A stretch of 64,000 nucleotides of DNA from assembly GCF_022008395.1 (NCBI RefSeq), contig NZ_JAIRBB010000001.1, positions 1 through 64,000 on the forward strand, written 5' to 3'. This stretch comes from Aequorivita xiaoshiensis (GTDB lineage: Bacteria > Bacteroidota > Bacteroidia > Flavobacteriales > Flavobacteriaceae). Each line of letters opens with the position of its first letter. Position 1 is the first letter of the stretch. The translations under genes and the position numbers were made by a program. Shown piece by piece: positions 1 through 64,000 of this stretch. The notes beneath the pieces were generated by a model. That model did no database searches and was not told the origin of the DNA. It saw only the letters and a program-made list of their open reading frames with translations.

Positions 1-32
1 ATTTTCTTTCTTGAGGCCTCAAGAAAGAAAAT
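1..32. repeat. Perfect 32-bp palindrome at window edge
   Basis: The first 16 bases are the exact reverse complement of the next 16, centred on GAGGCCTC with no loop. The 5' arm is T/C-rich and the 3' arm A-rich, the opposite of an intrinsic terminator, so protein binding (operator) is more likely than termination. It lies 8 bases upstream of a possible -7 box of hutU. The window edge prevents seeing whether it continues. Confidence 0.6.
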
Positions 33-39
33 TGATGAC

Positions 40-47
40 TATTTTTG
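40..47 (+). promoter_or_regulatory. Possible -7 box of hutU
   Basis: TATTTTTG fits the Bacteroidota TAnnTTTG -7 consensus and would give a leader of roughly 100 bases before hutU. No clear TTG -33 element stands at the usual 19-base spacing; that position falls inside the 32-bp palindrome, so a bound regulator there could block the promoter. Inferred from sequence only. Confidence 0.3.
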
Positions 48-152
48 ATAATCTAAATTAATAAATAACGGTCAACACTAATCAGGGATATACAACTAGA
101 GAATATTAATATAACTAATAAGCTTTAAGGCTTTGAGAGAAAATAAATTTTA

Positions 153-2135
153 ATGAACTTTAAAGAACAAATACAACAAGGAATTCCTTCTATTTTACCA
201 GAAAAGAAGGCCTACGACCCGTCTATTAATCACGCGCCAAAGCGAAAAGAAATTCTAACTGACCAAGAAAAGGAATTAGCTTTACGCAATGCACTTCGCT
301 ATTTTGAACCGAAACATCACGCCACGCTCCTACCTGAATTTCGTGAGGAATTAGAAAAATACGGACGTATATATATGTATCGTTTCCGTCCAGATTATAA
401 AATGTACGCACGCCCTATCGAAGAATATCCAGGAAAGAGTGAGCAGGCAAAAGCTATTATGCTAATGATTCAAAATAACTTAGATTATGCTGTAGCGCAA
501 CATCCACACGAGCTTATTACCTACGGAGGAAACGGGGCTGTTTTCCAAAACTGGGCGCAGTATTTATTAACGATGAAATACCTATCAGAAATGACCGATG
601 AGCAGACATTAGCTGTTTATTCTGGACATCCAATGGGGCTTTCCCCTTCGCATAAAGACGCTCCAAGAGTTGTAGTTACCAACGGAATGATGATTCCTAA
701 TTACTCAAAACCCGATGACTGGGAGAAATTCAACGCGCTAGGGGTTACCCAGTACGGACAGATGACGGCGGGAAGCTATATGTACATTGGCCCACAAGGA
801 ATTGTACACGGAACTACAATTACGGTTCTTAATGGGTTTAGAAAAATTAAAAAGGCAACGCATGGCGGATTATTTGTCACCTCAGGTTTAGGGGGAATGA
901 GCGGGGCTCAGCCTAAGGCTGGGAATATCGCAGGATGCGTTACCGTTTGTGCCGAAGTAAATAAAAAAGCTACAGAAACTAGACATTCTCAAGGGTGGGT
1001 AGATGAAGTTATTTCAGATTTAGACGAACTCTCTAAACGTGTAAAAGAAGCTACTGCTAATAAAGAAACAGTTTCTATTGCCTTCGACGGAAACGTGGTT
1101 GAAGTTTGGGAGAAATTTGCTGAAGATAATATTAAGGTTGATTTAGGTAGCGATCAAACCTCACTCCACAATCCGTGGGCAGGAGGTTATTACCCTGTGG
1201 GGTTAACCTACGAGGAAGCCAACGATATGATGGCCAACAACCCTGAGCAATTCAAAAAAGAAGTTCAGAGAAGTTTACGCCGCCAAGTTGCAGCTATTAA
1301 CAAACACACTGAAAAAGGAACGTATTTCTTCGATTACGGAAATGCATTTTTGCTTGAAGCTTCGCGTGCTGGTGCCGATGTACTTTCGGATGAAAAAGGA
1401 AAGGAATTTAGATACCCATCATACGTGCAAGATATTATGGGACCAATGTGTTTCGACTTTGGTTTCGGGCCTTTCCGTTGGGTTTGTGCTTCAGGAAAAG
1501 CAGAAGATTTACAAAAAACCGATGAAATTGCCTGTGAAGTTCTTGAGGAATTAATGAAAAACTCTCCAAAAGAGATCCAACAGCAAATGCAAGATAATAT
1601 CACATGGATTAAAGGAGCTCAGCAAAACAAACTTGTTGTTGGCTCTCAAGCCCGTATCCTTTACGCCGATTCCGATGGAAGAATCCAAATAGCTTCGGCA
1701 TTTAACAAAGCGATTTCTGAAGGTAAAATAGGCCCTGTTGTTTTAGGTCGCGACCATCACGATGTATCCGGAACCGATTCCCCTTACCGTGAAACCTCTA
1801 ATATTTACGACGGGAGCAGGTTTACTGCAGATATGGCTATTCAAAATGTTATTGGCGATAGTTTTAGAGGTGCTACTTGGGTGAGCATACACAACGGTGG
1901 TGGCGTTGGTTGGGGTGAAGTTATAAACGGAGGTTTCGGAATGGTTCTTGATGGTACTAATGATGCCCAACGACGACTTGAAAACATGCTTTTCTGGGAT
2001 GTAAACAACGGAATATCAAGACGTAGCTGGGCAAGAAATGACGAAGCAGTTTTCGCTATTAAACGCGCAATGGACAACAATCCAAAACTAAAAGTTACGC
2101 TTCCAAATTTCGTTGATGATAGTTTATTCACCTAA
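153..2135 (+). CDS. hutU: Urocanate hydratase
   Basis: Second enzyme of histidine degradation: hydrates urocanate to 4-imidazolone-5-propionate using a tightly bound NAD+, in the cytoplasm. The family hallmarks are visible: ITYGGNG near residue 122, the NAD-binding stretch GLGGMSGAQPKA around 245-256, the active-site block FGPFRWVCASG around 440 and SIHNGGGVGWGEVINGG near 590. At 660 residues it is the long form found in Bacteroidota, about 100 longer than the classic 555-residue enzyme. No other hut gene is in the window; histidine ammonia-lyase and imidazolonepropionase may lie upstream. A DUF4136 lipoprotein gene begins 12 bases downstream and could share the transcript. Confidence 0.97.
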   Translation: MNFKEQIQQGIPSILPEKKAYDPSINHAPKRKEILTDQEKELALRNALRYFEPKHHATLLPEFREELEKYGRIYMYRFRPDYKMYARPIEEYPGKSEQAKAIMLMIQNNLDYAVAQHPHELITYGGNGAVFQNWAQYLLTMKYLSEMTDEQTLAVYSGHPMGLSPSHKDAPRVVVTNGMMIPNYSKPDDWEKFNALGVTQYGQMTAGSYMYIGPQGIVHGTTITVLNGFRKIKKATHGGLFVTSGLGGMSGAQPKAGNIAGCVTVCAEVNKKATETRHSQGWVDEVISDLDELSKRVKEATANKETVSIAFDGNVVEVWEKFAEDNIKVDLGSDQTSLHNPWAGGYYPVGLTYEEANDMMANNPEQFKKEVQRSLRRQVAAINKHTEKGTYFFDYGNAFLLEASRAGADVLSDEKGKEFRYPSYVQDIMGPMCFDFGFGPFRWVCASGKAEDLQKTDEIACEVLEELMKNSPKEIQQQMQDNITWIKGAQQNKLVVGSQARILYADSDGRIQIASAFNKAISEGKIGPVVLGRDHHDVSGTDSPYRETSNIYDGSRFTADMAIQNVIGDSFRGATWVSIHNGGGVGWGEVINGGFGMVLDGTNDAQRRLENMLFWDVNNGISRRSWARNDEAVFAIKRAMDNNPKLKVTLPNFVDDSLFT

Positions 2136-2147
2136 AAAATAAAATCT

Positions 2148-2684
2148 ATGAAAGCACTTAAATTTTTACCGCTGTTGCTGCTTTTCGTTTTCACTTCCTG
2201 CTCCACCGTTCGTGTAGCAACTGATTACGATAAAGAAGCAAATTTTAATCAATATCGTTCTTTTGCTTTTTTTAAGCCTGGAATAGACAAGGCTAAAATA
2301 AGCGACTTAGATAAAAAACGAATCCTTCGTGCTATTGATGCAAACCTAAGTGCAAAAGGAATGTCGAAATCTGAAACTCCAGACTTACTAGTAAGTATTT
2401 TTACTAAAGAACGTGAGCGTGTTGATGTTTACAACAACAACTTTGGCTACGGTTGGGGATGGAGCCCGTGGTACTACGGAACGTATTATGGTGGAAGTAG
2501 CGTTTCACGCACTACTGAAGGTACACTATTTATAGATTTAATAGATGCAAAAACTAATAATCTGGTTTGGCAAGGAATGGGAAATGCAGATTTAGTGACT
2601 AGCAATATGGAAAAAAAAGAAGAAAGGATTCGAGAAATTGTAGCTAAAATTTTAGCAGAATATCCACCTGGAGTGAAGAAATAA
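2148..2684 (+). CDS. DUF4136-family lipoprotein
   Basis: Predicted envelope lipoprotein of 178 residues. A short signal peptide ends in the lipobox FTSC, with the lipidated cysteine near residue 18. The body begins VRVATDYDKEANFNQYRSFAFF, typical of the DUF4136 family, and contains a Gly/Tyr/Trp-rich stretch (residues about 98-115). The ending EERIREIVAKILAEYPP is also typical. The molecular function of the family is not known. It follows hutU by 12 bases and is closed by a strong intrinsic terminator, so the two genes may be co-transcribed, although no functional link to histidine degradation is known. Confidence 0.85.
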   Translation: MKALKFLPLLLLFVFTSCSTVRVATDYDKEANFNQYRSFAFFKPGIDKAKISDLDKKRILRAIDANLSAKGMSKSETPDLLVSIFTKERERVDVYNNNFGYGWGWSPWYYGTYYGGSSVSRTTEGTLFIDLIDAKTNNLVWQGMGNADLVTSNMEKKEERIREIVAKILAEYPPGVKK

Positions 2685-2692
2685 CCCTACAG

Positions 2693-2728
2693 AAAAAGGC
2701 TTTTACCGAAATGTAAAAGCCTTTTTTT
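2693..2728. terminator. Intrinsic terminator between convergent genes
   Basis: Nine-base stem GGCTTTTAC / GTAAAAGCC with a six-base loop, flanked by an A-run on the left and a seven-T run on the right. The A/T flanks let it work in both directions, ending the hutU-DUF4136 transcript and the hemL transcript from the other strand. Confidence 0.9.
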
Positions 2729-2748
2729 ATTCTTATAAGCACTTTCTG

Positions 2749-4044
2749 TTACAAAAGACTTTTAGCAACCTTGCGACAAGCTTCAATGGTGAAATCTAAA
2801 TCTTCATACGTTAATGCATCAGAGATAAACCAAGTTTCAAAAGCACTCGGTGCTATGTAAATACCTTCGTTTAGCATTCCGTGGAAAAACTTTTTAAAGT
2901 TACCATTACTCGCAGCAGCTGCTGAATCAAAATTGGTTACTGGCGTTTCAGAGAAATGAATTGAAATCATCGATCCAAGACGATTGATAGTATGTTCTAC
3001 ATTTTCAGAAGTAAGAGCTTCAGCTAATCCCTTATGTAAGTATGCTGTCTTTTCGTTTATAGAATTGAAGATATTGCGATTAGCATCCAATTCTTTAAGC
3101 ATTGCAAGACCGGCAGCCATAGCTAAAGGATTCCCACTTAAGGTTCCCGCTTGATACACAGGGCCAATTGGCGCTAAATAATCCATAATTTCTGTTCTTG
3201 CAGCAAAAGCCCCTACAGGCAGGCCACCACCGATAACTTTACCAAAGGTTACAATGTCTGCATCAATACCAAAAAGCTCTTGTGCGCCTCCAGGTGCAAG
3301 CCTAAAGCCCGTCATAACCTCATCAAAAATGAGTAAGATGTCATTATCATCACAAAGCTTTCTCAACCCTTCTAAGAAACCATCTGCAGGTGGAATACAT
3401 CCCATATTTCCAGCAACAGGCTCAAGAATGATACATGCAATTTCGCCTTGATTTGCAGCAATCGTTTTAGCTACATTATCTAAGTCGTTGTAAGTAGCAA
3501 GAAGAGTATCTTTCGCAGTTCCTTCGGTTACACCAGGACTGTTAGGCTCTCCAAATGTAATCGCTCCACTTCCAGCTTGAATTAAAAATGAATCACTATG
3601 ACCGTGGTAACAACCAGCGAACTTGATAATTTTATCTTTTCCTGTAAATCCACGTGCCAATCTTACGGCACTCATACAAGCCTCAGTTCCACTGTTTACA
3701 AAACGAATTTTATCTACATTAGGAACCATAGAAACTGCTAGTTTAGCAATATCGGTTTCAATTTCAGTTGGCATCCCGAAAGATGTTCCGCTTTTAGTTT
3801 TGTCGATTACCGCATCCACTACAGGTTTGTGAGCGTGCCCTAAAATCATTGGCCCCCACGAGTTAATGTAATCTACTAGCTTATTGCCATCTTCATCATA
3901 TATATAAGCTCCTTCTGCTTTTTTTGCATAAATTGGCGTACCTCCCACCGATTTAAAAGCTCTAACTGGAGAATTCACACCTCCCGGAATTACTTTTTGT
4001 GCTTCCACAAACAAAGCACTACTTCTTTGATAAATCATACTCAT
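2749..4044 (-). CDS. hemL: Glutamate-1-semialdehyde 2,1-aminomutase
   Basis: PLP enzyme that converts glutamate-1-semialdehyde to 5-aminolevulinate, the committed precursor of haem in the C5 pathway. The 431-residue length matches the family. Seen in the sequence: the N-terminal [11 protein letters not shown] block (20-30), the cofactor aspartate region [10 protein letters not shown] (239-248) and the PLP-binding lysine K269 in [15 protein letters not shown]. It stands alone on the minus strand with an 83-base gap to the upstream glucosaminidase gene, so it may be expressed with it or from its own promoter. Nothing unusual in composition. Confidence 0.97.
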
Positions 4045-4127
4045 AACAAAAATTCTTTATTTCTATTTCACACCTAACGCTACACCACATAATTAACAGG
4101 TGTAGAAAGGTTTATTTTAATGTAATA

Positions 4128-4964
4128 TTATTTTGCTGAACTCAAGTATAGAACTTGGCCTACAGAAATGGTATTATTTTTTAAGCCATTGTACTTTTTA
4201 ATCGCCTCAACACTCAAGTTAAATCGCTGAGATATATTATATAAAGTATCTCCAGACTTTACGTAATAAGTAGCAATTTTGGTTTTCTTGGAAGTAGGTT
4301 TTAATACTTTTCCACCTAAAACTTCTTTGTCGAATCTATCCAAACGATATCTTTCAATAATACTAATAAGTTTTTGAGGATATTTCGGGTCGGTAGCGTA
4401 ACCCGCTTTGCGCAAGCCTCTCGCCCATCCCTTATAATCGTCTATTCTAAGACTAAAAAGACCTTGATACCTACTGCGCTGCGTTAAAAACAACGAGTGA
4501 TCGCGGTATGAATATTTTGGATGCGCATACTTTCGGAAACACTCCTGCTTTTCATCGTCGTCGTGATAGGCTCTCTCGCCTTCCCAACCTCTATGACACT
4601 TAATCCCAAAGTGGTTATTTGCTTTTTGAGTAAGCTCGCCCGCACCAGCACCACTTTCTAAAATCCCTTGCGCCAAAGTTATACTGGCTGGAATCTTATA
4701 GTTTACCATATTGTCCTTTGCTATATCGCGATACAAATTTATATAATATTCAACGCGTTCGTTATACGAAAGATTTGTAGGAATAATAAAAACTTCAGGC
4801 TCTTCTGCTTTTGTCCCCTCTTCGTCGGGTTCTTGAACTTTTACAACACGCTCTGTTTTGGACTTTTTTGTATAGCGCGTAGCAGTTTTTTTCGATTTAC
4901 AACTACCGAAAAATATTATACTAATTAGTGAAAGGGCGATAAGTCTAGCAATCATTTTATTCAA
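4128..4964 (-). CDS. LysM-containing glucosaminidase lipoprotein
   Basis: Predicted peptidoglycan hydrolase anchored as a lipoprotein. The signal peptide ends in the lipobox FFGSC (cysteine at residue 22), followed by a Lys/Thr-rich linker. Residues about 70-205 form a glucosaminidase domain of the GH73 type: [17 protein letters not shown] contains the catalytic glutamate, and [12 protein letters not shown] and YRDHSLFL are standard motifs. A single LysM domain ([16 protein letters not shown] onward) at 230-275 should bind glycan. Its start codon overlaps the end of the ACC-deaminase-like gene by 8 bases, so the two are very probably co-transcribed, though their functions look unrelated. Confidence 0.93.
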
Positions 4965-5880
4965 TTATAGGAAGGTTTTTCTTTTTCAATTTTTTATTAA
5001 TACCGGCAATGCCTTGAAGGCCTCCAGTATGCACTGCAAAAATACAGCTATTTTCTTTGAAATACTCATTTTTAAGCAGTTCAAAAATGCCATACATCAT
5101 CTTGCCAGTATAGACAGGATCTAACGGAATTGCCGTTTTTTCCTTAAACTCATTTATGAAACGTATTAATTTAGGATCTATTTTAGCATAACCCCCAAAA
5201 CAATACGCATCGGTAATGGAATAGTTAGTTTTAGCAGTGTATTTTTTAATTTCAGAAGTCTGAAAATTTCCTTTTAAAGCTGAAAATCCAAGTACATCTT
5301 GATGCTCTTCTGAAGCATTTATTAAGCCAGCTATTGTTCCTCCTGTGCCAACTGCAACACAAATTGTATCGAACCGCTTAGTGTGATCGTCTAAAATTTC
5401 TTCACAGCCTTTTACAGCTAAATGATTACTACCTCCTTCAGGAATGATATAACTTTTGCCGGTATTTTTTATTAATGAATCAAGAAAGGACTGATTGTCT
5501 TTATTTCGATACGCTTCACGGGAAATAAAAAGAAACTTCATACCACATTCTTTAGCAAAGCTAAGGGTTGGATTTTCAGAGATTTTACTTTCAAGTTCTT
5601 CGCCTCGAATTACACCGATGGTTTTAAACCCCATTTCTTTTCCTGCTGCTGCCACTGCTGCTATGTGATTTGAATATGCTCCCCCAAAAGTGAGTAGCGT
5701 TTCGTAATTTTCTTCCTTGGCACGCAGTAGGTTGTATTTTAGTTTTCTGAACTTATTTCCAGACACGAAGGGATGCAACAAATCTTCACGCTTTACAAAA
5801 AGTGAATATCCATGAATGCCAAACAAACTGAGATCAACTTCTTGAATCGGGCTTGTAATATGAGTGGTTTTTAATGACAT
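4957..5880 (-). CDS. ACC deaminase / D-cysteine desulfhydrase-like
   Basis: Fold-II PLP enzyme of the 1-aminocyclopropane-1-carboxylate deaminase/D-cysteine desulfhydrase family, 307 residues. The PLP lysine is K43 in [11 protein letters not shown], the typical start of the family; [16 protein letters not shown] (about 66-81) is the substrate-carboxylate loop and [10 protein letters not shown] binds the cofactor phosphate. Flavobacterial members are generally assumed to degrade D-cysteine to pyruvate, sulfide and ammonia; which substrate this one uses cannot be read from the sequence. The downstream glucosaminidase gene overlaps it by 8 bases. Confidence 0.88.
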
Positions 5881-5939
5881 TTGGCAAAGGTAAGAGTATA
5901 AATTAAGTGCTCAGAAGCACTACTAAAGAAAAAAGTTTC

Positions 5940-8432
5940 CTAAAACTCAAACCCAAATACTCCAGTAACACCAAAGTCTCTTGCCCCTGGGTTGTCTAGG
6001 TAGTTTCCACGAAAGTTAAAGTCTAACCTAAACACACGGAAAATATTCCCCACTCCTACACTCCACTCCCAGTAAATATCTTCAGGAGCTTTGTAAACAA
6101 TGTTCGATGCGTTTAAATCTATATTTTCCTGCGAAATGCTTCCGTACACAGCTCTAAAGCCAATTACTTCACGTAAATCTAACTTTCGAAGTAAAGGTAT
6201 TCTTGAGAAAATTCTACCTCCAAAGTTGTGTTGTAAGTGTAGTGAAGCATACGTATCGCTCACAAATTCGTAATAATCAAGCTGGGTAAAAGTATTGTAT
6301 AAACTAAAGTACGTTTGGTTTCCAGGAATTGGGTTTAGCAAACTCAACGGCACAGCTCCAATGGTGGTTCCTACTTCCACAGTAGATAATAGTCGGCCAA
6401 ATCCACCGATATTCCACGGTTGTGTGTAAAGCGCTTGCAGTTTTTTATACTCAAAATCTCCGCCCATCACACCTTTTAAACCGTAGCTATAGCTCGCAAA
6501 AAACGAAGGGAAATTGCCTGTGTTTATCACGGTACGTTCCACTCCATAGCCGGAAGTTTTTCTACCCGGGGTATAAAAGAATCCAAACTGAATTTCAGCT
6601 TGTTTTAAATGGCTCTTTACGTCTCCTGTAAAAACGCCATCTTCCATCACTTTATAGTCAATACTAAAAGTATCGGTAGCCGATTTTAAGGTTCGGTAAG
6701 ATCCTGTTAACCGAATGATGAAGTTTTTCCAAGGCTCAATATCAAACCCAATTGTACTTAGGTTTATTCTAGACAGTCGGTCGTTCGCCCCCACAGAAAG
6801 CAGAGAAGACGACGCAAGGCTTCGCCCTAATACATCGTTGCTGTTGGTTAAACTCGAACCAGTTTGTTCTACATCTCTTCTATTACCTCCAAAAATTGTT
6901 AGTCTTGACTTTCTATCTAAAAGCCATTTAGCGGATAATCCGTATTTAAACCTGTCATCTTTAAATCCATAAGCTCCAAAACCTTCTAGACGCCATTGGT
7001 CGTTCTGACTAAAGTACGTACGACCTCCAAGGCGAATTCGCATTCCTTCGGCTTCATTAAATCCGAAGATTGAAAATACGGGACCAATGTCAAAATTGTT
7101 TACTTCGTAATACCCACTTGCTAATGTGGCGCCAATATTATACAAGGCTTTAAAACGCCCAACCGTTTTCAGGGTATCGAGCATTTTATACACTCCTTTT
7201 TCATCCTTACTGAGCTTCTCCATTCTGTTTTCATCCCAGAAATCATCAGGACGGTTATAAACATCGTAATTGTATGGATCTACTTGTTTGTTGTAGAATT
7301 TTTTATCTTTAGGAATATCAAATATATAGTTGTCATACAATGTTGTTCTCTTACCATAGATTCCTTTAGCTTCTTCTTTTTTCTGAAAACTAAAATCGCT
7401 TAAGAAGTAATCGCGAGTAATAAGAAAAATGGAGTCGTTTAATACGTCAAACTCCTGTTCGATATACACGTCCCGCACCCAGTTTAAATTTGCACTTTTT
7501 GAAGCCTTTAGGTTAATTTCCTTTATTGCCCAGGTGGTATCGTTTACCCAAAAATCTCCTTTAAAAGTAAGTTCGTTTTTGCGGCGGGGGTAGTACACAA
7601 TATTGTAACACCATTTATTGTCGCGATACGCACTGTCTTGAAGTACATAGTTATACACATCTATCCCAGTACGAGAAAGCGGACTGGTAAAAGCTTTATC
7701 AAAAAACTTTAGGTAGTTGTCGTAAACGTCGTATTCGCTATAAAGATCTTTTATAAATGCAATAAGCGTTTGATTGTTGTCAAAACCAGAATTTTTATTC
7801 CCTTGAAGTACTTCTTTTTCTTGTTTCAGGGTATTATCACCATACACTTTTGAAACTGCTTCATTTATAAAAATTGGCAAGTAGGTATTTCCTGTAATGC
7901 GAGATGTATCGGTTTGTTCAAAGACAAATTCCATTCCTTTAAAAATACGATTACTCATTAGCGCGCTATCGATTGTGTTTAAATCGAACTCTAACTTTTC
8001 ATATTTATCGTATTGGTATTGCTTGAACTTTTTAACCCCGTTCTCTCTTCGGTTTTCCCAGATTTTACGCAGTATATCTAGCGCAGGATTATTCTTTTTT
8101 GAAGTTTTTCCGGTATATATCACCACTTCATCCAGCGCATCGGAAGTTTCTTCTAAAACCACCTCCATATTATAAGTACTTCGGGCGGTGAGCTCCTGCT
8201 CTTTAGTAGTAAACCCCATAAATGAGAATACTACAGCCTTATACGTTTTATCACTTTCTAAATAAAATCGACCGTTTTCATCAGAGATGGTTCCCTCTTG
8301 TGAATCTTTAAAAATAACATTGGCAAAAGATACAGGATACCCTGTATCATCCTTAATTACCCCACTAACTTTCGTTTGGGCAGAAATCGAGGCACTTAGA
8401 ATTAAAAGCGAAATGATTAAAAAGTGCTTCAT
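5940..8432 (-). CDS. DUF5686 outer-membrane protein with CarboxypepD_reg domain
   Basis: Large secreted or outer-membrane protein of 830 residues. It has a signal peptide (MKHFLIISLLILSASISAQ), then a carboxypeptidase-regulatory-like beta-sandwich (about 20-105, KVSGVIKDDTGYPVSFANV), then the DUF5686 body. The C-terminal half alternates aromatic and hydrophilic residues (for example YGLSAKWLLDRKSRLTIFGG) and ends in phenylalanine (FGFEF), as expected of an outer-membrane beta-barrel. The family resembles TonB-dependent-receptor-like proteins but lacks a plug; its function is unknown. It is monocistronic, with 264 bases of geneless AT-rich DNA upstream. Confidence 0.88.
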   Translation of the reverse strand: MKHFLIISLLILSASISAQTKVSGVIKDDTGYPVSFANVIFKDSQEGTISDENGRFYLESDKTYKAVVFSFMGFTTKEQELTARSTYNMEVVLEETSDALDEVVIYTGKTSKKNNPALDILRKIWENRRENGVKKFKQYQYDKYEKLEFDLNTIDSALMSNRIFKGMEFVFEQTDTSRITGNTYLPIFINEAVSKVYGDNTLKQEKEVLQGNKNSGFDNNQTLIAFIKDLYSEYDVYDNYLKFFDKAFTSPLSRTGIDVYNYVLQDSAYRDNKWCYNIVYYPRRKNELTFKGDFWVNDTTWAIKEINLKASKSANLNWVRDVYIEQEFDVLNDSIFLITRDYFLSDFSFQKKEEAKGIYGKRTTLYDNYIFDIPKDKKFYNKQVDPYNYDVYNRPDDFWDENRMEKLSKDEKGVYKMLDTLKTVGRFKALYNIGATLASGYYEVNNFDIGPVFSIFGFNEAEGMRIRLGGRTYFSQNDQWRLEGFGAYGFKDDRFKYGLSAKWLLDRKSRLTIFGGNRRDVEQTGSSLTNSNDVLGRSLASSSLLSVGANDRLSRINLSTIGFDIEPWKNFIIRLTGSYRTLKSATDTFSIDYKVMEDGVFTGDVKSHLKQAEIQFGFFYTPGRKTSGYGVERTVINTGNFPSFFASYSYGLKGVMGGDFEYKKLQALYTQPWNIGGFGRLLSTVEVGTTIGAVPLSLLNPIPGNQTYFSLYNTFTQLDYYEFVSDTYASLHLQHNFGGRIFSRIPLLRKLDLREVIGFRAVYGSISQENIDLNASNIVYKAPEDIYWEWSVGVGNIFRVFRLDFNFRGNYLDNPGARDFGVTGVFGFEF

Positions 8433-8696
8433 ACAAATTTACGCTGGAGGATAAAATATTTATTCTGTAAGAATGATCCAATAACAAACCTCAAAAAAAC
8501 ACATCACAAATAATAAAACATTAATTAAAAGGGGAAATTATTTTAATGATTTTTCGATAATTGCTGAAAGAATTTTCTTAAACGCTGTTATTTAAAAAGT
8601 AAACTTTTAGTTTTATTTTAATTCGGCTAATCTGTAATAAGTCAACAAAATATTCTTTTGCTCTCCAACTACAAATTAGCCACTCCACGCTACCTT

Positions 8697-9677
8697 CTAC
8701 TTTTTATAAAGCACTTTCTTCACTGCCTTAATAACATCTTCACTATCTGGCAACCATTCTTTTAATAAAACAGGTGAATATGGTGCTGGAGTATCAGCGG
8801 TGTTAATTTTTACAATAGGAGCATCTAAGTAGTCAAACACATTGTTTTGAACTTGGTACGTAATTTCGGTAGCAACGTTTCCGAATGGCCATGCTTCTTC
8901 CAGAATCACCAATCGGTTTGTTTTCTTCACCGATTCGTAAATTGCTTCGTAGTCTAGCGGACGTACAGTACGAAGATCTATAATCTCACAATCAATTCCT
9001 TCTTCAGCAAGAGTTTCGGCTGCTTTGTATGCTTCTTTAATTATTTTTCCAAAAGAAACGATGGTTACATCCGTTCCTTTTCTTTTAATATCGGCAACTC
9101 CAATTGGAATTAGGTATTCTCCTTCTGGCACTTCCCCTTTATCACCATACATCTGCTCACTTTCCATAAAAATAACGGGATCGTCATCGCGAATTGCACT
9201 TTTCAACAAACCTTTTGCATCGGCAGGGTTACTAGGTACTATCACTTTTAATCCAGGACAGTTAGCGTACCAGCTTTCAAAAGCCTGGCTATGGGTTGCA
9301 GCAAGCTGACCCGCGGAAGCAGTTGGTCCTCGAAATACGATAGGAATATTAAATTGCCCACCGCTCATTTGACGCATTTTAGCAGCGTTGTTTATAATCT
9401 GATCGATTGCAACCAACGAGAAGTTAAACGTCATAAACTCAATAATAGGTCTATTGCCATTCATGGCAGACCCTACACCTATACCTGAAAAACCATTTTC
9501 TGAAATTGGAGTATCAATTACACGTTTTGCTCCAAACTCATCTAGCATGCCTTTACTAGCTTTGTAAGCCCCGTTGTATTCGGCAACTTCCTCCCCCATT
9601 AAATAAATAGATTCGTCGCGACGCATTTCTTCACTCATCGCTTCAGCAATAGCTTCTCTAAATTGTAATGTTTTCAT
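8697..9677 (-). CDS. pdhB: Pyruvate dehydrogenase E1 component, beta subunit
   Basis: Beta subunit of the thiamine-diphosphate-dependent E1 of pyruvate dehydrogenase (or, less likely, a branched-chain 2-oxoacid dehydrogenase), 326 residues. Family features: MGEEVAEYNGAYKASKGM near residues 27-44, where the glutamate activates thiamine diphosphate, and RVIDTPISENGFSGIGVGSAM (53-73). FNFSLVAIDQIINNAAK and the C-terminal transketolase domain (RTVRPLDYEAI, EEAWPFGNVATEI) follow. In Bacteroidota E1 alpha and E2 are often encoded elsewhere, and no alpha-subunit gene is adjacent here. The divergent neighbour is etfB. Confidence 0.93.
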   Translation of the reverse strand: MKTLQFREAIAEAMSEEMRRDESIYLMGEEVAEYNGAYKASKGMLDEFGAKRVIDTPISENGFSGIGVGSAMNGNRPIIEFMTFNFSLVAIDQIINNAAKMRQMSGGQFNIPIVFRGPTASAGQLAATHSQAFESWYANCPGLKVIVPSNPADAKGLLKSAIRDDDPVIFMESEQMYGDKGEVPEGEYLIPIGVADIKRKGTDVTIVSFGKIIKEAYKAAETLAEEGIDCEIIDLRTVRPLDYEAIYESVKKTNRLVILEEAWPFGNVATEITYQVQNNVFDYLDAPIVKINTADTPAPYSPVLLKEWLPDSEDVIKAVKKVLYKK

Positions 9678-10003
9678 ATCTCGTTGTAGTTTATCCTAAG
9701 CTTTGTTATAAACCTAGTAAGCCTTACATATTTATTTTATAAAATTTTATTCCTGTCCCGCTTTTTTAAAACGCTACAGCCTCTTAAAAAACCCAAAGAA
9801 TATTTTCTTAAGTTTTTTTTAGGGAAAGCAAAAATACTATAATTCCAATCTGATTAAGTAATATTTCAAAGATTTAACCAAAATTTATTATGCATGCATA
9901 GCAAATAAAAGCTAAATTATTATTAACTTCGCCCGCAAGCAAACCGCTGTATATTACCTATAGTAGGTTTGTACAATTTTTACAATTCAAAAATAGTATA
10001 AAA
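9678..10003. other. Divergent intergenic region pdhB / etfB
   Basis: No gene is visible. The region must hold the promoters of both divergent genes. On the plus strand TAGGTTTG (9964-9971) fits the Bacteroidota -7 box and lies 32 bases before the etfB start; TAACTTCG at 9923-9930 is an alternative. An ATGCATGCAT palindrome occurs near 9890. No strong hairpin was seen. Confidence 0.5.
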
Positions 10004-10744
10004 ATGAAGATATTAGTCTGTATTAGTCACGTACCGGACACAACGTCAAAGATTAACTTTACTGACGGCGACACTAAGTTTGATACTAACGGTGTTCAGT
10101 TTGTAATTAATCCAAACGATGAATTTGGTCTTACACGTGCAATGTGGTTTAAAGAAAAGCAAGGTGCAACTGTACATGTTGTAAATGTTGGAGGTCCAGA
10201 AACCGAACCTACACTTAGAAAAGCGTTAGCGATTGGTGCTGATGAAGCAATTAGAATTAACACTGCTGCAACCGATGGTTTTTCTGTTGCAAAACAACTT
10301 GCAAACGTTGCTAAAGAAGGGGGTTACGACCTAGTAATTGGTGGTCGTGAGTCTATCGACTACAACGGTGGAATGGTTCCAGGAATGGTAGCAAAACTAA
10401 TAGGAGCTAACTTCGTAAACACTTGTATTAATCTAGAAGTTGAAGGCGATAAAGCTACTGCAATTAGAGAAATTGACGGTGGAAAAGAAACGCTTAAAAC
10501 ATCACTTCCGCTTGTAATTGGTGGACAAAAAGGATTGGTAGAAGAAAGCGATCTTCGCATTCCTAACATGCGTGGAATTATGCAAGCGCGTACTAAGCCA
10601 TTGAACGTAAAAGAGCCTGTTGACGCAAATTCTGAAACAAGCACTGTTTCATTTGAAAAGCCAGCCCCAAAAGGAGATGTAAAATTGGTTGATAGCGTAG
10701 ACGAATTAATTAACCTACTTCACAACGAAGCGAAGGCTATTTAA
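10004..10744 (+). CDS. etfB: Electron transfer flavoprotein beta subunit
   Basis: Small subunit of the heterodimeric electron transfer flavoprotein, 246 residues, which binds AMP and carries electrons from acyl-CoA and related dehydrogenases to the quinone pool. Typical motifs: MKILVCISHVPDT at the start, NPNDEFGLTRAMWFKEK (36-52), DLVIGGRESIDYNGGMVPGMVA (106-127) and VIGGQKGLVEESDLRIPNMRGIMQARTK. Followed 126 bases later by etfA, an unusually wide gap for a pair that must be made in equal amounts, and one that contains a short palindrome. Confidence 0.96.
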   Translation: MKILVCISHVPDTTSKINFTDGDTKFDTNGVQFVINPNDEFGLTRAMWFKEKQGATVHVVNVGGPETEPTLRKALAIGADEAIRINTAATDGFSVAKQLANVAKEGGYDLVIGGRESIDYNGGMVPGMVAKLIGANFVNTCINLEVEGDKATAIREIDGGKETLKTSLPLVIGGQKGLVEESDLRIPNMRGIMQARTKPLNVKEPVDANSETSTVSFEKPAPKGDVKLVDSVDELINLLHNEAKAI

Positions 10745-10825
10745 TTTGAAGCACCAACTGTAAGCACCAGATAACAAAAAATTAAAAGTTACTTGGAATT
10801 TGGAGCTTCAGATTTGGAATTCCAA

Positions 10826-10843
10826 TCTCGATAGCTATCGGGA
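10826..10843. repeat. CGATAGCTATCG-centred palindrome between etfB and etfA
   Basis: TCTCGATAGCTATCGGGA has a perfect 12-base core (10829-10840) and pairs over 18 bases if one G-T is allowed. It sits in the otherwise geneless etfB-etfA spacer. It looks like a short dispersed palindromic element rather than a terminator because no T-run follows. Confidence 0.5.
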
Positions 10844-10870
10844 TAATAATAATTACAAAATAAAACAGAT

Positions 10871-11836
10871 ATGATCTTAGTATATACCGAATCAGAAGAA
10901 GGAAAAATAAAGAAAATAGCTTTGGAAGCCGTTTCTTACGCAAAGGGAATTGCAGACCAAATGGGAACTTCCGTTACAGCTGTAGCTATCAATGCAAACG
11001 ATACTTCAGAATTAGGAAAGTACGGTGCTTCTAAAGTTTTGGAAGTTTCTGACGATAAATTAAATAAGTTTAACGGCGAAGCTTATGCAGATGTAATAGG
11101 TCAAGCTGCTAAAAGTGAAGGTGCAAAAGTTATTGTTTTAACATCTAGCGCAAACAGTAAGTTTTTAGCCCCTACATTGGCTGTAAATCTAGAAGCAGGT
11201 TTTGTTCCTAACGTTGTTGAATTGCCATCGAGCACTTCACCTTTTAAAGTAAAGCACAGCGTTTTTACAAACAAAGCATTTGCTAATACCGAAATTACAA
11301 CAGATATTAAAATAGTTGGAATTGGTAAAAACTCATACGGTTTAAAAGAAAATGAAACTTCAGCTACTACTGAAGCTTTCACTGCAAACCTTGACGCTCA
11401 CGATTTTGATATGGAAGTAGTTTCTGTAGATAAAGCTACCGACACTGTTACTATTGCTGATGCTGAAATAGTTGTTTCTGGAGGTCGTGGACTTAAAGGA
11501 CCAGAAAACTGGGGAATGATTGAAGAGCTTGCAGATATTTTAGGTGCTGCCACAGCTTGTTCTAAGCCAGTAAGTGATATGGGTTGGAGACCCCACAGCG
11601 AACACGTTGGGCAAACTGGGAAGCCAGTAGCTTCAAACCTTTATATTGCTATCGGAATTTCTGGAGCAATTCAACATTTAGCAGGAATTAATGCTTCTAA
11701 AGTGAAAGTTGTTATCAACAACGATCCGGAAGCTCCTTTCTTTAAAGCTGCAGACTACGGGATGGTAGGCGATGCTTTTGAAATCGTTCCTGAGCTGAAC
11801 AAAAAATTAAAAGAGTTTAAGGCTCAAAACGCATAA
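10871..11836 (+). CDS. etfA: Electron transfer flavoprotein alpha subunit
   Basis: Large FAD-binding subunit of the electron transfer flavoprotein, 321 residues, normal length. The C-terminal FAD domain is clear: VSGGRGLKGPENWGMIEELA (about 198-217), KPVSDMGWRPHSEHVGQTGKPV and LYIAIGISGAIQHLAGI (about 258-274). The N-terminal half is the divergent Rossmann-like domain. It should pair with the upstream EtfB and feed electrons to ETF:quinone oxidoreductase, encoded outside the window. A strong terminator follows, so the unit is etfB-etfA alone. Confidence 0.96.
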   Translation: MILVYTESEEGKIKKIALEAVSYAKGIADQMGTSVTAVAINANDTSELGKYGASKVLEVSDDKLNKFNGEAYADVIGQAAKSEGAKVIVLTSSANSKFLAPTLAVNLEAGFVPNVVELPSSTSPFKVKHSVFTNKAFANTEITTDIKIVGIGKNSYGLKENETSATTEAFTANLDAHDFDMEVVSVDKATDTVTIADAEIVVSGGRGLKGPENWGMIEELADILGAATACSKPVSDMGWRPHSEHVGQTGKPVASNLYIAIGISGAIQHLAGINASKVKVVINNDPEAPFFKAADYGMVGDAFEIVPELNKKLKEFKAQNA

Positions 11837-11858
11837 TTTTTTATTAATTTGTGCCTCG

Positions 11859-11906
11859 AAAAAGGCTGTTTAAATAAGGAAACACCCTCATTTAAACAGC
11901 CTTTTT
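11859..11906 (+). terminator. Intrinsic terminator of etfBA
   Basis: Seventeen-base perfect inverted repeat AAAAAGGCTGTTTAAAT / ATTTAAACAGCCTTTTT with a 14-base loop, ending in a T-run. It begins 22 bases after the etfA stop. Confidence 0.92.
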
Positions 11907-11991
11907 AATTGATTTAAATTCGTTATTTTTATAAACAATTGTTTAAAGAACTGCGCATTGACGAAACTCACTGCGTATTGATTATTGAAGA

Positions 11992-12615
11992 ATGAGCTTA
12001 GTAAAACTTAGCATAAAAGGGATATCGTACAGCCAAACGCAAAATGGTGCCTATGCACTTATTTTAAATGAGGTTGACGGCGAGCGTAAACTGCCAATAG
12101 TTATTGGTGCGTTTGAAGCACAATCTATAGCAATAGCACTTGAAAAGGAAATAACGCCTCCGCGCCCACTCACGCACGATCTGTTTAAAAACTTTGCCGA
12201 CCGCTATGAAATTGTGATAAAACACGTGATAATTCACAAACTAGTGGATGGCGTATTTTATTCAAGCATCATTTGTGAACACGATAAAATGGAAGAAATA
12301 ATAGACGCTAGAACCAGTGATGCCATTGCCTTGGCACTTAGATTTAACGCGCCTATTTTTACTTATAAAAACATCTTAGACAAAGCTGGTATATATTTAA
12401 AAACTCCTACATCAAAAAAACCACTCTCCAAAAAAGAGGAAGAAGTGATTGAAAATTTAATTTTAGGGGATGATAAAGAATCTAAAAAACCAGCTGGAGA
12501 AGATTACACAAAGTTCAGTTTAACCGAACTGAATAAAATGCTAGATGAAGCCGTAAAAAATGAAAATTACGAAAAGGCCGCTAGCATACGCGACGAAATA
12601 TCGAAACGAAAGTAA
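11992..12615 (+). CDS. Bifunctional nuclease domain protein with UVR motif
   Basis: DUF151/BFN-family protein of 207 residues. The BFN domain spans about 1-135 (LNEVDGERKLPIVIGAFEAQSIAIAL; ARTSDAIALALRFNAPIF). After a Lys-rich linker, the C-terminal 35 residues (LTELNKMLDEAVKNENYEKA) match a UvrB/UvrC (UVR) motif. BFN proteins were named for DNase/RNase activity in plants; a bacterial role in nucleic-acid metabolism or stress is only inferred. Gene order BFN, nucleoside transporter, thyA is seen on the same strand with gaps of 60-155 bases, a plausible nucleotide-related group. Confidence 0.88.
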   Translation: MSLVKLSIKGISYSQTQNGAYALILNEVDGERKLPIVIGAFEAQSIAIALEKEITPPRPLTHDLFKNFADRYEIVIKHVIIHKLVDGVFYSSIICEHDKMEEIIDARTSDAIALALRFNAPIFTYKNILDKAGIYLKTPTSKKPLSKKEEEVIENLILGDDKESKKPAGEDYTKFSLTELNKMLDEAVKNENYEKAASIRDEISKRK

Positions 12616-12708
12616 ATAAGTGGCAACTATCGGTTAACGTAGCAATATGAAATACCGCAAATTCAACCACTAAATATGTTAGAATATAATTTTTGGGATT
12701 TTAAGTAT

Positions 12709-14421
12709 ATGTATAAATTTACTCTTGTAGCCTTTGCGCTTTTATTCTTCGGAACCATTTTTGGGCAAAGCATCGAAAAGAATTGGCAATTTACCGAAGT
12801 AAAAGATCAAGCCGGGCTCTCCATCATAGACATCAATCCCGAAAAAGACTACCTAAATCTTAAGGATGGTTCCTTTGAATACCTTCTAGCTCCAAAAGAT
12901 AGCACCCTAGCAAGTGGAGATTATATTCTTCAGAACAACCTACTAGTACTTTTCTTTAACAGTGCAAACGACAGCATTCGTAGATTTCGAGTAGAACAAC
13001 TAACCGACAGCACCCTTACACTTTCCGAAAACAACTTTACATACAGCTTACAAGCCGATACCATCGAAGCTGCAACCGTTTTGGATATCGATACCAGCAA
13101 TTCGCAAATAATCCCAAGCCAAGGAATTTCATTCAACAGTATTTGGCGTGGTGCCTTAGGAATGATTTCCCTTATATTAATTGCAGTGCTTTTCAGTTCA
13201 AACCGAAAAGCAATTAACTGGAAAACAGTAGGAATCGGGCTCCTATTCCAAATGATAATTGCAATTGGCGTATTAAAAGTAGGATTTATAAAAGCTACAT
13301 TCGAAGCCATTGGTCAAGTATTCGTAAACGTATTAGATTACACAAAAGCGGGAAGTGAATTCCTTTTTGGAGGAATGTTAGACGTAAATTCATACGGATT
13401 TATTTTCGCCCTTCAGGTGCTACCCACTATCATATTTTTCTCTGCCTTAACCTCTGTGCTTTTCTACCTAGGCATCATACAAATTGTAGTAAAAGGAATG
13501 GGGTGGCTACTCACCAAAATCCTACACATTTCTGGAGCAGAGAGCTTAAGTGTTGCGGGAAATATCTTTTTGGGGCAAACAGAAGCTCCTTTGCTAATTA
13601 AAGCATACTTAGAAAAAATGAACAAGAGTGAAATGCTCTTGGTTATGATTGGAGGAATGGCAACTGTTGCCGGGGCCGTACTTGCAGCGTATATTGGATT
13701 TTTAGGAGGCGACGACCCTGCGCTTAGACTTACTTTTGCTAAACACCTTTTAGCAGCTTCAGTTATGGCAGCACCAGGAGCAATTGTAATTTCAAAAATA
13801 TTATACCCACAAACCGAATCGATAAATACCGACGTAAAAGTTTCTTCAGAAAAAATAGGGTCTAACTTTCTAGATGCAATTGCAAATGGAACCACCGAAG
13901 GGTTAAAGCTTGCAGTAAACGTTGGCGCTATGTTATTGGTTTTTGTAGCGTTTATTGCTATGATAAACGGAATATTAGGCTGGGTTGGAGACACCACAAA
14001 CCTAAATGAATGGGTGGCAGCAAATTCATCGTACAGTTCACTTTCCTTAGAAGCCGTACTCGGTACTGTTTTCGCACCTCTAATGTGGCTAATTGGAGTA
14101 GCTAAAGAAGACATGATGATGATGGGACAACTACTAGGAATTAAACTTGTAGCTAGTGAGTTTGTAGGCTATATTCAACTTGCAGAACTTAAAAATGTAG
14201 CCAACGGACTTCATCTTAATTACGAAAAAAGTATTATTATGGCTACGTATATGCTTTGCGGTTTTGCCAACTTTGCTTCTATCGGAATTCAAATTGGTGG
14301 AATTGGATCGTTAGCTCCAGGACAACGCAAAACCCTTTCTAAGTTTGGAATGAAAGCACTGCTTGGAGGAACAATTGCATCGCTTATTTCAGCAACCATT
14401 GCTGGAATGATTATTGGGTAG
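12709..14421 (+). CDS. NupC-family nucleoside transporter with N-terminal periplasmic domain
   Basis: Concentrative (Na+- or H+-coupled) nucleoside permease of the NupC/CNT family in the inner membrane. The chosen ATG is 33 bases inside a longer frame because it begins a proper signal peptide (MYKFTLVAFALLFFGTIFGQ). Residues about 21-145 form an extracytoplasmic beta-rich domain (SFEYLLAPKDSTLASGDYIL). The usual CNT membrane core follows: SLILIAVLFSSNRKAINWKT, GNIFLGQTEAPLLIKAYL (nucleoside/Na+ binding loop) and the final IGIQIGGIGSLAPGQRKTLS. The extra N-terminal domain, absent from E. coli NupC, is the unusual part. thyA follows. Confidence 0.9.
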   Translation: MYKFTLVAFALLFFGTIFGQSIEKNWQFTEVKDQAGLSIIDINPEKDYLNLKDGSFEYLLAPKDSTLASGDYILQNNLLVLFFNSANDSIRRFRVEQLTDSTLTLSENNFTYSLQADTIEAATVLDIDTSNSQIIPSQGISFNSIWRGALGMISLILIAVLFSSNRKAINWKTVGIGLLFQMIIAIGVLKVGFIKATFEAIGQVFVNVLDYTKAGSEFLFGGMLDVNSYGFIFALQVLPTIIFFSALTSVLFYLGIIQIVVKGMGWLLTKILHISGAESLSVAGNIFLGQTEAPLLIKAYLEKMNKSEMLLVMIGGMATVAGAVLAAYIGFLGGDDPALRLTFAKHLLAASVMAAPGAIVISKILYPQTESINTDVKVSSEKIGSNFLDAIANGTTEGLKLAVNVGAMLLVFVAFIAMINGILGWVGDTTNLNEWVAANSSYSSLSLEAVLGTVFAPLMWLIGVAKEDMMMMGQLLGIKLVASEFVGYIQLAELKNVANGLHLNYEKSIIMATYMLCGFANFASIGIQIGGIGSLAPGQRKTLSKFGMKALLGGTIASLISATIAGMIIG

Positions 14422-14576
14422 TTAGCCGAACAACTTTTAATTAGAAAGTAACCTCTTTTGAAGTAGAAGGGTTTAACAATTTGATTTCCTTGACCAATAG
14501 CAATAATTGTTCTACTTTTTAGTTTAATAGTTGGTTTGATTTTTTATATTTATTTTCTGAATTATTTCTCTTTACA

Positions 14577-15401
14577 ATGAAACAATACCACGATTTACTT
14601 AAACATGTAATTGAAAACGGAACTGAGAAACAGGATCGTACAGGAACAGGCACAAAAAGTGTTTTTGGCTATCAAATGCGTTTTGACCTCAGCGAAGGTT
14701 TCCCGATGGTTACTACCAAAAAACTTCACTTAAAATCTATCATTTACGAACTATTGTGGTTTTTGAATGGAGACACCAATATAAAGTACTTACAAGAAAA
14801 CGGAGTTCGAATTTGGAATGAGTGGGCAGATGAAAATGGCGATTTAGGACCTGTTTACGGACATCAATGGAGAAATTGGAACAGTGAAGAAATAGATCAG
14901 ATTTCAGAAATTGTTGAAACCCTTAAAAAGAATCCAGACAGCCGCAGAATGTTAGTAAGCGCTTGGAATCCTAGCGTAATGCCAGACACTTCAAAACCTT
15001 TTGTTGAAAATGTAGCAAATGGAAAAGCTGCACTTCCACCTTGCCACGCATTTTTTCAGTTTTATGTAGCCGATGGAAAGCTGTCTTGCCAACTATACCA
15101 ACGCAGTGCCGATAGTTTTTTAGGGGTGCCGTTTAATATAGCGTCTTACGCACTACTTACAATGATGATGGCACAAGTTTGTGGCTACGAAGCAGGAGAC
15201 TTTGTTCATACTTTTGGCGATGCGCATATTTACAGCAATCACTACGAACAAGTTGCACTTCAACTCTCTCGCGAGCCTCATCCACTCCCAAAAATGATTT
15301 TAAATCCGGATGTAAAAGATATTTTTAGTTTCACTTTTGACGACTTTACTCTAGTGGATTACAATCCGCATCCACATATTAAAGGTGCAGTTGCCATATA
15401 A
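14577..15401 (+). CDS. thyA: Thymidylate synthase
   Basis: Methylates dUMP to dTMP using methylenetetrahydrofolate. The 274-residue sequence carries all signatures: [50 protein letters not shown], and the nucleophile C156 in [13 protein letters not shown], then [14 protein letters not shown] and [12 protein letters not shown]. Compared with the 264-residue E. coli enzyme there is about a 10-residue insertion just before the catalytic loop (around [12 protein letters not shown], 139-150). A secreted TonB-domain gene starts 15 bases downstream, so the two may share a transcript. Confidence 0.98.
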
Positions 15402-15416
15402 TTTCAAAAACCTATT

Positions 15417-15851
15417 ATGAAAAACCTACTCATTGCCGTTTGTATATTATTTTCCACAACCATCTTTGCGCAAGAAGAATGGGGTAATGTAAATAAAAAC
15501 GAAGTTACACTTAAGGAAATTGGTCCTGTATGGCCTGGATGTGAAAAAGGTAACGTAGCCGAACGCGACAATTGTTTCAACCAAAAGTTATCGGCTCATA
15601 TTTCTAAAAACTTTAAATATCCTGCCGATGCTTACAAGAGAAATGAGCAAGGAAAAGTAACCGTTGAGTTCGTTATTAATGAAAAAGGACTGGTTGAAGT
15701 AACCAAGGTTACCGGGGGAACCAAATCGCTACAAGAAGAAGCAAAAAGAAATATTATGGCCATCCCTAAAATGGCGAAACCAGGAATGATGGCAGGAAAA
15801 CCAAGAAAAATCAAAATGGCCGTTCCCTTTAATTTTAAAACTGGAAAGTAG
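15417..15851 (+). CDS. Secreted TonB C-terminal domain protein
   Basis: Exported protein of 144 residues with a signal peptide (MKNLLIAVCILFSTTIFAQ) and a C-terminal TonB/TolA-like domain: FKYPADAYKRNEQGKVTVEFVINEKG, then KMAVPFNFKTG. Two cysteines (GCEKGNVAERDNC, about 42-54) may form a disulfide. Unlike true TonB it lacks a membrane anchor and proline-rich spacer; such free TonB-C-domain proteins are common in Flavobacteriaceae and their role is not established. It follows thyA closely and precedes a broken paralogue of the same architecture. Confidence 0.87.
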   Translation: MKNLLIAVCILFSTTIFAQEEWGNVNKNEVTLKEIGPVWPGCEKGNVAERDNCFNQKLSAHISKNFKYPADAYKRNEQGKVTVEFVINEKGLVEVTKVTGGTKSLQEEAKRNIMAIPKMAKPGMMAGKPRKIKMAVPFNFKTGK

Positions 15852-15899
15852 CTTTTAAACAGGCTTCTTCTAGTATAAAATTAATTTTATCCCTGCATT

Positions 15900-16358
15900 A
15901 TGAAAAATTTTCTATTCATCTTAGCTTTTGGTTTTACTACAATCTCATTCGCTCAAGACGCTAATGCACCACGGGCGGATGTTCCATTTGCTGTTATCGA
16001 CCGAGTTCCCATATATCTGGGATGCACTGGAACCGACAATGAGGTATTAAAAAAATGCATGTCCGAAAATATCTCGGCCTTTATCAAATAGCATTTTAAT
16101 ATGAAAAAAATGGAGGCTTTAAATTTGCCTCCAAAAATTTACCGAACTGCCGTACAGTTTAAAATTGATAAATACGGAAACGTAGTAGATGTTCAGGCGA
16201 GTGCAGACCGACCTGAAATTCAAGTAGAAGCCGAACGCGTGGTAAGCAATTTACCTAAAATGATTCCTGGAGAACACAGAGGGAAACGTGTGGGTGTATT
16301 ATACTCACTTCCTATTATCTTTAAAATTGAACCTCCAAAAAGACCGCGTAAAAATTAG
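15900..16358 (+). pseudogene. TonB C-terminal domain paralogue interrupted by in-frame TAG
   Basis: Same architecture as the upstream gene: signal peptide MKNFLFILAFGFTTISFAQ, paired cysteines in YLGCTGTDNEVLKKCMSENI, and a TonB-like C-terminus (VQFKIDKYGNVVDVQA; KMIPGEHRGKRVGVLYSLP). The frame is unbroken from 15900 to 16358 except for one TAG at 16089-16091, between FIK and HFN, inside the domain. There is no frameshift and both halves remain conserved, so the change is a recent nonsense mutation, a sequencing error, or a read-through codon. A restart at the ATG at 16101 would give an 85-residue protein without a signal peptide, unlikely to function. Confidence 0.85.
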
Positions 16359-16469
16359 AATTTTTAGTTTAACAACTGTTTAACGAGGCAACAATAGTCT
16401 TAAACAATATTAATAATTATATTTAAAGTGTAGATAATATGTGAGTTTACTCAGATAAAACACTTTTTT

Positions 16470-17651
16470 ATGATTGTTACCGATACTTTGGTTTCATTTT
16501 TTCTTGAAACCCGCCAACATACAGAAGACATTTGCAAGCCGCTGGAAATTGAAGATTATGTCGTTCAGCCTATTGTAGATGTTTCACCTCCTAAATGGCA
16601 TCTAGGGCATACCTCATGGTTTTTTGAGGAATTCATTCTAAAGCCCTACAAGCTAAACTATAAACTTTTCCACGACGACTTCGCCTTTGTATTCAATAGC
16701 TATTACGAGAATGTAGGAAAACGCGTGGTTAGGAACGACCGCGGAAACCTCTCCCGACCTGGCGTAGCCAAAGTTTATGATTACCGGCACTACGTAACTT
16801 CAGAAATGAAAGATTTTCTTACTGAACTGCACAACACCGACAAGGGAATTTCAGAAAAAATAAAAGATTTGCTTTTAATAGGAATACATCACGAAAAACA
16901 ACATCAAGAACTACTTACAACCGATATAAAATACATCCTAGGGAATAATCCCTTGTTGCCTAAATACAACGATAACTTTACTGAAAACCCCATCCAAAAT
17001 TTCGAGAGAGAATGGATAGACATGAAAGAAGGAATTTATGAAATTGGGCATAACAATCCAGATGCGTTTTGTTACGACAATGAGTTGGGACAACATAAAG
17101 TATATCTACACGACTATAAAATTTCGAATAAACTCGTTACCAATGCCGAATACCTAACGTTTATAAATGCTGGCGGGTATGAAGATTTCAACCTATGGCA
17201 CGCCGAAGGTTTAGATTGGGTAAGAACGAACAATATTAAAGCTCCTATGTATTGGCATAATATTGAGGGGAAGTGGCATCAATACACATTACAAGGACTA
17301 CGAGAAATAGATCTTGACGCGCCACTGTCACATATTTCTTATTACGAAGCCTTTGCTTATACCCAATGGAAATCCTGCCGACTTCCTACCGAATTTGAAT
17401 GGGAAGCTGCACAAAACAACTTTGAATGGGGCAGCCGTTGGGAATGGACCGAGAGTGCCTATCTCCCCTACCCCAATTACACCAAAGCCCCTGGAGCTAT
17501 TGGTGAATACAACGGCAAGTTTATGGTAAACCAAAAAGTGTTGCGCGGTGGCTCTGTAGCAACCTCAAAAAACCACACCCGACCAACCTACCGCAACTTC
17601 TTTCAAACAAACCTGCGTTGGCAGTTTACAGGTTTAAGATTAGCAAAATAA
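16470..17651 (+). CDS. egtB: Ergothioneine biosynthesis sulfoxide synthase EgtB
   Basis: Non-haem iron enzyme joining hercynine to a thiol (cysteine or gamma-glutamylcysteine) with O2 to form the sulfoxide precursor of ergothioneine. 393 residues: an N-terminal DinB-like domain supplies iron ligands (PPKWHLGHTSWFFEEF near 38-53; HHEKQHQELL near 138-147, an HX3HXE motif). A C-terminal FGE-sulfatase domain includes LSHISYYEAFAYTQWKSCRL and VLRGGSVATSKNHTRPTYRNFF. It is 14 bases from egtD, a clear operon. No egtA, egtC or egtE is nearby, so the thiol donor and C-S lyase are not settled here. Confidence 0.94.
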   Translation: MIVTDTLVSFFLETRQHTEDICKPLEIEDYVVQPIVDVSPPKWHLGHTSWFFEEFILKPYKLNYKLFHDDFAFVFNSYYENVGKRVVRNDRGNLSRPGVAKVYDYRHYVTSEMKDFLTELHNTDKGISEKIKDLLLIGIHHEKQHQELLTTDIKYILGNNPLLPKYNDNFTENPIQNFEREWIDMKEGIYEIGHNNPDAFCYDNELGQHKVYLHDYKISNKLVTNAEYLTFINAGGYEDFNLWHAEGLDWVRTNNIKAPMYWHNIEGKWHQYTLQGLREIDLDAPLSHISYYEAFAYTQWKSCRLPTEFEWEAAQNNFEWGSRWEWTESAYLPYPNYTKAPGAIGEYNGKFMVNQKVLRGGSVATSKNHTRPTYRNFFQTNLRWQFTGLRLAK

Positions 17652-17665
17652 CAGACACCAAACCT

Positions 17666-18637
17666 ATGGATATAAAAGCGAAAACTCAAAGAGATACAAC
17701 ATTTAAAACCGAAGTTAAGGAAGGACTTAGCAGTTTCCCGAAATACCTATCGTCTAAATATTTTTACGATAAAAAAGGCGACAAGTTATTTCAGGATATT
17801 ATGGCTATGCCGGAATACTACCTTACCGGTTGCGAATTTGAAATTCTCGCTACCCATACCAAAACCATAGGCGAACTTTTCCGCGATCGCGAAAATGGTT
17901 TAGATTTAATCGAACTTGGTGCTGGCGACGGTAAAAAAACAAAATTGCTGCTCAAGTATATGACCGATAATAACTTCAATTTTGTTTACAAGCCTATAGA
18001 TATTAGTGAAAACGCAGTAAAATTACTTACAAACAACCTAGCTCAAGAAATGCCATCTCTAACGGTAGATGCTGAAATAGGAGAATATTTTGAAGTTTTA
18101 GAACGCCTTAAAGGGTTCAACAAACGAAAAAAAGTGATTGTGGTTTTAGGCAGTAATATTGGCAACTTGCTACATCCAAAAGCCATCGACTTTCTCACCA
18201 AACTAAAAGATACTATGTTGGCAGAAGACCTACTGTTTATGGGTTTCGACCAAAAGAAAAATCCGCAGACGGTCTTGGATGCTTATAACGACCACACAGG
18301 AATTACCGCTGCATTCAACAAAAACATTCTAACCCGAATAAACCGAGAGTTAAACGCGAATTTTGATGTAGATAAATTTACGCATTGGGAATCCTACAAC
18401 CCAGAAACCGGCACTGCAAAAAGCTTTTTAGTAGCTACCGAAGCCATGGATGTACATATTAAAAACCTTGATCTCGATATAAGTTTTGAACAATGGGAAA
18501 CCATCCACACCGAGATTTCACAAAAATACGACGATAAAACTGTGACTTGGTTGGCCGAACAAGCAGGCCTAACCATTGAAACTTCTTTTACAGATAAAAA
18601 AGGGTATTACAAAGACTACGTCTTGCGAAAGATTTAG
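17666..18637 (+). CDS. egtD: L-histidine N-alpha-methyltransferase EgtD
   Basis: SAM-dependent trimethylation of histidine to hercynine, the first step of ergothioneine synthesis. The ATG used (MDIKAKTQRDTTFK) lies 14 bases after the egtB stop; an earlier in-frame codon would overlap egtB and add residues without family support. Seen: SSKYFYDKKGDKLFQDIMAMPEYYLT near the N-terminus, the SAM-binding DLIELGAGDGKKTKLLL, IDISENAVKLL, and VVLGSNIGNL. It works directly before EgtB; together they suggest protection against oxidative stress. The protein ends GYYKDYVLRKI and the Kazal gene follows closely. Confidence 0.95.
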   Translation: MDIKAKTQRDTTFKTEVKEGLSSFPKYLSSKYFYDKKGDKLFQDIMAMPEYYLTGCEFEILATHTKTIGELFRDRENGLDLIELGAGDGKKTKLLLKYMTDNNFNFVYKPIDISENAVKLLTNNLAQEMPSLTVDAEIGEYFEVLERLKGFNKRKKVIVVLGSNIGNLLHPKAIDFLTKLKDTMLAEDLLFMGFDQKKNPQTVLDAYNDHTGITAAFNKNILTRINRELNANFDVDKFTHWESYNPETGTAKSFLVATEAMDVHIKNLDLDISFEQWETIHTEISQKYDDKTVTWLAEQAGLTIETSFTDKKGYYKDYVLRKI

Positions 18638-18688
18638 GAAATATTGTTTAATTTAGAAGTTCTTATTTCTAACCAAACCAGAAGCAGC

Positions 18689-18928
18689 TTGAAAACATCA
18701 CCCTACATTCTACTTATATCTTTTTTACTGATTGCCCTACTCATAATTTCTTGCGCAGTAAAAAACCCCACCGACTGTATTGACGAATCTAAAATTAGCG
18801 ACGGCCCTTGCACTATGCAATACGACCCAGTATGCGGCTGCGACGGCAAAACCTACTCCAACCCCTGCGTAGCCGAACGAGCTGGAGTAACTGCTAGTGT
18901 TCCTGGGAAGTGTGGGGAGGATAGGTAA
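18689..18928 (+). CDS. Kazal-type protease inhibitor lipoprotein
   Basis: Small predicted lipoprotein. A hydrophobic signal peptide (LKTSPYILLISFLLIALLIISC) ends in lipobox IISC. The mature part is a single Kazal domain with six cysteines: DPVCGCDGKTYSNPC is diagnostic, and the last cysteine is in PGKCGE. No ATG precedes the signal peptide; a TTG at 18689 fits best, and another TTG lies 45 bases upstream. Kazal domains inhibit serine proteases; bacterial examples are thought to protect cells from host or competitor proteases. It follows egtD by about 50 bases on the same strand. Confidence 0.8.
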   Translation: MKTSPYILLISFLLIALLIISCAVKNPTDCIDESKISDGPCTMQYDPVCGCDGKTYSNPCVAERAGVTASVPGKCGEDR

Positions 18929-18982
18929 ATTCTACCAAACATAGTTTACACTATATAAATTTTATTTTTAAGCTTTATAAGA

Positions 18983-19366
18983 ATGATTGAAGTAGTTTGC
19001 GCTATCATATTAAAAGATGATAAAATTCTTATCACTCAACGCAGTGAAAAAATGAAATTGCCTTTGAAATGGGAGTTTCCTGGCGGCAAGATAAATAAAG
19101 GAGAAAGTGAAGAAGAAGCTATTATAAGAGAAATTAAAGAAGAATTAAGTATTAAAATAATTCCGCTAAAAAAAATATCTTATAATATCCACGATTATGG
19201 ATCATTCAAAATAAGACTAACAGCTTATTTATGCGATTATATTGCTGGTGAAATTGAACTTTTAGAACATAAAGACTTCAGGCTTGTTGCCTTTGAAGAT
19301 TTGAACGAATATGATATAGCCGATGCAGATATTCCTTTTATTGAGAATTTAAAAACACTTATATAA
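18983..19366 (+). CDS. Nudix (MutT-like) hydrolase
   Basis: 127-residue Nudix hydrolase. The box GGKINKGESEEEAIIREIKEEL (residues 34-55) matches the metal-binding GX5EX7REUXEE pattern. Family members cleave (deoxy)nucleoside triphosphates such as 8-oxo-dGTP, or other nucleoside-diphosphate compounds; the start VVCAIILKDDKILITQRSE resembles MutT-type pyrophosphohydrolases. Its stop codon shares a base with the start of the helicase gene (TAATG), so the two are translationally coupled. Base composition is distinctly more AT-rich than egtBD, as for the helicase, suggesting that both arrived together. Confidence 0.9.
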   Translation: MIEVVCAIILKDDKILITQRSEKMKLPLKWEFPGGKINKGESEEEAIIREIKEELSIKIIPLKKISYNIHDYGSFKIRLTAYLCDYIAGEIELLEHKDFRLVAFEDLNEYDIADADIPFIENLKTLI

Positions 19367-22300
19367 TGAATGAAGGTATTTACGAACAGTTGATAACTAA
19401 GCTTGTCGCTTCCAGACTTCAAAACCTCGAAATAAATAAATATTACATTAAAGATACCTCAATTGATAAAGAAGAAGCTGCACAAGTTTTATCTAAGCAC
19501 CTGAATAGTACAATTAAATATGCGCTATCATTAATTAAGGGTGAAAACGCAATTGAAAATCAAATTAAAATTGCCAATAAAATTATTGGAGTTTTAAAAG
19601 AAGAAATAGACAATGACCTAATTGAAGAAGATCTTGTAAAAGCAGAAGGTCGAATTCTAAAAGCTGTTTTCGAAAAAACTGATGCCCATTTTTCTGATTT
19701 AGAACTACACTTAAAAGAAATAACTCCATATACAAGACTAACCCATAGCGAATTATTTACAGGAGGAAATGTAGGATTGTCTTTAGAAAGTGAATTAAAA
19801 AAAGAGATTTTGTCTTCAAACCGAGTAGATCTACTTGTCTCTTTCATTAAATGGAAAGGAATAATAATTCTTGAAAAAGAACTGAGAGAATTTACAGAAA
19901 GAGGAGGAAGATTAAGAGTTATCACCACTACTTATATGGGTGCTTCAGATTATAAAGCAATTCAATTATTATCAAACCTACCGAATACTGAAGTTAAAAT
20001 TTCATATAATACCGGTAATGAAAGATTACACGCTAAAGCATATTTCTTTTATCGCAATTCAGGATTTCACACAGGTTATATTGGTTCTTCTAATTTTTCA
20101 CGAACTGCATTAACAGATGGGTTAGAATGGAATCTTAAAATAACTACCAAAGAAGTTGGACACATTATTGATAAATTTCAAAAAACATTTGAAGCTTATT
20201 GGCAAAATAATGAATTCGAATTATTTGATGCCAAGATTCATTCTGAAAAATTGATTGAGTCTTTAAGATCTGGAAAATTGCCACATCAAAGTTTTATCAA
20301 TTTAGCCTTTTTCGACTTAAATCCTTATCCTTACCAAAAGGAAATATTGGAAAACTTGGAAGTTGAACGTATTGTTCATAACCGATATAAAAATCTTTTA
20401 GTCGCAGCAACTGGAACTGGAAAAACTGTTATTTCAGCATTTGATTATAAAAGGTTTAAAGAAGAAAATAAATCAGCGAAACTTCTATTTGTAGCCCATC
20501 GAAAAGAGATTTTAGAACAGGCTATATCAACCTTTAAAGGAGTTTTAAAAGATAATAATTTTGGCGAATTATGGGTTGATGGCATGCAACCTTTTAAATT
20601 TGATTTTGTATTCGCATCAGTTCAGACACTAAGAAATAGAATCGAGGAACTTTCTTTAAGTTCAACATTTTATGACTTTATCATTATTGATGAAGTCCAT
20701 CACATTGCTGCTTCAAGTTATCGTCCTATTCTTAATTATTTTAAACCAAAAGTTCTTTTAGGATTGACTGCTACCCCTGAGAGAATGGATAATGAAAATA
20801 TTCTAGAAGACTTTTGTGATAGAATTGCTGCTGAAATTCGTTTACCTGAAGCCTTAAATCGAAAACTTCTTTGTCCCTTTCAATACTTTGGTATTTCAGA
20901 TAGTATAGATTTGTCAAAAGTTAGATGGGAGAATGGAAGATATGTTCCCAGCGAATTGACAAAATTGTATTTGGCAAATGATCGACGTGTAGGTGAAGTG
21001 ATTAGCAATGCAAATAAATATTTAAGAGATATTAATGACGTAAGAGCTCTCGGATTCTGTGTGACTATTGAGCACGCAAAGTATATGGCTGAAAAATTTA
21101 CTTTAGCTAATTTAAAAGCTCATTACCTCACAAGTGAAAACTCAAGAGAAAGGGAAGACCTTAGAAAAAAGTTAAAGAATAAAGAAATAAATTATTTATT
21201 TGTAGTTGATATTTTTAATGAAGGAGTTGATATTCCAGAAATCGATACAGTTTTATTTCTAAGACCTACGGAAAGTTTAACGGTTTTTCTTCAACAACTA
21301 GGTAGAGGACTTAGACTGTCTGAAGGCAAAGAATGTTTAACGGTATTAGATTTTGTAGCTAATGCCAGACCAGAATATAATTTTGAAAATAAATTTAGGG
21401 CGTTAATAGGTAAAACCACAACACCCGTTCAAAAAGAAATTGAAGATAACTTTCCCCATTTACCATTAGGATGCTCAATTGTTCTCGAACAAAAGGCTAA
21501 ACAAAGTATTCTAGATAACATTATTGCGGCCACCACCGTGAATAAAAGACAACTAATTCAAAAGATTCAGAATTTCGAACATCAGACAACTTTACCTCTT
21601 ACACTAGCTAACTTTATAGTATTTAATAATCTTAGCTTACAAACAATATATAAAAGAGGCAGTTGGAAAAGGCTTCTTAATTTAGCAGGAAAACACGAAG
21701 ATTTTGACAGCCACAACGAGAAAGAAATTGTTTCCACTATTTTAAGAAAATGGTTATCGACCAATTCCACTAGTTATTTCGAATTCATATTAAAGTTAGC
21801 TAAAGAGAACTTTAAGCCTGATTTCAGTTTATATAATGAAGTAGAAAATGTCATGCTATTGATGCTGCATTATGACGTTTGGAAAGGTTCTGAAGATTTT
21901 AATTCCATAAAAGATAGTATTGAGGCAATTGGAAAAAATAATGTGTTGGTCAAAGAAATCATTGAAGTCTTGGAGATTCTTCTTAATGAAATTAGTTTTA
22001 AAGAAATAAATATTGAACTACCATACAAGCAACCGTTAAAATTACATTCAAGGTACACTAGAGATCAAATTTTAGCTGCATTTGGATTAAGCACGTTTAT
22101 TAAAAAATCCTCTAATAGAGAAGGTGTAGCTGAGAACAAAAAACTTAATACAGAGATCTTGTTTATAGATCTCATTAAAGCTGAAGAGGACTTCTCCCCT
22201 ACCACGATGTATAATGACTATGCCATTAGTGAAACTTTGTTTCATTGGCAAAGTCAAAATCAAACAAGAGTTGACCATGGTAAGGGCTTAACCTATATCA

Positions 22301-22506
22301 ACCATAAGCAACTCAATAAGAAGATTTTACTTTTTGTTCGTGAAAAAGCTAAAGACGAGTTTGGAAATACCATGGGCTATGTGTTTGTAGGAGAAGGTAA
22401 TATTCAAGATTATTATGGCTCCAAACCTATAAGTATAAATTGGCAATTAAGCGAACCTCTACCTCAATATTTATGGAAAACATCTGCAAAAATGGCTGTT
22501 GGATAA
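19366..22506 (+). CDS. PLD-nuclease / SF2 helicase / DUF3427 protein
   Basis: 1046-residue multidomain protein. An N-terminal phospholipase-D-like nuclease domain spans about 120-285 (ERLHAKAYFF with H222 and K224; GYIGSSNFSRTAL). Then comes an SF2 helicase: Walker A AATGTGKT (347-354), DEVH box (442-445), LTATPER (467-473) and motif VI QQLGRGLRL (643-651). The C-terminal DUF3427 region ends with FHWQSQNQTRVDHGKGLTYI and MGYVFVGEG. The architecture suggests ATP-driven DNA or RNA remodelling plus cleavage. A hand-counted 60-base sample at 20341 has about 27% G+C versus about 45% in egtB. Coupled to the Nudix gene. Function is unproven; defence against foreign DNA or repair are the candidates. 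Confidence 0.92.
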   Translation: MNEGIYEQLITKLVASRLQNLEINKYYIKDTSIDKEEAAQVLSKHLNSTIKYALSLIKGENAIENQIKIANKIIGVLKEEIDNDLIEEDLVKAEGRILKAVFEKTDAHFSDLELHLKEITPYTRLTHSELFTGGNVGLSLESELKKEILSSNRVDLLVSFIKWKGIIILEKELREFTERGGRLRVITTTYMGASDYKAIQLLSNLPNTEVKISYNTGNERLHAKAYFFYRNSGFHTGYIGSSNFSRTALTDGLEWNLKITTKEVGHIIDKFQKTFEAYWQNNEFELFDAKIHSEKLIESLRSGKLPHQSFINLAFFDLNPYPYQKEILENLEVERIVHNRYKNLLVAATGTGKTVISAFDYKRFKEENKSAKLLFVAHRKEILEQAISTFKGVLKDNNFGELWVDGMQPFKFDFVFASVQTLRNRIEELSLSSTFYDFIIIDEVHHIAASSYRPILNYFKPKVLLGLTATPERMDNENILEDFCDRIAAEIRLPEALNRKLLCPFQYFGISDSIDLSKVRWENGRYVPSELTKLYLANDRRVGEVISNANKYLRDINDVRALGFCVTIEHAKYMAEKFTLANLKAHYLTSENSREREDLRKKLKNKEINYLFVVDIFNEGVDIPEIDTVLFLRPTESLTVFLQQLGRGLRLSEGKECLTVLDFVANARPEYNFENKFRALIGKTTTPVQKEIEDNFPHLPLGCSIVLEQKAKQSILDNIIAATTVNKRQLIQKIQNFEHQTTLPLTLANFIVFNNLSLQTIYKRGSWKRLLNLAGKHEDFDSHNEKEIVSTILRKWLSTNSTSYFEFILKLAKENFKPDFSLYNEVENVMLLMLHYDVWKGSEDFNSIKDSIEAIGKNNVLVKEIIEVLEILLNEISFKEINIELPYKQPLKLHSRYTRDQILAAFGLSTFIKKSSNREGVAENKKLNTEILFIDLIKAEEDFSPTTMYNDYAISETLFHWQSQNQTRVDHGKGLTYINHKQLNKKILLFVREKAKDEFGNTMGYVFVGEGNIQDYYGSKPISINWQLSEPLPQYLWKTSAKMAVG

Positions 22507-22681
22507 ATTTTTCCATTTCAAACTTGTAATTTGTATATAAAAACTTAAAACTCAACATAATTAGTTAGGCTTTTAACATAGTTAACTCTCACTCATTTCT
22601 TATCAGTTAAAAGGATGTAATGACGAAAAAAATTAGAGTGAAAATCATTTAAAATTTATCACAAAAACTCACATGCCAGCA

Positions 22682-23455
22682 CTACTCCTCAAAACTCCTA
22701 TATCGTGTAAGAAACACATAAAACGCACCATAGGAAATAAAACCTACAGCAGTAATTGCCATTAACACTTTTCCAAAGCTGGATTGGTTTAAAAATTCAA
22801 AAGCTTCCTGTATTCCTTTAATATTATTGTTCCCAGTGTAGAACCCAGCGTGTAAAAAGAAATAAGCAATAATTCCCACTACAAAAGCGCGTGAGTAAAA
22901 ACCAAACATCCCCAGCCTTCGAATAACTTCTGAATATTTCTTGCCTTCAAGATTAAATTGGTCTAACATTCCTCCCTTAAAAACGCTTATAATTAAAACA
23001 ACAGTTTGTATCGCTAGGATAATTCCAATTCCAACGAAAACAATAGCAAGCGTAGTAGGCTCCAAAAAATCAAGATAGGTACTTTTTACTATTTCATTAT
23101 CCGTAGGAGTAGCCAAGTGATAGAATGCCAAAATTGCTATAAAAACGTAAACCAAACCTGTGATAAACAACCCCATTCGTTGTAATAAGGCATTTTTGGT
23201 AGCGCCTTTCTTTTCAGGATCTTTTATACTTTGTACAAACATCCAAAACGAATAACAAAACAAACCAACACCTAAAAACAACAAGAGAATTTGCCCGAAA
23301 GGTTGCTTTTTTAAAAACGTGAGTGCCTGATTGGTTCCAGAACTTTCGCCTCCCATATTTAATGCCGCCAATAAAGAAAGTATCCCTATAACCAAGTAGA
23401 TGATTCCCTTGGAAACAAAGCCAATAATAGCAAGGGTTTTAAAAGAGTTTTTCAC
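22682..23455 (-). CDS. DUF1206 six-helix membrane protein
   Basis: Integral membrane protein of 257 residues built from three repeats of a two-helix unit, each starting with a FxSKGIIYLVIG- or YxRAFVVGIIAYFFLHAG-like segment, as in the DUF1206 family. Six transmembrane helices are visible. No function has been assigned to the family. It stands alone on the minus strand, convergent with the helicase gene. Part of its 3' coding sequence is duplicated, in decayed form, at about 27065-27196. Confidence 0.87.
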   Translation of the reverse strand: MKNSFKTLAIIGFVSKGIIYLVIGILSLLAALNMGGESSGTNQALTFLKKQPFGQILLLFLGVGLFCYSFWMFVQSIKDPEKKGATKNALLQRMGLFITGLVYVFIAILAFYHLATPTDNEIVKSTYLDFLEPTTLAIVFVGIGIILAIQTVVLIISVFKGGMLDQFNLEGKKYSEVIRRLGMFGFYSRAFVVGIIAYFFLHAGFYTGNNNIKGIQEAFEFLNQSSFGKVLMAITAVGFISYGAFYVFLTRYRSFEE

Positions 23456-23958
23456 AAATTATTTATGGTTTGTTAATTGAGCATTTAAAGGTACGAATTG
23501 TTGTACGATGGATTGAGTTTTTAATTAGTGTTAAAACTTGTGGTAAATAGTGGTGCTATAAACAAATTGCTAAGTTACTAGGTGGTAAATGGTAGAATGT
23601 GGAGGGTTCGTTATAGACAACATATTCTAGATTAATACTGATGGTAGTATTGTAGGGAGGAAGACCTGAGGATATTTGGTCTATATCATGCATTCTTAAC
23701 GATTCACATTTAAATTAATAAAACTTCTCATTAGATTATAACAAATATATAGTACAACTATAAGCGCATTGTTTGTTTTTACGTTGAACCATAGTTTATT
23801 TTTTGTGTTCTCTATTTTTTTTAACTACATCATTCGAATTTAATGGAGTTTCAATTTTCTTAATTTCGATAGCAGTATCAAATAGCCGAAATAGTTGAAA
23901 AAATCCTACTTAACAAGTATTCATTTTGGAAGATAATAATTTTGTTCCTTTTCAATAA
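23456..23958. other. Geneless AT-rich stretch
   Basis: About 500 bases upstream of the DUF1206 gene and behind the T9SS gene. No complete gene or RNA was recognised. A 37-codon minus-strand frame without a start codon (23796-23909, ending KKNREHKK) looks mildly protein-like but cannot be assigned. It may be decayed DNA. Confidence 0.4.
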
Positions 23959-23998
23959 AGAAAAATGCCTGTAGAAAATATATCTATAGGCATTTCTT
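23959..23998 (-). terminator. Intrinsic terminator of T9SS protein gene
   Basis: Stem AAATGCCTGTAGA / TCTATAGGCATTT (one G-T pair), loop of eight bases. Read on the minus strand it is followed by a T-rich run and lies 18 bases past the stop of the secreted Ig-like protein. Confidence 0.8.
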
Positions 23999-24016
23999 CA
24001 ATTTAAAACCCGAAAA

Positions 24017-25069
24017 TTAACGGAGTAGTTTGAAGGTCTTACTTCCATCAGGGGTTTCCACTTTACATAAATAAATTCCCCGCTCCCAGTTTTGGGCTGC
24101 AATGACAATTTGGGAAATATTGCTTTTTTCTGAAACCAATTGTTTTCCAGAAAGGTCAAAAATGGTATACGACAACGGCTTTTGAAGATTGTTGTGCAAT
24201 ACAAATTGAGAGTCGACCGCTAAGGTGTTTTTAAAATAGATACCATTGAGTTCTACGTCTGGCATCGATAAAACAGTGAAAAAGTATGGCATCGATTCGA
24301 TGATACAAGTTTCCTGTTCATTAAATGTTACTGCTACTGTATAATCACCTGTTTCAACTGGGGTATAAGTAAAAGTATTTGCTCCCGTAATTTCTGTGCC
24401 ATTTAAGAACCAGGAATACGCATCGCCATTTTCGGTAGTAAACAAGCTATTTCCCGATTCGGTAATTAAAACCTCTTCGCCGCTTACGGTAAAAATAACT
24501 GGCACTCCACTAGACAACCATTGGTCTGGACATTGTGAATATGAAACCTCTAATAGGTATGAACCCGCTTCAGAGACTTCATAAAAATCTTGAGTTCCTT
24601 CTTGAACAATAACGCCATCTTTGTACCATCTATAATTCTGGGGGCCAGAAAAAGCACTGGTAATAATGGAGGTTTCGCCATAACATAGGTCTCTGTCTAC
24701 ATCGTGTTGTATTGCGGGAGAATTAAAAATCCAGGTATCGAACATTATATTGTTTGAATCCTCAGTACATCCATCGTCAGTCATAGTAACGTAAACATAT
24801 GCAAAGCCAAGATCTCCAGCAGTTATGGTGAGAGTGTTATTTGTTTCCCCTTGAAAATCGTTTGGATTCCCATTGGTAGAAAATTTGTATTTCCATTGAT
24901 AACTATCGTACCCTGAAGGAGCGTTAAAAACGATTATCTGATCTGAACATTGCATTTGATTGCCCCCACTCAAATCGGGATTAGAGGTAATAGTGGTATC
25001 AAAGGTGCATTGGGAATACAGAATGTTTCCGATAAACATGAACACTGTAAGAAGGAGTAATTTTTTCAT
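24017..25069 (-). CDS. Secreted Ig-like protein with T9SS sorting domain
   Basis: 350-residue exported protein. Signal peptide MKKLLLLTVFMFIGNILYSQ; central beta-sandwich repeats of the immunoglobulin/PKD type, with phrases such as YQWKYKFSTNG, YRWYKDGVIVQEG and YSWFLNGTEITGANTFTYTP. The C-terminal sorting domain (YTIFDLSGKQLVSEKSNISQ ... GIYLCKVETPDGSKTFKLLR) directs export by the type IX secretion system. Probably a cell-surface or released binding protein; the ligand is unknown. It lies 121 bases downstream of a membrane TPR-LuxR regulator gene on the same strand, which may control it. Confidence 0.87.
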   Translation of the reverse strand: MKKLLLLTVFMFIGNILYSQCTFDTTITSNPDLSGGNQMQCSDQIIVFNAPSGYDSYQWKYKFSTNGNPNDFQGETNNTLTITAGDLGFAYVYVTMTDDGCTEDSNNIMFDTWIFNSPAIQHDVDRDLCYGETSIITSAFSGPQNYRWYKDGVIVQEGTQDFYEVSEAGSYLLEVSYSQCPDQWLSSGVPVIFTVSGEEVLITESGNSLFTTENGDAYSWFLNGTEITGANTFTYTPVETGDYTVAVTFNEQETCIIESMPYFFTVLSMPDVELNGIYFKNTLAVDSQFVLHNNLQKPLSYTIFDLSGKQLVSEKSNISQIVIAAQNWERGIYLCKVETPDGSKTFKLLR

Positions 25070-25190
25070 AATTTAAAATTTAAATTTTAGACATTTAATG
25101 AAATTCAATATTCCAAGAATTATTGATAAACTAATTACAAAAGCTTTATAAATAGCGTGACGGATTTCGGAAAAAGTGTGACACAATACG

Positions 25191-26828
25191 CTAAAGTGTT
25201 GTAATATAGCTATATAAGACACTGCTATCTTCGAGCCCCATTTTATTGCTAATACGTTCTTTTCGCTTACGAGCCGCTTCAACGGTTATGTTAAAAAGCG
25301 ATGCTATTTCCTTGGTGCTAAGCTCCATATATAAATAGCTAAGGAATCGAATGTCATTGGCGGTTAATTCGGAATGATTATTTCGAAGTTTTGTAAGCAA
25401 CCCGTGATTTACTTCTTCAAAATGTGTAAGGAAACTTTCCCATTCCGAATCCTTTTTCAGTAATTTTTTAAGTTCTTTTATTTTGGTAGACAAAAAGGCA
25501 TTTCGAGAAATTTCAGTCCGATCTGTAAAGCTATTGATTACTTCTTTTATCAATTCATTACGTCCTGATATTTGAAGGGCTTTGGCTGCCAACTTTCTGT
25601 TTCTTTTTTCTATCTCATTTTTAAGACGCTCCTGTTCTAACAGAGCTATTGCTTCTTTTGCATGTAATTGTTTTTCTAATAAAAGAATATCACTTTCTTT
25701 TTTTTGGAGTTCTAATTTTATAAATTCTTTGTTTTGTTGGTTTAATTTTTTGCGTTGCTTATTTTTAATATAGCTATTATAAAGTGCCCAAGCTGTAAGA
25801 CAAATAAGTATAATTGAAATACCCAAAAGGCTATAAAGGGTGATTCGCTCTTGCCTTTGTGATTCCTTACTTTGCTGAAGTTCTCTTCTATAATTGGCTA
25901 CTTCAAATTTTACCCTATTGGCTTCAAACACCCTACCATTTTTTAATTTATGTAGGGAGTCTGTGAGAGCAATAACTGAATCCTTTGCCTTTAATGCCTC
26001 ATTATAGGAACCACCTTTTGAGTATATCCTTGCTAATTTCTGAAATATATCGATACGATTTTTAAGATTAAGAGCAGCATTTAAGGCATCCTTAGCGTAT
26101 GAAATAGCGTTTGCTGTATCTCCCTCATCTCTCGCTATATTTGAAAGCAACATTAATAAAGAAATTCGTTCTTCATTAAAAGAAATATTTTCTAACTCTG
26201 GCAGGATTTCTAGTGCTAATAATCTAGCTTTTTGCAGTTCACCACGCTTATACCAATTCTCTGCTAATGCTATCTCTACCTGAACTGATAAAGCGGGTAT
26301 ATCTTTAACAATTTTTCCTGCTTCGGCGAGATAGCGGGCTGCTTTTTCAATATTACCCCGCTGATTTTCAACTATTCCAAGATTTATTGCATATAATCCC
26401 GTTTTAATTTTTTCATTATTTTCTTTTGCAAGTATATAAGCTTTGGAAAAATTTTCTTCTGCTTTAAGTAAATCGCCTTCCTCAATGTAGAGGAGAGCAA
26501 TATTGTTTAATACAGTCATCTCTTCGTTGCCATCGAGATGTTTAAGCGCTATGGTGTATGCCTCCAAATAATTATCTAATGCCTCTCCATAATCTAACAT
26601 AGAATAATAATTGGCTCCAATATTGTTGATGGCCAAAAATTGTTGTCTATACCATTGATTTTCTTCGGCAACAGAGCGTACTTTTGTCAAAATTTCCAAG
26701 GATAAGGAATAATTTTTATTACTTCTTGCATCTATCCCTTGCCTTAAAAGACTGTCTAGTTGGGTTACATTTTGTGCAAATAAAAAAGGACTTATAAGAA
26801 ATATAAAAAGTTTAAAAAGGGTCCTCAT
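25191..26828 (-). CDS. Membrane TPR protein with LuxR-type DNA-binding domain
   Basis: About 545 residues from the ATG that begins the signal peptide MRTLFKLFIFLISPFLFAQ; an upstream in-frame ATG would add 19 residues that spoil it. Layout: periplasmic tetratricopeptide repeats (about 25-310), one transmembrane helix (LYSLLGISIILICLTAWALY), a coiled coil rich in Lys/Glu/Leu, and a C-terminal LuxR-type helix-turn-helix (LTANDIRFLSYLYMELSTKE, then IASLFNITVEAARKRKERIS). This is the Bacteroidota single-chain sensor type that reads an outside signal and binds DNA from the membrane. The likely target is the adjacent T9SS gene, by proximity only. Confidence 0.88.
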   Translation of the reverse strand: MRTLFKLFIFLISPFLFAQNVTQLDSLLRQGIDARSNKNYSLSLEILTKVRSVAEENQWYRQQFLAINNIGANYYSMLDYGEALDNYLEAYTIALKHLDGNEEMTVLNNIALLYIEEGDLLKAEENFSKAYILAKENNEKIKTGLYAINLGIVENQRGNIEKAARYLAEAGKIVKDIPALSVQVEIALAENWYKRGELQKARLLALEILPELENISFNEERISLLMLLSNIARDEGDTANAISYAKDALNAALNLKNRIDIFQKLARIYSKGGSYNEALKAKDSVIALTDSLHKLKNGRVFEANRVKFEVANYRRELQQSKESQRQERITLYSLLGISIILICLTAWALYNSYIKNKQRKKLNQQNKEFIKLELQKKESDILLLEKQLHAKEAIALLEQERLKNEIEKRNRKLAAKALQISGRNELIKEVINSFTDRTEISRNAFLSTKIKELKKLLKKDSEWESFLTHFEEVNHGLLTKLRNNHSELTANDIRFLSYLYMELSTKEIASLFNITVEAARKRKERISNKMGLEDSSVLYSYITTL

Positions 26829-27064
26829 ATATAAACGAGATTGTGGGGTTATGTTAAATGTTAAAAGGTTAATATGGTATGGCAATTTATCAAAAAGCTT
26901 CAGGAACGATCAAAATAGATGCTTCATTGGAATATAAACAAGAGTGTAAATTTATTTTTGACTGGTTAAAAATATAGAAAATTGATGCTTAAAACTTGAA
27001 GGAGGTTAAGTTATTTTTGGATTATATATCACTTTTAAAAAATCTTCCCTTCCGTTAAGTTTAG

Positions 27065-27196
27065 GTAACAGGTAAACACGCAAAACCCACCTTAAGAAAT
27101 AAAGCCGCTGGCAGTAAATGCCATTAACACATTCCAAAGCTGGATTGGTTTACAAATTCAAAAGTTTCTTGTATTCCTTTAATATTTTTGCTCCCT
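27065..27196 (-). pseudogene. Decayed 3' fragment of a DUF1206 gene copy
   Basis: About 130 bases align base for base with 22706-22834, the C-terminal coding end of the intact DUF1206 gene, in the same orientation; for example CCAAAGCTGGATTGGTTT and GTATTCCTTTAATATT occur in both. Scattered substitutions and small indels destroy the frame, and nothing upstream matches. It is a relic of a partial duplication or of a recombined second copy. The rest of the gap 26829-27306 holds no recognisable gene. Confidence 0.8.
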
Positions 27197-27280
27197 AAAG
27201 CATTTAAACATTTTAAAACACACTGAATTGGATTATTTCCATTTTACAGGAATAATTCCAAATATTAAAAATACTTTTCC

Positions 27281-27288
27281 TACATTTG
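27281..27288 (+). promoter_or_regulatory. Possible -7 box of exonuclease/GIY-YIG gene
   Basis: TACATTTG fits TAnnTTTG and lies 18 bases before the start codon, giving a very short leader. No convincing -33 element was found. Confidence 0.35.
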
Positions 27289-27306
27289 TTTTTCAAGTAA
27301 TTAAAA

Positions 27307-28785
27307 ATGCAATCACAACTTTTTGCAATTATAGATGTTGAAACTACCGGAGGCGGTATTGCAGGGAATAGGATTACCGAAATTTGCATCGCACTTTTAA
27401 AAGATGGCGAGGTGATAGACAAGTTTACATCGCTTGTAAATCCGGAGCGTGAAATCCCGTTGCATATCACGGCCCTTACAGGTATAAACAATGAAATGGT
27501 AGCCGATGCTCCACGCTTTTTTGAAATCGCAGAAACTGTCGAAGAATTCACTAAAGATGCCATTTTTGTAGCTCATAATGTTAGTTTCGACTACAATGTT
27601 ATTCGAGGCGAGTTTAGAAGAATAGGACAACATTACAACCGAAAGAAACTCTGTACCGTTAGACTGTCTCGCAAATTGATTCCTGGACATCTTTCGTATA
27701 GTTTAGGCAGACTTTGTAACACCATAAACATTCCACACCTCAACCGACACCGAGCGGAAGGCGATGTGGATGCAACGGTTATTCTTTTTCAGCGATTGCT
27801 TTCCTTAGATGAAAATTGGGAAACCATCAATACATTTCTAAATCCGCGTTCTAAACAAGCTACACTCCCACCCCATATTGCCACTGAACAGATTAACGAA
27901 CTCCCAGAATCCCCTGGGATTTACCTTTTCAAAAACCAAAAACATCAGGTGATTTATGCGGGGAAAGCGAAGAATATCAAGAAACGGGTGCTCTCACATT
28001 TCTACGATAAAAAAACCAAGGAATACCAACTCGGGCAAGAAACACATTTTATAGATTTTGAAATTACAGGGAACGAGCTATTAGCGCTTTTAGTGGAGTC
28101 GGAACATATCCGAAAGCATTACCCAAAGTTTAACCGCGCCCAAAAGTGGCCTACAACTACCTATCAAATTATTAGCTATACCAATCAACGCGGGATAATT
28201 CAGCTTGCGCTAAGCAAGACCAAGGTATTGCACGATTCGGTTGGCACTTTTTACAATAAAACCGAGGCTCTTGAAAAGCTAGAGGAAATTTGTGAGACTT
28301 ATAAACTCTGTCCGCGATTTTGTACGCTGCAAAGCAATGTTGAAATATGCAGTCACTACCGAATAAAAAACTGTGAAGGAATTTGTGAGGACACTGAAAC
28401 TATAGAAGATTACAACGCTAAAGTACAAGCGGCTCTACAAGATTTATACGAAAACAAACCCAGTTTTGCCATTCAAGGGAAAGGTAGAACGGAAGACGAA
28501 ATAGCCTTTGCCTTAGTTGTTGAAGGTCAGTATCGAGGGTTTGGATTTTTTGATAGAAGCGATGCTATTTGCAATGTTGAAGATTACGAACCTTTCTTAA
28601 AACTCCAACAAGCTACGTATCACACCCACGCCATTATTAGAAGTCATCTTAAAAAACACGGAGAAAAAAATGTAGTACACTTTGATGAATCACCTCAACT
28701 CGCAAATTACAGAGTGGAAACCTTGCGAAACAAAAGAGTTAAATCTACTGTAGAAGATGTTTTTAGCCATTGGGATTTGGCTTAA
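27307..28785 (+). CDS. DEDDh exonuclease fused to GIY-YIG (UvrC-like) nuclease
   Basis: 492-residue two-domain nuclease. Residues 1-170 are a DnaQ/epsilon-type 3'-5' exonuclease: FAIIDVETTGGG with D10/E12, FVAHNVSFDYNVI with D95, and HRAEGDVDAT with H149/D153. Residues about 197-280 form a GIY-YIG domain (ELPESPGIYLFKN; VIYAGKAKNIKKRVLSHF) like the 5' nuclease of UvrC and Cho. The remainder resembles the Cys-rich linker of such proteins (CPRFCTLQ; CEGICED). Proteins of this design are thought to act in DNA repair or proofreading; the true role is not established. Bounded downstream by tandem palindromic repeats. Confidence 0.9.
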   Translation: MQSQLFAIIDVETTGGGIAGNRITEICIALLKDGEVIDKFTSLVNPEREIPLHITALTGINNEMVADAPRFFEIAETVEEFTKDAIFVAHNVSFDYNVIRGEFRRIGQHYNRKKLCTVRLSRKLIPGHLSYSLGRLCNTINIPHLNRHRAEGDVDATVILFQRLLSLDENWETINTFLNPRSKQATLPPHIATEQINELPESPGIYLFKNQKHQVIYAGKAKNIKKRVLSHFYDKKTKEYQLGQETHFIDFEITGNELLALLVESEHIRKHYPKFNRAQKWPTTTYQIISYTNQRGIIQLALSKTKVLHDSVGTFYNKTEALEKLEEICETYKLCPRFCTLQSNVEICSHYRIKNCEGICEDTETIEDYNAKVQAALQDLYENKPSFAIQGKGRTEDEIAFALVVEGQYRGFGFFDRSDAICNVEDYEPFLKLQQATYHTHAIIRSHLKKHGEKNVVHFDESPQLANYRVETLRNKRVKSTVEDVFSHWDLA

Positions 28786-28793
28786 TTAGTCTT

Positions 28794-28866
28794 AGACCTG
28801 ACAGGTTTTAGAAACCTGTCAGGTCTTTGAAAACGTGTCAGAACTTTAAAAACCTGTCAGGTCTTT
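28794..28866. repeat. REP-like palindrome plus tandem 19-bp half units
   Basis: A 33-base near-perfect inverted repeat (AGACCTGACAGG ... CCTGTCAGGTCT, 28794-28826) is followed by further half units. AAACCTGTCAGGTCTTT-like 19-base units start at 28812, 28831 and 28850, giving a direct period of exactly 19. Related full palindromes occur at 59976 and 63768. The element lies between two convergent genes and may also terminate transcription. Confidence 0.85.
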
Positions 28867-28874
28867 AGAATCGG

Positions 28875-29531
28875 CTAGGATAAATCCGTTAATTTCTCGT
28901 AACGAATCTCATCAAAACTAGTAATCACCTTATCTGCTTTGGTGTAGTCTTGGTTTACCGAATGTGGGCTTTTAAAACCTACACAGTAAATATTTGCTGC
29001 TTTCGCAGCTTTAATTCCGTTAGTAGAGTCTTCAATCACCATACAGTTTTCGGCAGGTTGTCCAGCAAGGGCTGCCGCTTTGATAAATATTTCAGGATGT
29101 GGCTTTGAAGCTTTTAAATCGGCGCCACTAATTTTTGCTTTAAAATATTTATTTAAATCAAATCGATCGAAAATACGATTGATGTTAGGCATAGAAGCCG
29201 ACGAAGCCAATACTAGCGTGAGTCCGTTTTCATAATAATTTTTTATCAAGTCGTAAACCCCATCTAGAAGATCGAGACTAGTATCATTTTCAAAAAGGTA
29301 TTTAAAATGCTTTCTTTTAGTTGCAACTAAGTGTTCCGGGGCATCTGTAAGACTAAAATGTTCACACAAAGTTCTACAAATTGGCAAAGTGGCCTGTCCT
29401 GTAAACGAATCGTAAAGTTCTTCATTTACATCAATTTTTACCTCTTCAAACATTTTGAAGTAAGCTTTACGGTGTAAAGGTTCGGTGTCTACAATAACAC
29501 CATCCATATCAAAAAGAACAGCTTTCAGCAT
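28875..29531 (-). CDS. HAD-family phosphatase (beta-phosphoglucomutase-like)
   Basis: 218-residue haloacid-dehalogenase hydrolase of the PGM-like subfamily. Motif I FDMDGVIVDTEP has the nucleophile D8 and acid D10; a helical cap follows (about 15-80); motif II is LVLASSAS, motif III lysine is in LKASKPHPEIF, and motif IV is MVIEDSTNGIKAA. Substrates in this group are small sugar phosphates or similar; the exact one cannot be told. Not clearly in an operon. Confidence 0.88.
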   Translation of the reverse strand: MLKAVLFDMDGVIVDTEPLHRKAYFKMFEEVKIDVNEELYDSFTGQATLPICRTLCEHFSLTDAPEHLVATKRKHFKYLFENDTSLDLLDGVYDLIKNYYENGLTLVLASSASMPNINRIFDRFDLNKYFKAKISGADLKASKPHPEIFIKAAALAGQPAENCMVIEDSTNGIKAAKAANIYCVGFKSPHSVNQDYTKADKVITSFDEIRYEKLTDLS

Positions 29532-29621
29532 TTTTAAAAATTTTTGACGAAGGTACAGAAAACAATGTTTTTTAAAAACTTCCTTTTAAAAGTAGGTGTC
29601 AATCCGTTTAGGGTTTAGGCA

Positions 29622-30629
29622 CTATTGCTTTATTTCCGACAGTAATTCAAACGATTTTAATCTCGCTTCTTGATCGTGAATATGGGCAACGACAATAATT
29701 TCGTCAATTCTTGTTTCTGCTATAAAATTGAGAAGTTTTTTCCGAACTGTTTCCTTGCTGCCAATAAAAGTGAATTCCATCATTTTAGTAATATGTGCTT
29801 TTTCCATCGGACTCCACACTTCATCCATATCTTTTACAGGTGGTGGCAGTGGGGCGCGAGTATTTCTGATAATATTCAGCATAAACAACTTCATACTCGA
29901 AGATAAATATTCGGCTTCCTCATCGGTATCGGCAACTACCACATTAATTCCAGCCATAGTATAAGACTTTTCCAATTGTTTTGAGGCTTCAAAGTTACCA
30001 TGATACAATCTTAAGGCATCGTGCAAATGCGTTGGCGCAAAATGACTCGCAAAGGCATACGGCAATCCTAATGCTCCTGCTAATTGCGCGCTGTAGGTAC
30101 TTGAACCCAATAGGTACAACGGCACATCTAGTCCCTCTCCAGGAATGGCTCTCACCAAACTGTTTTGATTGCTTGCAGAAAAAAATTGTCGTAACTCCTG
30201 CACATCATTCGGAAAATCGTTTACAGATTCGGTACGCTCCCGCCTTAGCGCTCTCGCCGTAAGCTGATTGGTGCCTGGCGCACGTCCTAAACCTAAGTCA
30301 ATTCTATCTGGATAAAGCGTAGCAAGCGTTCCAAACTGCTCTGCTACAATTAAGGGAGCGTGATTTGGCAGCATAACGCCACCAGACCCCACGCGAATAG
30401 ATTTAGTGTTTTCGGCAACATAGCCAATTAATAATGGCGTAGCTGAACTCACTAAACTTTCTGCATTGTGATGTTCCGAAATCCAAAAGCGTTTAAAACC
30501 TAGCTCCTCTACTTTTTGAGCTAAAGCTAGACTACTTTCCATGGCCGTTTTATGACTACTTCCCTGTATTACAGGAACGAGGTCTAAAACTGAAAATGGT
30601 ATGTTTATTTTATGTTCTTCTTTAGTCAT
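29622..30629 (-). CDS. LLM-class flavin-dependent oxidoreductase
   Basis: Luciferase-like monooxygenase of 335 residues. The start (FSVLDLVPVIQGSSHKTAMESSLALAQKVEELGF) and WISEHHNAESL are typical of the MsnO8/YhbW-type group, as are RVGSGGVMLPNHAPLIVAEQFGTL and DRIDLGLGRAPGTNQLTARALRR. Such enzymes use FMNH2 and O2 on small organic substrates, here unknown. It follows an old-yellow-enzyme gene on the same strand with about 106 bases between, so the two flavoenzymes may be co-expressed. Confidence 0.9.
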   Translation of the reverse strand: MTKEEHKINIPFSVLDLVPVIQGSSHKTAMESSLALAQKVEELGFKRFWISEHHNAESLVSSATPLLIGYVAENTKSIRVGSGGVMLPNHAPLIVAEQFGTLATLYPDRIDLGLGRAPGTNQLTARALRRERTESVNDFPNDVQELRQFFSASNQNSLVRAIPGEGLDVPLYLLGSSTYSAQLAGALGLPYAFASHFAPTHLHDALRLYHGNFEASKQLEKSYTMAGINVVVADTDEEAEYLSSSMKLFMLNIIRNTRAPLPPPVKDMDEVWSPMEKAHITKMMEFTFIGSKETVRKKLLNFIAETRIDEIIVVAHIHDQEARLKSFELLSEIKQ

Positions 30630-30735
30630 AATATGTTTAGTAGCTATTAATTGTTTTGTATTACTTTAAAATGAATCACAGCGACCATCTAAATAAGCGA
30701 TTAGGTTTTCGATTGCCACAAGATCAACTCTGTAA

Positions 30736-31803
30736 CTATAATTTAGCTCGTTGGTATTGTATTGGCCATTCGATATCTGCGTTTAACTCCTTGGCGGCAC
30801 GTAATGCAAAATGTGGGTCTCTTAAACTTTCTCTTCCGTAGAAAATTAAATCGGCTTTCCCTTCTTTTAAAATTGCTTCCGATTGCTCAGCAGTGGTAAT
30901 TTGACCTACTGCACCGGTTAAAATGTTTGCTTCTTTTTTTATTTGTTCTGCAAATTTAACTTGATACCCAGGCTCACTCGGAATTACTGCTTTCGGCACA
31001 TTACCTCCAGTAGAGGTATCGATAAGATCTACCCCGCGTTTTTTTAATTCTACAGCAAGTTTTACCGAATCCTCAATCGTCCACCCTCCTTCTGTCCAAT
31101 CGGTAGCTGAAATACGAACAAAAAGTGGTTTTTCCTCTGGCCATTCTGCTCTAACTAATTCGGTAACTTCAAGAAGTAAGCGAATTCTATTTTCGAAACT
31201 TCCACCGTATTCATCGGTGCGATTATTTGCTAAAGGCGAATAGAATTGGTGAAATAAGTATCCGTGTGCCGCGTGAATTTCAACCACGTCATAACCTGCT
31301 TTTTGCGCGCGACGCGTGGCAGCTACGTAGTCTTGTTTTACTTTTTCAATGCCGTTGGCATCTAACGCTAGCGGCGCCGGTTCCCCTTCTCTAAAAGGCA
31401 AGGCTGAAGAAGAGTACGTTTGCCATCCATTTTTATCGTCTGGTGATATTTTCCTAGCTCCCTCTTGTGGAAGTTGATGACTTGCTTTTCTACCCGCGTG
31501 AGCCAATTGAATTCCTATCAACGCCTTTTGTGCGTGGACAAAATTTACTATCTCTTTTGGTTTTAAAATGTGTTCATCACTCCATATTCCCATATCTCCG
31601 TAGGATATTCTTCCTTCAGGTGAAACGGCCGTAGCTTCTTGAATAATTAAAGCCGTACCTCCCAAGGCGCGGCTTCCTAAGTGCACTAAATGAAAATCGT
31701 TTGCAAAACCGTCAACACAACTATACATACACATAGGTGAAATTACAGTTCGATTTTTAAGCGTTGTATTTTTTATTTTTAGAGGTGAAAAAAGTATGCT
31801 CAT
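30736..31803 (-). CDS. YqjM/NamA-type NADPH:flavin oxidoreductase
   Basis: Old yellow enzyme of the thermophilic-like class, 355 residues, TIM barrel binding FMN. Seen: KNRTVISPMCMYSC near residues 17-30, with the regulatory cysteine typical of YqjM; QLAHAGRKAS, VVEIHAAHGYLFHQF, and the FMN phosphate site LIFYGRESLRDPHFALRAAKEL. It reduces activated C=C bonds of enals, enones and maleimides, so is usually taken as a detoxifier of electrophiles. Forms a flavoenzyme pair with the downstream LLM gene. Confidence 0.92.
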   Translation of the reverse strand: MSILFSPLKIKNTTLKNRTVISPMCMYSCVDGFANDFHLVHLGSRALGGTALIIQEATAVSPEGRISYGDMGIWSDEHILKPKEIVNFVHAQKALIGIQLAHAGRKASHQLPQEGARKISPDDKNGWQTYSSSALPFREGEPAPLALDANGIEKVKQDYVAATRRAQKAGYDVVEIHAAHGYLFHQFYSPLANNRTDEYGGSFENRIRLLLEVTELVRAEWPEEKPLFVRISATDWTEGGWTIEDSVKLAVELKKRGVDLIDTSTGGNVPKAVIPSEPGYQVKFAEQIKKEANILTGAVGQITTAEQSEAILKEGKADLIFYGRESLRDPHFALRAAKELNADIEWPIQYQRAKL

Positions 31804-31921
31804 TTATATTTTTTATCATTTATAAAATAGACTTGAATAGCATTCTCAGTTTAAATTCATAGCCTGAAAATCGTTTAGCCTTTTCAAATTTGTTTGTTGT
31901 TTACAGGGGTAGTTTTAAAAC

Positions 31922-32248
31922 TTATAAAAACTTTAAAAACCCATAGAACTTTCGTTTTTTCAAGTAACCAAAATCACTTTGATAGTAATAAGCTTCTCTT
32001 TCAAATGAAATATTTCTATAAGCTTGATTTCTATTCCGGTATTGAATACAGCGAATTAAAAACTCAAGGCTGTACCAGATATAGAATAGTACAATCAATA
32101 GCTCCACTTGTTGGCGCAAATGAATACGTTCGTGATTTAATAACACAGCATCATTCTTTAATTCCTGATGCTTTAAAATCACAAAGGGCCAAATAGTAAT
32201 TCCGTTAAAATTTTTACGGAGTAGCTTTGATTGTACTATTAATATCAA
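31922..32248 (-). CDS. Small HExxH-motif membrane protein
   Basis: 108-residue protein I do not recognise by name. It has HERIHLRQQVELL (zinc-protease HExxH pattern, about residues 39-51) next to a hydrophobic segment LLIVLFYIWYSLEFLI, and a later SFEREAYYYQSDFGYL where a glutamate could be the third zinc ligand, reminiscent of the M48/M56 peptidase group in miniature. It starts 7 bases after the aconitase stop on the same strand, so is almost certainly co-transcribed with acnA. Whether it binds zinc or cleaves anything is unknown. Confidence 0.75.
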   Translation of the reverse strand: MILIVQSKLLRKNFNGITIWPFVILKHQELKNDAVLLNHERIHLRQQVELLIVLFYIWYSLEFLIRCIQYRNRNQAYRNISFEREAYYYQSDFGYLKKRKFYGFLKFL

Positions 32249-32255
32249 CTTATGG

Positions 32256-35039
32256 TTACTGTTTTAAAAACTGACGCAAAACATATTGTAAGATCCCCTC
32301 ATTTTGGTAGTATGCAACTTCAATTGGAGAATCTAGTCTTGCTATGGCTTTGAATTCAATTTCCTTGCCATCCTCGGTTTTGGCAGTTACCGTTACTTTC
32401 TTTAATGGCGATAAGTTGTTTTCGATTCCTGAAATACTAAACACTTCATACCCCGTTAGCCCGTGTGAGGCAGCCGATTCACCTTTAACATACTCTAGCG
32501 GAAGTACTCCCATCATGATTAAGTTACTTCGGTGTATACGTTCGTAGCTCTCTGCCAAAACGACCTTTATACCCAGTAAAATTGTCCCTTTGGCGGCCCA
32601 GTCGCGAGAAGAACCACTTCCGTATTCTTTTCCGGTAAGTACAATAAGCGGAGTTTTATCGGCTATATATTTCTGCGCGGCATCATAAACAGACATTTGC
32701 TCTCCTGTAGGAAGATAAGTTGTATAGCCTCCTTCTGTATCTGCCAATTGGTTTTTTATACGCACGTTTGCAAAAGTACCGCGTACCATCACTTCATCAT
32801 TTCCACGTCTAGAACCATAACTATTGAAGTTTTTCTTTTCAACCCCACGAGAAATTAAATACTGTCCTGCAGCTGAGTCTTCCGAAAAAGCTCCAGCAGG
32901 TGAAATATGGTCGGTGGTAATACTATCTCCTAGCATCAGCAACGCTCTTGCTCCTTCAATATTTTTGAGTGGTTGAGGATCATCTGACAGATTGTGGAAA
33001 AACGGCACTTCCTTAATGTACGTAGAATCATCTTCCCATTGGTAAAGTTTATCCTTTGGAACTTCTAGGTTTCTCCAGATTTCATTTCCTTCAAAAATTT
33101 CGTCGTAATTCTTTTTAAAGTCTTTTGGCGTTAACACCTTGCTCATTACTGCATGTATCTCATCGTCTGTTGGCCAAATATCTTTTAGGTATATCTTTTT
33201 ACCGTTTCTATCGCAGCTAAGCGGTTCGGTTGTAAGGTCTATATCTACCCTTCCAGCAATAGCAAAAGCTACCACAAGCATTGGCGACATTAGGAAATTC
33301 ATTTTTACCTGTGAGTGAATACGCGCCTCGAAGTTTCGGTTTCCGGAAAGTACTGAGGTTACAATTAAATCGTTTTCTTCCACCGCTCTTGAAATTTCTG
33401 GTGGCAACGGTCCTGAGTTTCCGATACAGGAAGTACATCCGTAACCTACTAAATGAAACTGAAGCGCTTCAAGATCTTTTAGCAAATCGGCTTTTTCCAA
33501 ATAATCGGTTACTACTTTTGAACCTGGCGCTAAGGAGGTTTTAACCCAAGGTTTTACGTCTATCCCCAGTTCTCTTGCTTTTTTTGCAACTAATCCCGCC
33601 CCTATCATTACATACGGATTGGAAGTATTGGTACAAGACGTTATAGCCGCAATGGCTACTGCCCCGTCTGAAAGCATATATTTTTCATTTCCATGAGAAA
33701 TCCAAACCGTTTTTAAACCATTTTTCATTTCGGCCTTTTCTATCTCTACATCTGGTGCAGGGTCGTGAGGTTGTTTTGTTGGTTGACTTCCTCCTTCTTC
33801 TTTCCAACGGGTAATCGCCTCTTCCCGTTCAGACGGTTCAATGTACGTTCTGCCAAAAGAAGCGTGTTCTAGCTCGATAAACTTTTCTTTTAAATCTTTA
33901 AGAAGAATTTTATCCTGAGGACGCTTAGGACCCGCTACTGTAGGTTGAATTGTTGAAATATCTAGCTCTACAACATCGGAATATTCTATTTTGTCTTCAT
34001 CTTGACGCCAAAGCATATTCGCCTTGCAATACTCTTCCACTAACTTTATCTGCTCTTCGCTTCGGTTGCTATCTCGCATATATTCCAAAGTCTTATCGTC
34101 TATTGGGAAATAAGTAATAGTACATCCAAATTCTGGCGACATATTTCCGATAGTCGCTCTATCTGGCACAGAAAGATTATCAAGTCCAGGTCCGAAAACC
34201 TCAACAAATTTTCCTACTACTCCATATTTTCGAAGTAAGTTAGCAATGGTAAGCACCAAATCTGTGGCTGTGGAACCTAAGGGAAGCTTTCCTGTAAGTT
34301 TTAAACCGATAACTTCTGGACTAATAAAATAAATTGGTTGTCCTAAGATAGCTGCTTCGGCTTCAATTCCTCCCACACCCCAAGCTACTACTCCAATTCC
34401 ATTTACCATTGGCGTATGGCTATCGGTTCCTACTAAGGTATCTGGAAAAACCATTCCGTCGCGAGCGATTGTGCCTTTAGAGAAATATTCTAAGTTTACT
34501 TGGTGACAGATTCCCATCCCTGGAGGCACCACGCTAAAATTATCGAAAGATTGCTGCGCCCATTTTAAAAATGTATAGCGCTCCTTATTTCGCTTATACT
34601 CTTCTTCTATATTTTTATCATAAGCGTATTGTGCTGCAAAATAATCTACTTGCACACTGTGGTCTATCACTAAATCTACTGGGATAAGTGGATTAATTTT
34701 CGAAGCATCTCCACCTTTTCGGGCCATTTCGGCACGTAATGAAGCAATATCTACTACCGCTGGAACTCCTGTAAAATCCTGCATCAAAACACGAGCAGGT
34801 TTAAAAGCGACATCTTTTTCACTCTGTTCTGGCGTCCAATTTAGTACTGTTTTTAGATGATCTTTAGTTACAGAAAAATCGTCGTAATTCCGCAATGCAT
34901 TCTCTAGAAGAATTCGTATTGAGAATGGGAGTTTACTTATATTATGTCCTTGTTTTTCAAGCTCGGGAAGGCTGTAGTAAGAAAGTTTGCCTTTTGAAGT
35001 ATCGAGCGATTTTTTAATGTTGTAAATATCTTGTTTCAT
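32256..35039 (-). CDS. acnA: Aconitate hydratase
   Basis: TCA-cycle enzyme interconverting citrate and isocitrate with a [4Fe-4S] cluster, 927 residues, AcnA/IRP-type. Motifs: VDLVIDHSVQVD, the gate GTDSHTPMVNGIGVVAWGVGG, cluster cysteines in SCTNTSNPYVMIGAG and VGYGCTSCIGNSGPL, and the swivel domain with GDSITTDHISPAGA and GSGSSRDWAAKG. Normal length and composition. A small HExxH protein gene follows in the same transcript. Confidence 0.97.
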   Translation of the reverse strand: MKQDIYNIKKSLDTSKGKLSYYSLPELEKQGHNISKLPFSIRILLENALRNYDDFSVTKDHLKTVLNWTPEQSEKDVAFKPARVLMQDFTGVPAVVDIASLRAEMARKGGDASKINPLIPVDLVIDHSVQVDYFAAQYAYDKNIEEEYKRNKERYTFLKWAQQSFDNFSVVPPGMGICHQVNLEYFSKGTIARDGMVFPDTLVGTDSHTPMVNGIGVVAWGVGGIEAEAAILGQPIYFISPEVIGLKLTGKLPLGSTATDLVLTIANLLRKYGVVGKFVEVFGPGLDNLSVPDRATIGNMSPEFGCTITYFPIDDKTLEYMRDSNRSEEQIKLVEEYCKANMLWRQDEDKIEYSDVVELDISTIQPTVAGPKRPQDKILLKDLKEKFIELEHASFGRTYIEPSEREEAITRWKEEGGSQPTKQPHDPAPDVEIEKAEMKNGLKTVWISHGNEKYMLSDGAVAIAAITSCTNTSNPYVMIGAGLVAKKARELGIDVKPWVKTSLAPGSKVVTDYLEKADLLKDLEALQFHLVGYGCTSCIGNSGPLPPEISRAVEENDLIVTSVLSGNRNFEARIHSQVKMNFLMSPMLVVAFAIAGRVDIDLTTEPLSCDRNGKKIYLKDIWPTDDEIHAVMSKVLTPKDFKKNYDEIFEGNEIWRNLEVPKDKLYQWEDDSTYIKEVPFFHNLSDDPQPLKNIEGARALLMLGDSITTDHISPAGAFSEDSAAGQYLISRGVEKKNFNSYGSRRGNDEVMVRGTFANVRIKNQLADTEGGYTTYLPTGEQMSVYDAAQKYIADKTPLIVLTGKEYGSGSSRDWAAKGTILLGIKVVLAESYERIHRSNLIMMGVLPLEYVKGESAASHGLTGYEVFSISGIENNLSPLKKVTVTAKTEDGKEIEFKAIARLDSPIEVAYYQNEGILQYVLRQFLKQ

Positions 35040-35115
35040 GATAGGAAGCGTTTAACTACTAAAGTTAACCATAATTAACTATCCCTACACATATAGACTT
35101 TTGTTTAACAATGTG

Positions 35116-35652
35116 TTAACAATCTTGCTTTTTAGCCAACGCTATTAACTTTACCAAAGTTTTATAATTACGGGTAGTAGCCGTAACATTCAATTTTTTT
35201 TCAATAAAATTATTATTGAATTTAGCTTGATGATACCCTTTTTCGGAAAAGAAATACACGCAGTTTTCAGTAATTACAAATTCTTCATTAGGGAGCCTAA
35301 GCTTTTTTACTTCTTCTGTTAAATCTTTTGAAGGAACTTCATTTAATAAGGTAAAATAAGAAGCTATTTTCTTTTCTTCAGAAAAAGGACAATTGGAAAG
35401 TATGCTTTCAATCTCCGAAATCCTTTTTACCAAAACAGGAACTTCAAAACCGAATTGGTTTTTTATCGCTTCATAAATTAAATTTAAGAAATCCTTCTTC
35501 TCATTAATAGAAAAAAGCACATTCCCGCTCTGTATATATGTAAATACATTAGTAAAACCTAAACCTTCAAAAAGAAGCTTAAGATCTGCCATTTTTATTT
35601 TTTTATGGCCGCCTACGTTTATGCCACGTAGGAGGGCGATGTAGGTTTGCAT
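35116..35652 (-). CDS. DUF1697 domain protein
   Basis: 178-residue cytoplasmic protein that begins with the family signature YIALLRGINVGGHKKIKMADL and FTYIQSGNVLF. DUF1697 proteins are widespread and uncharacterised. Its ATG is separated by no bases from the preceding RelE/ParE-like toxin stop, so it shares the toxin-antitoxin transcript. Confidence 0.88.
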   Translation of the reverse strand: MQTYIALLRGINVGGHKKIKMADLKLLFEGLGFTNVFTYIQSGNVLFSINEKKDFLNLIYEAIKNQFGFEVPVLVKRISEIESILSNCPFSEEKKIASYFTLLNEVPSKDLTEEVKKLRLPNEEFVITENCVYFFSEKGYHQAKFNNNFIEKKLNVTATTRNYKTLVKLIALAKKQDC

Positions 35653-35922
35653 TTAGTAGTTTTGGCGTTGATTAAGAACTTTCAAAATTACAATCCTATC
35701 ATTGTAAATATTATAATGAATTGAATATTCAAACTGCTCAAATTTAACAATTCGAATATCGCGATATCTAACTTGGAAACCATAAGGCATTTGTAAAGTA
35801 ACACGTAATTGATGTAAAAAGTCATTGAAAAATTCCTCTTCCCTACCTAAAAACTGAAAATAGCATTTTGCCTTGTGTAGTTCCAACTTTGCCTCGTCGG
35901 AAATATCATAATTTTCTTCCAT
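35653..35922 (-). CDS. RelE/ParE-family toxin
   Basis: 89-residue protein fitting the RelE/ParE fold: an N-terminal helical hairpin (SDEAKLELHKAKCYFQFLG), then alternating strands and a C-terminal strand (HYNIYNDRIVILKVLNQRQN) ending in Arg and aromatic residues. RelE relatives cut ribosome-bound mRNA and ParE relatives poison gyrase; which applies is not clear. It overlaps the antitoxin gene by 17 bases, the classic antitoxin-first arrangement. Confidence 0.8.
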   Translation of the reverse strand: MEENYDISDEAKLELHKAKCYFQFLGREEEFFNDFLHQLRVTLQMPYGFQVRYRDIRIVKFEQFEYSIHYNIYNDRIVILKVLNQRQNY

Positions 35923-36157
35923 ATTGTGCTAACACTTCGGAAATTGGTGTGGTTTTTAAGGTGCCATTTTTTTGTCTTTCAAGCATATCATCCATCATTG
36001 CTTTATACTCTTCTGAAGGTTCGGAAAAATTAAGCGCAGTATCCTCAATCATAAACTCAAGATAATTTTTTAAAGAACGTTTTTGTAATTTAGCTTGTTT
36101 TTCAAGAATTTCAATTGCTTTGTTATCCAGCTCAATTAATTTTTTTGTCTTTCCCAT
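35906..36157 (-). CDS. Antitoxin of the RelE/ParE-like pair
   Basis: About 83 residues from the ATG giving MGKTKKLIELDNKAIEILEK; an upstream in-frame ATG would run into the operator palindrome and is unlikely. The N-terminal half (IELDNKAIEILEKQAKLQKR, then SLKNYLEFMIE) resembles a ribbon-helix-helix DNA-binding unit. The C-terminal half (YKAMMDDMLERQKNGTLKTT) should wrap the toxin. Expected to neutralise the toxin and repress the operon through the inverted repeat at its promoter. Confidence 0.78.
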   Translation of the reverse strand: MGKTKKLIELDNKAIEILEKQAKLQKRSLKNYLEFMIEDTALNFSEPSEEYKAMMDDMLERQKNGTLKTTPISEVLAQYGRKL

Positions 36158-36190
36158 TGTATATAGATTATATATATCAAATATATACAA
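36157..36190. promoter_or_regulatory. Inverted-repeat operator of the toxin-antitoxin operon
   Basis: Perfect 9-base arms TTGTATATA (36157-36165) and TATATACAA (36182-36190) with a 16-base AT-rich spacer, ending at the antitoxin start codon. Position and symmetry fit autoregulation by the ribbon-helix-helix antitoxin, as in other systems of this class. Confidence 0.65.
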
Positions 36191-36216
36191 ATAGGTTTTG
36201 GAAAACAAGAAAGAAA

Positions 36217-37437
36217 TTATAGGTTTTGCGAAACGATATATCCACTAGTCCAAGCATTTTGAAAGTTGAAACCTCCAGTTATAGCGTCTATATCAAGAAC
36301 TTCCCCAGCGAAGAAAAGATTTTTACAAATCCTACTTTCGAAAGTTTTAAAGTTTACTTCTTTTAAATCTACCCCGCCGGCTGTTACAAATTCCTCTTTA
36401 AATGTACTCTTTCCGTTTACTTCAAAAATTGCTGCAATAAGTTGATTGGCTAGATTTTGAAAATTCTCTCGGGTGGCCTCAGCCCATGTAAGCGTTTCGG
36501 CAATGCCTGCTGCTTTTACTATGCTTTGCCAAAGGCGCTTGGGCAATTCGAATTGTGCGTATTTATAAATTGTTTGCTTGCCTTGTAATATTTTTAAATT
36601 TTTCAAAGAATCCAACACATCCTCTTCCGTAAGCGTATTAAGCCAATTCACTTCAATAGTAAAATTGTATTTTAAAGGGTCTAATATTCTAGCACCCCAG
36701 GCCGAAAGTTTTAAAATTGCAGGACCACTCATACCCCAATGGGTGATTAGTAACGGCCCGTCGCTTTCTAAAACTGTTTTACCATTTTTATCTAAAACTT
36801 TTACCGAAGCATTTGTGCTAAGTCCAGGCAAATCTGCTATACGACTATCTTTGATGTTGAATGTAAAAAGTGAAGGTACGGCGGGAACTATACTATGCCC
36901 TAAATCTTTGAGCAACTTCCAAATTTTAGGATTACTACCCGTTGTAACCACAATTTTTTCTGCGGAAAAAGTATCGGTACTAGTAGTTAAAATATATCGG
37001 CCTTCATTTTTCTGAATTTCCTTTACCGGCTGACTAAGCAGTACCTCGACCCCTAATCTTTTTGTTTCTGAAAGAAAACAATCTATGATAGTTTGTGAAG
37101 AATTTGAAGTTGGAAACATCCTTCCATCTTCTTCAATTTTTAATTCCACTCCTCTTTTCTCGAACCATTCAATGGTGTCGCCAGTCATAAAAGTATGGAA
37201 CGGCCCTAAAAGTTCTTTTTCGCCACGTGGATAGTTTTGGGTTAATTCTTTTGGAAGAAACTCGGCGTGGGTTACATTGCATCGACCACCGCCAGAAATT
37301 TTTACTTTGGTAAGAACCTCTTTTCCACGTTCTAAAATTACAATTTTAAGATGGGGGGTTTTTTCCGCAGCGTTTATTGCCGTGAAAAATCCCGCAGCTC
37401 CGCCGCCAATTATAATAATATCTAGATTTTTTGGCAA
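36217..37437 (-). CDS. HI0933/YhiN-family flavoprotein
   Basis: 406-residue FAD-binding protein of the HI0933 family. The N-terminal dinucleotide site IIIIGGGAAGFFTAINAA and the family mark KVKISGGGRCNVTHAEF are clear, as is the C-terminal FFAGEVLDIDAITGGFNFQNAWTSG. Members are commonly annotated as aminoacetone oxidase-like or simply NAD(P)/FAD-dependent oxidoreductases; the substrate is unknown. It lies upstream of the toxin-antitoxin operon with a small gap that holds the operator. Confidence 0.9.
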   Translation of the reverse strand: MPKNLDIIIIGGGAAGFFTAINAAEKTPHLKIVILERGKEVLTKVKISGGGRCNVTHAEFLPKELTQNYPRGEKELLGPFHTFMTGDTIEWFEKRGVELKIEEDGRMFPTSNSSQTIIDCFLSETKRLGVEVLLSQPVKEIQKNEGRYILTTSTDTFSAEKIVVTTGSNPKIWKLLKDLGHSIVPAVPSLFTFNIKDSRIADLPGLSTNASVKVLDKNGKTVLESDGPLLITHWGMSGPAILKLSAWGARILDPLKYNFTIEVNWLNTLTEEDVLDSLKNLKILQGKQTIYKYAQFELPKRLWQSIVKAAGIAETLTWAEATRENFQNLANQLIAAIFEVNGKSTFKEEFVTAGGVDLKEVNFKTFESRICKNLFFAGEVLDIDAITGGFNFQNAWTSGYIVSQNL

Positions 37438-37505
37438 TGAAAATAGTATTTTGGTTTACAAGCTATAAAAGTAACAAATAGAAAGCCTACAGTGTAAAGC
37501 ACAAC

Positions 37506-38258
37506 CTATTTTTTAATAAACCTTTTAAGCAAACTCTCTCCAGCCTCATTTTTAAAAATCACAAAATACAATCCTGAATTTAAATCATTTATATTAATGG
37601 TTTCCAATTTTTCGTTAATAGTATAACTTTTTAAGTTTTTACCATTCACATTATAAATTGAAACATCAACTGGTTGATTAAAATTATTTTTAATGTTTAA
37701 GGTTTCATCAACTGGGTTTGGGTAAAAACCAAAACTTGAGTTATCAAATTCCGGTGTAGTTAACAACACGCTATTATATATTGCAAAATCACCCTCAACA
37801 TTTGTTACGGTTAGCTGTAAGTAATCATCTACAGGCTCGATTATATAATTGAAGGGATTTTTTGAGTTTACGTGGCTATAAAAATATACTGAATTATGAG
37901 TGCCTATAAAATCATTTTGTGGTGGATTACAAAGCCCAATTAAAACAATCCAAGGTTCAGTTTCTGAAACTATAAAACTATTCGCGTTTATTACCACATT
38001 ATTACTATAACATTCATCGCAGCTTGGATAACATAAATAAATTTCTTCACTATTAAAAGTAACCTCTATAAGATGTTCTTCTGGGGGCAGAAAAAATATT
38101 TCACCATCCAATTCACCAGTTACAAAATACCAAGTATTGTCAAAAAGATTGGGGTTTTGGGCGTATAGGTTGTTTTGCTGAGGATTAAGTATAATACCTT
38201 GTATATTAAATAAAATTATTGAGAGCAAAAACAATTTTAGGTTTATAAATGTTTTCAT
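37506..38258 (-). CDS. Secreted protein with T9SS sorting domain
   Basis: 250 residues. Signal peptide (MKTFINLKLFLLSIILFNIQ), a middle lipocalin-like beta region (NTWYFVTGELDGEIFFLPPE) with CYPSCDECYSN cysteines, and a C-terminal sorting domain: FYPNPVDETLNIKNNF, VSIYNVNGKNLKSY, NSGLYFVIFKNEAGESLLKR. Exported by the type IX system; the function of the middle part is not recognised. It lies directly behind a truncated relic of another T9SS gene. Confidence 0.85.
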   Translation of the reverse strand: MKTFINLKLFLLSIILFNIQGIILNPQQNNLYAQNPNLFDNTWYFVTGELDGEIFFLPPEEHLIEVTFNSEEIYLCYPSCDECYSNNVVINANSFIVSETEPWIVLIGLCNPPQNDFIGTHNSVYFYSHVNSKNPFNYIIEPVDDYLQLTVTNVEGDFAIYNSVLLTTPEFDNSSFGFYPNPVDETLNIKNNFNQPVDVSIYNVNGKNLKSYTINEKLETININDLNSGLYFVIFKNEAGESLLKRFIKK

Positions 38259-38270
38259 AATAGTAAATTT

Positions 38271-38546
38271 TTATTGTTTTAATAAATTCTTTGAATTTTG
38301 TATATCACCATCACAAATTAGGATAATTGAATATAAACCAGATGCCAACCCAGAAAGATCGATAACACGAGAATCGTTCTCCGTGTCTATAATGTAATTA
38401 TTTGTATCACCTGTATTTTGATTTACGACCATTAAATAAGCTGAGTTAGCATTAGTTGCAATATAATTAACTGTAAATTGTGCTGAAGTAGGGTTTGGAG
38501 TCAAGGTTTCAATTCTATAAGGATTAACAGTAACCTCGCCAAAATT
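38271..38546 (-). pseudogene. 3' remnant of a T9SS-exported protein gene
   Basis: Encodes only a sorting-domain tail: GEVTVNPYRIETLTPNPTSA, then YLMVVNQNTGDTNNYIIDTE, then GLASGLYSIILICDGDIQNS and a final KQ. The frame extends upstream past the only possible start (a TTG inside the domain) to two TGA codons at about 38547-38555, with no start codon or signal peptide. The rest of the parent gene is gone, consistent with deletion of its 5' part. Confidence 0.75.
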
Positions 38547-38888
38547 TCAATTTCAGTTAACCAATCAATACCTAACGATCTTATTTTTAAAATTGCAGTA
38601 ATTTTGCCAATTTATTGTTAATACTAATTTAAAAATATAAAATGTTTTTGAATATTAAGGTTTTTATGTCTTTATATTGAATTAACCTTATATTATTCAC
38701 TTAAAAAACATTTATTATTTTTAAGAATAAAATGATTTGTAGATATTGAAAAAGCCGAATAATATATTGGGATTAATTCGCTAATAAAAAAAAGATAGCC
38801 TCTTTACTCAATATAGTATGAAAACAGATTTCTAAGTATTTACTAAATATAAAATTCTTTTTAAAATCTTGTGCTTAAAACATTTTAA
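38547..38888. other. Geneless AT-rich stretch
   Basis: About 340 bases between the truncated T9SS relic and the PLP decarboxylase gene. No RNA, repeat or strong hairpin was recognised. Probably decayed remainder of the T9SS gene whose 3' end survives alongside. Confidence 0.4.
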
Positions 38889-40325
38889 TTAAACAGTTGT
38901 TTCTTCTGCAAAAGACTCACAAAGTGCAATGGTCTCCTTAACATCATCTAGCGTAGTTCGCGGATTTATTAAACACATGCGCAAAACAACTTGGCCGTTA
39001 AGCACAGTAGTTACCAGCAATGCTTGTTTAGAATCTACAACATTTTGAGAAATCCGTTGATTTAAAGCGTCTAATTGTTTCTCTGAAAGTTTGTTGCCAA
39101 TTGGGTTGTATCTAAAGTTAATAACCGCCAATGTGGCTGGTGAAATAACCTCCCAATTGCTACTCGATCTTAAAAAATCTTCTGTTGCTTCTGCCAACTT
39201 AATATTGTAAGTTATGGCCTGCCTGAACTCACCCATTCCAAAAGTTTTTACCGACATATAAAACTTCAAAGCTCTAAAACGTCTTGTAAGCTCAATACCG
39301 TGATCGTAAAAATTAATTTCAGACTCATTGCCTTCAATATCGCGTAAATATTCAGGTTTTTCGGTAAAAGTTCCTTTAAGCCATTTGTGATTTTTCACTA
39401 AAAGACAACCGATTTCATAGGGCTGATAAAACCATTTATGAGGATCTATAGTAAGTGAATCGGCTTTCCCAATTCCTTTTAAAAGCTGTTTTCCATCTTC
39501 TGAAAGTATTGCAAAACCACCATAAGCCCCATCGATATGAAACCAGACATCTTCTTTTTTACAGATTTTGGCAATGTCGGAAAGCGGATCTACAGTTCCA
39601 GTATTTGTAGTTCCGGCAGTTGCAATCAAGCAGAAAGGTTGTAGTCCTTCCAACCTATCTTTTGCAATAGCGTTTTTTAATTTATTCAATGAGAATTTAA
39701 ACTCCCCATCAGTAGGAATAATTCTAATCTGTTCTTTTCTAAAACCTAATACGCGAATGGCTTTAATATTTGAAGAGTGCGCTTGGTCTGAAAGGTAAAT
39801 TACAGCTTTACTAAAATCGTCTCCACATTTTACTCTTCGAGCAGTTACTAAGGCAGTTAAATTGGCCATAGAACCCCCACTAGTAAAAATCCCTCCTCCT
39901 TTTTTCTGAGGGAAGCCGAACATTTTTAAAAGCCAGTTCATAGCTACAATTTCCATCTGTGCTGCAGCAGGAGACGCTTGCCACCCACCAGAGAATATAT
40001 TGAAACCAGCTGTTAAGCTGTCTGCCATTGCACTGATATAATTACTAGGCCCTGGCACAAATGAATACGACTTTGGATGAGAAACAATATTACTTTTAGT
40101 CATTACTTCCTGTAAAACAAAATCCAACACCTTTTTGGGGTCACTTGGAGTTTCGGGGGCTTCTTCTAGAAATAATGCCTCCATTTCTTTCCTTGTACCC
40201 GAAACCACAGGGAGTTTTTCATTCTGTGTAGAAAAATGATCTACAATTGCATCAACTACTTCATACCCATAACTTTTCATTTCGTCATGGCTTAACTCTA
40301 ATGTCGCTTTATTCTGAATCTTCAC
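38889..40325 (-). CDS. PLP-dependent group II amino-acid decarboxylase
   Basis: 478-residue fold-I PLP enzyme of the aromatic-amino-acid/glutamate decarboxylase group. Visible: FTSGGSMANLTALVTAR (about 147-163), HSSNIKAIRVLG, WFHIDGAYGGFAIL and the PLP lysine K297 in SLTIDPHKWFYQPYEIGCLLV. Likely substrates are aromatic amino acids or aspartate/glutamate derivatives; sequence reading alone does not decide. Monocistronic, without functional neighbours. Confidence 0.9.
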   Translation of the reverse strand: MKIQNKATLELSHDEMKSYGYEVVDAIVDHFSTQNEKLPVVSGTRKEMEALFLEEAPETPSDPKKVLDFVLQEVMTKSNIVSHPKSYSFVPGPSNYISAMADSLTAGFNIFSGGWQASPAAAQMEIVAMNWLLKMFGFPQKKGGGIFTSGGSMANLTALVTARRVKCGDDFSKAVIYLSDQAHSSNIKAIRVLGFRKEQIRIIPTDGEFKFSLNKLKNAIAKDRLEGLQPFCLIATAGTTNTGTVDPLSDIAKICKKEDVWFHIDGAYGGFAILSEDGKQLLKGIGKADSLTIDPHKWFYQPYEIGCLLVKNHKWLKGTFTEKPEYLRDIEGNESEINFYDHGIELTRRFRALKFYMSVKTFGMGEFRQAITYNIKLAEATEDFLRSSSNWEVISPATLAVINFRYNPIGNKLSEKQLDALNQRISQNVVDSKQALLVTTVLNGQVVLRMCLINPRTTLDDVKETIALCESFAEETTV

Positions 40326-40399
40326 GTGTCTTTTTCTTTATTTTTTTCAAAGTGCAAAAATACTGTTTTAGATAGGGAAAAACAGTGTTTATTTCAATA

Positions 40400-40434
40400 A
40401 AAAATGCCTTGATAATTACATCAAGGCATTTTAG
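40400..40434 (-). terminator. Intrinsic terminator of beta-helix protein gene
   Basis: Stem AATGCCTTGAT / ATCAAGGCATT with a six-base loop; on the minus strand it runs into six Ts. It lies about 70 bases beyond the stop of the parallel beta-helix T9SS gene. Confidence 0.8.
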
Positions 40435-40468
40435 AAAATAGCTGTTCTAGTCTTTAAAAAAATAAGGC

Positions 40469-40484
40469 CTCGACTGGGCTCGAG
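40469..40484. repeat. CTCGA...TCGAG REP-like inverted repeat
   Basis: CTCGACTGGGCTCGAG is a short G+C-rich inverted repeat standing out from AT-rich surroundings, between a stop codon and a terminator. It resembles the dispersed CTCGACTGCGCTCGAG-type elements of flavobacterial genomes (from general knowledge); only one copy was noticed here. Confidence 0.4.
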
Positions 40485-40500
40485 CAGGCATTCTTCTCGT

Positions 40501-41970
40501 TTATTGAACAATCATCTTTTTAGTAATACTGTTATTATTATTGCTAAAGTTTACAAAATAAAGTCCAGAAGCAAGGTGGATTGACATTGTATTAAGTCCT
40601 TCAGAAATGTTTTTTGAAACGATTAGATTCCCTTGAACTCCGTATATTTCAACTTTTTCAAAAGAAAAGATATTGTTGAAGTTAATTTCATTTTTTACTG
40701 GGTTTGGATAAAAGCTAAAGCTTGAAGCAGCTACATCGTTAACTGAAGCAACTCCACAATCAAATGGATCGAAGGTAACTAAACCTAATGTTGCATCATC
40801 TACTTGGTGGAAAATTACATCTTCAACCTCTTCCATAGTGCTTTCTTCCCCTTCAATCCAGCAGTTGTTTTTGGCCATTACTGGATTAGCTGTATTGTTA
40901 TAAAGCGCATAAACTATACCTCCATTTCCATTTTCAGAAAACACATTCCCTCCTGGGTTGTCAATGTCATCCCCAAGGTTAATTGTAGCTTGGTCTTGTA
41001 ATGTAACCCCCCAAATATTTCTTCGTAATGTATTACCTGTAACTACTACTTCATTTCTAGCAGAACCTGTAAGGATATTAATTCCACTACCACCAAGAGC
41101 AGGATCTCCTTGAGTGTTATTGTCTTCAATTAGATTGTTTTTAATTAAAGCAGCATCTACAGGCCCCATGATAGTAATCCCGTATCTGTTGTTTTGAATA
41201 ACATTATCTTCGATAACAGCATTTACATTTGCACCTACAAAATTTGCAATTGCAATACCTCCAACCATGGTTAAATTAGGATCTCCGATGATTGTATTTT
41301 GAATAATCTGCAAAGGCTCGTTTGCTAATGTAGTTCCAATATTAATTTGCGGACGGTTAGCATTATCGGTATTATTTCCTTCGATATAGTTGTTATAGAT
41401 ATAAGGAGAAACCCCAGAGTTTGCAGCAGAACCAACGGCAGGATTTTCATTAAACTGTATAAGGTTGTTCGTAATCTGAGCCATCCCACGAGAAAGCTGA
41501 ATAACAGCACTTGAAGTAGCTCCAGAAACATTATTTGTTATCGTACAATTGTCAATAGAAAAAGTTTCAGTTAAAACTCGAAGCCCTCCCCCGTAAGATA
41601 TAGTTGTGTTTTTAATATCTATTTCTGAAAACTCTTCAAAACGAAAACCTTCATAAGGAGCAGCTTCATCTAAAGCAGTAATTGTAACTTCGTTGGCACT
41701 TACAGTAAATGCCCCATATACTTTAATCAATAAGTCCGCATCAATCAAAAGGGTTAAGTCTGCATCGATAATTACGGCATCATTTTCAGCAATTTCTAAG
41801 TTTTCTAAAAGGGTATACTCACTGCCAGAAACCGTAATTGTAGTAGGGCTTGCTGCAGCAATATCATCTAAGGTCCAAGTAACTCCTGTGTTTGGAGTTG
41901 TATAGGTCTGTGCGAATGTTATGGCAAACGCAAAAAAAGTTAATAATGTTGTAAGGGTAATTTTTTTCAT
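40501..41970 (-). CDS. Parallel beta-helix protein with T9SS sorting domain
   Basis: 489-residue secreted protein. Signal peptide MKKITLTTLLTFFAFAITFAQ; a right-handed parallel beta-helix core with Asn-rich coils typical of NosD/pectate-lyase-like folds (for example TITNNVSGATSSAVIQLSRG and IEDNVIQNNRYGITIMG); and a C-terminal sorting domain (FSFYPNPVKNEINFNN, VEIYGVQGNLIVSKNI, SGLYFVNFSNNNNSITKKMI). Possibly binds or cleaves polysaccharide, but no catalytic residues were identified. Closed by its own terminator. Confidence 0.87.
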   Translation of the reverse strand: MKKITLTTLLTFFAFAITFAQTYTTPNTGVTWTLDDIAAASPTTITVSGSEYTLLENLEIAENDAVIIDADLTLLIDADLLIKVYGAFTVSANEVTITALDEAAPYEGFRFEEFSEIDIKNTTISYGGGLRVLTETFSIDNCTITNNVSGATSSAVIQLSRGMAQITNNLIQFNENPAVGSAANSGVSPYIYNNYIEGNNTDNANRPQINIGTTLANEPLQIIQNTIIGDPNLTMVGGIAIANFVGANVNAVIEDNVIQNNRYGITIMGPVDAALIKNNLIEDNNTQGDPALGGSGINILTGSARNEVVVTGNTLRRNIWGVTLQDQATINLGDDIDNPGGNVFSENGNGGIVYALYNNTANPVMAKNNCWIEGEESTMEEVEDVIFHQVDDATLGLVTFDPFDCGVASVNDVAASSFSFYPNPVKNEINFNNIFSFEKVEIYGVQGNLIVSKNISEGLNTMSIHLASGLYFVNFSNNNNSITKKMIVQ

Positions 41971-42070
41971 TTTATAGGTTTTTATGAATTGTAAAAATAG
42001 GTAGTAGCGACTAGGTAAAAAAGAATTTTCAAACCTTATTACATCGCTACAAATTAGCTAACTTTGAAAT

Positions 42071-43111
42071 ATGGTATTATATATTTTCACGATATTTTTC
42101 ATCCTTAGTCCCTTCTTTCCAGCTACTAGGCATTCTCATTGGTTTTTTCGTACTGCAGATTTTGTAAGACTTCAATCGGTGGTTATACAATTAATCCTAC
42201 TCGGAATTTTCATTTACACCGAAGAACAGTACACTACTTTTAGTTGGATTTTACTTTTTGCGCTTATTGCAAGCATCATCTACCAACTTTTTAAAATAAC
42301 ACCATACAGTTCACTTTTTCCAAGAAGAAGATCGCACGATGCTACAGACGGATATGTTTCTATTTTAGCAGGAAATGTTTTACAAACCAATAATTGCTAC
42401 TCAGACTTCCTGAAAGAGGTAAAACGATTTGACCCAGATTTAGTACTCACGATGGAGTCTAACAAGGATTGGGAAAATGGACTATCCGAACTTGAAAAAG
42501 ACTATCCGTTTACCGTAAAGGTACCTTTAGAAAATTTCTACGGAATGCATCTTTATTCTAAAGTTGAAGTAAAAAACGTAGTAGTAAAATATCAAGTTGA
42601 AGACGATAAGCCTTCTATATTTTTCGACTACTATACCGATAAAGATTCGCCTATTTTCTTTTGCTGTCTTCACCCGGCTCCTCCAAGTCCTACAGAAAAT
42701 GAAACTTCTAAGGAACGTGATGCCGAATTAATGCTTACAGGAAAGAGAATTAGAAAAATTGACAAGCCAACGGTGGTTTGTGGCGATATGAACGATGTAG
42801 TATGGAGCCGCACAACGCGTCTTTTCAAAAAAATGACAGGGATGATAGATCCTCGTGTGGGGCGTGGATTCTTTTCTACTTTTCACGCAGATTATTTCTT
42901 TTTAAGGTTTCCCCTGGACCATCTTTTTCACACCCGCGATTTGTATGTAGGTAAAATGATACGTTCCAAGAATTTTGGAAGTGATCACTTTGCGATGTAC
43001 TATGAAATTCATCATAAAAAAAAAGCAAAAACTCCCAAAAACCCTAAATTAAATGGGGATGAGAAGGAAGAAATCGAGGAATTGATTGAGGAAGGGAAAG
43101 ACAACGAATAA
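42071..43111 (+). CDS. Endonuclease/exonuclease/phosphatase-family membrane protein
   Basis: 346 residues. Two or three N-terminal hydrophobic helices (MVLYIFTIFFILSPFF; VVIQLILLGIFIY; WILLFALIASIIYQLF) are followed by an EEP catalytic domain: VLQTNNCYSDFLKEV, VLTMESNKDW, CCLHPAP, VVCGDMNDVVWS (metal-binding Asp/Asn) and the final SDHFAMYYEI. The active site probably faces the periplasm; nucleic acid, sphingolipid or inositol phosphodiesters are possible substrates. TAACTTTG immediately before the ATG looks like a -7 box, which would imply an almost leaderless mRNA or a chance match. Ends in an acidic tail. Confidence 0.86.
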   Translation: MVLYIFTIFFILSPFFPATRHSHWFFRTADFVRLQSVVIQLILLGIFIYTEEQYTTFSWILLFALIASIIYQLFKITPYSSLFPRRRSHDATDGYVSILAGNVLQTNNCYSDFLKEVKRFDPDLVLTMESNKDWENGLSELEKDYPFTVKVPLENFYGMHLYSKVEVKNVVVKYQVEDDKPSIFFDYYTDKDSPIFFCCLHPAPPSPTENETSKERDAELMLTGKRIRKIDKPTVVCGDMNDVVWSRTTRLFKKMTGMIDPRVGRGFFSTFHADYFFLRFPLDHLFHTRDLYVGKMIRSKNFGSDHFAMYYEIHHKKKAKTPKNPKLNGDEKEEIEELIEEGKDNE

Positions 43112-43204
43112 ATCTTTTTCTATAAAAACTATTGTCTTTACACATTGAATGTCCAAAACATAGCATTTTAAAACTTAAGAGGGTTTAAAACTGATTTATG
43201 TCAG

Positions 43205-43234
43205 TTGAAAAGTTTAGGGATTTTCGTAACTTCA
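43205..43234 (+). promoter_or_regulatory. Probable katA promoter
   Basis: TTG (43205-43207) and TAACTTCA (43227-43234) are spaced by 19 bases, the Bacteroidota -33/-7 arrangement, and the start codon follows 29 bases later. Confidence 0.45.
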
Positions 43235-43263
43235 TTCGCTAAATCAATCTTAAAACTAAAGTA

Positions 43264-44778
43264 ATGGATAAGAAAAAACCTAAATTAACTAGGCAAACAG
43301 GAGCTCCTGTTCCAGATAATCAAAATGTACAAACAGCTGGGCCACGTGGCCCCATGTTAATGCAGGATGCTTGGTTTCTTGAAAAAATGGCAAACTTCGA
43401 CAGAGAAGTTATTCCAGAAAGACGAATGCACGCGAAAGGTTCAGGTGCTTTTGGAACCTTTACAGTTACACACGATATCACACAGTACACAAAAGCTGAC
43501 ATCTTTAGCGAAGTAGGAAAAAAAACAGAAATGTTTAGCCGTTTCTCCACAGTTGCTGGAGAAAGAGGGGCAGCAGATGCCGAAAGAGATATTAGAGGAT
43601 TTGCACTTAAGTTTTATACCGATGAAGGAATTTGGGATTTGGTTGGAAATAATACCCCCGTGTTTTTCTTCCGTGACCCGATGAAATTCCCAGATTTAAA
43701 CCACGCTGTAAAACGCGACCCTAAAACCAATATGCGGGATGCTAATAACAACTGGGATTTTTGGACTTTACTTCCTGAAGCTTTACATCAGGTTACTATA
43801 ATTATGAGCGATCGTGGTATTCCAAGAGGATACAGACATATGCACGGATTTGGAAGCCACACCTATAGCCTTATCAACAAAGACAATAAAAGACATTGGG
43901 TGAAATTCCATTTCGTAACCCAACAAGGTATCGAAAACCTATCCGATGAAGAAGCGGCAAAAATTGTAGGTATGGACAGGGAATCGTCTCAGAGAGACTT
44001 ATTCGATGCCATTGAAAATAAAGACTTCCCAAAATGGAAGATGTATATTCAAGTAATGACGGAAGAAGAAGCAAAAACTTACCGTTTCCATCCTTTCGAC
44101 TTAACGAAAGTTTGGTCTAAAAAGGACTTCCCTTTAATTCCTGTAGGAGAATTTGAGCTAAATAGAAACCCAGAAAACTACTTCCAAGATGTTGAGCAAG
44201 CAGCTTTCAATCCGACGAATATTGTTCCAGGAATTGGCTTCTCTCCAGATAAAATGCTTCAAGGAAGATTGTTTTCATATGGAGATGCACAACGCTATAG
44301 ACTTGGCGTAAACCACTATCAAATTCCGGTAAACAAACCTACTTGCCCTTACCACTCTTATCATAGAGATGGAGCGATGCGAGTAGATGGTAATTACGGT
44401 GCAACAAAACACTACGAACCAAACAGCTATGGCGAATGGCAAGAACAACCTCACGCTCAAGAACCGCCTTTAGAATTGAGTGGCGATGCTTACGCTCATA
44501 ACTTTAGAGATGATGATGAAGATTACTTCACCCAACCTGGGGATTTATTCCGCATTATTAAAGCCGACGGAAAAGCTGACATGTTATTTAAAAACACGGC
44601 TGCTCAAGTTGGTGGTGCCGAGAAGTTTATTCAAATACGACATATCAGGAATTGCTATAAAGCCGATCCAGAGTATGGCGAAGGTGTAGCAAAAGCACTA
44701 GGTTTATCAATGGACGAGGTGAATAACTTCGATATGACACCTTATAACAAATGGGCACCAAGACCAAGTAATGGATAG
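43264..44778 (+). CDS. katA: Catalase
   Basis: Haem catalase (small-subunit clade), 504 residues, splitting hydrogen peroxide into water and oxygen. Catalytic histidine H56 lies in [19 protein letters not shown]; the distal asparagine is in [16 protein letters not shown]; the proximal haem-ligand tyrosine is in [21 protein letters not shown]-binding-type residues may be present but were not assigned. It has its own promoter and stands alone; with egtBD, the OYE and the HxlR-DsbA module it adds to an oxidative-stress theme in the window. Confidence 0.97.
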
Positions 44779-44808
44779 TGCTTTTTAATAAATAATAGCA
44801 ATAAAAGC

Positions 44809-44849
44809 AAATGCCATAAATGGTCGAAATTCGATTATTTATGGCATTT
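44809..44849 (+). terminator. Hairpin after katA
   Basis: Thirteen-base perfect arms AAATGCCATAAAT / ATTTATGGCATTT with a 15-base loop, 30 bases after the katA stop. Only a short T-run ends the 3' arm, so it is a weak intrinsic terminator at best. Confidence 0.6.
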
Positions 44850-44903
44850 ATGTTAACTTTAAATATTTCACTAACATTTAATAACGTTTAAAATTTAGAT
44901 ACT

Positions 44904-45473
44904 ATGAAAAAAATTATGTCATTAGTTGCAATTGTATTTTTTACAATAGGTTCATTTGCACAAACACAATGGAAGGTAGATCCTTATCACTCCTCGTTAA
45001 ACTTTAATATTTCCCATTCAGGAATTAGTATTGTAAACGGCAACTTTTTAGAATACACAGGAAACTTAACCACGGAAGGAGAAGCTTTAAATAATGCAAT
45101 CTTCGATTTTACTGTAAAAGTAAACAGTATAAACACCAATGTAAAAGATAGAGACAATCATTTGAGAAGTGCTGATTTTTTTGAGGTAGAGAAATACCCT
45201 AATATGACTTTTAAAAGCACTAAAATTTTAGCTACTGGAAAGCCAGATAAATATTTGTTGTATGGTAAATTAACAATTAAAGACGTTACTAAAGATGTGA
45301 TTTTTGACGTGCATTATGGAGGATCTGTTAAGAGTGATAAAGGTGAAAAATTAGGTATGAAAGCTAAAACCACCATTAATAGATTTGACTACAACATCAA
45401 TTTTGATCCAGCTGCTGCAGGTGTTGGAAAAGACGTAACTATTGTTGTTCACTTGCAATTTGCAAAACAATAA
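44904..45473 (+). CDS. YceI-family periplasmic protein
   Basis: 189-residue exported protein: signal peptide MKKIMSLVAIVFFTIGSFAQ and a YceI lipocalin-like barrel (WKVDPYHSSLNFNISHSGIS; VKDRDNHLRSADFFEVEKYP; GKLTIKDVTKDVIFDVHY). YceI proteins bind isoprenoid-like lipids such as polyprenyl quinones and are often stress-induced. The next gene, broken by a stop codon, starts two bases after it, so the two formed an operon. Confidence 0.92.
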   Translation: MKKIMSLVAIVFFTIGSFAQTQWKVDPYHSSLNFNISHSGISIVNGNFLEYTGNLTTEGEALNNAIFDFTVKVNSINTNVKDRDNHLRSADFFEVEKYPNMTFKSTKILATGKPDKYLLYGKLTIKDVTKDVIFDVHYGGSVKSDKGEKLGMKAKTTINRFDYNINFDPAAAGVGKDVTIVVHLQFAKQ

Positions 45474-45475
45474 TT

Positions 45476-45856
45476 ATGAAAAATTCACCAAAAAACGTAG
45501 TCGAAAAAATGTTTGAAGCTTTTAGTGAAGGTGATGTAGAAAAATTTGTAGTCACGGTTTCAAAGAGCACCGTTTAGGTTTATCACGGAACCCAAATAAT
45601 TCCCGCCAGTACCTTTGAAAAAAAGGAAGGTGCTAGAACCTTTTTCACTAATATCATGGAAAGGACTGAGATAATCAATTTTGAACCTCAGCAATATATT
45701 GTAGAAGACAATATGATAGTGGTATTGGGAAAGGAACGCCAAAGGGTTAAACATTCTGGAAGAGAACTTAAGCAGAAATGGGTTCAAATTTATACCGGTG
45801 AAAACAATTTAATTACGAATATGGAAGAGTTTGCTACTTCGGTAGATGTATCATAA
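45476..45856 (+). pseudogene. SnoaL/NTF2-like protein gene interrupted by in-frame TAG
   Basis: Starting at the ATG two bases after the YceI stop, the frame reads MKNSPKNVVEKMFEAFSEGD (a typical SnoaL-like beginning) up to TAG at 45575-45577. It then continues in the same frame as VYHGTQIIPASTFEKKEGAR to TAA at 45854, about 126 codons in all. The interrupted codon precedes VYHG, where SnoaL-like proteins often have tryptophan, so TGG to TAG is the likely change. Both halves look intact, pointing to a very recent nonsense mutation, a sequence error or read-through. Confidence 0.85.
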
Positions 45857-45880
45857 ATTTTGAATTTTCTTTTAAAAATG

Positions 45881-45917
45881 AACCTAGTGTTAGCAGTTTA
45901 TAACACTAGGTTTTTTT
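45881..45917 (+). terminator. Intrinsic terminator after YceI/SnoaL unit
   Basis: Perfect 12-base stem AACCTAGTGTTA / TAACACTAGGTT with an eight-base loop, followed by a T-run. It lies 24 bases past the end of the SnoaL-like frame, showing that the broken gene still marks the end of the transcript. Confidence 0.92.
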
Positions 45918-46075
45918 ATCCAATTATATTTTCAACTCATCTGAAAATGTCATTTCACACAACAACAATTCACTTATAATCAATATATTGTATGACATTT
46001 ATCATTGTAAATTTCACCTTTAAGGTTAAGATTGTAAACTTGTTTTAACGCCAATTATATAGGCGATTTTTAAAT

Positions 46076-46105
46076 TTTGGGCATTACTTAATAGTATTAA
46101 GTTTT
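46076..46105 (+). promoter_or_regulatory. Possible promoter of amidohydrolase gene
   Basis: TTTG (46076-46079) and TAAGTTTT (46098-46105) are 18 bases apart, close to the Bacteroidota promoter layout, with the start codon 13 bases further on. Confidence 0.35.
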
Positions 46106-46118
46106 AAATAAATGCATA

Positions 46119-47366
46119 ATGAAGAAGAAGTTTTTTAATGCGAAAATCTATCGCAATGATGAAGCCACGGAAATGATTGTAGAAAATGGTAAAATCAACC
46201 AAATCGGGAAAAATCTACCTAAATGTGATGAAGAAATTGATTTAGGCGGGAAGCTTGTTTTACCTCCTTATGTAGATCCGCATTTGCACTTGGACTACGT
46301 TTATACCTTATCGGAACTAGGACAGGATGGCGCTGGCTCGGGAACCTTGTTCGAAGCGATTGAGTTGTGGCCAAAGTTTAAAGAAACTTTGACTGTTGAA
46401 AGTGTGAAAAAGCTTGCGATAAAAGGAATTCACGATGAGGTTTCCCAGGGTGTGCAGCACATACGTACGCATATAGACATTACCGACCCAAATTTCACAG
46501 CCTTAAAGGCGATGCTTGAAATGAAAGAAGACTTAAAAGACACGGTTGATATTCAAATTGTGGCTTTTCCGCAGCAAGGAATGTACACGTATAAAGGCGG
46601 AGTAGAATTAGTAGAAGAAGCATTGAAAATGGGAGCTGACGTTGTTGGTGGCATTCCACATTACGAACCAGCTCGCGAATTTGGAGAGAAATCTGTTCAC
46701 GATATAGTTAATCTCGGACTGAAATACGATAAAATGATTGATGTTCACTGTGATGAAACAGACGATCCAAACTCTCGTTTTTTAGAGCTTTTAAATGCGC
46801 TTGTTCTTATGGAAGATTACGGCACTAAAACTATCGCGAGTCACACCTGTTCCTTTGGTTCGGCAGATAACTCATATGCTTTTAGAATGATGGATCTGTT
46901 CCAAAAAAGTAAATTAAACTTTATTGCTTGTCCTACCGAAAACGCTTATTTACAAGGTCGTCAAGATACTTACCCAAAACGTCGTGGATTAACCAGAGTA
47001 AAAGAATTTCTAGAATTAGGAATTAATGTAGCCTTCGCACAAGATTCCATAAACGACCCTTGGTATCCAATGGGGAATGGAAATATGATGAACATTCTAG
47101 ACAACGGAATTCACCTCGCACAAACCATGTCGCCAGAAGAGATAAAAACAGTTTTTGATTTAATTACCTACAATGGAGCCCGTTGTATGAATATTCAAGA
47201 TAGTTATGGTCTAGAAGTAGGAAAAGCAGCCAATTTTATTGTACTTAACGAATCTACAGTGTATGAAGCGATAAGAAAAAGAGTAGACGTATTGGCTTCA
47301 GTTCGAAATGGTGAATTTTTATTCCGTCGCAAGGAGGTAGAATACGACGTGCCTTTAAAACTTTAA
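46119..47366 (+). CDS. Cytosine deaminase-like amidohydrolase
   Basis: 415-residue metal-dependent amidohydrolase resembling CodA. Metal ligands: H55 and H57 in PPYVDPHLHLDY, the histidine in DVHCDETDDPNSRF, ASHTCSFG, and the aspartate of VAFAQDSINDPWYPMGNGNM, the last nearly as in E. coli cytosine deaminase. Activity is likely deamination of cytosine or a related ring compound (isoguanine and creatinine are other options in this group). It is followed by an MgtC-type gene 67 bases downstream; no cytosine permease is next to it. Confidence 0.87.
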   Translation: MKKKFFNAKIYRNDEATEMIVENGKINQIGKNLPKCDEEIDLGGKLVLPPYVDPHLHLDYVYTLSELGQDGAGSGTLFEAIELWPKFKETLTVESVKKLAIKGIHDEVSQGVQHIRTHIDITDPNFTALKAMLEMKEDLKDTVDIQIVAFPQQGMYTYKGGVELVEEALKMGADVVGGIPHYEPAREFGEKSVHDIVNLGLKYDKMIDVHCDETDDPNSRFLELLNALVLMEDYGTKTIASHTCSFGSADNSYAFRMMDLFQKSKLNFIACPTENAYLQGRQDTYPKRRGLTRVKEFLELGINVAFAQDSINDPWYPMGNGNMMNILDNGIHLAQTMSPEEIKTVFDLITYNGARCMNIQDSYGLEVGKAANFIVLNESTVYEAIRKRVDVLASVRNGEFLFRRKEVEYDVPLKL

Positions 47367-47433
47367 ACTTATCTTGTAAACTTCTTTTAGAATAGGCTTT
47401 ATAATTTCAAACCACTAATTTCTCAAAGGTTTT

Positions 47434-48165
47434 ATGGATGGATTTGTTGAATTATCAGAATACATTTTTCGCATAGGCACTGCATTTTTATTAGGTGGAA
47501 TTATTGGTTTTGAAAGACAGTGGCAACAAAAAAACGCAGGTTTACGCACCAATACTTTAGTGGCGATTGGCGCTGCTTCGTATGTATTGCTATCAATAGA
47601 CTTATTTAGCCTAGCAGGGGGAGATCCCGGAAGAGTAACGGCGCAAATTGTTACGGGTATTGGTTTTATTGGAGCTGGGGTTATAATGAAAGACGGATTT
47701 AATGTAAGAGGACTTAATACCGCAGCTACAATTTGGTGTTCCGCAGCAGTAGGAACACTAGCCGGAATGGGACTTTTTGTAGAATCATTAATTACTACTG
47801 TCGCCGTAGTTTTATCTCACTTAATTTTAAGACCTATAAGTGTTCGTTTATCCAAGATTTCAGCTTATAAAAAAACCAAAGTAAAAGAAACTTACTACCA
47901 GGTTTCTATCCAATGTTCTATGAGTATGGAAGCAGACGTTCGATTTTGGTTATTAAGCCATATTGAAACTAACGATCAATTATTGGTACGCTCTATTAAC
48001 AGAAAAACTTTAGAATCTAATACGGAAGAAGTAGTCATTCAAATAGAAGTGGCTACCATTGGCGAACAAGAAAACTTATTAGAAAAATTGGTTACAGATC
48101 TTACTATGGAACTCGAAGTAACTCGAGCAGGCTGGAAATTGGTAGGACGAGAAACAGAGTATTAG
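47434..48165 (+). CDS. MgtC/SapB-family membrane protein
   Basis: 243 residues. The N-terminal membrane domain has the family signature LLGGIIGFERQWQQKNAGLRTNTLVA and TGIGFIGAGVIMKDG, NVRGLNTAATIWCSAAVGTLAGMG, with about four helices; the C-terminal cytoplasmic part (from 150) is a small ACT-like domain. MgtC relatives help growth in low magnesium, partly by inhibiting F-type ATP synthase; whether that applies here is unknown. Confidence 0.92.
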   Translation: MDGFVELSEYIFRIGTAFLLGGIIGFERQWQQKNAGLRTNTLVAIGAASYVLLSIDLFSLAGGDPGRVTAQIVTGIGFIGAGVIMKDGFNVRGLNTAATIWCSAAVGTLAGMGLFVESLITTVAVVLSHLILRPISVRLSKISAYKKTKVKETYYQVSIQCSMSMEADVRFWLLSHIETNDQLLVRSINRKTLESNTEEVVIQIEVATIGEQENLLEKLVTDLTMELEVTRAGWKLVGRETEY

Positions 48166-48220
48166 CCCCAACTCATTCTATTGAATTATTTGTGTATTTC
48201 ACAGAATTAAAAATAAAACT

Positions 48221-49393
48221 ATGAGCAAACAAAATATTGCGGAAAAAACTAAGAGCGTCTTTCCTTGGTTGCTAATGATTTTAATGTCGTCGGTAACCTT
48301 TGTGGGAATTCTCTCTGAACTAATGCCTTCTGGGGTTTTACCTCTTATGATGGACGATTTAAACATCAACGAAGTTCAGACGGGGAATTTAGTTGGGTAT
48401 TATGCCATTGCTTCGGCTATTTTCGCAATTCCACTTATTTCCTTGACGATGCATTTCAACAGGAAATATTTATTACTCCTTTTGTTGGGAGGTTTTGCTA
48501 TTTCAAATATTATATCAGGACTCGTTTACAATTATACCATCATCATTATTCTAAGAGTTATTGGTGGTATTTGTGCGGGAGTTATGTGGCCAATGATTGC
48601 TGCTTATGGAATGCGGTTGGTTGATGAAAAGCATCATGGAAAGGCGATTGCAGTTATTATGGCAGGAACAACCTTGGGAATTAGCGTGGGAATGCCGATA
48701 ATGACGACTATTGGGAATGACTACGGCTGGAGAACAGAATTTATAGGTCTTGGTGCATTTATCCTTGTTATTGCTGTAATTAGCTTTTTTGCGTTGCCTT
48801 CAACTCCAGGAGAAAAACTGACTAAAAGCTCCTCTCCATTTGCATTACTAAAAATACCTGAAGTTTTAATTATACTATTACTTACTTTACTCGGTGTAAT
48901 TGCACATTATGGTGTTTATGTGTATATCACAAGTCTTGTGGATGAAATTCAGCTAGCAGGTGGTGTGGAAATGGCGCTGTTATTTTTTGGAATTGGTTCG
49001 CTAATTTCAGTTTTGATAGCTATAAAATACACCGATAAATATTTAAGACTACTAACTATAGCAATGTTTGGTTTGATTATTATATCAATGGTTATTTTCC
49101 TAATGTTCGGAGGCACAACAGGTATAGGACATTTCGCTTTCTTTTTATGGGGAGTTTCCTTTGGTCCATTAGTGACGTTATTACAAGCTGCGGTAAGCAG
49201 GCAAGTAGAAACTGCAAAAGATGTAGCTACATCGGTTCAGTCTTCGGTTTTCAACTTATCAATTATGATTGCATCATCTGCTGCCGGCCTATTATTGGGA
49301 ATTTACTCTCCGATGAGTTTGGTTTATCTTGCAATTGCACTTTCCATACCCGGAATTATTATTTCAGTATTTGCTAAAAAAACATTAAGTTGA
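48221..49393 (+). CDS. Major facilitator superfamily transporter
   Basis: 390-residue inner-membrane permease with twelve predicted helices, of the sugar-efflux/drug-efflux type (AraJ-like). The first loop reads MDDLNINEVQTGNLVGYYAI, followed by RVIGGICAGVMWPMIAAYG and MAGTTLGISVGMPIMTTIG. Substrate unknown. It is convergent with the HxlR regulator gene, only 5 bases apart. HxlR proteins often control efflux pumps, but no operator copy lies before this gene. Confidence 0.9.
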   Translation: MSKQNIAEKTKSVFPWLLMILMSSVTFVGILSELMPSGVLPLMMDDLNINEVQTGNLVGYYAIASAIFAIPLISLTMHFNRKYLLLLLLGGFAISNIISGLVYNYTIIIILRVIGGICAGVMWPMIAAYGMRLVDEKHHGKAIAVIMAGTTLGISVGMPIMTTIGNDYGWRTEFIGLGAFILVIAVISFFALPSTPGEKLTKSSSPFALLKIPEVLIILLLTLLGVIAHYGVYVYITSLVDEIQLAGGVEMALLFFGIGSLISVLIAIKYTDKYLRLLTIAMFGLIIISMVIFLMFGGTTGIGHFAFFLWGVSFGPLVTLLQAAVSRQVETAKDVATSVQSSVFNLSIMIASSAAGLLLGIYSPMSLVYLAIALSIPGIIISVFAKKTLS

Positions 49394-49398
49394 TTTGA

Positions 49399-49755
49399 TT
49401 ATCCGTGTACAGACTGCCTATATTGAATTCCCCATTTTGCCAATTCGTTAATTAGTGGCGCAAGTGTTGCACCATATTCTGTTATAGCATATTCCACGGT
49501 TATAGGCTTTGTATCTAAAACTGTTCGACTAACTAAATGATTCATTTCAAGATCTTGAAGTTCTTTGGAAAGCATTTTAGATCCTATCCCATCTATTTCT
49601 CTCATTAAATCCATAAACCCAAGTTTGCTACCCTCTATTAGCGTTCCCAGAATGTGAAACTTCCATTTCCCAGATAAGATGCTCATGGTATCACTTATAG
49701 CTTGCATCCTAACCTGACATACAGGGGTGTCGTTTATTTTTGCTTTCTTTTTCAT
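49399..49755 (-). CDS. HxlR-family transcriptional regulator
   Basis: 118-residue winged-helix protein: VRMQAISDTMSILSGKWKFH, ILGTLIEGSKLGFMDLMREI, IGSKMLSKELQDLE and EYAITEYGATLAPLINELAKWG are HxlR landmarks. It has a single cysteine, C13 in TPVCQVR, at the position used by redox- and electrophile-sensing members such as YodB and HypR. Its own promoter region carries the 59-bp repeat described at 49796, with a nested dyad just downstream of a minus-strand -7 box (TATATTTG, complement of 49841-49848); autorepression is therefore likely. The second copy stands before the DsbA-like gene. Confidence 0.92.
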   Translation of the reverse strand: MKKKAKINDTPVCQVRMQAISDTMSILSGKWKFHILGTLIEGSKLGFMDLMREIDGIGSKMLSKELQDLEMNHLVSRTVLDTKPITVEYAITEYGATLAPLINELAKWGIQYRQSVHG

Positions 49756-49795
49756 TCTATTTTAAATATTAGACAATTACAACTTAAATGCAACT

Positions 49796-49854
49796 AGGTA
49801 GTTTCCTACAGGAAAATACTTCCCAGAAGGAAACGCATATCAAATATATACTTA
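49796..49854. promoter_or_regulatory. HxlR operator-promoter repeat, copy 1
   Basis: 59 bases matching copy 2 at 54651-54709 at 52 positions. The core (49801-49834) has nested dyads: outer GTTTCCT / AGGAAAC and inner GGAA / TTCC. A minus-strand -7 box (TATATTTG) at 49841-49848 points toward hxlR; TAACTTCG just beyond the repeat (49855-49862) may serve plus-strand transcription. Confidence 0.75.
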
Positions 49855-50282
49855 ATAACTTCGATACTTTATTATAATTATTAGAGAGGTAATAAATAAT
49901 ATCAATTAAGTTAGTTTCAAAAAACATGATCAAATGAAAAAACACGAGTTTCAAATAATTATGTTTCTAAGTAGTTAACTATCCAATAAATCTAAAAACA
50001 TCAGACTTCCAGTGGTTATCCTACACAGCATATAATTTCTAATCACATTAAAAGCCAATTTAAATTGCTGTATAGCATTTTCCCATTTATGGTGGAGCAT
50101 CGGTATTATACAACCTCATATATTATTTGACAACTTCTACACTGACCATGTTTACGGAATTTGTGGGTAAAGTCATGATTTGCTCGAACTTAGTTAACAT
50201 TTTGATAATGTTTAAAGGCATTAATCCAACTAAATTATATTTGTATATCTTATATAGTTTAAAAGATAGCTGCGAAATTATA
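49855..50282. other. Leader of three-gene cluster with a minus-strand short frame
   Basis: No proven gene. A plus-strand -7-like box TATATTTG at 50236-50243 lies 39 bases before the first cluster gene. On the minus strand a 41-codon frame at 49975-50100 starts MLHHKWENAIQQFKLAFNVI and ends LDLLDS; it looks protein-like and could be the end of a decayed gene such as a transposase, but is not identified. Confidence 0.45.
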
Positions 50283-51269
50283 ATGATGAATAATTTATTA
50301 GAGACGATTAAAAATACACCTTTAGTTAAATTCGAAAATTTAAGTAAAGCTAATTCCATTTCAATATACGGTAAACTAGAATACCTAAATGCAGGAAAAA
50401 GTCTCAAATCTCGCACCTCCAAGAACATGATAGATTGGGCGCTTGAAAATAAATTGTTAAAACAAGGTGACACTGTTATTGAATCTAGCTCTGGAAATAT
50501 GGCCATTGGGCTAGCTCAATTATGCACTTACTATGGTTTAAACTTAATTGTAGTGGTAGATCCTAATGCAAAACAAAGCACTCTCGATATTTTAAAAGTT
50601 TACGGCGCTACCATTGAGAAGGTTAAAAAACCCCACAGAACTGACGGTTTTTTAGGTGCACGACTGGAGCGTGTTCAACAATTAATAGATATCACTCCCA
50701 ATTCCTACTGGCCTAATCAATATAAGAATAAACAAAACCCTAAAACTTATTACGCAACAGCAAAAGAAATATTTAAGGAATTTAACGAGGCGCCCGATTA
50801 TATATTTTTATCGGTAAGCACTTGTGGTACATTAATGGGTTTTGCAAACTATATCGAGGAAAATAAACTACCAACCAAAGTCATTGCTGTAGATGCTAAA
50901 GGAAGTGTATTATTTGGGAAAAAACCGGAGAAGAGGATAATCGCTGGCCATGGTGCCAGTATTCCATCATCATTTTTGGATACCCAGCTTATACATGATA
51001 ACGTACAAGTAACCGATTTAGACTGTATAAAAGGGTGTTGGAAACTTCTTCACAATGAGGCCATCCTTGCAGGAGGCTCGACAGGCGGAACGTTAATAGC
51101 TATAGAAAATTACGCCGATAAACTTCCAAAAAATTCTAAATGCGTTATGCTTGTAGCAGATGATGGTGAGCGCTATATAGATAGTATTTATAACAAAGAA
51201 TGGATTGAGAAACAATTCTCATTGAGTCCTGAAAAAATTAAAGCTTTAACTTCCAAATGGCAGAAATAA
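50283..51269 (+). CDS. SbnA-like cysteine-synthase-fold PLP enzyme
   Basis: Fold-II PLP enzyme of about 328 residues from the ATG preceding MNNLLETIKNTPLVKFENL; longer frames add an unrelated leader. PLP lysine K42 is in LNAGKSLKSRTSKNMI; ESSSGNMAIGLAQL is the substrate-carboxylate loop and SVSTCGTLMGFANY the phosphate site. The departure from CysK consensus resembles SbnA, which joins O-phosphoserine to glutamate in 2,3-diaminopropionate synthesis, and the y4xP-type proteins. Ordinary cysteine synthesis is less likely given the partners. It overlaps the next gene by 13 bases. Very AT-rich. Confidence 0.87.
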   Translation: MMNNLLETIKNTPLVKFENLSKANSISIYGKLEYLNAGKSLKSRTSKNMIDWALENKLLKQGDTVIESSSGNMAIGLAQLCTYYGLNLIVVVDPNAKQSTLDILKVYGATIEKVKKPHRTDGFLGARLERVQQLIDITPNSYWPNQYKNKQNPKTYYATAKEIFKEFNEAPDYIFLSVSTCGTLMGFANYIEENKLPTKVIAVDAKGSVLFGKKPEKRIIAGHGASIPSSFLDTQLIHDNVQVTDLDCIKGCWKLLHNEAILAGGSTGGTLIAIENYADKLPKNSKCVMLVADDGERYIDSIYNKEWIEKQFSLSPEKIKALTSKWQK

Positions 51270-52966
51270 ATCCTGTTAATATTGCCATAGTAGGATTTGG
51301 ACCGAAAGGATTTTATGCTCTAGAGCGATTGCTTGCTTCTATTTGTAGTTTTGAAATTACACGTACCGTAAAAATACATGTGTTTAACAGCTCAAATAGT
51401 TATGCCGCAGGTGATGTTTATAATACGCACCAAGCTGAGTATTTAATAATGAATTTCCCAAACCATAAAATCGATATCTGGAACAGACAGCAACCTCCTT
51501 ACATAGTTAAAGAAGCTTTAAATTTTACATCTTGGTTAGCAAAATATCGTCCAAAAACGCTTAAATCCTTTTATGCTCCTCGAAAAATAGTGGGCGAATA
51601 CCTTATAGATGGGTATAAACAGTTAAAAAAATCTATTCCTTCAAATATCGAGATTATTGAAATTGAAGATGTTGTAACAGCCATCGATATTGAAAATGAC
51701 GCCTTGAGGATTACCACTAAAAATCATGGGGTTTTCGATACCCTTTTTTTTAGTATTATGTGCACCACAGGTCATTTAGGTGCCGGGGCTTCCTTTAACG
51801 AGAATGCTAAAACCGCTACGGAAGTGCCCTTTGTCTATCCGCTAAACGAAAAACTTGATCATTTATCAAAAGAAAAAATGATAGGTATTCAAGGTTTAGG
51901 CCTCACATTTATCGATACCCTACTTTATTTAACCGAAGGTCAAGGTGGAAAATTCTCATGTGAAAATGATGCTTTAATTTATCAACCTTCAGAAAATTTT
52001 AAAACTAAAATATACGCATTTTCAAGAACTGGTATTCCTAGTGTTCCAAGAGTGCCTAATGAAGATAGAAAGAAAACACCAAAATATTTTACAATTGAAA
52101 ATATATCTACAAAAAAGCCAATTAATTTTGAGAAACAGTTATTGCCCTTAATTAAACAAGAATACTGTTACAACTACTATCAAACACTCTTTAATATTTA
52201 TGATTGGGAGTTGAAATTCTACACAGACTTTAAAAAAGTTGAAACACAAATTGATAGCTTTCATAAAGAATTTCCTTCTGAAAATAGATTTAGTTGGAAC
52301 TTAGTAGAGAACCCTTACAACGGCACTGAGGTAAATCATCAAACTTTTCTAGCATTGTGTAGGTTTTTTATAGATGAATGTGAAAAAGGTATCACAAATA
52401 GTGCTTATCTTAATGCTCTAGGAACGTGGCGAAGTATTAGCAATTTATTTAATGAAATATATAGTTTTGGTGGTCTTGACGGAGAATCTCATAAACTTTT
52501 CGATAGTTATTACTTCAATTTGTTTAACCGAACATCATATGGACCTCCTTTATCAAATTTTAAAAAAATGTATGCTATTGCCTCTACCGGCTTGCTAGAT
52601 TTAACCTTTGGCGCAAATCCTACAGTTGAAAAATCAACTGAGAGTTTTCTACTATCTAAAGGACAGAAAGAGACGAGAATCGACTATTTGATAAACGCCA
52701 GGATTCCTCGAAAAAGTTGTCGAGAAAACACTATGTTTGAAAGTTTAATCGAAAATAATATTGGTAGAGAATTTATTAATGAAGATTATAGAACGGGGAC
52801 AATTCATATAGATAATATTGGAAAAGTGGTAAATTCAAAAAACATCAATATTTTCTTATATGGCACGCCCACTGAAGGAATTACCTTTGATAATGACACT
52901 CTTAATACAACTCGAAATAATTTTGCCTCAACTTGGGCTAATGCCCTTTGTAAAACTTTAAGATAA
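51257..52966 (+). CDS. FAD/NAD(P)-binding oxidoreductase of three-gene cluster
   Basis: 569 residues. The N-terminal dinucleotide site is VNIAIVGFGPKGFYALERLL (GxGxxG at 13-18), then FNSSNSYAAGDVYNTHQAEY and LIMNFPNHKIDIW, as in the FAD-NAD(P)-binding family (NAD_binding_9 type). A second half from about 200 (MIGIQGLGLTFIDTLLYLTE) contains another Rossmann-like motif and ends TEGITFDNDTLNTTRNNFAS. Such proteins are poorly characterised; oxidation or oxidative cleavage of an amine made by the upstream enzyme is a reasonable guess. It overlaps both neighbours, so it is firmly part of the operon. Confidence 0.85.
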   Translation: MAEINPVNIAIVGFGPKGFYALERLLASICSFEITRTVKIHVFNSSNSYAAGDVYNTHQAEYLIMNFPNHKIDIWNRQQPPYIVKEALNFTSWLAKYRPKTLKSFYAPRKIVGEYLIDGYKQLKKSIPSNIEIIEIEDVVTAIDIENDALRITTKNHGVFDTLFFSIMCTTGHLGAGASFNENAKTATEVPFVYPLNEKLDHLSKEKMIGIQGLGLTFIDTLLYLTEGQGGKFSCENDALIYQPSENFKTKIYAFSRTGIPSVPRVPNEDRKKTPKYFTIENISTKKPINFEKQLLPLIKQEYCYNYYQTLFNIYDWELKFYTDFKKVETQIDSFHKEFPSENRFSWNLVENPYNGTEVNHQTFLALCRFFIDECEKGITNSAYLNALGTWRSISNLFNEIYSFGGLDGESHKLFDSYYFNLFNRTSYGPPLSNFKKMYAIASTGLLDLTFGANPTVEKSTESFLLSKGQKETRIDYLINARIPRKSCRENTMFESLIENNIGREFINEDYRTGTIHIDNIGKVVNSKNINIFLYGTPTEGITFDNDTLNTTRNNFASTWANALCKTLR

Positions 52967-54408
52967 TGAATGTATATAAAGCCAATAAAACTTTACCTCT
53001 CGAACCAGTTACCTCACAATGGATGCACGATCTATTTGCTCAAAGCGATTTAATGCACCAATTATTAGATAAGTATGACTCTCCCATTAACATACTTAAC
53101 ATTACATCATTTAAAACTAACATTAAGGCTTATAAAAATCTCTTTAAAAACTATCATATTGATGGACAGATTTATTTCGCCCGTAAGGCTAATAAAACTG
53201 CAACCTTAATAAACTCAGCCTTGCAAGAAAATATTGGCATTGATACCGCTAGTTACAATGAATTAAATCAAGCAATTGAAAGAGGGGGCAAAGGGAAAAG
53301 TTTGGTATTAACCTCAGCAATCAAAACCCCTAATCAACTTAAGTTAGCACTAGCTCACGAGGTACCTGTTATCTTAGACAATCAAGATGAGTTTAATTTA
53401 TATAATAAAATTGCAAGTTCAGCTGGGAAGACTGCACATATAGGCGTTCGAATAAGTGGATTCAGGGTTAACGGGCAAAAACTTTACAGTCGATTCGGGA
53501 TTGATATTGATTCGATTAAAGATTTTATCAATGATAATTTTATAAATAATGAAAAATTTCCAAACCTTAGAATCTATGGATTACATTTCCATCTAAACGG
53601 ATATTCTACCATTGAAAGAAGTCAGGCATTATTGCAAACCATAGAAATTGCTAAATATTTGAGAGCGAATTCTTTCCCGATAAAATTTATTGATATAGGT
53701 GGCGGAATTACCATGAATTACCTAAAAGATGAAACGCAATTAGAAGCATTTAAAACTGAACTTCAATCTCAAGTAATGCATATCGAGAAGGAGGAACTTA
53801 CATTTAGACGTAATGGTTTAGGATACAAGAATATAGACGGAAAACTTTCTGGCACCTTAGAAACTTATCCATATTTTAATAAGATACATACAGAAACATT
53901 TATCAAGAAAATTTTAGATTTTCAAAATAATGGTGAAACCATTGCTCAATCCTTAAATAAAAACAATCTTCAACTTAGAATTGAACCTGGAAGATCATTA
54001 TTGCAACAAGTAGGAATCACCGTTGCTAGGGTTAATTATAGGAAAAAAGATAGCGAAGGTCGTAATTTAATAGGATTGGAAATGAATATGTCACAACTCA
54101 AGAGTGCGAGTACTGACTTCTTATTAGATCCGTATATAATTTATAGAAATCCTATTAAAAACAACACAGAGTGGAAGAAAGTCTATTTTACAGGGGCTTA
54201 CTGTTTAGAACAGGATATTATTCTTAAAAAAGTTTCCGAAATTCCTCAAATTCCAGAAATTGGCGACATCGTTGTATTTGTAAATACAGCAGGTTACTTG
54301 ATGCACTTCTATGAAAGACAAGCACATCTTTTTAACCTATCGAACAACTTAACTTTGGATACTATGGAAACAGAGTGCCTTGAAATTTCAGATTTTAAAT
54401 TGGATTAA
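52966..54408 (+). CDS. Y4yA-like fold-III PLP decarboxylase
   Basis: 480-residue member of the Orn/DAP/Arg decarboxylase-2 (alanine-racemase fold) class resembling the Y4yA family. PLP lysine K74 is in IYFARKANKTATLINSA; the barrel has GLHFHLNGYSTIERSQALLQ and FIDIGGGITMNYL; LRIEPGRSLLQQVGITVARV and the catalytic-cysteine region TGAYCLEQDIILKK complete the site. It should decarboxylate a D- or meso-configured or diamino acid centre. The start shares a base with the previous stop (TAATG). Expected substrate: the product of the two upstream enzymes. Confidence 0.86.
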   Translation: MNVYKANKTLPLEPVTSQWMHDLFAQSDLMHQLLDKYDSPINILNITSFKTNIKAYKNLFKNYHIDGQIYFARKANKTATLINSALQENIGIDTASYNELNQAIERGGKGKSLVLTSAIKTPNQLKLALAHEVPVILDNQDEFNLYNKIASSAGKTAHIGVRISGFRVNGQKLYSRFGIDIDSIKDFINDNFINNEKFPNLRIYGLHFHLNGYSTIERSQALLQTIEIAKYLRANSFPIKFIDIGGGITMNYLKDETQLEAFKTELQSQVMHIEKEELTFRRNGLGYKNIDGKLSGTLETYPYFNKIHTETFIKKILDFQNNGETIAQSLNKNNLQLRIEPGRSLLQQVGITVARVNYRKKDSEGRNLIGLEMNMSQLKSASTDFLLDPYIIYRNPIKNNTEWKKVYFTGAYCLEQDIILKKVSEIPQIPEIGDIVVFVNTAGYLMHFYERQAHLFNLSNNLTLDTMETECLEISDFKLD

Positions 54409-54650
54409 AGCTATTTACCTAAGGCGTACATTATACCAACTAATTTTCATAGATTTTTATAAGAATAGTTTTCTTTATTCACCTACCATCTTAGAGGCTT
54501 ATGTCATACCGGTTTTAAATAATCTGTACAAATCAGCATATGGTTTGTATTTTTTTAGTCGTTCTATTTCAAGGATATGAGTGCTACATTCAAGATAGTT
54601 TTGAACACCTTCACGATATTCTACTGATTATTTTTTCAAGGAATAAAATA
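54409..54650. other. Spacer with decayed minus-strand frame
   Basis: No intact gene. On the minus strand, 54499-54627 is an open frame without a start codon reading SVEYREGVQNYLECSTHILE, then IERLKKYKPYADLYRLFKTG and stop. It looks like the end of a real protein gene; family not recognised. It sits right next to operator copy 2 and mirrors the remnant near copy 1. Confidence 0.4.
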
Positions 54651-54709
54651 AGGTAGTTTCATACAGGAAAGCACTTCCCAAAAGGAAACCCATATCAAAC
54701 ATACACTTA
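54651..54709. promoter_or_regulatory. HxlR operator-promoter repeat, copy 2
   Basis: 52 of 59 bases match copy 1; the dyad core GTTTC...GAAAC with inner GGAA/TTCC is kept at 54656-54689. A plus-strand -7 box TATATTTG (54718-54725) just beyond it would drive the DsbA-like gene with a leader of about 90 bases. A minus-strand TATGTTTG is also preserved, pointing at the decayed frame, so the copy retains the divergent layout of an hxlR promoter. Confidence 0.75.
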
Positions 54710-54820
54710 AATAACAGTATATTTGTATTCAAACTTGAAAACATAACACCTTAAACCTGAAACAAATAGAGCTACAGTAAATGTATTCAAGTAAATAGAT
54801 AATAATTTAAAAACAATATC

Positions 54821-55744
54821 ATGAACAACGATAAAATAAAAAATAATCCACTGCTTTGCGATCCAAAAACAGGAATTTGCGAAATGCCAGGCGAAGATAT
54901 GCAAGATTCAACAGTAGAAAAAGCTCAAGCCACAGTTAAATCAGTTAAGCTAGTTTACTTCACCGACCCTATTTGTTCTTCTTGTTGGGGAATTGAACCT
55001 CAGTTGAGAAAACTGAAGTTAGAGTATGGAGCCCATATCGAAATTGAATACAGAATGGGTGGTCTTTTACCAGATTGGAGTTACAATAGTGGAGGTATAG
55101 GAAAACCATCTGATGTTGCTTCACATTGGGATGAAGTTAGCGTCTATTACGATATGCCAATTGACGGAGATTTATGGTTAGAAGACCCCTTAGATTCATC
55201 ATACCCACCTTCTATTGCCTATAAGGCAGCACAAATGCAAGATAAAGAGAAAGCCAATTTATTTATGCGCGAAATTCGTGAAATGGTTTTCTTACAAAAG
55301 AAAAATATTGCGAAATGGGAACATTTAGCAACTGCTGCCAGAAATGTTGGTCTTGATGTTGCGCAGTTAAAATCGGATTTTGAAGGAAGGGCAAAAACAT
55401 TATTTCAAGACGATTTAAAAACTGCAAGAGAATACGGTGTTAGAGGATTTCCTACAATTTTCGTAGTCGACAACGACGGGAATAAAGAAACCGTTTACGG
55501 CGCTAGACCTTATGCGTTTTATGAAATGGCAATTTTGAAAACGAATCCAAATATCTTGAAAAGCGAATACAGTAAAAATTGGGAATCACTTTTTGCTACC
55601 TACCCTACTCTTACAGCTAAGGAGTTTTCTGAATTATCAGGTACGCCTAGAGAGGAAAGTGAAAACGTATTGAACGAACTAACAGCCAAAGGTTCTTTAG
55701 AAAAACTATCGACTAAAAATGGTTCTATTTGGAAAATAAAATAG
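54821..55744 (+). CDS. DsbA/SpxH-family thioredoxin-fold protein with C-terminal winged helix
   Basis: 307 residues. A thioredoxin-like DsbA-type domain carries the CxxC site C52-S-S-C55 in FTDPICSSCWGIEPQLRKL, with GVRGFPTIFVVDN containing the cis-proline. The family includes FrnE-like and ClpXP-adaptor SpxH/YjbH proteins. There is no signal peptide, so it is cytoplasmic. Two extra cysteines (C13, C20) lie in an N-terminal extension LLCDPKTGICEMPGE, and the last 45 residues (LTAKEFSELSGTPREESENV, LNELTAKGSLEKL) resemble a winged helix. The HxlR operator upstream suggests induction by thiol or electrophile stress. A terminator follows. Confidence 0.87.
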   Translation: MNNDKIKNNPLLCDPKTGICEMPGEDMQDSTVEKAQATVKSVKLVYFTDPICSSCWGIEPQLRKLKLEYGAHIEIEYRMGGLLPDWSYNSGGIGKPSDVASHWDEVSVYYDMPIDGDLWLEDPLDSSYPPSIAYKAAQMQDKEKANLFMREIREMVFLQKKNIAKWEHLATAARNVGLDVAQLKSDFEGRAKTLFQDDLKTAREYGVRGFPTIFVVDNDGNKETVYGARPYAFYEMAILKTNPNILKSEYSKNWESLFATYPTLTAKEFSELSGTPREESENVLNELTAKGSLEKLSTKNGSIWKIK

Positions 55745-55772
55745 CCTAAGTTTAGAAAGTATAATTGTAATT

Positions 55773-55809
55773 AAAAGGGTAGGCTTTACACATAGCTTAT
55801 CCTTTTTTT
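55773..55809 (+). terminator. Intrinsic terminator of DsbA-like gene
   Basis: Thirteen-base stem AAAAGGGTAGGCT / AGCTTATCCTTTT (two G-T pairs) and an eight-base loop, followed by more Ts, 28 bases after the stop codon. Confidence 0.85.
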
Positions 55810-56036
55810 GTAGAAAGTTTAATTTAAAACTATATATTAAAAAACAACCCAAATCTAATAATCACACACCTTAAAATAACCCGCTCAAAATGGTTGATAT
55901 TTTATGGAATCAATAATACATTAGTAGGTGTCGATGATATAGAATAAGACTCTTTCTGAAATATTTTTATATACAATTGCAAAACGGCAATTTTTCTTTA
56001 AGTTTACGCCCTGTTAACAAAAAACTCTATTTTACA

Positions 56037-57299
56037 ATGTTTAAAAAATTACCTACAAAAAGACTTTTAAGTCTTCTAATGATTACACTTTTTTCAGGAG
56101 TGACTTTGCAGGCAAGTACTGCAATCAACCAAGGCAATCCACTAAATGACATACCTTGTGATGAGAAAATCGTGATAGAATGCGATACCGAATATACTGC
56201 GGACTTGGTTCCAAATGCGGGATATTGGACAAATTATTCAAACGTTCCTTATAACTATACTGGATCGGAGCAAGTATTTGAATTTACAGCTACAGCTTCG
56301 GGTCTTCACATAATGGATTTAGATCAAGGTGCAGGCGATGCAGATTTTATGATTATGAATGCCTGTGGCAATATGGCCGGGAATATCACTGGTTTTTATT
56401 GGACAGGAGAGCACTCGGAATATATAGAATTAGTTGAAGGTACTACTTATTATATTATTGCCGATTTGTATGAAACAAGCGGACCGACTACTGTAAGTAT
56501 AAAGGTAAATTGTATGGGCGATGTGGTTGTGCCTGAACCAGATTTTGATTGCTTTCAAGGCTTAGGGAATGCTCCAAGCGTTGATGCTGCATTTAATTTA
56601 GATCCACTCAATCCAAACACATTTGTAGCCAACGATTTTACAGTTGAAGCTAATACTACTTTTGCACTTCAACAAATCTCACTTAGTACAAATCAAGTTC
56701 AGGTTCCAGATCACGGTGTTTTCAATATTAGAGCAAATAATAATGGAATACCAGGAGAGGTACTTGAGGTAATTGAGGCTGATGTAACATCTGCTATAGC
56801 TTACGCAGCATTATACGACGAGCCTGTGTATCACGTTGTATTTGACCTTACTGAAACTGTTCTTTTTACGGAAGGAGTTTATTGGCTAGAACCAAAAATT
56901 ACTACTCCAGAGCCTTCTACTGTGTGGTGGGCAGCTACAGAAAACGGCACAGATGGTGCAATTACTATGTTGTCTGAAGATGGAGGTGCTACGTGGATGC
57001 CATTAGAAGCAGAATCTATATTTTTCGTTGCAGGAGAATGTGAAACCTTAGGCGTTTCTGATTTCACATCAGTTGACTTTGATTTTTACCCAAATCCAGT
57101 AAACGACGTGCTGACTATTCAATCACAGAAAACTGTAGACTCGATTGAGGTTTATAATATAATGGGGCAGATGATCCTAAATTCAAGCACAATTTCAAAT
57201 GGAAAAATTGATTTAAGCACTCTAAAATCAGGTATCTATTTAGTGAAAGCAACTTTTGAAGGCGGACTTACTGAAACCCTAAAAATTGTAAAAAAATAA
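56037..57299 (+). CDS. Secreted protein with T9SS sorting domain
   Basis: About 420 residues from the ATG that begins a usable signal peptide (MFKKLPTKRLLSLLMITLFS, GVTLQAS); an upstream in-frame ATG adds 20 residues and spoils it. The first part (about 35-150, FEFTATASGLHIMDLDQGAG, DADFMIMNACGN) looks like a pre-peptidase or carbohydrate-associated beta-sandwich. The second (about 165-340) is another beta domain (FVANDFTVEANTTFALQQIS). The end is a sorting domain (FYPNPVNDVLTIQSQKTVDS, YNIMGQMILNSS, GIYLVKATFEGGLTETLKIV). Exported by the type IX system; activity unknown. Confidence 0.86.
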   Translation: MFKKLPTKRLLSLLMITLFSGVTLQASTAINQGNPLNDIPCDEKIVIECDTEYTADLVPNAGYWTNYSNVPYNYTGSEQVFEFTATASGLHIMDLDQGAGDADFMIMNACGNMAGNITGFYWTGEHSEYIELVEGTTYYIIADLYETSGPTTVSIKVNCMGDVVVPEPDFDCFQGLGNAPSVDAAFNLDPLNPNTFVANDFTVEANTTFALQQISLSTNQVQVPDHGVFNIRANNNGIPGEVLEVIEADVTSAIAYAALYDEPVYHVVFDLTETVLFTEGVYWLEPKITTPEPSTVWWAATENGTDGAITMLSEDGGATWMPLEAESIFFVAGECETLGVSDFTSVDFDFYPNPVNDVLTIQSQKTVDSIEVYNIMGQMILNSSTISNGKIDLSTLKSGIYLVKATFEGGLTETLKIVKK

Positions 57300-57327
57300 T
57301 AGAAATAAATTAGATTTCTTAAAGCTT

Positions 57328-57365
57328 AAAAGCCGTCTCACTTTTTTAAATGAGACGGCTTTTTT
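57328..57365 (+). terminator. Intrinsic terminator of T9SS protein gene
   Basis: Thirteen-base stem AAAAGCCGTCTCA / TGAGACGGCTTTT with a ten-base loop and T-run, 29 bases past the stop. Confidence 0.93.
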
Positions 57366-57507
57366 GTTTGCTATACACGTTTATTCACATTTAAGATTAA
57401 AGGCATAGACTGCATAAATTTGGAGAATACTGTAAGTTGCAACCAATAATTCTTACCGAAGAACCATTCAATTTTAGGTAAAGGTTGGAAATTGAAGTAA
57501 TTTCAAC

Positions 57508-58020
57508 TTATCGATACAAGTCAATCGCAGTATTTAAAAGCGCTACAACTTCGGCCGGCAACTCTATTTGATTTTCTTTAATTTCTACGTCTGTCTTATA
57601 AAGTGGGAGCTGAGTTTCAATCTTAGCTTTCATTGTTTGAAGCGATTGTAATAATGATGTCATTGCGTGTGCCCCTCTAGGTTCATAAGGTGTAAATGTT
57701 ATGGGAAGAACATTCTTTTGTGCAAATTCCCCAGAAGCTGTACACCATTCAATTAAGTTTTTTAATACTGCAGGGATGTTATGTGTGTATTCAGGAGTAG
57801 CAATAATTATCAATTCAGCAGCATCAATTTTTTGTTTCAATTCAAGGATATTTTTAGGAATGCCCGCTGTTAATCTGGAAGGACTAAACAAATCAAAATC
57901 TTGTAGACCCTCAAAAACCTGCATTTCGTCCTTATCCTGCCGCAATCGCTGAACTGCTTTTAAAAGATGATAGTTACTGCTAAATATGCTTGCAGAAGCA
58001 GATATTCCTAAAATTCGCAT
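57508..58020 (-). CDS. NADPH-dependent FMN reductase-family protein
   Basis: 170-residue flavodoxin-like reductase. It begins MRILGISASASIFSSNYHLL (FMN phosphate loop, slightly unusual in lacking the common GSLR) and has IIIATPEYTHNIPAVLKNLI EWC, the hallmark of the family, then FTPYEPRGAHAMTSLLQSLQ. Members reduce FMN, quinones, azo dyes or chromate with NADPH. Monocistronic. Confidence 0.88.
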   Translation of the reverse strand: MRILGISASASIFSSNYHLLKAVQRLRQDKDEMQVFEGLQDFDLFSPSRLTAGIPKNILELKQKIDAAELIIIATPEYTHNIPAVLKNLIEWCTASGEFAQKNVLPITFTPYEPRGAHAMTSLLQSLQTMKAKIETQLPLYKTDVEIKENQIELPAEVVALLNTAIDLYR

Positions 58021-58161
58021 GGATTTTACTTTTAGTCAGTACAAATTACAAAAATATATGCTGTTGAGACTATGTTGCCTTTAACCATAAAATGCTATAA
58101 CAACTCTCGCTTCTACTTTTATAATTATTAGCATAACATTTTAGTATAAAGTAGATTAAAA

Positions 58162-58192
58162 CAAAAAGCTTCCCTACTTTCGTAGAGAAGCT
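58162..58192 (-). terminator. Second hairpin downstream of tRNA-Leu
   Basis: Arms AGCTTCCCTAC / GTAGAGAAGCT (one mismatch) with a four-base TTTC loop; on the minus strand it is followed by five Ts. About 100 bases beyond the tRNA, it may be a back-up terminator or close a small unrecognised transcript. Confidence 0.6.
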
Positions 58193-58251
58193 GTAGTTAC
58201 TGACTCTTCGAGTCCGCACAATTAAACTAAAACACTTAACTATATAAATAG

Positions 58252-58281
58252 AAAAAGCTGACTTTTTACAGTCAGCTTTTC
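58252..58281 (-). terminator. Terminator of tRNA-Leu
   Basis: Perfect 10-base stem AAAAGCTGAC / GTCAGCTTTT with an eight-base loop, seven bases past the tRNA 3' end, running into Ts on the minus strand. Confidence 0.88.
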
Positions 58282-58287
58282 ATTACG

Positions 58288-58369
58288 TGCGGGCGGGGAG
58301 ACTCGAACTCCCACACCTCGCGGCACCAGATCCTAAGTCTGGCGTGTCTACCAATTCCACCACGCCCGC
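58288..58369 (-). tRNA. tRNA-Leu (anticodon UAG)
   Basis: Folds as a full cloverleaf: acceptor GCGGGCG / CGCCCGC with discriminator A, anticodon stem CCAGA / UCUGG around loop CUUAGGA (anticodon UAG, reading CUA and other CUN leucine codons), a long class-II variable arm (UGCCGCGAGGUGU) and T arm GGGAG UUCGAGU CUCCC. The 3' CCA is not encoded. It is not a suppressor: amber codons need anticodon CUA. Confidence 0.97.
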
Positions 58370-58377
58370 ATTTTAAT

Positions 58378-58408
58378 CTTTTACAAAACTTAGGACTCTT
58401 TGTAAAAG
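58378..58408. repeat. Inverted repeat between tRNA-Leu and dipeptidase
   Basis: Perfect 10-base arms CTTTTACAAA / TTTGTAAAAG separated by 11 bases, just upstream of the tRNA 5' end. No T-run on either side; possibly an operator or promoter-associated hairpin. Confidence 0.4.
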
Positions 58409-58564
58409 GAGTGCAAATATAAACAAGATTTTGGTTTTTGAAATAAAAATTTTTAAAAATTTTAAATTCTGCTAAAACTTAGTTAAACCTAAACAGCAAT
58501 TCCCCTATTTAGTACGCTGTTTCAGTGGTGTTTTGTACTTTAGCAATTCTTCAAAAATAAAATA

Positions 58565-59953
58565 ATGAAAAGCGCAAAATCCTACATTGAACAAAATAAA
58601 GATCGATTTTTAGACGAATTAATCGAGCTTTTAAAAATACCATCAATTAGTGCAGACCCTGCCTACAAAAATGATGTGCTAAAAACAGCTGAAGCCGTTA
58701 AAGTGCAACTTGAAAAAGCTGGCTGTGACTCAGTTGAAATCTGCGAAACTCCAGGATATCCGATTGTTTATGGCGAAAAAATTATCGATAAAAACTTACC
58801 AACTGTTTTAGTATATGGTCATTATGATGTGCAACCACCAGACCCGTTGGAGCTATGGACAAGTCCGCCATTTGAACCAGTTATTAAAGAAACTGAGCTT
58901 CATCCTGAAGGTGCAATATTTGCTCGAGGAAGTTGTGACGATAAAGGACAGATGTATATGCATGTAAAAGCGTTGGAATATATGACAGAAACCAACCAAT
59001 TGCCGTGCAATGTTAAGTTTATGATTGAAGGTGAAGAAGAAGTTGGAAGTGAAAGTTTAGGATGGTTTATTAGCCGAAACCGCGAAAAACTTGCCAACGA
59101 CGTAATCTTAATTAGCGACACTGGGATGATATCTAAAGATACACCTTCTATTACTACCGGACTTCGAGGCTTGAGTTATGTTGAAGTAGAAGTTACAGGT
59201 CCTAATCGTGATCTTCATAGCGGTCTTTACGGAGGAGCTGTGGCAAATCCTATAAACATCTTAGCTAAGATGATTGCATCCCTTCACGACGAGAACAACC
59301 ACATTACTATTCCAGGATTTTATGATGATGTGGAAGAACTCTCAAAGGATGAACGCGAGAAAATGGCAGAGGCACCTTTCGACCTAAAAGATTATGAAAA
59401 AGCTTTAGACATCGATTCTGTTTATGGTGAAAAAGGCTACTCAACTAATGAAAGAAATTCTATACGTCCAACCTTAGATGTAAATGGAATTTGGGGTGGA
59501 TATATAGGCGAAGGAGCAAAAACTGTAATTGCAAGTCAAGCCTTTGCTAAAATAAGCATGCGTTTAGTACCTGATCAAAACTGGGAGAAAATCACCGAAC
59601 TTTTCAAAAACCATTTTGAAAGTATCGCTCCAAAAGGTGTACGCGTAAAAGTTAAACCTCATCACGGAGGAACAGCTTATGTTACACCTATAGATAGTTT
59701 AGGCTATAGAGCTGCAGAAAAAGCTTACGAAGAAACATTTGGAAAAACACCAATTCCTCAACGCAGTGGTGGAAGTATTCCAATTGTAGCTTTGTTTGAA
59801 AAAGAGTTGAAGAGTAAAACAATTTTAATGGGCTTTGGCTTAGATAGCGATGCAATCCACTCTCCAAATGAGCACTTTGGCGTTTGGAATTATTTAAAAG
59901 GAATTGAAACTATTCCTCAGTTTTACCATTATTTTACTGAAATGAGTAAATAA
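58565..59953 (+). CDS. M20-family dipeptidase
   Basis: 462-residue zinc peptidase of the M20/carnosinase-like group. Metal ligands: the histidine and aspartate of VLVYGHYDVQPPDPLELW, the aspartate of FARGSCDDKGQMYM, and EGEEEVGSESLGWF with the general-base glutamate; a dimerisation domain spans about 195-330 (LHSGLYGGAVANP); IHSPNEHFGVWNYLKGIET carries the last ligand. Cytoplasmic peptide turnover. A REP-like palindrome follows. Confidence 0.94.
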   Translation: MKSAKSYIEQNKDRFLDELIELLKIPSISADPAYKNDVLKTAEAVKVQLEKAGCDSVEICETPGYPIVYGEKIIDKNLPTVLVYGHYDVQPPDPLELWTSPPFEPVIKETELHPEGAIFARGSCDDKGQMYMHVKALEYMTETNQLPCNVKFMIEGEEEVGSESLGWFISRNREKLANDVILISDTGMISKDTPSITTGLRGLSYVEVEVTGPNRDLHSGLYGGAVANPINILAKMIASLHDENNHITIPGFYDDVEELSKDEREKMAEAPFDLKDYEKALDIDSVYGEKGYSTNERNSIRPTLDVNGIWGGYIGEGAKTVIASQAFAKISMRLVPDQNWEKITELFKNHFESIAPKGVRVKVKPHHGGTAYVTPIDSLGYRAAEKAYEETFGKTPIPQRSGGSIPIVALFEKELKSKTILMGFGLDSDAIHSPNEHFGVWNYLKGIETIPQFYHYFTEMSK

Positions 59954-59975
59954 TTAAATATTAAAAATATATTCT

Positions 59976-60008
59976 AGACCTGACGAGTTTCAGAAACCTG
60001 TCAGGTCT
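59976..60008. repeat. REP-like palindrome copy
   Basis: 33-base inverted repeat, AGACCTGACGAG ... CCTGTCAGGTCT, differing from the 28794 copy at few positions, all in the left arm and loop. Located 23 bases after the dipeptidase stop. Confidence 0.85.
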
Positions 60009-60196
60009 AATTATTTATTTACACTTCTCGAAAAACGAATACAACACCTAGTAAATCCATCTTAGCTTTACGCATAAATCCGTAAAAATCAACACACTAC
60101 TTTCAATAAATTGATATTTCCAACCTACATATTTTAAGATAAAAAATATTATTTCCTTATCTTTAGGAATAGATTTCTAAAGAGATCCACTAAATT

Positions 60197-61969
60197 GTGA
60201 AACGTAAAAACAGTTTTTGGAATGAGTTAAAGCGACGTAATGTAATAAAAGGTGCTATTTCCTATATAGTAGTGGCTTGGTTACTTTTACGTATAGCTGT
60301 ACTATTGGGTGATATTATGGAAATGCCCTTATGGATTTCAAAAAGTCTATTTTATTTACTTTTGGTATGTTTTCCTCTATATCTTATTGGTTCTTGGATA
60401 TATGAATTTACTCCATCGGGTTTAAAACGCACTAGCCAAGTTTCAGAATCGGCTTCCATTCGCAGAAAAACTGGGAAGCGACTTAACAAAATCATCATCG
60501 CTTTTCTAGTAATTTGTTTAGTTGTCTTGGTTATCGACAGATTTGTAATAACCGATAAGGTTTCTGAAAACAATTTTGATATTCCATCCCTTGCTTCTCA
60601 TTCAAAAACAATTGCTGTACTTCCATTTCAGGACTTTTCTGAAAAAAATGACAATTCGTATTTCGCAGATGGTCTTACTGAAGCACTTCTTAATCTTTTA
60701 ACACAAGTAGAACCATTAAAAGTCACTTCTCGTACTTCAACATTTTCATTTAAAAACTCAGATTTACAACTTCCAGAGATTGCTCAAAAACTAAATGTAA
60801 CTTACATTTTAGAAGGCAGTGTTCGCAAATCGGGGAATCTTCTTCGCATTACAGCACAGCTTATCGATGCAAAAAACGACAAGCATTTATGGTCGGAAAC
60901 TTACGATAGAAAATTAGATAATATTTTTGCAATCCAAGATGAAGTATCTGCAGCAGTAGTTAATGCACTAGAACTTAATTTATTAAAATCAAAACCGCTT
61001 CCAAAGTCGATTAAGACCAATCCCGAAGCCTACAAATTATATTTACAAGCGGTACAAGCTTCCCATTTTTCTAGCGATAAACAAAAACTAATTGAAGCAG
61101 TAGATTTAGCGAAACAAGCTCTAAGTATAGACAACAATTATATACCAGCTTGGTTACTGCTTTCAAGAGTTTATGAAACTCAAGGAAATAATGGAACACT
61201 GGGGTTTGAGCAAGGCTATACGTTAGCCAAAGAAGCAACCAAGAAAGTTTTGGAAATAGACCCGAAAAATGCACTCGCTTATGCTTATTTGGCAGATGAT
61301 GAATTGAGTTATGATTGGAATTTTGCAAAGGCGAAACACCTAAATGAAATTGCCTTAAAATTAGATGGTTCAAACCCTGAAATTATTAGTCTTACCGCCA
61401 CGCTTGCTTTGTCTTTAGGCAATGTAGAAAGCGCTGTTCGACTTCAAGAATACTCAGCAAGTTTAGACCCACTTAATCCAGATACACATTATCAATTAAT
61501 GAATGCATACTACTGTGCAGACCTACTTGATAAGGCAGTGGAGACCGCTAAAACTTGTATTGAATTACAACCAAATCGCTATGCTTTACATTATTATTAC
61601 GCACGAATTCTGTTACAACAAAATAAATTAGCTGCAGCATTGGAGGCTATTAAAAAAGAAGATGATGAAGGTTGGAGTCTACAGATACATTCCGATATCT
61701 ACTTTAAACTTGGCGATATAGAAAAGTCTGACGCCTACATGCAAGAGCTTATTTCTAAATATACTAATGACATGGCTTATCAAATTGCCGAAAGCTACGC
61801 TTTTAGAAACGATAAGGAAAATGCATTTAAATGGCTAACCAAAGCATATAAAGTTCACGACGTGGGCTTAAATGAAGTGTTGTCTGAGCCCCGTTTCAGA
61901 AGCTTACATTCCGATAAGAGATGGCACAAGTTTATTGAAAAAATGGGGTTTCCGAAAATTGAAAAATAA
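60197..61969 (+). CDS. TolB-like/TPR membrane protein, paralogue A
   Basis: 590 residues, starting with GTG. The cytoplasmic N-terminus NSFWNELKRRNVIKGAISYI leads into two hydrophobic helices (ISYIVVAWLLLRIAVLLG; LFYLLLVCFPLYLIGSWI), another at about 95-113, then a TolB/FlgO-like domain (IAVLPFQDFSEKNDNSYFAD, ILEGSVRKSGNLLRITAQLI) at about 140-265. Tetratricopeptide repeats run from about 290 to the end. This layout resembles the TPR halves of adenylate-cyclase- and CadC-type sensors, but there is no cyclase or DNA-binding domain. Role unknown; a periplasmic scaffold or sensor is plausible. The second paralogue begins 5 bases later. Confidence 0.87.
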   Translation: MKRKNSFWNELKRRNVIKGAISYIVVAWLLLRIAVLLGDIMEMPLWISKSLFYLLLVCFPLYLIGSWIYEFTPSGLKRTSQVSESASIRRKTGKRLNKIIIAFLVICLVVLVIDRFVITDKVSENNFDIPSLASHSKTIAVLPFQDFSEKNDNSYFADGLTEALLNLLTQVEPLKVTSRTSTFSFKNSDLQLPEIAQKLNVTYILEGSVRKSGNLLRITAQLIDAKNDKHLWSETYDRKLDNIFAIQDEVSAAVVNALELNLLKSKPLPKSIKTNPEAYKLYLQAVQASHFSSDKQKLIEAVDLAKQALSIDNNYIPAWLLLSRVYETQGNNGTLGFEQGYTLAKEATKKVLEIDPKNALAYAYLADDELSYDWNFAKAKHLNEIALKLDGSNPEIISLTATLALSLGNVESAVRLQEYSASLDPLNPDTHYQLMNAYYCADLLDKAVETAKTCIELQPNRYALHYYYARILLQQNKLAAALEAIKKEDDEGWSLQIHSDIYFKLGDIEKSDAYMQELISKYTNDMAYQIAESYAFRNDKENAFKWLTKAYKVHDVGLNEVLSEPRFRSLHSDKRWHKFIEKMGFPKIEK

Positions 61970-61974
61970 ACCAA

Positions 61975-63726
61975 ATGAATCTCAACGATTTTTTTAACGA
62001 ATTAAAACGTAGGAATGTCTTTAAAGGCACAGTTTCTTATTTAATTTTTTCATGGGTTTTACTTCAGGTCATCTCGATTCTTGGCCCTATAATTAACGCT
62101 CCTATTTGGTTTGGGAAAATGATTTTGATTATCCTAATCGTTTTACTTCCTGTTTGGATCTGTATCTCCTGGTTTTTTGAAATCACTACAGACGGTATTA
62201 AAAAAACTAAAAATGTCCCGAAGGAAAAGTCCATCACACAAAAAACAGGGCAAAAACTCAACACTTTTATTATCGCATTTTTAGCCATAGCAATAATCTT
62301 ATTATTTGTAGATAGATTTAGGCTGCGTTCTGAAAATAAAGAAAACGCAATTGCACTCGAGACGAAAGCAGATAAATCGATTGCTGTATTACCATTTTCT
62401 GATATGTCGCCAAACCAACAACAAGAGTATTTTGCGGATGGATTGGCTGAAGAAGTGTTAAACTCACTCGCCAAAATAAACGAACTTCAAGTTACGTCAC
62501 GCACCTCGGCCTTTTCATTTAAAAACAAAAATATAGACCTGCAGGAAATAGCAAGAACCTTAAATGTTTCTTATATTCTAGAAGGCAGCGTACGCACTCA
62601 AGACAGTATAATTAGAGTGAATGTAAATCTTGTTGAAACCGATGGCGATAATAATATTTGGTCGCAGACTTGGGAAAAAGAACTTACAAACATTTTTCAA
62701 ATTCAAAATGAAATAGCCGAAGCAGTTGCAGAAAATCTTCAATTGCGAATTTTAGACAATATAATCCCAAGTGTAACAGAATCAAATACTGATGCGTATG
62801 CTTTGTTTTTGGAAGGACGTTATATCTATCAAAATAATTACAATGTCGAGTCTTTGCTAAAATCTGAAAGGCTATTAAAACAATCCTTAGCTATAGATTC
62901 TACCTACGCAGCAGCATTGATAACATTAGGTAATATTTATCATTCACAAAACAACTACGGAATTATTGATTATGAAACAGGAAAAAAGTTAACCTACGAT
63001 GTAGCCGAAAAAGCCATAAAAGCAGACAGTACCTATGCTGAAATCTATGCATTCATGTCTTTACTTTCCTTAGAGTATGAAAATGATATTGGAAAAGCAG
63101 GAAAACTTGCACAAAAGGCCTTACAATTAGATCCCAATAACGAAACCGCCTTGCACCGAGCTTCTGAAGTCGCACTTTTACGAGGGAATACAGAAGAAGC
63201 CATAGCGATTCACAAAAGAGTAATAAAAATAGATCCTGTAAACGCTTCTAACTATTACAGTTTGGCCAATACTTATTATATGGCTAATAACTTTAAAGAG
63301 GCTGAAAAACATATTGAGGAATCCATTAGACTAAATCCAAATCAAGATGTTGCCTATTCGTTGTATGCATTAATATTAATAAACCAGGAGAAGTATAACC
63401 AGGCCTTAGAGGTGATAAAAAAAGAACCTTTAGTCGGTTTTAGGTTACATACTGAGGCTATAATTTATCATTTTTTAGGTGATCACGAAAAAACTGAGAC
63501 AGCCATAATGAAATTGATTGCTGATCATGAAAAGTCCTGGAGCTATCAAATTGCTGCTACCTATGCAGTGCTTGAAAAAGAAGATAAAATGTACTATTGG
63601 TTGGAAAAAGCACATGCTAATAAAGATCTTGGGCTAATTGAATTACCAAACGAACCTATGTTTGAAGCTTATAGAAACCAAGCTCGATTTAAAGATTTTA
63701 TTAAAAAACTTGGGTATAAGTATTAG
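61975..63726 (+). CDS. TolB-like/TPR membrane protein, paralogue B
   Basis: 583 residues with the same order of parts as paralogue A: NDFFNELKRRNVFKGTVSYL, two membrane helices, a third near 85-105, TolB-like domain (IAVLPFSDMSPNQQQEYFAD; ILEGSVRTQDSIIRVNVNLV) and TPRs to the C-terminus (ALHRASEVALLRGNTEEAIA). The identical opening motif and five-base spacing show tandem gene duplication and co-transcription. Divergence is high outside the TolB motif, so the duplication is old and the two products may form a hetero-complex. Confidence 0.87.
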   Translation: MNLNDFFNELKRRNVFKGTVSYLIFSWVLLQVISILGPIINAPIWFGKMILIILIVLLPVWICISWFFEITTDGIKKTKNVPKEKSITQKTGQKLNTFIIAFLAIAIILLFVDRFRLRSENKENAIALETKADKSIAVLPFSDMSPNQQQEYFADGLAEEVLNSLAKINELQVTSRTSAFSFKNKNIDLQEIARTLNVSYILEGSVRTQDSIIRVNVNLVETDGDNNIWSQTWEKELTNIFQIQNEIAEAVAENLQLRILDNIIPSVTESNTDAYALFLEGRYIYQNNYNVESLLKSERLLKQSLAIDSTYAAALITLGNIYHSQNNYGIIDYETGKKLTYDVAEKAIKADSTYAEIYAFMSLLSLEYENDIGKAGKLAQKALQLDPNNETALHRASEVALLRGNTEEAIAIHKRVIKIDPVNASNYYSLANTYYMANNFKEAEKHIEESIRLNPNQDVAYSLYALILINQEKYNQALEVIKKEPLVGFRLHTEAIIYHFLGDHEKTETAIMKLIADHEKSWSYQIAATYAVLEKEDKMYYWLEKAHANKDLGLIELPNEPMFEAYRNQARFKDFIKKLGYKY

Positions 63727-63767
63727 GAGCTATTTAGTGCTGGCAAGATGGCCTGCAGCATATCAAA

Positions 63768-63800
63768 AGACCTGATAGGTTTTAGAAACCTGTCAGGTCT
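63768..63800. repeat. REP-like palindrome copy
   Basis: AGACCTGATAGG ... CCTGTCAGGTCT, same 33-base element as at 28794 and 59976, 42 bases after the paralogue B stop. A shorter half-match (ACCTGACAGCTCT) occurs near 63960. The remaining bases to the window end hold no recognisable gene. Confidence 0.85.
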
Positions 63801-64000
63801 AAACTCACAAAATGGGTAGATATAAACTATTAGAGTAATCTATGAGTTTACGAGGTTAGTCTAATGCTATTTTATTTTGGGGAAAATGGGGGACAATGAC
63901 CTCTTTTTTATACCTACAATGAGGCCTGCGGCAACACCTTGCAGGATAATAAAAAAACACCTGACAGCTCTAATTGTTTATACTTTCTTTACATAGTCTG

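Follow-up and report, generated by a model that had tools for sequence, protein, structure and literature searches.

Among the described systems that resemble the locus reported here is the staphyloferrin B route, in which SbnA, SbnB and SbnH lead to diaminopropionate and citryl-diaminoethane. The cleavage catalyzed by SbnB is NAD-dependent. The residues R132, Y152 and S185 of SbnA are said to select O-phosphoserine (excerpts of PMC12414870), and sbnA homologues are also present in Bacteroidetes, where diaminopropionate subclusters pair sbnA with sbnB inside NRPS clusters (excerpts of PMC9248904). The y4yB-y4yA-y4xP-y4xO-y4xN-y4xM cluster of Sinorhizobium NGR234 combines a Y4yA decarboxylase with an SbnI-like ParB-fold protein, a fold-type-II PLP synthase, an oxidoreductase annotated as octopine/nopaline dehydrogenase, IucA/IucC and an MFS protein. 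A third type of relative is found in the L-aspartate N-hydroxylases FzmM and CreE; according to excerpts of PMC10404684, the closest characterized relatives of the flavoenzyme treated below make nitrosuccinate, and an Asn residue is important in class B monooxygenases. Finally, the alanosine pathway joins diaminopropionate with flavin N-oxygenation and relies on a carrier protein as well as on additional enzymes (excerpts of PMC7347517).

In this study we describe a trio of genes in Aequorivita xiaoshiensis that seems to be a self-contained, unstudied pathway of many unrelated bacteria, and that apparently makes a small nitrogen compound in a manner akin to, yet distinct from, a known siderophore building-block pathway. 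We recognized no description of the trio in the literature on y4yA/y4xP, SbnA-SbnB-SbnH, N-hydroxylases, SbnI and related kinases, octopine dehydrogenase and ethylenediamine, the host genera and the candidate products, represented mostly by titles and the beginnings of abstracts, nor in excerpts of PMC3973906 and PMC12704722.

Structure and insertion of the locus

The window, that is the whole stretch of 64,000 nucleotides that was analyzed, carries three genes at 50283-54408, all on the forward strand and overlapping by 13 and 1 bases, as the first-pass annotation had described. They encode an SbnA-family fold-type-II PLP beta-replacement synthase of 328 aa (50283..51269, +; TIGR03945, PF00291), whose ATG start lies within a longer TTG-started frame, a flavin N-monooxygenase-like FAD/NAD(P)H protein of 569 aa (51257..52966, +; PF13454, 8cp2 match), and a Y4yA-type fold-III PLP decarboxylase of 480 aa (52966..54408, +; PF02784). 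Domain and family matches agree with the three enzyme classes that had been proposed.

The trio forms an insertion of approximately 4.9 kb between two divergent genes that lie outside the pathway, a HxlR-type regulator on the left (49399..49755, −; PF01638) and a DsbA/FrnE-like protein on the right (54821..55744, +; PF13743/PF01323), the latter of which we take to be FrnE. It is bordered by two copies of a 69-bp intergenic element (49787..49855 and 54642..54710, 84% to each other). In five congeners HxlR is likewise divergent to FrnE and a single copy of the element stands between them, and the FAD gene was not found in any of 27 congeners (27/27). It is this empty site, and not base composition, that shows the insertion; in this species the cassette entered between its two divergent neighbors, HxlR and FrnE. 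The first-pass annotation had deduced transfer from a very low G+C content; the 60-mer at 53101 indeed has 18.3% G+C, but 908 of the 63,941 60-base stretches of the window have 18.4% or less. The trio has 33.2% G+C vs. 35.8% for the window, and its GC3 (0.24–0.30) falls within the range of 0.22–0.40 of 22 other window ORFs, so that composition gives no support for transfer and this argument is rejected.

Conservation and genomic neighborhood of the trio

Searching with Y4yA alone recovered the order sbnA-FAD-Y4yA on one strand in 77 of 80 loci, these being the best 80 of 97 found with an alignment built from trio members, which favors the trio clade. With the window and L017-L019 included the order is kept in 81 of 84 loci, the remaining ones being L030 at a contig edge and L093 and L094, which have no FAD gene. 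The conserved neighborhood and dedicated gene set that the first-pass annotation had predicted are therefore borne out. Hosts belong to Bacteroidota, Alphaproteobacteria and Actinomycetota, plus records labeled as other phyla, and in Kocuria the FAD and Y4yA proteins are fused in a single frame of 1172 aa carrying both Pfam domains. Gene starts in the relatives were chosen by rule, so that intergenic gaps are approximate. Over 78 loci (L098, L032 and L076 excluded; trees without support values), distances in the trees of the three proteins show correlations of 0.80–0.94, which shared ancestry alone could also explain.

The absence of SbnB and IucA/IucC claimed earlier holds for the whole genome in profile searches, which gave no IucA/IucC match and a single match of 32 bits to SbnB, whose cut-off is 326.9. 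Among 39 trio genomes, hosts of 39 of the 80 loci, spread over genera and of unstated completeness, none has IucA/IucC (0/39; 2/14 control genomes are positive), and the trio is thus no NIS siderophore pathway. Nor does SbnB pass the cut-off in any of them (0/39) or in any control genome, although OCD-family matches below the cut-off occur in 23 of the 39 and could act in trans.

The neighbors of the trio include SDR, DUF421, DUF2382/2383 and MscL proteins; SDR, DUF421, DUF2382/2383 and the YciF-type neighbors are presumably stress genes. This company is variable: 138 of 169 selected neighbors, representing 40 of 45 loci, fall into 177 families, of which at least 152 occur in two or fewer neighbors, and no lyase is present among the 25 commonest, which were the families inspected. 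Of the 39 genomes, 8 have a long catalase within the trio locus, against 0.08 expected for a span of 15.4 kb under random placement in independent genomes (22 long catalases, tallied by hand, that of L035 being truncated by the locus end). The window's own catalase lies 5.5 kb away, outside the operon, and is devoid of the long C-terminal domain. This association with catalase and stress genes hints at a function in physiology that is independent of iron.

Three of the 80 loci (L087, L088 and L089) are headed by an SbnI-like protein of 154–159 aa, a putative kinase shorter than the solved kinases of 242–256 aa. The first half of that of L088, upstream of sbnA, is similar to free serine kinase (7e-5) and to SbnI (1e-3); L087 and L089 have homologues of this protein in the corresponding position, and NGR234 y4yB is a further homologue. 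No Pfam match was obtained for it.

The three enzymes

Gene 1 matches PF00291 (5e-57) and exceeds the curated cut-off of TIGR03945 PLP_SbnA_fam (380.4 vs. 349.95 bits), and its top PDB match is SbnA (5d84, 8e-65). K42 is the PLP lysine, and R127, Y147 and S179 correspond to R132, Y152 and S185 of SbnA; the equivalents of R132 and Y152 occur in 82 of 83 trio-family sequences, the remaining one having a gap, and that of S185 in 79 of 83 (counts for this protein and Y4yA take in L093/L094). The enzyme is thus of SbnA type, as first proposed, and a plain cysteine synthase is rejected (cysK 184 bits, cut-off 351). A route to cysteate or taurine seems improbable, as the profile for cysteate synthase gives 157 bits with a cut-off of 600.

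Gene 2 matches PF13454 NAD_binding_9 (2.5e-22) and, over its full length, the L-aspartate N-hydroxylase 8cp2 (FzmM; 5e-25, or 2.5e-82 with the family profile). Its predicted structure (pLDDT 93) has TM scores of 0.86/0.82 to 8cp2, followed in the Foldseek ranking by PvdA, SidA and other N-hydroxylases. By sequence and predicted fold the FAD protein is therefore no generic reductase and groups with the FzmM/CreE-type flavin N-monooxygenases, with which it shares approximately 23% identity. FzmM positions, assigned manually from the gene 2–8cp2 alignment, show the catalytic Asn62 as N66, kept in 82 of 82 sequences, and part of the basic pocket, with basic residues at R13 (79/82) and R266 (82/82) and Arg at R577 (75/82). 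In contrast, the R276, R412, N413 and R416 positions are unconserved across the 82 sequences and R409 is Arg in just 56, so that the aspartate-binding Arg/Asn cluster of L-aspartate N-hydroxylases is not retained across the trio proteins and the substrate cannot be transferred from FzmM.

Gene 3 matches PF02784 (1.3e-23), and its plasmid homologues are annotated as Y4yA family PLP-dependent enzymes. K74 (the PLP lysine), H209 and E340 and R343 of the EPGR motif are each present in 84 of 84 sequences and the active-site C413 in 83, the other having a gap, consistent with a predicted fold-III PLP decarboxylase of Y4yA type. Its model (pLDDT 92.6) finds D-Orn/D-Lys and diaminopimelate decarboxylases as top Foldseek matches, with N-citrylornithine decarboxylase and SbnH lower.

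Compared with staphyloferrin B, the trio is alike in its SbnA-family enzyme and residues, its fold-III PLP decarboxylase and, in 3/80 loci, the SbnI-like protein, but its central gene encodes a flavin N-monooxygenase-like enzyme instead of an SbnB above cut-off, IucA/IucC synthetases are absent, and the decarboxylase is of Y4yA type, with SbnH only at rank 45 among its fold matches. The Bacteroidetes subclusters differ from it in both their sbnB and their NRPS setting. The NGR234 Y4yA matches at 28%. For y4xP the SbnA model gives a score of 236, with 350 as its cut-off, and equivalents of Y152 and S185 are missing (two alignments disagree on the R132 position); as y4xO is annotated as octopine/nopaline dehydrogenase and not as a flavin enzyme, identity of the trio with the rhizobial y4x cluster is ruled out. 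Against the reading proposed below, a M. chimaera plasmid has Y4yA with a divergent synthase and no oxidoreductase annotated within the stretch seen, and homologues of the FAD protein are also present without the other two trio genes.

A proposed pathway and its alternatives

Our preferred reading, which falls a little short of an even chance, is a self-contained trio performing SbnA-type coupling, N-monooxygenation in SbnB's place and Y4yA decarboxylation. Based on the conserved SbnA residues and the SbnI-like proteins of three sister operons, the first enzyme would displace the phosphate of O-phospho-L-serine by an amino acid's amino group, with L-glutamate as the probable donor, so that N-(2-amino-2-carboxyethyl)-glutamate (ACEGA) or a closely analogous compound is formed. 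The flavoenzyme would then use NAD(P)H and O2 to oxygenate a nitrogen of this putative product, the secondary amine becoming a nitrone. Nitrones can hydrolyze, and here this would release 2-oxoglutarate and an N-hydroxylated 2,3-diaminopropionate unit, from which Y4yA would strip the alpha-carboxylate to leave a small N-oxygenated ethylenediamine-type compound. Such a route would resemble that of alanosine, except for the carrier protein and further enzymes, of which the trio has none. As the cassette is accompanied by neither a synthetase nor a constant exporter and often adjoins stress genes, it would probably yield an intracellular stress metabolite rather than a siderophore. The fuller proposal, of a widespread undescribed pathway shared across phyla and tied to catalase and osmotic/oxidative stress genes, in which a flavin N-monooxygenase cleaves or oxygenates an opine-like SbnA product via a nitrone as a new solution to SbnB's step, is a tentative one that we hold to be possible but doubtful. 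Since it comprises three genes found from Bacteroidota to Actinomycetota, with a fusion of two of them and without constant further pathway genes, the trio is small enough for reconstitution in vitro, which could reveal the metabolite directly. Should the flavoenzyme prove to replace SbnB, the oxidoreductases of diaminopropionate chemistry would include a further kind, and genes annotated as "SbnA" that lie outside siderophore clusters may be misleadingly named.

That the flavoenzyme stands in for SbnB was already suggested in the first-pass annotation. In this rival model it would oxidize and cleave the SbnA product as SbnB does, by amine dehydrogenation and with no N-oxygenation, and Y4yA would yield plain ethylenediamine or a diamine. 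The substitution itself gains support from the lack of an SbnB above cut-off in the 39 trio genomes and from other Y4yA clusters, some of which carry, in the place that the flavoenzyme has in the trio, an OCD-family protein whose top NCBIfam match is SbnB, below cut-off (92.8 bits in M. avium and 102.9 in A. vitis), and others a protein annotated as octopine/nopaline dehydrogenase. The chemistry needs revision: with an N-monooxygenase-type flavoenzyme (TM 0.86 to FzmM) and its invariant class B Asn, N-oxygenation appears more likely than plain amine oxidation, and the simpler oxidative cleavage is unlikely, though the strongest of the competitors.

Improbable is a role of the trio as the source of a diamine building block that enters a siderophore or metallophore made by genes elsewhere. 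Gene 1 is of the SbnA family and related Y4yA clusters have IucA/IucC, a TonB receptor or iron ABC transporters, but the IucA/IucC synthetases are missing from the 39 trio genomes and from that of A. xiaoshiensis, and the enriched neighbors are stress genes.

Equally improbable is that the window copy is a drifting, now inactive remnant of an acquired cassette. The flanking duplicated element and the lack of the FAD gene in congeners would fit such a history, as would the 8, 5 and 4 conserved columns at which the three proteins deviate from their families (78 loci; L098, L093, L094, L030, L032 and L076 excluded). In gene 1 these affect 8 of 66 columns that are at least 90% conserved, including G>K39 and D>S43, which adjoins the PLP lysine, and the FAD protein has T551 in place of the Arg at R577, so the window copy may be altered. 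However, all three frames are open with overlaps as in relatives, the catalytic residues are intact, and L095, L099 and L100 deviate more in all three proteins.

Least probable of all, an alanosine-type diazeniumdiolate scheme in which the flavoenzyme converts separate aspartate via nitrosuccinate to nitrite while SbnA and Y4yA make the amine partner would suit the nitrosuccinate-forming relatives, the diaminopropionate pairing in alanosine (excerpts of PMC7347517) and two non-trio homologues that adjoin nitronate monooxygenases or are separated from them by one gene, but conflicts with the unconserved aspartate-binding positions and the lack of a lyase among the 25 commonest neighbor families.

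A conserved three-enzyme operon

The sbnA-FAD-Y4yA trio is a real, conserved and uncharacterised pathway. It is most probably a version of the diaminopropionate route of SbnA and SbnB in which a flavin N-monooxygenase takes the middle step and a decarboxylase the last; no published description of it was found in the literature searched, which excluded most subscription papers. In the window the three genes lie on the plus strand and overlap by 13 bases (genes 1 and 2) and 1 base (genes 2 and 3), as the first-pass annotation had claimed. Gene 1 (50283-51269) encodes a PLP enzyme of fold type II that belongs to the SbnA family, scoring 380.4 bits on the curated SbnA model (cut-off 349.95), and has SbnA of Staphylococcus aureus as its closest solved structure (8e-65). 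It retains the equivalents of SbnA R132, Y152 and S185, to which selective O-phosphoserine binding is assigned in PMC12414870. A cysteine synthase was also considered for this gene and rejected, as it scores far under the cut-off of every cysteine-synthase model listed. Gene 2 (51257-52966) encodes the FAD protein, and gene 3 (52966-54408) a Y4yA-type fold-III PLP decarboxylase, assigned from plasmid-borne homologues annotated as Y4yA family and from its active site, in which the PLP lysine, histidine, EPGR and active-site cysteine are all intact. The window proteins depart from their families at 8 of 66 (SbnA), 5 of 51 (FAD) and 4 of 101 (Y4yA) conserved columns, including the position that follows the SbnA PLP lysine and, in the flavoenzyme, the equivalent of R577 of the L-aspartate N-hydroxylase FzmM.

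Four trio decarboxylases (from the window, two Sulfitobacter plasmids and one Tsukamurella plasmid) served as queries against about 85,000 species genomes, and the best 80 of 97 loci were kept. The proposed three-gene unit recurs well beyond the window, with sbnA, FAD and Y4yA in the same order and on the same strand in 77 of these 80 loci; one of the other three ends at a contig edge (L030), and two, from Obscuribacterales MAGs (L093 and L094), have no FAD gene. The hosts are chiefly Bacteroidota (Arenibacter, Kriegella, Algoriphagus, Belliella, Sphingobacterium, Euzebyella and others), with further trios in Sulfitobacter, Oceaniglobus and Rhizobiaceae MAGs, in the actinobacterial genera Arthrobacter, Kocuria, Paeniglutamicibacter and Galactobacter, and in records whose labels read Planctomycete (MAGs), Chloroflexi/Anaerolineae (MAGs) and Kiritimatiellaeota. 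In the tree, the Chloroflexi/Anaerolineae and Kiritimatiellaeota records are nested within Bacteroidota, which may reflect transfer or wrong binning. The window trio falls among marine Flavobacteriaceae on a long branch. In Kocuria palustris (L098, 3949-7467) FAD and Y4yA form a single frame of 1172 amino acids with both Pfam domains. Tree-distance correlations among the three proteins (0.82, 0.80 and 0.94 over 78 loci) fit joint inheritance, but shared ancestry could also produce them.

The flavoenzyme

Gene 2 had been described as an FAD oxidoreductase; the FAD part stands, but sequence, fold and a catalytic asparagine make it more specifically N-monooxygenase-like. The sole match in a single-sequence PDB search was an L-aspartate N-hydroxylase of the FzmM/CreE group, nearly full length (5e-25), and a profile of 48 trio members matched the same enzyme at 2.5e-82, with class B flavin monooxygenases lower down, over the FAD domain. 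The predicted structure (pLDDT 93) aligns with this enzyme at TM 0.86/0.82; ornithine, cadaverine and putrescine N-hydroxylases come next, together with some Baeyer-Villiger monooxygenases, at much lower scores. All 82 FAD sequences keep the catalytic asparagine (FzmM Asn62). The residues surrounding the FzmM substrate, as given in PMC10404684, were mapped by hand through the PDB-match alignment: the R13 and R266 positions are basic in 79 and 82 of the 82 proteins, and R577 and R409 are Arg in 75 and 56, whereas the R276, R412, N413 and R416 positions are unconserved. The trio enzyme thus shares with FzmM/CreE its full-length homology, fold, catalytic Asn and part of the basic pocket. This residue pattern, together with the modelled fold, suggests that it behaves like an N-monooxygenase but is not an aspartate N-hydroxylase; as substrate, a larger anionic amino acid would be in keeping with the pattern.

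Pathway logic and gene neighbours

Three alphaproteobacterial trio operons (L087-L089) carry a small protein upstream of sbnA; in L088 its first half resembles free serine kinase (7e-5) and SbnI (1e-3). SbnI produces O-phosphoserine for staphyloferrin B, according to a title cited in PMC12704722. SbnI-like homologues also lie immediately before Y4yA in NGR234 and two genes ahead of it in Agrobacterium vitis, and a Bradyrhizobium protein resembles them by annotation alone; those of the trio type are short, with putative kinase activity. In M. avium and A. vitis a protein beside Y4yA belongs to the ornithine-cyclodeaminase family and scores best against SbnB among the NCBIfam models, though under the cut-off; in NGR234 and Bradyrhizobium a protein beside Y4yA is annotated as octopine/nopaline dehydrogenase. 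The substrates of both families are opine-like or related amines. The SbnA product would be an opine-like secondary amine, and the flavoenzyme is placed at the SbnB step mainly because such enzymes adjoin Y4yA elsewhere; against this placement, the stretch covered of an M. chimaera plasmid has a Y4yA with no such oxidoreductase annotated. The flavin N-monooxygenase would then stand in the middle of an SbnA/SbnB-type route and the decarboxylase at its end. SbnB itself is absent above cut-off from the 39 trio genomes surveyed, but not one of 14 control genomes reaches that cut-off either, and weaker matches to the ornithine-cyclodeaminase family, under the SbnB cut-off, occur in 23 of the 39 and might act in trans. 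An NIS siderophore cassette is ruled against by the absence of IucA/IucC from all 39 and from the A. xiaoshiensis genome itself: the trio shares an SbnA-type first enzyme with the staphyloferrin B system but has neither SbnB above cut-off nor IucA/IucC.

Among the matches listed for 138 neighbours of 40 loci, the commonest families were SDR (8), response regulators (6) and histidine-kinase ATPase domains (6), followed by long catalase (5) and DUF421 (4); DUF2382, DUF2383 and methionine sulfoxide reductase each occurred twice. Close co-directional genes include catalase (L072, L077, L088), SDR (L033, L039, L084, L097) and MscL (L040). A long catalase lies inside the roughly 13-kb trio locus in 8 of 39 genomes, against 0.08 expected from random placement of 22 long catalases, the genomes being partly non-independent. 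The catalase and stress-type neighbours point to a stress-linked role, as an association short of proof.

Insertion between HxlR and FrnE

A search of 27 other Aequorivita, three of them less than 90% complete, found the FAD gene in none. The window trio sits between HxlR and FrnE, flanked by two copies of a 69-bp element that are 84% alike (49787-49855, between HxlR and the trio; 54642-54710, between the trio and FrnE). Five congeners carry HxlR and FrnE side by side in divergent orientation, with one copy of the element in between (matches of 37-60 bases); five more congener loci match FrnE strongly but have no HxlR within the 1.5 kb covered. Within the nearest congener's 222-base HxlR-FrnE stretch, bases 1-130 match the left flank of the window (87%) and bases 36-218 the right (89%). 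This double match indicates, at the sequence level, that the cassette is an insertion at the HxlR/FrnE site which duplicated up to about 95 bases. Among ORFs of at least 80 amino acids between the flanks there is no transposase gene, and low G+C, offered earlier as a sign of transfer, fails as evidence: base composition carries no trace of the insertion. The element belongs to the divergent promoter region of HxlR and FrnE, each of which keeps one copy after the insertion, and it may be an HxlR operator.

Relatives outside the trio

The two Obscuribacterales loci (L093, 1454-8741; L094, 1934-9259) hold a different operon, in which an SbnA-like domain is fused to a long N-terminal region and accompanied by Y4yA, an SDR-like gene, a PLP enzyme of Cys/Met metabolism and an FAD oxidoreductase of the DAO type (Pfam covered three L093 proteins). 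Y4yA also occurs in other cluster types (L118, L120, L119, L020) where the oxidoreductase is SbnB-like or octopine-dehydrogenase-like instead, possibly a module swap. FAD homologues are likewise found without the other two trio genes. Uncharacterised members of the flavin N-monooxygenase family are carried by a small Helicobacter pylori plasmid (L005) and a Vibrio crassostreae plasmid (L002), the latter next to an MFS transporter, and matches are listed for three more H. pylori plasmids and one V. lentus plasmid. On a camel-derived Staphylococcus epidermidis plasmid (L004, 2679-13089) the homologue stands amid LeuA, LeuCD, TauD-like, cupin and aminotransferase genes, which together resemble a biosynthetic operon. 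A nitronate monooxygenase gene (PF03060) adjoins the homologue in G070 (L006, 357-3096), in the same order, and lies one gene away on a Parageobacillus plasmid (L003, 8992-13240), which hints at nitro-compound chemistry.
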